From positions 1 through 13,708 of the forward strand of contig JAGAKC010000317.1 of the NCBI GenBank assembly GCA_017848155.1: DNA of 13,708 nt, read 5' to 3'. Positions 1-13,708 of the stretch are shown piece after piece. The notes under the pieces were generated by a model, which saw only the letters and a list, made by a program, of their open reading frames with translations, searched no databases and had not been told where the DNA came from. This DNA is from Oscillospiraceae bacterium (GTDB lineage: Bacteria > Bacillota > Clostridia > Oscillospirales > Ruminococcaceae). The translations under genes and the position numbers were made by a program. Every line of letters begins with the position of its first letter. The stretch's first letter is position 1.

Positions 1-4
1 CAGT

Positions 5-7
5 CAT
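5..7 (-). other. possible start codon of next minus-strand gene (edge)
   Basis: Just downstream of the YebC gene, reading on the minus strand, an ATG lies at 7-5. It is preceded by AAGGTG at 21-16 with an 8-nt spacer, which looks like a ribosome binding site. Only seven bases of the putative reading frame are inside the window, so nothing can be said about a product. If real, it would be the next gene of the obg-to-yebC transcription unit, because I see no clear terminator hairpin with a T-run between 8 and 48. Confidence 0.25.
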
Positions 8-48
8 ACCGACTGCACCTTGTTTTTTATAATGTAAGGGGAACGATA

Positions 49-783
49 TCATCCCTCGTCCCAGTTGTGCCATACATTCTGAACATCGTCGTTGTCGTCC
101 AGAGTTTCGAGCAGCAGACCCATCTTCTTGATGTGATCCTCGTCAGTGAGCGTGGTGTAGGTAGAGGGCACCTGCTCTGCCTCAGCAGAAACAACATTGT
201 AACCCATACCACGCAGTGCCTCTGCAACAGCACCTACCTCGGACGGGTCAGTGGTGATCTCAATGCAGCCATCCTCGAAGCTGAAATCATCCGCACCACT
301 TTCAAGGATGTCCTCCATAGCCTTATCCTCATCGATATCGCCGTCCTCGTTGTCGATAACGATGATGCCCTTAAGAGAGAACATGAACGACACACAGCCC
401 GATGTACCCATATTACCGCCGAACTTGTCGAAGTAATGCCGTATCTCACCTGCTGTTCTGTTTCTGTTATCTGTAAGGCAGTCAACGATGACCGCAACGC
501 CGTTGGGACCGTATCCCTCGTAGATGCAGTTCTCGTAATCGTTCTTTTCAGCACCGCCCGCAGCCTTTTTCAGAAGTCTGTCGATGTTGTCGTTGGGAAT
601 GTTGTTGGACTTTGCCTTCTGGATGAGCTGTGCGAGCTTTGCGTTGTTTGCAGGGTCTGCACTGCCTGTTTCCTTGATACAAACCAGTATCTCTCGGCTG
701 ATCTTTGTAAATACCTTTGCCCTTGCGCCATCCTTCTCGCCCTTCTTGCGCTTGATGGTGCTCCATTTAGAATGTCCTGACAT
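49..783 (-). CDS. yebC: YebC/PmpR/TACO1 family protein
   Basis: The 244-residue product begins MSGHSKWSTIKRKKG, the hallmark N-terminus of the YebC/TACO1 family (typically AGHSKWANIKHRK), and its length matches the family's 235-250. Members were long annotated as transcriptional regulators (PmpR). More recent work on bacterial YebC and mitochondrial TACO1 points to a role in translation, helping ribosomes through proline-rich stretches. It is cytosolic; no signal peptide or membrane segment is visible. The C-terminal third is strongly acidic (DNDDVQNVWHNWDEG at the end). The ATG at 783 has AAGGAG about 9 nt upstream. It lies 33 bp after the YitT gene on the same strand, so it is probably the distal gene of the obg-mrnC-yitT unit. 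That neighbourhood of ribosome-assembly genes fits the translation role better than a specific regulator role. Confidence 0.95.
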   Translation of the reverse strand: MSGHSKWSTIKRKKGEKDGARAKVFTKISREILVCIKETGSADPANNAKLAQLIQKAKSNNIPNDNIDRLLKKAAGGAEKNDYENCIYEGYGPNGVAVIVDCLTDNRNRTAGEIRHYFDKFGGNMGTSGCVSFMFSLKGIIVIDNEDGDIDEDKAMEDILESGADDFSFEDGCIEITTDPSEVGAVAEALRGMGYNVVSAEAEQVPSTYTTLTDEDHIKKMGLLLETLDDNDDVQNVWHNWDEG

Positions 784-816
784 AAGCTGTAACTCCTTTT
801 GTATTGATCAAAATGT

Positions 817-1689
817 CTATATGAGCTTCTGAAAGCCCTCTCCCAGAACCTCTGACGCACCCGTAGTCACCACAAATGCGGCAGGGTCTGTTTCCCTGAT
901 GATACGCTTCACCCTTGCGTAGTCGTTCTTGTACACGGCAGTAGCCACGACCTGCTGTGAAGCTCCGCTGTACGCACCCTGTGCGCTCAGCAGTGTAACT
1001 CCCTTGTCGCCCTTGAGCAGTCTGTCTGCGATCTCCCTCGGTCTTTCGGAAAAAACAAGCAGGAATCGGCACTCCTGACCGCCGTACACCAGCATATCCA
1101 CGACCTTTGACTGCACGAACACCGAAACTATGGCGTACAGCGCAGAATCCAGATCACGGAACACTGCATATCCCACAGCTATCACGACAGCGTCAGTGAT
1201 AAGCTGGAGCCTTCCGAGAGTAAGATGCGGCTGATACCTGTTCAGTATCTTTGCCACGATATCCGTACCGCCCGAGGTTGCTTCACGCAGGTAGGTAAAG
1301 CCCACACCTGCGCCGAGAAGCGCTCCGCCGAAAAGTGCGGCAAGTATCCCGTTTCCGCCGTCCGCCCTGTATTCGGGCAGGTCTGCGAAAACATAGTCCG
1401 TCATGACAGTGATCATTGCCACTGAAATGAGCGTCTTTATCATTATCCTTCTGTTGAGCCATATGAACCCTGCAACTATCAGCGGCACGTTCACCAGAGC
1501 GATCAGCGTACCCAGCGACAGTCCCGTCAGCTCCCCGAGTATTATCGCTATACCCGTGCCGCCGCCCGGTGCGATATCGTTAGGCGAGATGAAGCACACC
1601 GCACCCACCGAAAATATCACCGCCGCCACAGCCATGACCACGATGTCCACGACCCACTGCAATAATGCAGACCTGTTCTTTTTGCTCAA
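817..1689 (-). CDS. YitT family membrane protein (DUF161/DUF2179)
   Basis: The 290-residue product has the YitT-family layout: about five hydrophobic segments in residues 10-180, including the conserved loop SPNDIAPGGGTG near residue 36 and a second SGGTD loop near residue 140, then a soluble C-terminal DUF2179-like domain (about 205-290). It is an integral membrane protein whose substrate and biochemical role are not established; transport or sensing is only guessed at for this family. The likely start is TTG at 1689, because an AGAGGTG ribosome binding site ends 8 nt upstream and the next in-frame ATG falls inside the first hydrophobic helix (residue 19). It sits 30 bp after mrnC and 33 bp before yebC, so it is likely co-transcribed with both. 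Functional linkage to the ribosome genes is not evident. Confidence 0.9.
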   Translation of the reverse strand: MSKKNRSALLQWVVDIVVMAVAAVIFSVGAVCFISPNDIAPGGGTGIAIILGELTGLSLGTLIALVNVPLIVAGFIWLNRRIMIKTLISVAMITVMTDYVFADLPEYRADGGNGILAALFGGALLGAGVGFTYLREATSGGTDIVAKILNRYQPHLTLGRLQLITDAVVIAVGYAVFRDLDSALYAIVSVFVQSKVVDMLVYGGQECRFLLVFSERPREIADRLLKGDKGVTLLSAQGAYSGASQQVVATAVYKNDYARVKRIIRETDPAAFVVTTGASEVLGEGFQKLI

Positions 1690-1719
1690 CAGAAAAACAC
1701 CTCTATCCAGTGCTTCTCC

Positions 1720-2112
1720 TCAGATGGGGAGAGCCTCGCTTATCACACTGAAAAGCTGCTCAACCCTGTCATGCTGCCCTGTTATCTCAAGGAACCCGAA
1801 CAGTGCTTCAAGTGCAGTTGCCCTGCGGTACTCCGACGGCTTTGCGCTTTTCGGCACCGAGATACCGCCTGCGTTCCTGCCTCTGCGCAGGATATCCGCT
1901 TCCTTTTCGGTAAGCATCGGCTCGATAACTCCAACAGCATCGCACTGGTACGACGCCCTGACCTGCTTTACCGCAAGGTCATGCAGTCTGCCTGCGTTGG
2001 TATTGCCCATAAGCAGGACACGTCTGCGTGCAAGCTGCTCATAGACACAATCGCCGTAGAATGCCAGCACATTAGGACTGTACTGCGACGCTTCCTTTTC
2101 GGTAAGTGTCAT
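1720..2112 (-). CDS. mrnC: Mini-ribonuclease III
   Basis: The 130-residue product has an RNase III catalytic domain without the double-stranded-RNA-binding domain, the defining architecture of Mini-III. In Bacillus this enzyme trims both ends of 23S rRNA precursor within the assembling large subunit. The signature is visible as AFYGDCVYEQLARR (residues 17-30), where D21 and E25 occupy the metal-binding RNase III positions. A second conserved block, EALFGFLEITGQ, lies near the C-terminus. I place the start at the ATG at 2112 rather than the adjacent in-frame TTG at 2115, because the AAAGG upstream is then 8 nt away. The gene begins 4 nt after the stop of the methyltransferase-like gene, so translation is probably coupled. 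In many Firmicutes mrnC sits beside cysS and a tRNA methyltransferase; here it is in the obg unit, with other large-subunit assembly functions. Confidence 0.92.
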   Translation of the reverse strand: MTLTEKEASQYSPNVLAFYGDCVYEQLARRRVLLMGNTNAGRLHDLAVKQVRASYQCDAVGVIEPMLTEKEADILRRGRNAGGISVPKSAKPSEYRRATALEALFGFLEITGQHDRVEQLFSVISEALPI

Positions 2113-2116
2113 CAAA

Positions 2117-2809
2117 TCAACCTTTCAATATGTAATATACGTAGCTGTATTCCTCACTGTGAAGCTCGAACATGTCCGCTTCCTTCTGAAGCTCCCCTAT
2201 ACCTGCGGTGTAGACAGTGTCCTCACCATGGTCATCGGCATAAGCCTTTGCAGCGTTCATGAGCTTTGAATAAAACTCTGTCGTCCAGTCTGTTCGGGGA
2301 GCTATATAGAAATCCTGTACCCCGAAGCCTGTTTCACGTGCGGTGCGCAGCACCGTATCAAGCGGCTGTACAGCGCCGAATCTGCGAGTCACGAACGTCC
2401 TTGTATCGGGTGACGGGTCGATGAGCCAGCAAAGCGTTCTGTACACAACGATACCGCCCTTTCTGCATGCATCCTTAAGCTGACGCAGCCTTTGCGCCAC
2501 ACTGTCGAACTCCACTGCGCCGCCGTACCATAAAAGGTCATAGTCTGCCGCATCATCGGGCAGCTCAAAACGCTGCACCGAAACAGCGTCGATGCCTGCC
2601 GCCCTTGCAGCCTCCGCACGTGGCAGCTCCGAAAAAGCCGCCCTGACCGACATTCCACGTGCCTTCATCGCAAGCGGAGTGACCGCCTCGTCGCCGATAT
2701 ACAGCGCACTTTTACAGCCACCGCACATACGGAGCACCTGCTCCGTCGTCCCTGCACTTCCTGCCGACGACCGCTCCATCTGCCCGTACAAAACACTTAT
2801 CAGGTTCAT
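2117..2809 (-). CDS. methyltransferase-like protein, function unknown
   Basis: The 230-residue protein resembles a class I SAM-dependent methyltransferase fold but is not a clean match. The post-I strand region is recognisable as YDLLWYGGAV (90-99), followed by a helix and a strand of the KGGIVVYRTL type (about 116-125), like 'kpGG.l' in UbiE-like enzymes. The C-terminal FYSKLMNAAKAYADDHGED and the FELHSEEYSYVYYILKG ending also fit that class. Motif I, however, reads ALYIGDEAVTPLA (35-47) and lacks the usual GxGxG loop, so SAM binding is uncertain. A CxxC pair (C29, C32) precedes it. The ATG at 2809 has AGAGGGG just upstream, directly after the obg stop codon, so the gene is tightly coupled to obg and mrnC. 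A role in rRNA or ribosomal-protein modification would fit the context but is only inference. Confidence 0.6.
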   Translation of the reverse strand: MNLISVLYGQMERSSAGSAGTTEQVLRMCGGCKSALYIGDEAVTPLAMKARGMSVRAAFSELPRAEAARAAGIDAVSVQRFELPDDAADYDLLWYGGAVEFDSVAQRLRQLKDACRKGGIVVYRTLCWLIDPSPDTRTFVTRRFGAVQPLDTVLRTARETGFGVQDFYIAPRTDWTTEFYSKLMNAAKAYADDHGEDTVYTAGIGELQKEADMFELHSEEYSYVYYILKG

Positions 2810-2821
2810 ATAAGACCCCTC

Positions 2822-4096
2822 TTAACGAACATAGTTGAACTCGAAATCGAATATCGACACAAGGTCGTCCTCCTGAATGCCCTGTCTTTCCAGCTCGTCG
2901 ATTATGCCGCTGGAACGAAGCACCCTCTGGAAATACTGAAGGCTCTCGTAGTCCTCCATATTCACGGTGCTTAAGATGGGGGCGAGCCACTCTGCGTCCA
3001 CAACATATACGTCGTCTATCTTCTCTACCTTAAAGCTGTGCTTTTCGGTCTCGATAGCCTCCAGCTCCTCAAGCGTCAGCGGCTGTACCTCAAACCTCTT
3101 TGCGGGTGGCAGCTTGTCCAGCTCCTCCGTCACACAGTCGATAAGCGCATCAGTGCCCTGCGTCGTAGCCGCAGAGATGGTGAAGAACTTAAGTCCCTTG
3201 CCCTCGATGTACTCACGGAATTCGGCTATCTGCTCCTCTGTCGCCATGTCGCTCTTGTTTGCGGCAACTATCTGCGGACTTTCAGCAAGCTCCTCGGAGA
3301 AGTTTGCAAGCTCCGTATTTATCTTCTCAAAATCGTCCTTCGGGTCACGACCCTCGATACCCGAAACATCCACCACGTGCACGATAAGACGGCAGCGCTC
3401 AACATGGCGCAGGAACGCATGACCTAAACCGATGCCCTCGCTTGCGCCCTCGATAAGACCGGGGATGTCCGCCATGACACAGGACTTCTCGCCACGCTTT
3501 ACAACACCCAGCACGGGGGTGAGCGTCGTGAAATGATAGTTAGCTATTTTAGGCTTTGCGGCACTTACTACGCTTATCAGCGTGGATTTGCCCACGTTCG
3601 GGAAGCCGACAAGTCCCACGTCAGCCAGCAGCTTCAGCTCCAGCACCACGTCGAACTTTTCACCCGGATATCCCGGCTTTGCAAAGCGTGGTATCTGCCT
3701 GGTGGGAGTGGCAAAGTGCTGATTGCCCTTGCCGCCCTTGCCGCCACGTGCCACAACGACAGGCTCGTCATCAGAGATGTCCGCCATTATCCTGCCCGTA
3801 TGCGCGTCCTTTATTATCGTGCCCCTCGGCACACGTATCACAGTAGGCTCCATCGACTTTCCGAAGCAGCGTCTTGCGCCGCCCGGCTCTCCGTCGGGAC
3901 CTACGTACTTCTTCTTGTATCGGAAGTCTATCAGCGTTGAGAGGTTGTCATCAGCCTGAAACACTATATCCGAGCCTTTTCCCCCGTCACCGCCGTCGGG
4001 ACCGCCTGCGTTAACATATTTCTCACGGTGGAACGACACGGCACCGTTACCGCCGTTTCCCGCCTTGATGGATATCTCTACCTTGTCAACGAACAT
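2822..4096 (-). CDS. obg: ribosome-assembly GTPase Obg/CgtA
   Basis: The product is an essential 50S-assembly and stress-linked GTPase. From M1 (MFVDKVEISIKAGNGGNG) come the glycine-rich Obg fold (1-158) with repeated GGxGG patterns, the GTPase domain with G1 GFPNVGKS (164-171), G2 in the FTTLTP stretch, G3 DIPG (210-213) and G4 NKSD (280-283), and then the C-terminal OCT domain (from about 345) ending FDFEFNYVR. The length of 424 residues matches Bacillus Obg (428). An in-frame ATG lies 33 bp upstream at 4129. I prefer 4096 because the family starts at MFVDK, GGGGAG lies just upstream, and the apparent promoter (4141-4169) would leave the longer frame almost no leader. It is separated from rpmA by a terminator and is followed, after the stop, by the coupled methyltransferase-like gene. 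Confidence 0.97.
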   Translation of the reverse strand: MFVDKVEISIKAGNGGNGAVSFHREKYVNAGGPDGGDGGKGSDIVFQADDNLSTLIDFRYKKKYVGPDGEPGGARRCFGKSMEPTVIRVPRGTIIKDAHTGRIMADISDDEPVVVARGGKGGKGNQHFATPTRQIPRFAKPGYPGEKFDVVLELKLLADVGLVGFPNVGKSTLISVVSAAKPKIANYHFTTLTPVLGVVKRGEKSCVMADIPGLIEGASEGIGLGHAFLRHVERCRLIVHVVDVSGIEGRDPKDDFEKINTELANFSEELAESPQIVAANKSDMATEEQIAEFREYIEGKGLKFFTISAATTQGTDALIDCVTEELDKLPPAKRFEVQPLTLEELEAIETEKHSFKVEKIDDVYVVDAEWLAPILSTVNMEDYESLQYFQRVLRSSGIIDELERQGIQEDDLVSIFDFEFNYVR

Positions 4097-4130
4097 CCTG
4101 CTCCCCTGCCTTTCTGTTATTATCTTCATC

Positions 4131-4157
4131 TGCGGCGCAAAAAATACATCCGCCGCA
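4131..4157 (-). repeat. inverted repeat upstream of obg
   Basis: A 7-bp perfect inverted repeat, TGCGGCG (4131-4137) and CGCCGCA (4151-4157), encloses a 13-nt A/T-rich loop. On the minus strand the 5' arm continues into GGCGGAT, the same heptamer that forms the 5' arm of the rpmA terminator. The hairpin overlaps the apparent obg -10 element, so it would form only in transcripts reading through from rpmA. Confidence 0.5.
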
Positions 4158-4169
4158 CCTTTCCGTCAA
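4141..4169 (-). promoter_or_regulatory. candidate sigma-A promoter for obg
   Basis: On the minus strand, TTGACG (4169-4164) and TATTTT (4146-4141) are separated by exactly 17 bp, placing the transcription start near 4134 and a leader of about 38 nt before the obg start at 4096. The -35 matches five of six consensus positions and the -10 matches four of six. It lies just downstream of the rpmA terminator, where a separate promoter would be expected. Confidence 0.55.
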
Positions 4170-4177
4170 AAGACAAA

Positions 4178-4202
4178 TAAGGCGGATAGTTCATCCGCCT
4201 TA
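4178..4202 (-). terminator. intrinsic terminator after rpmA
   Basis: A 10-bp perfect stem (TAAGGCGGAT with ATCCGCCTTA, 4202-4193 and 4187-4178) has a 5-nt loop. On the minus strand it is followed by ATTTGTCTTTT, an interrupted U-rich tail (about 4179-4168). It begins 18 nt after the rpmA stop codon and separates rplU-prp-rpmA from obg. The imperfect T-run suggests partial read-through is possible. Confidence 0.75.
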
Positions 4203-4220
4203 CAATGTACCTTACGGTTA

Positions 4221-4499
4221 TCAGTCAGCGTATACGCTGACCTGCTTTCTGTCACGGCCAAGACGCTCGAACTTAACCTTGCCGTCTACCAGTGCGAACA
4301 GTGTATCGTCAGATCCGATACCAACATTGTTGCCTGCGTGGATGTGTGTGCCGCGCTGTCTAACAAGAATGTTGCCTGCGAGAACGTACTGACCGTCAGC
4401 ACGCTTTACGCCAAGTCTCTTGGACTCGGAGTCACGGCCGTTCTTGGTAGAACCCATACCCTTTTTATGAGCGAAATACTGTAAACCTAATCTGATCAT
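4221..4499 (-). CDS. rpmA: 50S ribosomal protein bL27 (precursor)
   Basis: The 92-residue protein is bL27, which reaches toward the peptidyl-transferase centre of the large subunit. The body is canonical: [15 protein letters not shown], then RADGQ, RQRGT and a [12 protein letters not shown] end. The N-terminus, [14 protein letters not shown], is the Firmicutes-type extension, which must be removed by the Prp protease between F9 and A10 to expose the mature tail. Prp is encoded immediately upstream. The start at 4499 is chosen because the extension normally begins at this Met and AGGAGG lies 9 nt upstream; the in-frame codons further upstream would place the start before the ribosome binding site. 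The gap to prp is 16 bp. Confidence 0.97.
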
Positions 4500-4515
4500 T
4501 GTTGTTATCCTCCTG

Positions 4516-4821
4516 TTATTTGATCTCAAGCTTTATCTTCCTGTGCTCCTGCGCAATATACTCGATATGCGCATAAAGCGATGCCAGAAGCTGCTGCGAA
4601 GAAAGCGCATCCTCTTTCAGAACAAGGCGTACCTCATTCTCGAAAACGCTTACCTCGGCAGGGGCGCCGAAAAATTCAGTGATCGTGTTGCAGGTAAGCT
4701 CCACCGCAGAGGTGACAGCCGCACAGACGATGTCATTTCCTTCCGTGCCGTAGCCCGCATGACCCGAGATGCTGAATCCCGTGAACCGCCCGTTTTCCTT
4801 ATAGAAAACCGCTTTAAGCAT
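4516..4821 (-). CDS. prp: ribosomal-processing cysteine protease Prp (YsxB)
   Basis: The 101-residue product is Prp, the cysteine protease that cleaves the N-terminal extension of bL27 and is essential in Staphylococcus aureus. The catalytic pair is visible as H21 in SGHAGYG (19-25) and C33 in DIVCAAVTS (30-38), matching the family's His22/Cys34. The length is typical (about 105-110). Its ATG overlaps the rplU stop codon in TAATG, and no strong ribosome binding site stands before it, so translation is probably coupled to L21. Its substrate gene, rpmA, is next downstream. The gene order L21-Prp-L27 is the standard Firmicutes arrangement. Confidence 0.96.
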
Positions 4822-5126
4822 TATGCGTTGATAGCTTCAATTCTTACCTGGCTGTAGGGCTGTCTGTGACCCATCTTTCTCTTGATGTGCTTCTTGGGCT
4901 TGTAAGTGAAAACTGTGATCTTCTTAGCCTTGCCATTCTTCAGGAGAGTAGCCTTAACACTTGCGCCGTCAACATAGGGAGCGCCAACGGTAACGCCGTT
5001 GTCCTTGCCTACAATGATAACCTTGTCGAATGTGATCTCGCCCTCTGCCTCAAGCTTCTCGATGAAAAGGATATCGCCTTCCTTTACCTGATACTGCTTT
5101 CCGCCTGTTTCGATTACTGCGTACAT
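4821..5126 (-). CDS. rplU: 50S ribosomal protein bL21
   Basis: The 101-residue protein starts [14 protein letters not shown], the nearly invariant bL21 N-terminus, and carries the C-terminal signature [19 protein letters not shown], which contacts 23S rRNA. The length is normal. It is the first gene of the unit, with GAGGT 8 nt before the ATG, a consensus promoter 80-100 bp upstream and a short structured leader. Autogenous control through the leader is likely by analogy with known L21 leaders, but the ligand cannot be read from this sequence. Confidence 0.98.
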
Positions 5127-5156
5127 AATTTTTACCTCATTTTTTTCAGACTCGCT

Positions 5157-5190
5157 GCGTCAGGGCGCAGTTATGCTTAAGACCCTGCAC
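5157..5190 (-). ncRNA. putative L21-type leader hairpin in rplU 5' UTR
   Basis: In the leader between the promoter and rplU, GTGCAGGG (5190-5183) pairs with CCCTG-A-CGC (5165-5157) as an 8-bp stem with one G-U pair and a single bulged A. The loop contains a small nested GCA/TGC hairpin (5176-5167). L21 genes of Firmicutes often carry a conserved autoregulatory leader, and this element has the right position and size. I cannot confirm that it matches the described family; a covariance search against the L21 leader model would decide. Confidence 0.45.
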
Positions 5191-5203
5191 ATGCGGCGAT
5201 ATA

Positions 5204-5232
5204 AGTATACCACAATCATTCCGCTTTGTCAA
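5204..5232 (-). promoter_or_regulatory. sigma-A promoter of rplU-prp-rpmA
   Basis: On the minus strand, a perfect TTGACA (5232-5227) and TATACT (5209-5204, five of six) are separated by 17 bp. The transcription start would be near 5197, giving a leader of about 70 nt. This strength suits a ribosomal-protein operon. Confidence 0.88.
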
Positions 5233-5276
5233 GGCTTTCAGAAATTTTTTTAGTGAAACTTTGCACAAATATGTGA

Positions 5277-5305
5277 TTGACAAAGCATGGTTTATGGTCT
5301 ATAAT
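5277..5305 (+). promoter_or_regulatory. consensus sigma-A promoter of the TIR gene
   Basis: TTGACA (5277-5282) and TATAAT (5300-5305) are both perfect and separated by 17 bp. The predicted start is near 5312, about 33 nt before the ATG. It is back-to-back with the rplU promoter, the two -35 boxes being 44 bp apart. I see no obvious operator palindrome, so constitutive expression is the simplest reading. Confidence 0.9.
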
Positions 5306-5344
5306 CTATAATAGGTAATAATATGAAATTCTAAGGAGAATATA

Positions 5345-6667
5345 ATGGCTGTTTTCAAGTGCAAGATGTGCAACGGTAATCTGGATGTCAGCTTCGGCAC
5401 ACCCATCATAAAGTGCAGCTACTGCGACACCATGCAGACCGTGCCCGAGATATCCGACGAGAAAAAAGCGAATCTCTACAACCGTGCGAATGTGCTGCGC
5501 TTCGAGAGCGAATTCGACAAGGCAAGCGGTATATACGAGGCGATAGCTGCTGAATTTCCGCTGGAAGCGGAGGCTTACTGGGGTCTGTGCCTCTGCAAGT
5601 ACGGCATAGAATATGTGGATGACCCTCTCACACACCGAAAAGTGCCCACCTGTCACCGCACTTCTTCGGGAAGCATCTTCAACGATGCTATATTCAAGCA
5701 GGCGCTGGAATACGCCGACCCTGCCAGTGCGGAGCTGTATCGCAGGGAGGCTGCGGAGATAGACCGTCTGCAAAGCTCCATCCTCGGTATAGCAGGTGCA
5801 GAAAAGCCGTATGACATCTTCATCTGCTACAAGGAGAGCGACGAAAACGGTCAGCGCACAAAGGACAGCATTTTCGCCGAGGACATCTATGAAGCGCTGA
5901 CACGGGAGGGCTACAGAGTATTTTTTGCGAGAGTTTCGCTGGAGGATAAGCTTGGACAGCAGTATGAGCCGTTCATCTTCGCAGCGCTCAACACCGCCAG
6001 AGTAATGCTTTCGCTCGGCACACGTCCCGAATACTTCAATGCGGTCTGGGTAAAGAATGAGTGGAGCCGCTTCCTGCATCTCATGCGTGAGGACAGCAGC
6101 AAGCTGCTGGTGCCATGCTACTGCGATATGGACCCCTACGACATGCCGCCCGAATTCCGCAATCTCCAGGGACAGGACATGGGCAAGCTGGGCTTCATAC
6201 AGGACCTTGTGCGTGGCATAAAAAAGATACTGCCCAAAAATGCACAGCATTCCTACGGCGGACCCGCAGGCGGATACTACTCGCCTGACGAAGCGGAGAT
6301 ATTCGGGGACAGCTCCTACGGCAATGCATCGGGCTATACAGGCTCTCCTTCCTACAGCACTCCTGAGCAGACAGGCGTATTCGGAGTCGACCTGCCGGGT
6401 CAGAATGCCTCCTATATCCCATCGGGCATTCCGCCCGTCGATACGAGCAAGAGCCGCTACTCAAAGGTTGCTGCGGCGGTGCTGGCGTTCTTTCTCGGAT
6501 TTTTCGGAGCGCACGACTTTTACTGCGGCAATAAAACACGTGGTATCTTAAAGGTCATACTTTGTATCTTCACTTTCACACTTGTACCGAGAGTATGGGG
6601 ATTTATTGATTTCGTGCTGATTCTGGCAGGAAAATACAAGGACGGCGACGGAAAGCCTCTTACATAA
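5345..6667 (+). CDS. zinc-ribbon / TIR / TM2 domain membrane protein
   Basis: The 440-residue protein has four parts. First is an N-terminal zinc ribbon, C6-x2-C9 and C24-x2-C27. Next is a helical segment (about 35-150) with TPR-like patterns (RANVLRFESEFDKASGIYEA). A TIR domain (155-295) opens with KPYDIFICYKESDE and contains WVKNEW, whose E239 sits where TIR NADases carry their catalytic glutamate. After a Gly/Ser/Tyr/Pro-rich linker (about 303-368) comes a C-terminal TM2 domain (368-440) with two hydrophobic helices and the FFGAHDFYCGNKTRG motif. The TIR domain is therefore probably membrane-tethered, though its side is not shown. TIR domains in bacteria either cleave NAD+ (often in antiphage defence) or act as scaffolds; which applies is not shown. 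The gene is monocistronic, with AAGGAG before the ATG, a perfect promoter and its own terminator. No partner defence gene is adjacent. Confidence 0.85.
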   Translation: MAVFKCKMCNGNLDVSFGTPIIKCSYCDTMQTVPEISDEKKANLYNRANVLRFESEFDKASGIYEAIAAEFPLEAEAYWGLCLCKYGIEYVDDPLTHRKVPTCHRTSSGSIFNDAIFKQALEYADPASAELYRREAAEIDRLQSSILGIAGAEKPYDIFICYKESDENGQRTKDSIFAEDIYEALTREGYRVFFARVSLEDKLGQQYEPFIFAALNTARVMLSLGTRPEYFNAVWVKNEWSRFLHLMREDSSKLLVPCYCDMDPYDMPPEFRNLQGQDMGKLGFIQDLVRGIKKILPKNAQHSYGGPAGGYYSPDEAEIFGDSSYGNASGYTGSPSYSTPEQTGVFGVDLPGQNASYIPSGIPPVDTSKSRYSKVAAAVLAFFLGFFGAHDFYCGNKTRGILKVILCIFTFTLVPRVWGFIDFVLILAGKYKDGDGKPLT

Positions 6668-6673
6668 TATCAG

Positions 6674-6704
6674 AGCAGCCTTGTTTGTACAGGGCTGCTT
6701 TTTT
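6674..6704 (+). terminator. intrinsic terminator of the TIR gene
   Basis: AGCAGCCTTGT (6674-6684) pairs with ACAGGGCTGCT (6689-6699) in an 11-bp stem (one G-U) closed by a TTGT tetraloop and followed by six T's (6699-6704). It starts 7 nt after the stop codon and insulates the TIR gene from the operon downstream. Confidence 0.93.
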
Positions 6705-6802
6705 CACACACAGCAGGAATATTGTTACATTTTCAACAAAGAGCGCTCACGAAACTCAAAAAAATTCGGCACGGGTCAAATCGACAATCCTTCAAAACAG
6801 TA

Positions 6803-6831
6803 TTGTATTTAAGGTGTAATTGTGATATAAT
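6803..6831 (+). promoter_or_regulatory. promoter of the PPTase-carrier protein operon
   Basis: TTGTAT (6803-6808) and a perfect TATAAT (6826-6831) are separated by 17 bp, with TG at 6823-6824 giving an extended -10. The transcription start is predicted near 6838, about 37 nt before the first gene. The A/T-rich stretch between the preceding terminator and this promoter (6705-6802) holds no gene that I can support and no clear operator. Confidence 0.8.
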
Positions 6832-6874
6832 TATCCGGATGAAGTATTTATAGATATAGTATATAGGAGCAGCT

Positions 6875-7537
6875 ATGAACATCCTGATACTGCACGCCGA
6901 CCTGTCGCAGCCATCTGACGAATACAGGAAGTATCTTAAAATGCTGACGCAGGAAAGGCAGGAGCGGATAGCAAGGCAACACGGCAACGCAGCAAGGCTG
7001 TCGCTTATTCTGAAAGGACTGCTGATGCTGCACGGACTAAGTCAGCACACCACGGACATCCGCATAAGCCGCACACAGCACGGCAAGCCTTATCTTTCCG
7101 ACAGGGATGATATCCACTTCTCGCTGTCGCACTCCGACGGAGCTTTCGCATTTGCCTGCGATACATGTCCTGTCGGTATCGACATCCAGAGGATAGAGGG
7201 CGGACAGAAGCCTGCGCTGCGCTTCTTCACCGAAAACGAAAGGCAGGCGGTGCTTGAGTCACCTGACCCTGACAGACGTTTTTTTGAGATATGGACCGCA
7301 AAGGAAGCATATGTAAAGCTGCTGGGTACAGGTCTGCGCACCGCACTGCGGAGCTTTGACGTGCTGGACGGAGGTCTTTCATGCAGCTTTTACACCGAGA
7401 TACGGGGCGGCTATGCCATTACCGCATGCAGCGAAAACGGCACCGCACCGCAGCCTGTTATATCAACACTGACCACAGAGCAGCTGATGAAAAGCATCAG
7501 CTGCCGATATAAAGAAACAAACGGAGGACAACTATGA
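6875..7537 (+). CDS. Sfp-type 4'-phosphopantetheinyl transferase
   Basis: The 220-residue enzyme transfers phosphopantetheine from CoA to the serine of a carrier protein, making it active. Both family signatures are present: VGIDIQRIE (100-108) and WTAKEAYVKLLGTGL (140-154). D103 and E144 are the expected metal ligands. The position two after D103 is Q105 rather than the Glu of Sfp, a substitution that some family members tolerate. LSHSDG at about residues 84-89 matches the N-terminal Sfp block. AGGAG precedes the ATG. It is the first gene of a five-gene operon that also encodes a free carrier protein, its obvious substrate. The stop overlaps the start of the next gene (ATGA), so translation is coupled. 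It is distinct in size and motif from the short AcpS that serves fatty-acid synthesis. Confidence 0.93.
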   Translation: MNILILHADLSQPSDEYRKYLKMLTQERQERIARQHGNAARLSLILKGLLMLHGLSQHTTDIRISRTQHGKPYLSDRDDIHFSLSHSDGAFAFACDTCPVGIDIQRIEGGQKPALRFFTENERQAVLESPDPDRRFFEIWTAKEAYVKLLGTGLRTALRSFDVLDGGLSCSFYTEIRGGYAITACSENGTAPQPVISTLTTEQLMKSISCRYKETNGGQL

Positions 7538-8496
7538 GCGCACTTATCATCGCATCATCCGTTGTAGGCGGACTTGCGCTGCTTGCATGCGGCGGCTACA
7601 CCTACGGCGCATACGCACTGTACAAAAAGACCATCCCAAGACAGACAGAGAGCAGAGTTGACCGCAGCGAGGTCGGCGACGCAAAGAAATGGGAGAGCTA
7701 CATAGAGCTTATCCACGAGAGAAAGGACTGGCTCGGCGCAAGAGAGAGCGAGCACATCACCATAAAGTCCCGTGATGACCTTACACTGCACGCTGACCTG
7801 TACCCTGCCGACAATGACTCCGACACGATAGTCATCTGCTCCCATGGCTACACCAGCACAGGCTGGGACTCCTGCTCCACCATCGGCTCCTACTTCGTGA
7901 AAAAAGGCTTCGACACGCTTATCGTCGACAACCGTGCCCACGGAAAGAGCGAGGGCGATTATGTCGGCTTCGGTATACTGGACAGATACGACCTGCTGGG
8001 CTGGATAAACTACGTGAACGAGCGCTTCGGCGGCAAAAAGAGGATACTCCTCTACGGCGTGTCCATGGGCGGTGCAACCGTACTTATGACAGCAGGCTTT
8101 GACGAGCTGCCCAATGTAAAGGGCATCATCGCAGACTGCGCTTTCACCTCGCCCTATGAGGTATTCGGTCACATAATGCAGCGTGACTACCACATGCCGA
8201 AAAAGATAGTAATGGGCATAAACAGCAAGATAACAAGAAAAAAAGCAGGCTACGGCTTCAGTGATTACTCCACACTTGACGCTGTCAAAAAAACAAATAT
8301 CCCTATCCTGTTCGTACACGGAAGCGAGGACACCTTCGTGCCGACCTACATGAGCAATCAGAATTACGAAGCGTGCAGCTCGCCCAAGGAGCTTTTCATA
8401 GTGGAAAACGCAGGACATGCAGCAAGCTACTATGAAAGCCACGAGCTGTATGAACAGAAGATAGATGAATTTCTGGCAAAGCATGTACACGACTAA
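7534..8496 (+). CDS. membrane-anchored alpha/beta hydrolase
   Basis: The 320-residue protein starts with an uncleaved-looking hydrophobic helix (about 3-28, ALIIASSVVGGLALLACGG), followed by a basic residue pair and an alpha/beta-hydrolase domain. The catalytic triad is visible: S177 in GVSMGGA, D266 in HGSEDTF and H295 in NAGHAAS. The oxyanion-side motif SHGYTS lies at 103-108. This is the DUF/'YqkD-like' class of membrane-tethered esterases. The substrate is not known. In this operon it could hydrolyse an acyl thioester or the final ester or amide product, or act as an acyltransferase. It overlaps the transferase gene by 4 nt, so co-expression is certain. There is no lipobox with a following cysteine in the usual place, although C19 lies inside the helix (LLACGG), so a lipoprotein reading cannot be wholly excluded. 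Confidence 0.88.
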   Translation: MSALIIASSVVGGLALLACGGYTYGAYALYKKTIPRQTESRVDRSEVGDAKKWESYIELIHERKDWLGARESEHITIKSRDDLTLHADLYPADNDSDTIVICSHGYTSTGWDSCSTIGSYFVKKGFDTLIVDNRAHGKSEGDYVGFGILDRYDLLGWINYVNERFGGKKRILLYGVSMGGATVLMTAGFDELPNVKGIIADCAFTSPYEVFGHIMQRDYHMPKKIVMGINSKITRKKAGYGFSDYSTLDAVKKTNIPILFVHGSEDTFVPTYMSNQNYEACSSPKELFIVENAGHAASYYESHELYEQKIDEFLAKHVHD

Positions 8497-8517
8497 CTTT
8501 TCAGAAAGGACATACAT

Positions 8518-9936
8518 ATGAACACGAAAGAATTCATCATCAACGGCGCACCTATGAAGTGCTATCCTCTGTGCGCTGCACAGAGGCTCCACCACTACAC
8601 CATCAGGTACTGCCCCCATCAGGTGCTGTGCATAGGTACAGGTCTTTATATCCAGATGGGAGTTGACTTTGACGTGCTGCGTCAGTCCATCTACGAAGCT
8701 TGCAACCGCTTTGATTCGATGCGTCTGCGCTTCATCCAGGACGAGGACGGCTCGGTATATCAGTATATAGTCCCCTTTGAGGAGCGTGAGATACCTGTCG
8801 TTGACTTCTCCTACTGGAAGGAAGAGGACGCTCACAGGGAAATGGAGAAATGGACAGCAGAGCCATTCCCCAGATACAACTCCCCCATGAACAAGATAGT
8901 GATGATAAAGCTCCCAAACGGCTATAACGGCGTTTATCTCAAGGTCGACCACATGACGATGGACTCAAGCTCCATCATTGCGTTTGACCGTGACGTACTG
9001 GAGATATACTGCAACAAGATGTACGGCAGAGAAATGCCGAAGCCGATGATGTCCTACATAAAGCAGCTTGAAAAGGACCTTGCCTATGAGGAAGGCTCCG
9101 CTGCGCAGAAGAAGGACGAGGAATTCTGGATGAACGAGATATCCGCAAGCGAGCCGATGTACACCGACTTCACAGGCATGGGCAGACTTCTCACCCAGCG
9201 CAGGGAAAACAACAACCCCGACCAGAGAAGCGCAATGGTAGTATCAAAGTCCATCGCTGCAGGTATATCGGTATACCACCTCGAAAAAGAGCCGTCTGAC
9301 AGGCTGATGCAGTTCTGCGAGGACAACCAGATACCTATGGTATGTCTGCTGCTGATGGGACTCAGAACTGTTCTTTCAAAGTTCAACGACAATGAAAAGG
9401 ACGTTTCGATAAAGAGCGTTGTGGCACGCCGCGGAACTCTGCTGGAAAAGCGTTCGGGCGGAAGCAGGATGCACTTCTTCCCTCTGCGCACCATCATCGA
9501 ACCCGAAACCACATTCATTGACGCAATAAAGATAATTCAGGCAGAGCAGAACAAGCTGTTCCGTCACGCAAACTATGACCCCATCCTGCATACCATGAAC
9601 CGCTCAAAGTACTGGAAGCTGCAGCCCGGTGCAAGCTACGAGAGCATGGCGCTCACATATCAGCCGCTGACGCTGAAGCAGCAGCAGTCCGAAGAGGATA
9701 TCCCCGATATTCCCTACAAGAGCCTCTGGTACACGAACGGCGTTGCAGGTCAGCCGCTGTATCTGACAGTTATGCACCGTGTAGAGGACGGCGGACTCAA
9801 CTTCAATTTTGAATACAGATACGATGTCGTGTCCGAGCACGAGATGGAATATCTCTACTATTACCTCTGCCGAGTGCTTTTCAGAGGTATCGAGGACAAG
9901 AACAGGACTGTAGGCGAGATACTGGATATAATCTGA
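8518..9936 (+). CDS. stand-alone condensation-domain-like acyltransferase
   Basis: The 472-residue protein has the size and pattern of an NRPS condensation domain with nothing attached. YPLCAAQRLHHY (19-30) resembles the C1 motif. The active-site region reads KVDHMTMDSSS (142-152), matching the HHxxxDG motif with the first His replaced by D144, the catalytic second His kept (H145), D149 kept and the Gly replaced by S150. A C-terminal block (YRYDVVSEHEMEYLYYYLCRVL) matches the domain's end helix. Such proteins join an acyl or peptidyl group held on a carrier protein to an amine or alcohol. Here the donor would be the acyl carrier encoded next; the acceptor is unknown. It lies 21 bp after the hydrolase gene with AGAAAGGA before the ATG. 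It could also be an epimerisation-like or inactive relative, but retention of H145 argues for catalysis. Confidence 0.85.
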   Translation: MNTKEFIINGAPMKCYPLCAAQRLHHYTIRYCPHQVLCIGTGLYIQMGVDFDVLRQSIYEACNRFDSMRLRFIQDEDGSVYQYIVPFEEREIPVVDFSYWKEEDAHREMEKWTAEPFPRYNSPMNKIVMIKLPNGYNGVYLKVDHMTMDSSSIIAFDRDVLEIYCNKMYGREMPKPMMSYIKQLEKDLAYEEGSAAQKKDEEFWMNEISASEPMYTDFTGMGRLLTQRRENNNPDQRSAMVVSKSIAAGISVYHLEKEPSDRLMQFCEDNQIPMVCLLLMGLRTVLSKFNDNEKDVSIKSVVARRGTLLEKRSGGSRMHFFPLRTIIEPETTFIDAIKIIQAEQNKLFRHANYDPILHTMNRSKYWKLQPGASYESMALTYQPLTLKQQQSEEDIPDIPYKSLWYTNGVAGQPLYLTVMHRVEDGGLNFNFEYRYDVVSEHEMEYLYYYLCRVLFRGIEDKNRTVGEILDII

Positions 9937-9970
9937 TAACAATCAATTACATTTTACGGAGGAAAAAACA

Positions 9971-10198
9971 ATGTTTGAACAGATCAAGGAATTCATCTGC
10001 AACTACGTCGAGGTAGACGCTGACGCCATCACATCCGAATCCAGATTCATCGAGGATCTCGGCTTCAACTCCTACGATTTCATGAGCATGCTGGGAGAGA
10101 TAGAGCAGGAGCTGGACGTTCAGGTAAACGAGGACGATATCATGAAGCTGGCGACCGTAGGCGATGCGGTAAAGTACTTTGAAACACTGAAAAAGTAA
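9971..10198 (+). CDS. free acyl/peptidyl carrier protein
   Basis: The 75-residue acidic protein is a single carrier domain. The attachment serine is S34 in DLGFNSYDFMSML (29-41), at the start of helix II; the canonical Asp before it is Asn (N33) here, a mild variation. The four-helix pattern and length match ACP/DltC. GGAGG lies 7 nt before the ATG, the best ribosome binding site of the operon, consistent with a carrier needed in excess. It lies between the condensation-like gene and the ligase gene, so the ligase should load it and the condensation-like protein should unload it after activation by the operon's phosphopantetheinyl transferase. Confidence 0.93.
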   Translation: MFEQIKEFICNYVEVDADAITSESRFIEDLGFNSYDFMSMLGEIEQELDVQVNEDDIMKLATVGDAVKYFETLKK

Positions 10199-10209
10199 AG
10201 GAGCATAAC

Positions 10210-11754
10210 ATGAACAAAGCCCTTAACAGAACTCTTCAGGACCTTGTAAGACTTGCCGCCGAGGAATACGGCAGCAAGACCTTCATCAGAGAAAAGGCAG
10301 GCAAGGATATAAGCGAAAGGTCCTTTGCCGATCTGTACTCCGACAGCAGAAGGATAGCTTCATACATTGCGGAGAAATTCGGCGGCGAGCGTATCCATGC
10401 GGCTGTTATCGGTCCCACGAGCTACGCATATCTTGCGGCATACTTCGGCACAGTTATCAATGGCTGTGTAACGGTTCCTCTGGACGCACAGCTTGCTTGC
10501 GAGGACATCTGCGAGCTTATGACAAGGGCAGATGTATCGGCATTCTTCTACGACAAGCGCTACGAGCCTATGATAGAAGCTGTCAGGGCAGCGTGCCCCG
10601 AAATAAAGGCATTCATCTGCCTGCAGGAATGTGAAGCCTGCGATACGACGCTCGGCGATATCACAGCAAAATACCCCGAAGCAGAGCTTAAGCAGCTGGA
10701 TGGCAGCATGCTCGCTTCCATCGTCTACACATCGGGTACGACAGGAAAGGCTAAGGGCGTTATGCTGGCTCACGGAAACCTCATCGACAACGTGAACTGT
10801 CAGGACAACGAAAGCTCACCCGAGGACGTGCTGCTGACAGTGCTCCCTATACATCATGTATACTGCTTCACCTGCGATATACTGCTTTCGCTGAGATACG
10901 GTGCTACCGTATGCGTCAACGACTCCATGATGAGAATAACGATGAACCTGAAGCTGTTCCAGCCTACGATAATCCTGCTGGTACCTATGATCGCCGAGAC
11001 CATCTACAAGCAGATAATGGGTGCGGCAAAGGCAAAGCAGCTGCCCCCTGCGGCTGTTGCGAGGTCCGTTTTCGGAGAAAATCTCAAGGGCATATTCAGC
11101 GGCGGTGCATATCTCGCACCTGAGCTTGTAAACGGCTATCTGGAGCTTGGCATACCGATCGCACAGGGCTACGGAATGACCGAGTGCTCTCCCAGGATCT
11201 CCACAGCAAGCTTTGATGACATCAGTACAAAGGGCGATGTGGGCAAGATCGTAAACGGCTGCGATGTAAAGATCGTAGACGGCGAGATAGTTGTACACAG
11301 TGGCTCTGTAATGCAGGGCTACTACAAGTACCCCGAGGCTACCGCGGAGGCGCTTGACAGCGATGGCTGGCTTCACACAGGCGACCTTGGCTATGTGGGC
11401 GACGACAGACGCCTGTTCATCACAGGAAGAAAGAAGAACCTCATTATCCTCAGCAACGGAGAGAATGTATCTCCCGAGGAGCTTGAAAACAAATTCGCCG
11501 CTGTTGACCTTGCAGCCGAAGTGCTGGTATACGCAGAGGACGGTGTTATCACTGCCGAGGTATTCCCCAACGCAGACGAGTGCTCCGACCTTGCGGAAGC
11601 AGGTGCAAAGCTGAACGAGATCATCAAGGAGATCAACCTCACCCTGCCCTCCTCAAAGACCATCCGCAGGCTTCGTGTCCGTGACAGAGAGTTCGACAAG
11701 ACTCCCTCCAGAAAGATAAAGCGTGCACAGGAGCACAAGGGCAATATCGTGTAA
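10210..11754 (+). CDS. acyl-AMP ligase (acyl-CoA synthetase / ACP ligase family)
   Basis: The 514-residue enzyme belongs to the adenylate-forming superfamily: it activates a carboxylic acid with ATP and passes it to a thiol. Motifs in order are the P-loop YTSGTTGKAKG (173-183), YGMTE (321-325), HTGDLG (389-394), the hinge GRKKNLIILSNGENVSPEELE and, in the small C-terminal domain, TPSRKIKR with the catalytic Lys at K502. YGMTE rather than YGPTE favours a fatty, aromatic or other carboxylic acid over an amino acid, but specificity cannot be read with certainty. It begins 11 nt after the carrier-protein gene with AAAGGAG overlapping that gene's end, so the carrier is the likely acceptor rather than CoA. 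It is the last gene before the operon terminator. It is not DltA by context, since no DltB or DltD is present. Confidence 0.92.
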   Translation: MNKALNRTLQDLVRLAAEEYGSKTFIREKAGKDISERSFADLYSDSRRIASYIAEKFGGERIHAAVIGPTSYAYLAAYFGTVINGCVTVPLDAQLACEDICELMTRADVSAFFYDKRYEPMIEAVRAACPEIKAFICLQECEACDTTLGDITAKYPEAELKQLDGSMLASIVYTSGTTGKAKGVMLAHGNLIDNVNCQDNESSPEDVLLTVLPIHHVYCFTCDILLSLRYGATVCVNDSMMRITMNLKLFQPTIILLVPMIAETIYKQIMGAAKAKQLPPAAVARSVFGENLKGIFSGGAYLAPELVNGYLELGIPIAQGYGMTECSPRISTASFDDISTKGDVGKIVNGCDVKIVDGEIVVHSGSVMQGYYKYPEATAEALDSDGWLHTGDLGYVGDDRRLFITGRKKNLIILSNGENVSPEELENKFAAVDLAAEVLVYAEDGVITAEVFPNADECSDLAEAGAKLNEIIKEINLTLPSSKTIRRLRVRDREFDKTPSRKIKRAQEHKGNIV

Positions 11755-11773
11755 TTACTACCATAAACAAACC

Positions 11774-11800
11774 GACCCGACAGATCGATTCTGTCGGGTC
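11774..11800. terminator. shared bidirectional terminator hairpin
   Basis: GACCCGACAG (11774-11783) and CTGTCGGGTC (11791-11800) form a 10-bp GC-rich stem, extendable by one A-T pair, with a 5-nt loop. It lies 17 nt after the ligase stop and 20 nt beyond the end of the convergent antiporter gene. The flanks are moderately T-rich on both strands (ATTGTATTTA on plus; GGTTTGTTTATGG on minus), so it can serve both units. Confidence 0.8.
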
Positions 11801-11819
11801 ATTGTATTTAAGTCGTATA

Positions 11820-13067
11820 TTAAGCCTCTGCGTACACTTCGTCTGTTTCGTCATAATCGGGATGATCTTCAGGCTCGGAAGGCTTATGAGCATCCGTGCC
11901 GCTGTCGCCCCTGAAGAGCAGCTTAAGTATTATCGGTGAAACGATGGAAGAACAGATTATCAGCAGGATGACCGCAGTAAACTGCTCAGGCAGGAACAGT
12001 CCGCACGCAAGTCCCTTCTGTGCAACGATAAGTGCGACCTCTCCCCTGGTCATCATTCCTACACCGACCTTGAGCGAGTCCTTTGTGCTGAATCCGAATG
12101 CCTTTGCAGTAAGTCCGCATCCGATTATCTTCGTCGCCAGTGCCACCGCAACGAATGCAAGACCGAACCACAGAAGCTCTATCGAAAATCCGTCCAGCGA
12201 TGTCTTGAGTCCGATACTTGCAAAGAAAACAGGGCCGAACAGCATATAAGAGCTTATGTCCATCTTACCTGCGATATACTCTGCGTCACGGAGATTACAC
12301 AGGATTATTCCCGCAACATATGCACCAGTGATATCCGCAATGCCAAAGAAGAAATCCGCACAGTATGCCATGATGAAGCACAGGGCTAGTCCGAAGATCG
12401 GTATTCTGCGCTGATGGAAGAACTTCTTGTCAAGATACTTGAACAGGAAGTATATCAGCACACCTATACAAAGGCTGAAAACTATAAACAGAAGGGTCTT
12501 TATAATTACATCAACAGGCTTTGCATCAGCACTCTTGAAGCCGATAACGAATGTCAGCACGATGATACCTATAACATCATCTATTATGGCAGAGATCATT
12601 ATAATAGTACCGACCTTGCCCTTGAGATGACCCAGCTCACGCAGCGTCTGCACCGTGATGCTTACCGATGTGGCAGTCATGATAGTTCCCACAAAGACCG
12701 CCTTGAAGAACTCCTCTGACCCGATGGGCGCCCATCCGTAAAAACAGGAATACAGCGCATATCCTCCAAGAAGCGGCACGAACACACCTGCACAGGCGAT
12801 GCACAGCGCCACGGGGCCTGTCTTTATAAGCTCCTTTAAATTTGTTTCAAGACCTGCGGAAAACATCAGCAGCACTACGCCTATCTCCGCCATGCCTGTT
12901 ATAAAATCAGATTCTGCCACAAAACCCAGAACACTGGGACCGATAAGCAGACCTGCAACTATCTGTCCTGCGACCTGCGGAGCTTTCAGCTTCTTTGCGC
13001 CGAGTCCGAACAGCTTTGCGGCAATTATTATTATTGCCAGATCCTTAAAAAGGGTTATCGTATCCAT
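11820..13067 (-). CDS. CPA2-family (KefB/NapA-like) cation/proton antiporter
   Basis: The 415-residue membrane protein has the antiporter fold with about 12 hydrophobic segments. Recognisable elements are APQVAGQIVAGLLIGPSVLG near the N-terminus, the ion-binding Asp pair in SAIIDDVIGI, DITGAYVAGIIL, and MMTRGEVALIVAQKG late in the domain. The double Asp is typical of electrogenic Na+/H+ exchangers. There is no TrkA-N/RCK domain; the protein ends in an acidic tail of about 28 residues. The start at 13067 follows AAAGGTAG, and the promoter at 13114-13142 gives it a 40-nt leader. An in-frame extension to 13178 is possible on paper but begins upstream of that promoter, and an ATG at 13100 would leave a leader of only a few bases. 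It likely supports sodium or pH homeostasis and has no evident link to the carrier-protein operon. Confidence 0.93.
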   Translation of the reverse strand: MDTITLFKDLAIIIIAAKLFGLGAKKLKAPQVAGQIVAGLLIGPSVLGFVAESDFITGMAEIGVVLLMFSAGLETNLKELIKTGPVALCIACAGVFVPLLGGYALYSCFYGWAPIGSEEFFKAVFVGTIMTATSVSITVQTLRELGHLKGKVGTIIMISAIIDDVIGIIVLTFVIGFKSADAKPVDVIIKTLLFIVFSLCIGVLIYFLFKYLDKKFFHQRRIPIFGLALCFIMAYCADFFFGIADITGAYVAGIILCNLRDAEYIAGKMDISSYMLFGPVFFASIGLKTSLDGFSIELLWFGLAFVAVALATKIIGCGLTAKAFGFSTKDSLKVGVGMMTRGEVALIVAQKGLACGLFLPEQFTAVILLIICSSIVSPIILKLLFRGDSGTDAHKPSEPEDHPDYDETDEVYAEA

Positions 13068-13113
13068 ATTTCTACCTTTCGATTCTACAACATGATTCAT
13101 TTTCACCTTGATA

Positions 13114-13142
13114 ATTATAGCGCTTAATATGAATAAATTCAA
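13114..13142 (-). promoter_or_regulatory. promoter of the antiporter gene
   Basis: On the minus strand, TTGAAT (13142-13137) and a perfect TATAAT (13119-13114) are separated by 17 bp, with a predicted transcription start near 13107. It fixes the antiporter start codon at 13067 rather than upstream. Confidence 0.8.
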
Positions 13143-13231
13143 TGACCAATGTAAACAATTATTACAGAAAAACCGCATTCATTTTTGACATTTGAAAGGT
13201 ATTCAGAAGACAGCGCCGAAAGGAGCAGAAA

Positions 13232-13708
13232 ATGTCACACGACAACATCTATCCGAACGATCCCTACAGTGCCAGAGCCTTGCGATGCATTGCCGACGGC
13301 ACAGTAATACCTCTTTCTGAGCTGAACGATGAAGCAGCATCACAGCGCACACACAGCAACGGATATGCTGTCTATGCAGGACACCGGCTTTCACGTATCA
13401 CCTCTTTTTTTGCACAACAGACGGATATACGGATAACTGCGCCCGCAGATGGAGTTGTGACCGACTGCACCGATTCACTGACCCTGCGCACAGGTGATGG
13501 TATACTTATAACAGTGTCTGTTGGAAATGCTTATGACCACTTTCTGCCGGAAGTGGGTGATAAGATCCGGATACATGATACGATATGTATGTTGCCAAGA
13601 ACAGTTCTTGATAAAAACGGACTCAATGGTGCAGTGGCAGTTCTTTTTAATGATATGAGCCGCATAACCGAGCTCCATGTTTTAACAGGACGCCGCCGAG
13701 CAGGGGCA
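13232..13708 (+). CDS. glucose-type PTS EIIA-like domain lacking the active histidines (partial)
   Basis: An open frame of 159 codons runs to the window edge without a stop, starting at ATG 13232 after AAAGGAG. The fold pattern is EIIA-Glc/Crr: IADGTVIPLSELND (20-33), ITAPADGVVTD (68-78), LRTGDGILITVSVG (85-98), EVGDKI and LTGRRRAGA near the end. By comparison with Crr (150-170 residues) only a few residues are missing. The phosphoacceptor His, normally in a LLIHVGIDT-type strand, is Ser here (S96). The region that carries the first His is shortened by about three residues and shows D81 instead. It therefore probably cannot accept phosphate from HPr and may be a regulatory or structural relative. 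It is divergent from the antiporter gene, with 164 bp between the start codons. I found no convincing plus-strand promoter there. Confidence 0.75.
   Translation, partial: MSHDNIYPNDPYSARALRCIADGTVIPLSELNDEAASQRTHSNGYAVYAGHRLSRITSFFAQQTDIRITAPADGVVTDCTDSLTLRTGDGILITVSVGNAYDHFLPEVGDKIRIHDTICMLPRTVLDKNGLNGAVAVLFNDMSRITELHVLTGRRRAGA

Follow-up and report, generated by a model that had tools for sequence, protein, structure and literature searches.

The five genes studied here are intact and make up a real operon, whose pathway type is known but which represents a variant bearing a hydrolase gene, HYD; we consider it probable that they constitute a C-T-A fatty-acid-amide (FAA) operon of a HYD-bearing subtype. 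They lie in a stretch of DNA of 13,708 nucleotides from an Oscillospiraceae bacterium, the whole of which we refer to as the window. The pathway type is known because the condensation enzyme C matches OaaC, an FAA synthase of Coprococcus eutactus, and because the arrangement of C, the carrier T and the ligase A is that of the published CTA operon, reportedly the subject of Chang et al. 2021 in Blautia wexlerae and other Lachnospiraceae. A sequence-only reading had presented the operon as one of an unknown kind, a claim of novelty that fails because C is homologous to OaaC and the gene arrangement matches an already characterised pathway. Our own support consists of homology, motifs, gene order and co-inheritance. 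The chemistry of A, T and C and the rescue of growth by amines in CTA-positive Blautia were established by others in relatives and would apply here by analogy, and we infer fatty acids and amines as the substrates in the window organism.

Architecture of the operon

Five intact open reading frames follow each other on the forward strand in the order PPTase-HYD-C-T-A (Table 1), with gaps of -4, 21, 34 and 11 bp, which confirms the earlier description of a five-gene set with overlaps or gaps of at most 34 bp. By our reading of the sequence every one of them is preceded by a Shine-Dalgarno-like element. The GC content is 0.516 in the operon and 0.507 in the remaining window. Terminator-like hairpins and a probable extended -10 would frame the operon as a unit, and the upstream hairpin would set it apart from the TIR gene that precedes it. 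Of the one promoter and one terminator originally proposed, the terminator has its counterpart in the downstream hairpin; the promoter is a sequence reading of our own, and near this position the consensus scan lists only weak 9-of-12 sites.

Table 1. Features of the operon and its flanks, with window coordinates
Feature	Position	Strand	Evidence
Terminator-like hairpin followed by a T-run, 3' of the TIR-TM2 gene	6672..6701	+	6668-6716 folds at -20.7 kcal/mol; absent from consensus scan
Probable extended -10, TGATATAAT	6823..6831	+	Sequence reading; weak -35; absent from consensus scan
PPTase, Sfp-type 4'-phosphopantetheinyl transferase, 220 aa	6875..7537	+	Pfam ACPS 64.2 bits, AASDHPPT_N 29.8 bits; WTAKEA at residue 140
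HYD, membrane-anchored alpha/beta hydrolase, esterase-like, 320 aa	7534..8496	+	Several Pfam alpha/beta-hydrolase models
C, stand-alone FAA-type condensation enzyme, 472 aa	8518..9936	+	Pfam Condensation 124.7 bits; PDB 12KH/OaaC E 7.4e-111; DHMTMDS
T, free acyl carrier protein, 75 aa, Ser34 in LGFNS	9971..10198	+	Pfam PP-binding 46.5 bits
A, acyl-AMP ligase / acyl-ACP synthetase, 514 aa	10210..11754	+	Pfam AMP-binding 199.7 bits; core motifs
Terminator-like hairpin, with the A and Na+/H+ antiporter genes converging on it	11774..11800	+	Scan; 11765-11812 folds at -23.0 kcal/mol
			

For each operon protein the best Pfam model scored above its cut-off, and the catalytic residues of all five enzymes or carrier look intact. 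The free carrier with its modifiable serine and the stand-alone ligase are both present, T being situated between C and A in one operon, and A contains all of the motifs YTSGTTG, YGMTE, TGD and PSRK. The second of these had been taken to hint at a fatty or aromatic acid; we reject it as an indication of the substrate because 4-coumarate-CoA ligase has the same letters in an alignment. Two other assignments were discarded, as they had been before. A dlt operon for D-alanylation is ruled out by the lack of any MBOAT (DltB) match in the seven scanned proteins, which comprise all those of the operon and the products of the two adjoining genes. As to a modular NRPS, the domains are located on separate open reading frames, no multidomain C-A-T protein was found, and the genome bin, about 77% complete, contains one Condensation match.

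The condensation enzyme and its pathway

The best match of C in the PDB, entry 12KH, is the condensation enzyme OaaC, which aligns over residues 11-471, and the second-best match reaches an E-value of only 5.7e-6. The motif D144-H145-MTM-D149-S150 of window C fits the pattern (D/H)HxxxDS. In its DHxxxDS form, a noncanonical motif given as the FAA motif in PMC13142362, it is found in 106 of the 114 C proteins from HYD loci. The stretch from Gln214 to His224 of OaaC, part of an insertion described there for this enzyme (PMC13142362), aligns to window C without gaps. By its sequence window C is assigned to the OaaC family and the FAA clade. Note that donor and acceptor of window C could differ from those of OaaC, because the two proteins are only about 39% identical.

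The separation of FAA-type enzymes from canonical NRPS condensation domains was judged by scores, the tree described below being built without such domains. In a class sample of 391 genomes, 20 stand-alone C proteins, that of the window included, score at least 339 bits, and the remaining matches, mostly in longer frames, score at most 132 bits. The split is not perfectly clean, because three C-like proteins of a family genome (G079) are of intermediate score, at 118-177 bits.

OaaC couples fatty acids and small amines in concert with a ligase and a carrier that are both free proteins, and the reconstitution of OaaA, OaaACP and OaaC to make FAAs, with aminovalerate and GABA, is reported (PMC13142362). 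A C homodimer opened by holo-ACP has also been reported for OaaC. With this OAA pathway of C. eutactus the window has in common the free-standing ligase, carrier and condensation enzyme, the DHxxxDS motif, the gap-free Gln214-His224 stretch and homology along nearly the whole of C, but it adds HYD and a PPTase to the three proteins described there (PMC13142362).

The CTA operon of B. wexlerae and other Lachnospiraceae likewise comprises C, T and A proteins, and its T also lies between C and A (PMC13060934). It is tied to acyl-amine production in B. wexlerae, which added amines rescued from fatty-acid inhibition, and a survey of 7,781 genomes of human-gut isolates, at a threshold of 70% identity over 80% of the protein, placed it in 36 species, all of them Lachnospiraceae (PMC13060934). 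Compared by description, this operon consists of three genes, whereas the window and its relatives have HYD upstream and many of the relatives also carry a TetR, an operator and SCP2. Among the matches listed, the literature searched gave no FAA product or CTA member from Ruminococcaceae, and a search for FAA clusters of the rumen or of Ruminococcus gave nothing on point. The lack of such reports and the restriction of the reported CTA operons to Lachnospiraceae count against our main reading.

HYD and the neighbourhood of C in relatives

From a named genome collection the best 80 of 302 relatives were kept, with 67-91% identity. Among these, HYD precedes C in all 76 loci whose upstream sequence spans at least 1 kb, C is followed by T in 78 of the 79 loci with room downstream, and A is present in 73 of 74 with such room; one locus (L133) is without both T and A. 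The gene order in other Oscillospiraceae, which the sequence-only reading had named as a check, is therefore conserved for HYD, T and A. The arrangement is more than a chance neighbourhood of open reading frames, given the conserved HYD, T and A beside C. Nearly all of the best 80 of 302 relatives are titled as Oscillospiraceae, Ruminococcus, Ruminiclostridium or Clostridia MAGs, with one Alistipes, and by hand count deer, goat, sheep or 'Lapin' (the French word for rabbit) appear in 31 of the 80 titles.

In a sample of 297 family genomes, 26 contain an orthologue of HYD (at least 335 bits, the next match scoring 278 bits); in 25 of them it adjoins C, and in the remaining one (G027) a broken C. 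In 90 further genomes of the 297 there is a related but more distant hydrolase, which counts against our main reading. In genome G157, C and T were found with no ligase within 8 kb, and HYD lies on another contig, where it and a PPTase gene share one base. In the class sample, HYD adjoins C in 11 of 19 loci, from families coded f21, f31, f44 and f55; among the other eight, no HYD was found in the seven with at least 3 kb upstream.

A maximum-likelihood tree was computed for 76 of 139 C proteins of 380-560 aa and more than 200 bits (138 plus OaaC), after removal of identical rows and of three out of every four in L076-L150. On this tree HYD linkage requires two changes, against a mean of 20.1 changes in shuffles and 0 of 500 shuffles as low as two, a contrast that is inflated by near-copies. 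The loci L032-L055, L071-L150 and L151-L152 are partly from the same genomes, and three HYD-less rows have less than 1 kb upstream (L062 70, L067 292 and L153 680 bp). The direction of change is unsure because of midpoint rooting and some long branches. Within the OaaC clade of ten rows, the eight with at least 1.9 kb upstream have no HYD. HYD is a gene fixed in the clade of the window and part of the system, and its presence beside such clusters may already be in print.

In the protein itself the catalytic residues S177, D266 and H295 are present; the first GxSxG (start 137) was rejected as the site of the nucleophile, which is S177. The fold is esterase-like in a model built from 57 sequences, and in both sequence and fold HYD is best matched by an esterase. 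Homology does not fix the substrate, and the score of a thioesterase is on a par with those of monoglyceride lipases. The Pf2001 esterase and the monoglyceride lipases are about 16-22% identical to HYD, which differs from them by its N-terminal membrane anchor and its tie to the CTA genes. The catalytic domain is probably on the cytosolic side, the anchor topology having been scored on 98 of 115 HYD proteins (13 without a landmark and 4 with a weak core were left out).

The PPTase, previously counted as a core member, is variable and not a fixed member of the operon, lying upstream in 4 and downstream in 4 of the 81 loci formed by the window and the best 80 of 302 relatives. In the same set a divergent TetR is present in 39 of 81 loci (65 with at least 2.2 kb upstream) and the lipid-binding protein SCP2 lies 3' of A in 35 of 81 (60 with at least 3.8 kb downstream). 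Both were identified by clustering of neighbours and Pfam analysis of one representative each, and counted by profiles built from these. Upstream of HYD the relatives have a palindrome, TTCGACCG-N-CGGTCGAA, the core of which, with up to two mismatches, occurs in 36 of 41 distinct regions at loci with TetR and in 19 of 52 where TetR was not found, compared to 3.4% and 3.3% in shuffles that kept base composition only. The exact sequence YGACCGNCGGTCGAA gave 16 matches in 12 of 26 whole genomes, which come down to 14 distinct sites as two were read on both strands, all of them by position within about 0.6 kb upstream of HYD and none outside the locus in the 26 genomes, in which a reversed control pattern had no match. 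Because exact operator sites are found only there, the regulator looks dedicated to the locus where it is present, and TetR would be the protein that binds the palindromic operator. The other 14 genomes, that of the window among them, have no exact YGACCGNCGGTCGAA. The window operon has no adjacent TetR, operator or SCP2, which counts against our main reading; one SCP2 protein is encoded elsewhere in its genome. The variant part of the system looks like a fixed membrane HYD together with a regulator, an operator and a lipid-binding protein in many relatives, the latter three being absent beside the window operon.

Some C match, down to NRPS-like ones, exists in 51 of the 297 family genomes, and in none of the four congeners sampled. 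In the window the operon adjoins the obg-rpmA-prp-rplU block, beside which all four congeners have other genes, and on these two grounds we regard the operon as patchy. The contig fits its bin, since Obg is 78-81% identical to that of the four congeners. In a phylum sample of 397 other genomes, some of the same class, no C match reached E 1e-50, and plasmid and phage collections gave none at the E-limits used.

Proposed function and its alternatives

Most likely the operon conjugates fatty acids with small amines, and this would serve detoxification, the production of a signal, or both. The PPTase would put phosphopantetheine on Ser34 of T, A would use ATP to activate a fatty acid of medium or long chain length and would load it on T, and C would join the acyl-T donor to a freely diffusing small amine, releasing an N-acyl amide. 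By analogy to the reconstituted relatives we have considerable confidence in this course of arming, loading and release. The notion of a self-sufficient set of enzymes, able to activate an acid, charge a carrier with it and pass it on to an acceptor, agrees with the C-T-A homology and the motifs, and an N-acyl small molecule, as had been guessed, has good support from OaaC homology, DHxxxDS and the C-T-A order; for an O-acyl product or a modified envelope component, also offered at the outset, no support was found. An alcohol, a peptide or an envelope component as the acceptor, leading to a product other than a small N-acyl amide, is improbable. Condensation-fold enzymes can form esters, but C is placed in the OaaC family with DHxxxDS, and the five operon proteins include neither an acceptor carrier nor an MBOAT or envelope protein.

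For HYD we propose as the most likely role that it would supply the acid by cleaving acyl esters at the membrane, for example monoacylglycerol or lysolipid; we give this slightly less than an even chance. Alternatively HYD might remove wrong acyl groups from T, as an editing thioesterase, or break down the product for reuse, as an amide hydrolase. This is possible but not our preference, as HYD is closest to an esterase in sequence and fold alike, a membrane anchor is unusual for an editing thioesterase, and C clades without HYD exist, that of OaaC among them. Among rumen bacteria, ruminococci are sensitive to unsaturated fatty acids. Most likely the purpose of the pathway is to get rid of free fatty acids, which are toxic, by turning them into harmless amides, and these may in addition affect the animal host; for this proposal we see about even chances. 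Among the matches listed, the literature on fatty-acid toxicity gave nothing, or general rumen studies only. That the product is instead a signal or an antagonist against other microbes or the host, rather than a means of detoxification, is a substantial possibility, in line with the patchy distribution (0 of 4 congeners) and with the action of FAAs of gut Clostridia on host GPCRs described in PMC13142362 and PMC13060934. However, the rescue of Blautia growth by amines under fatty-acid stress (PMC13060934) argues for detoxification, and the recurrent SCP2 and the esterase-like membrane HYD suit the handling of lipids.

In its most extended form, our proposal for Ruminococcaceae of the herbivore gut is that the esterase HYD would free acyl chains, SCP2 may carry them, C, T and A would amidate them, and a TetR sensing a fatty acid or acyl thioester would exert control through the operator; as a whole we consider this scenario rather unlikely.

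The operon would widen the range of FAA biosynthesis from Lachnospiraceae of the human gut to Ruminococcaceae of herbivores. It ties a hydrolase to the FAA pathway, in many relatives together with a lipid-binding protein and a dedicated regulator, and with regulator and operator at hand the inducer should reveal why gut bacteria make FAAs. If fatty acids are indeed captured and conjugated in this manner, amide synthesis would be a defence against lipid stress first, and a signal to the host second.

HYD and condensation genes in relatives

The exact form of a putative palindromic operator, TTCGACCG-N-CGGTCGAA, was present in 12 of the 26 genomes, and in those 12 the HYD-C-T-A locus was its only site. 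In relatives, the palindrome lies upstream of the hydrolase gene HYD, some of them carrying two copies of it there. In genome G157, a HYD homologue and a PPTase gene overlap by one base, and the C and T genes are located on a different contig from this pair.

At L069 (G027:C68), the C gene of a relative is fragmented and HYD is kept. Genome G079 encodes three distant stand-alone condensation proteins (L067, L068 and L070; 24-27% identity), in whose motif DL or DI replaces DS.

Location of the features discussed
Feature	Location	Positions	Remark
HYD homologue and PPTase gene	L177 (G157:C33)	6953-8535	
Putative operator, example	G199:C41	15798-15855	
TIR and TM2 domain protein	window	5345-6664	directly upstream of operon
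Second carrier-protein cluster	L176 (G000:C16)	537-6389	same genome as window

Surroundings of the operon and a second cluster

The first 300 residues of the TIR-TM2 protein have a match of 65% identity in two of the four congeners, in both on a contig other than the one bearing obg. The TIR-TM2 gene has a terminator-like hairpin of its own.

Besides an ACP and the genome's second Sfp-type PPTase, the second cluster encodes a PlsC-like acyltransferase, a 750-aa protein consisting of two ketosynthase-like halves, and proteins similar to FabG and FabZ, all names except PPTase and ACP being taken from sequence reading. The cluster resembles those of aryl-polyene or type II PKS pathways.
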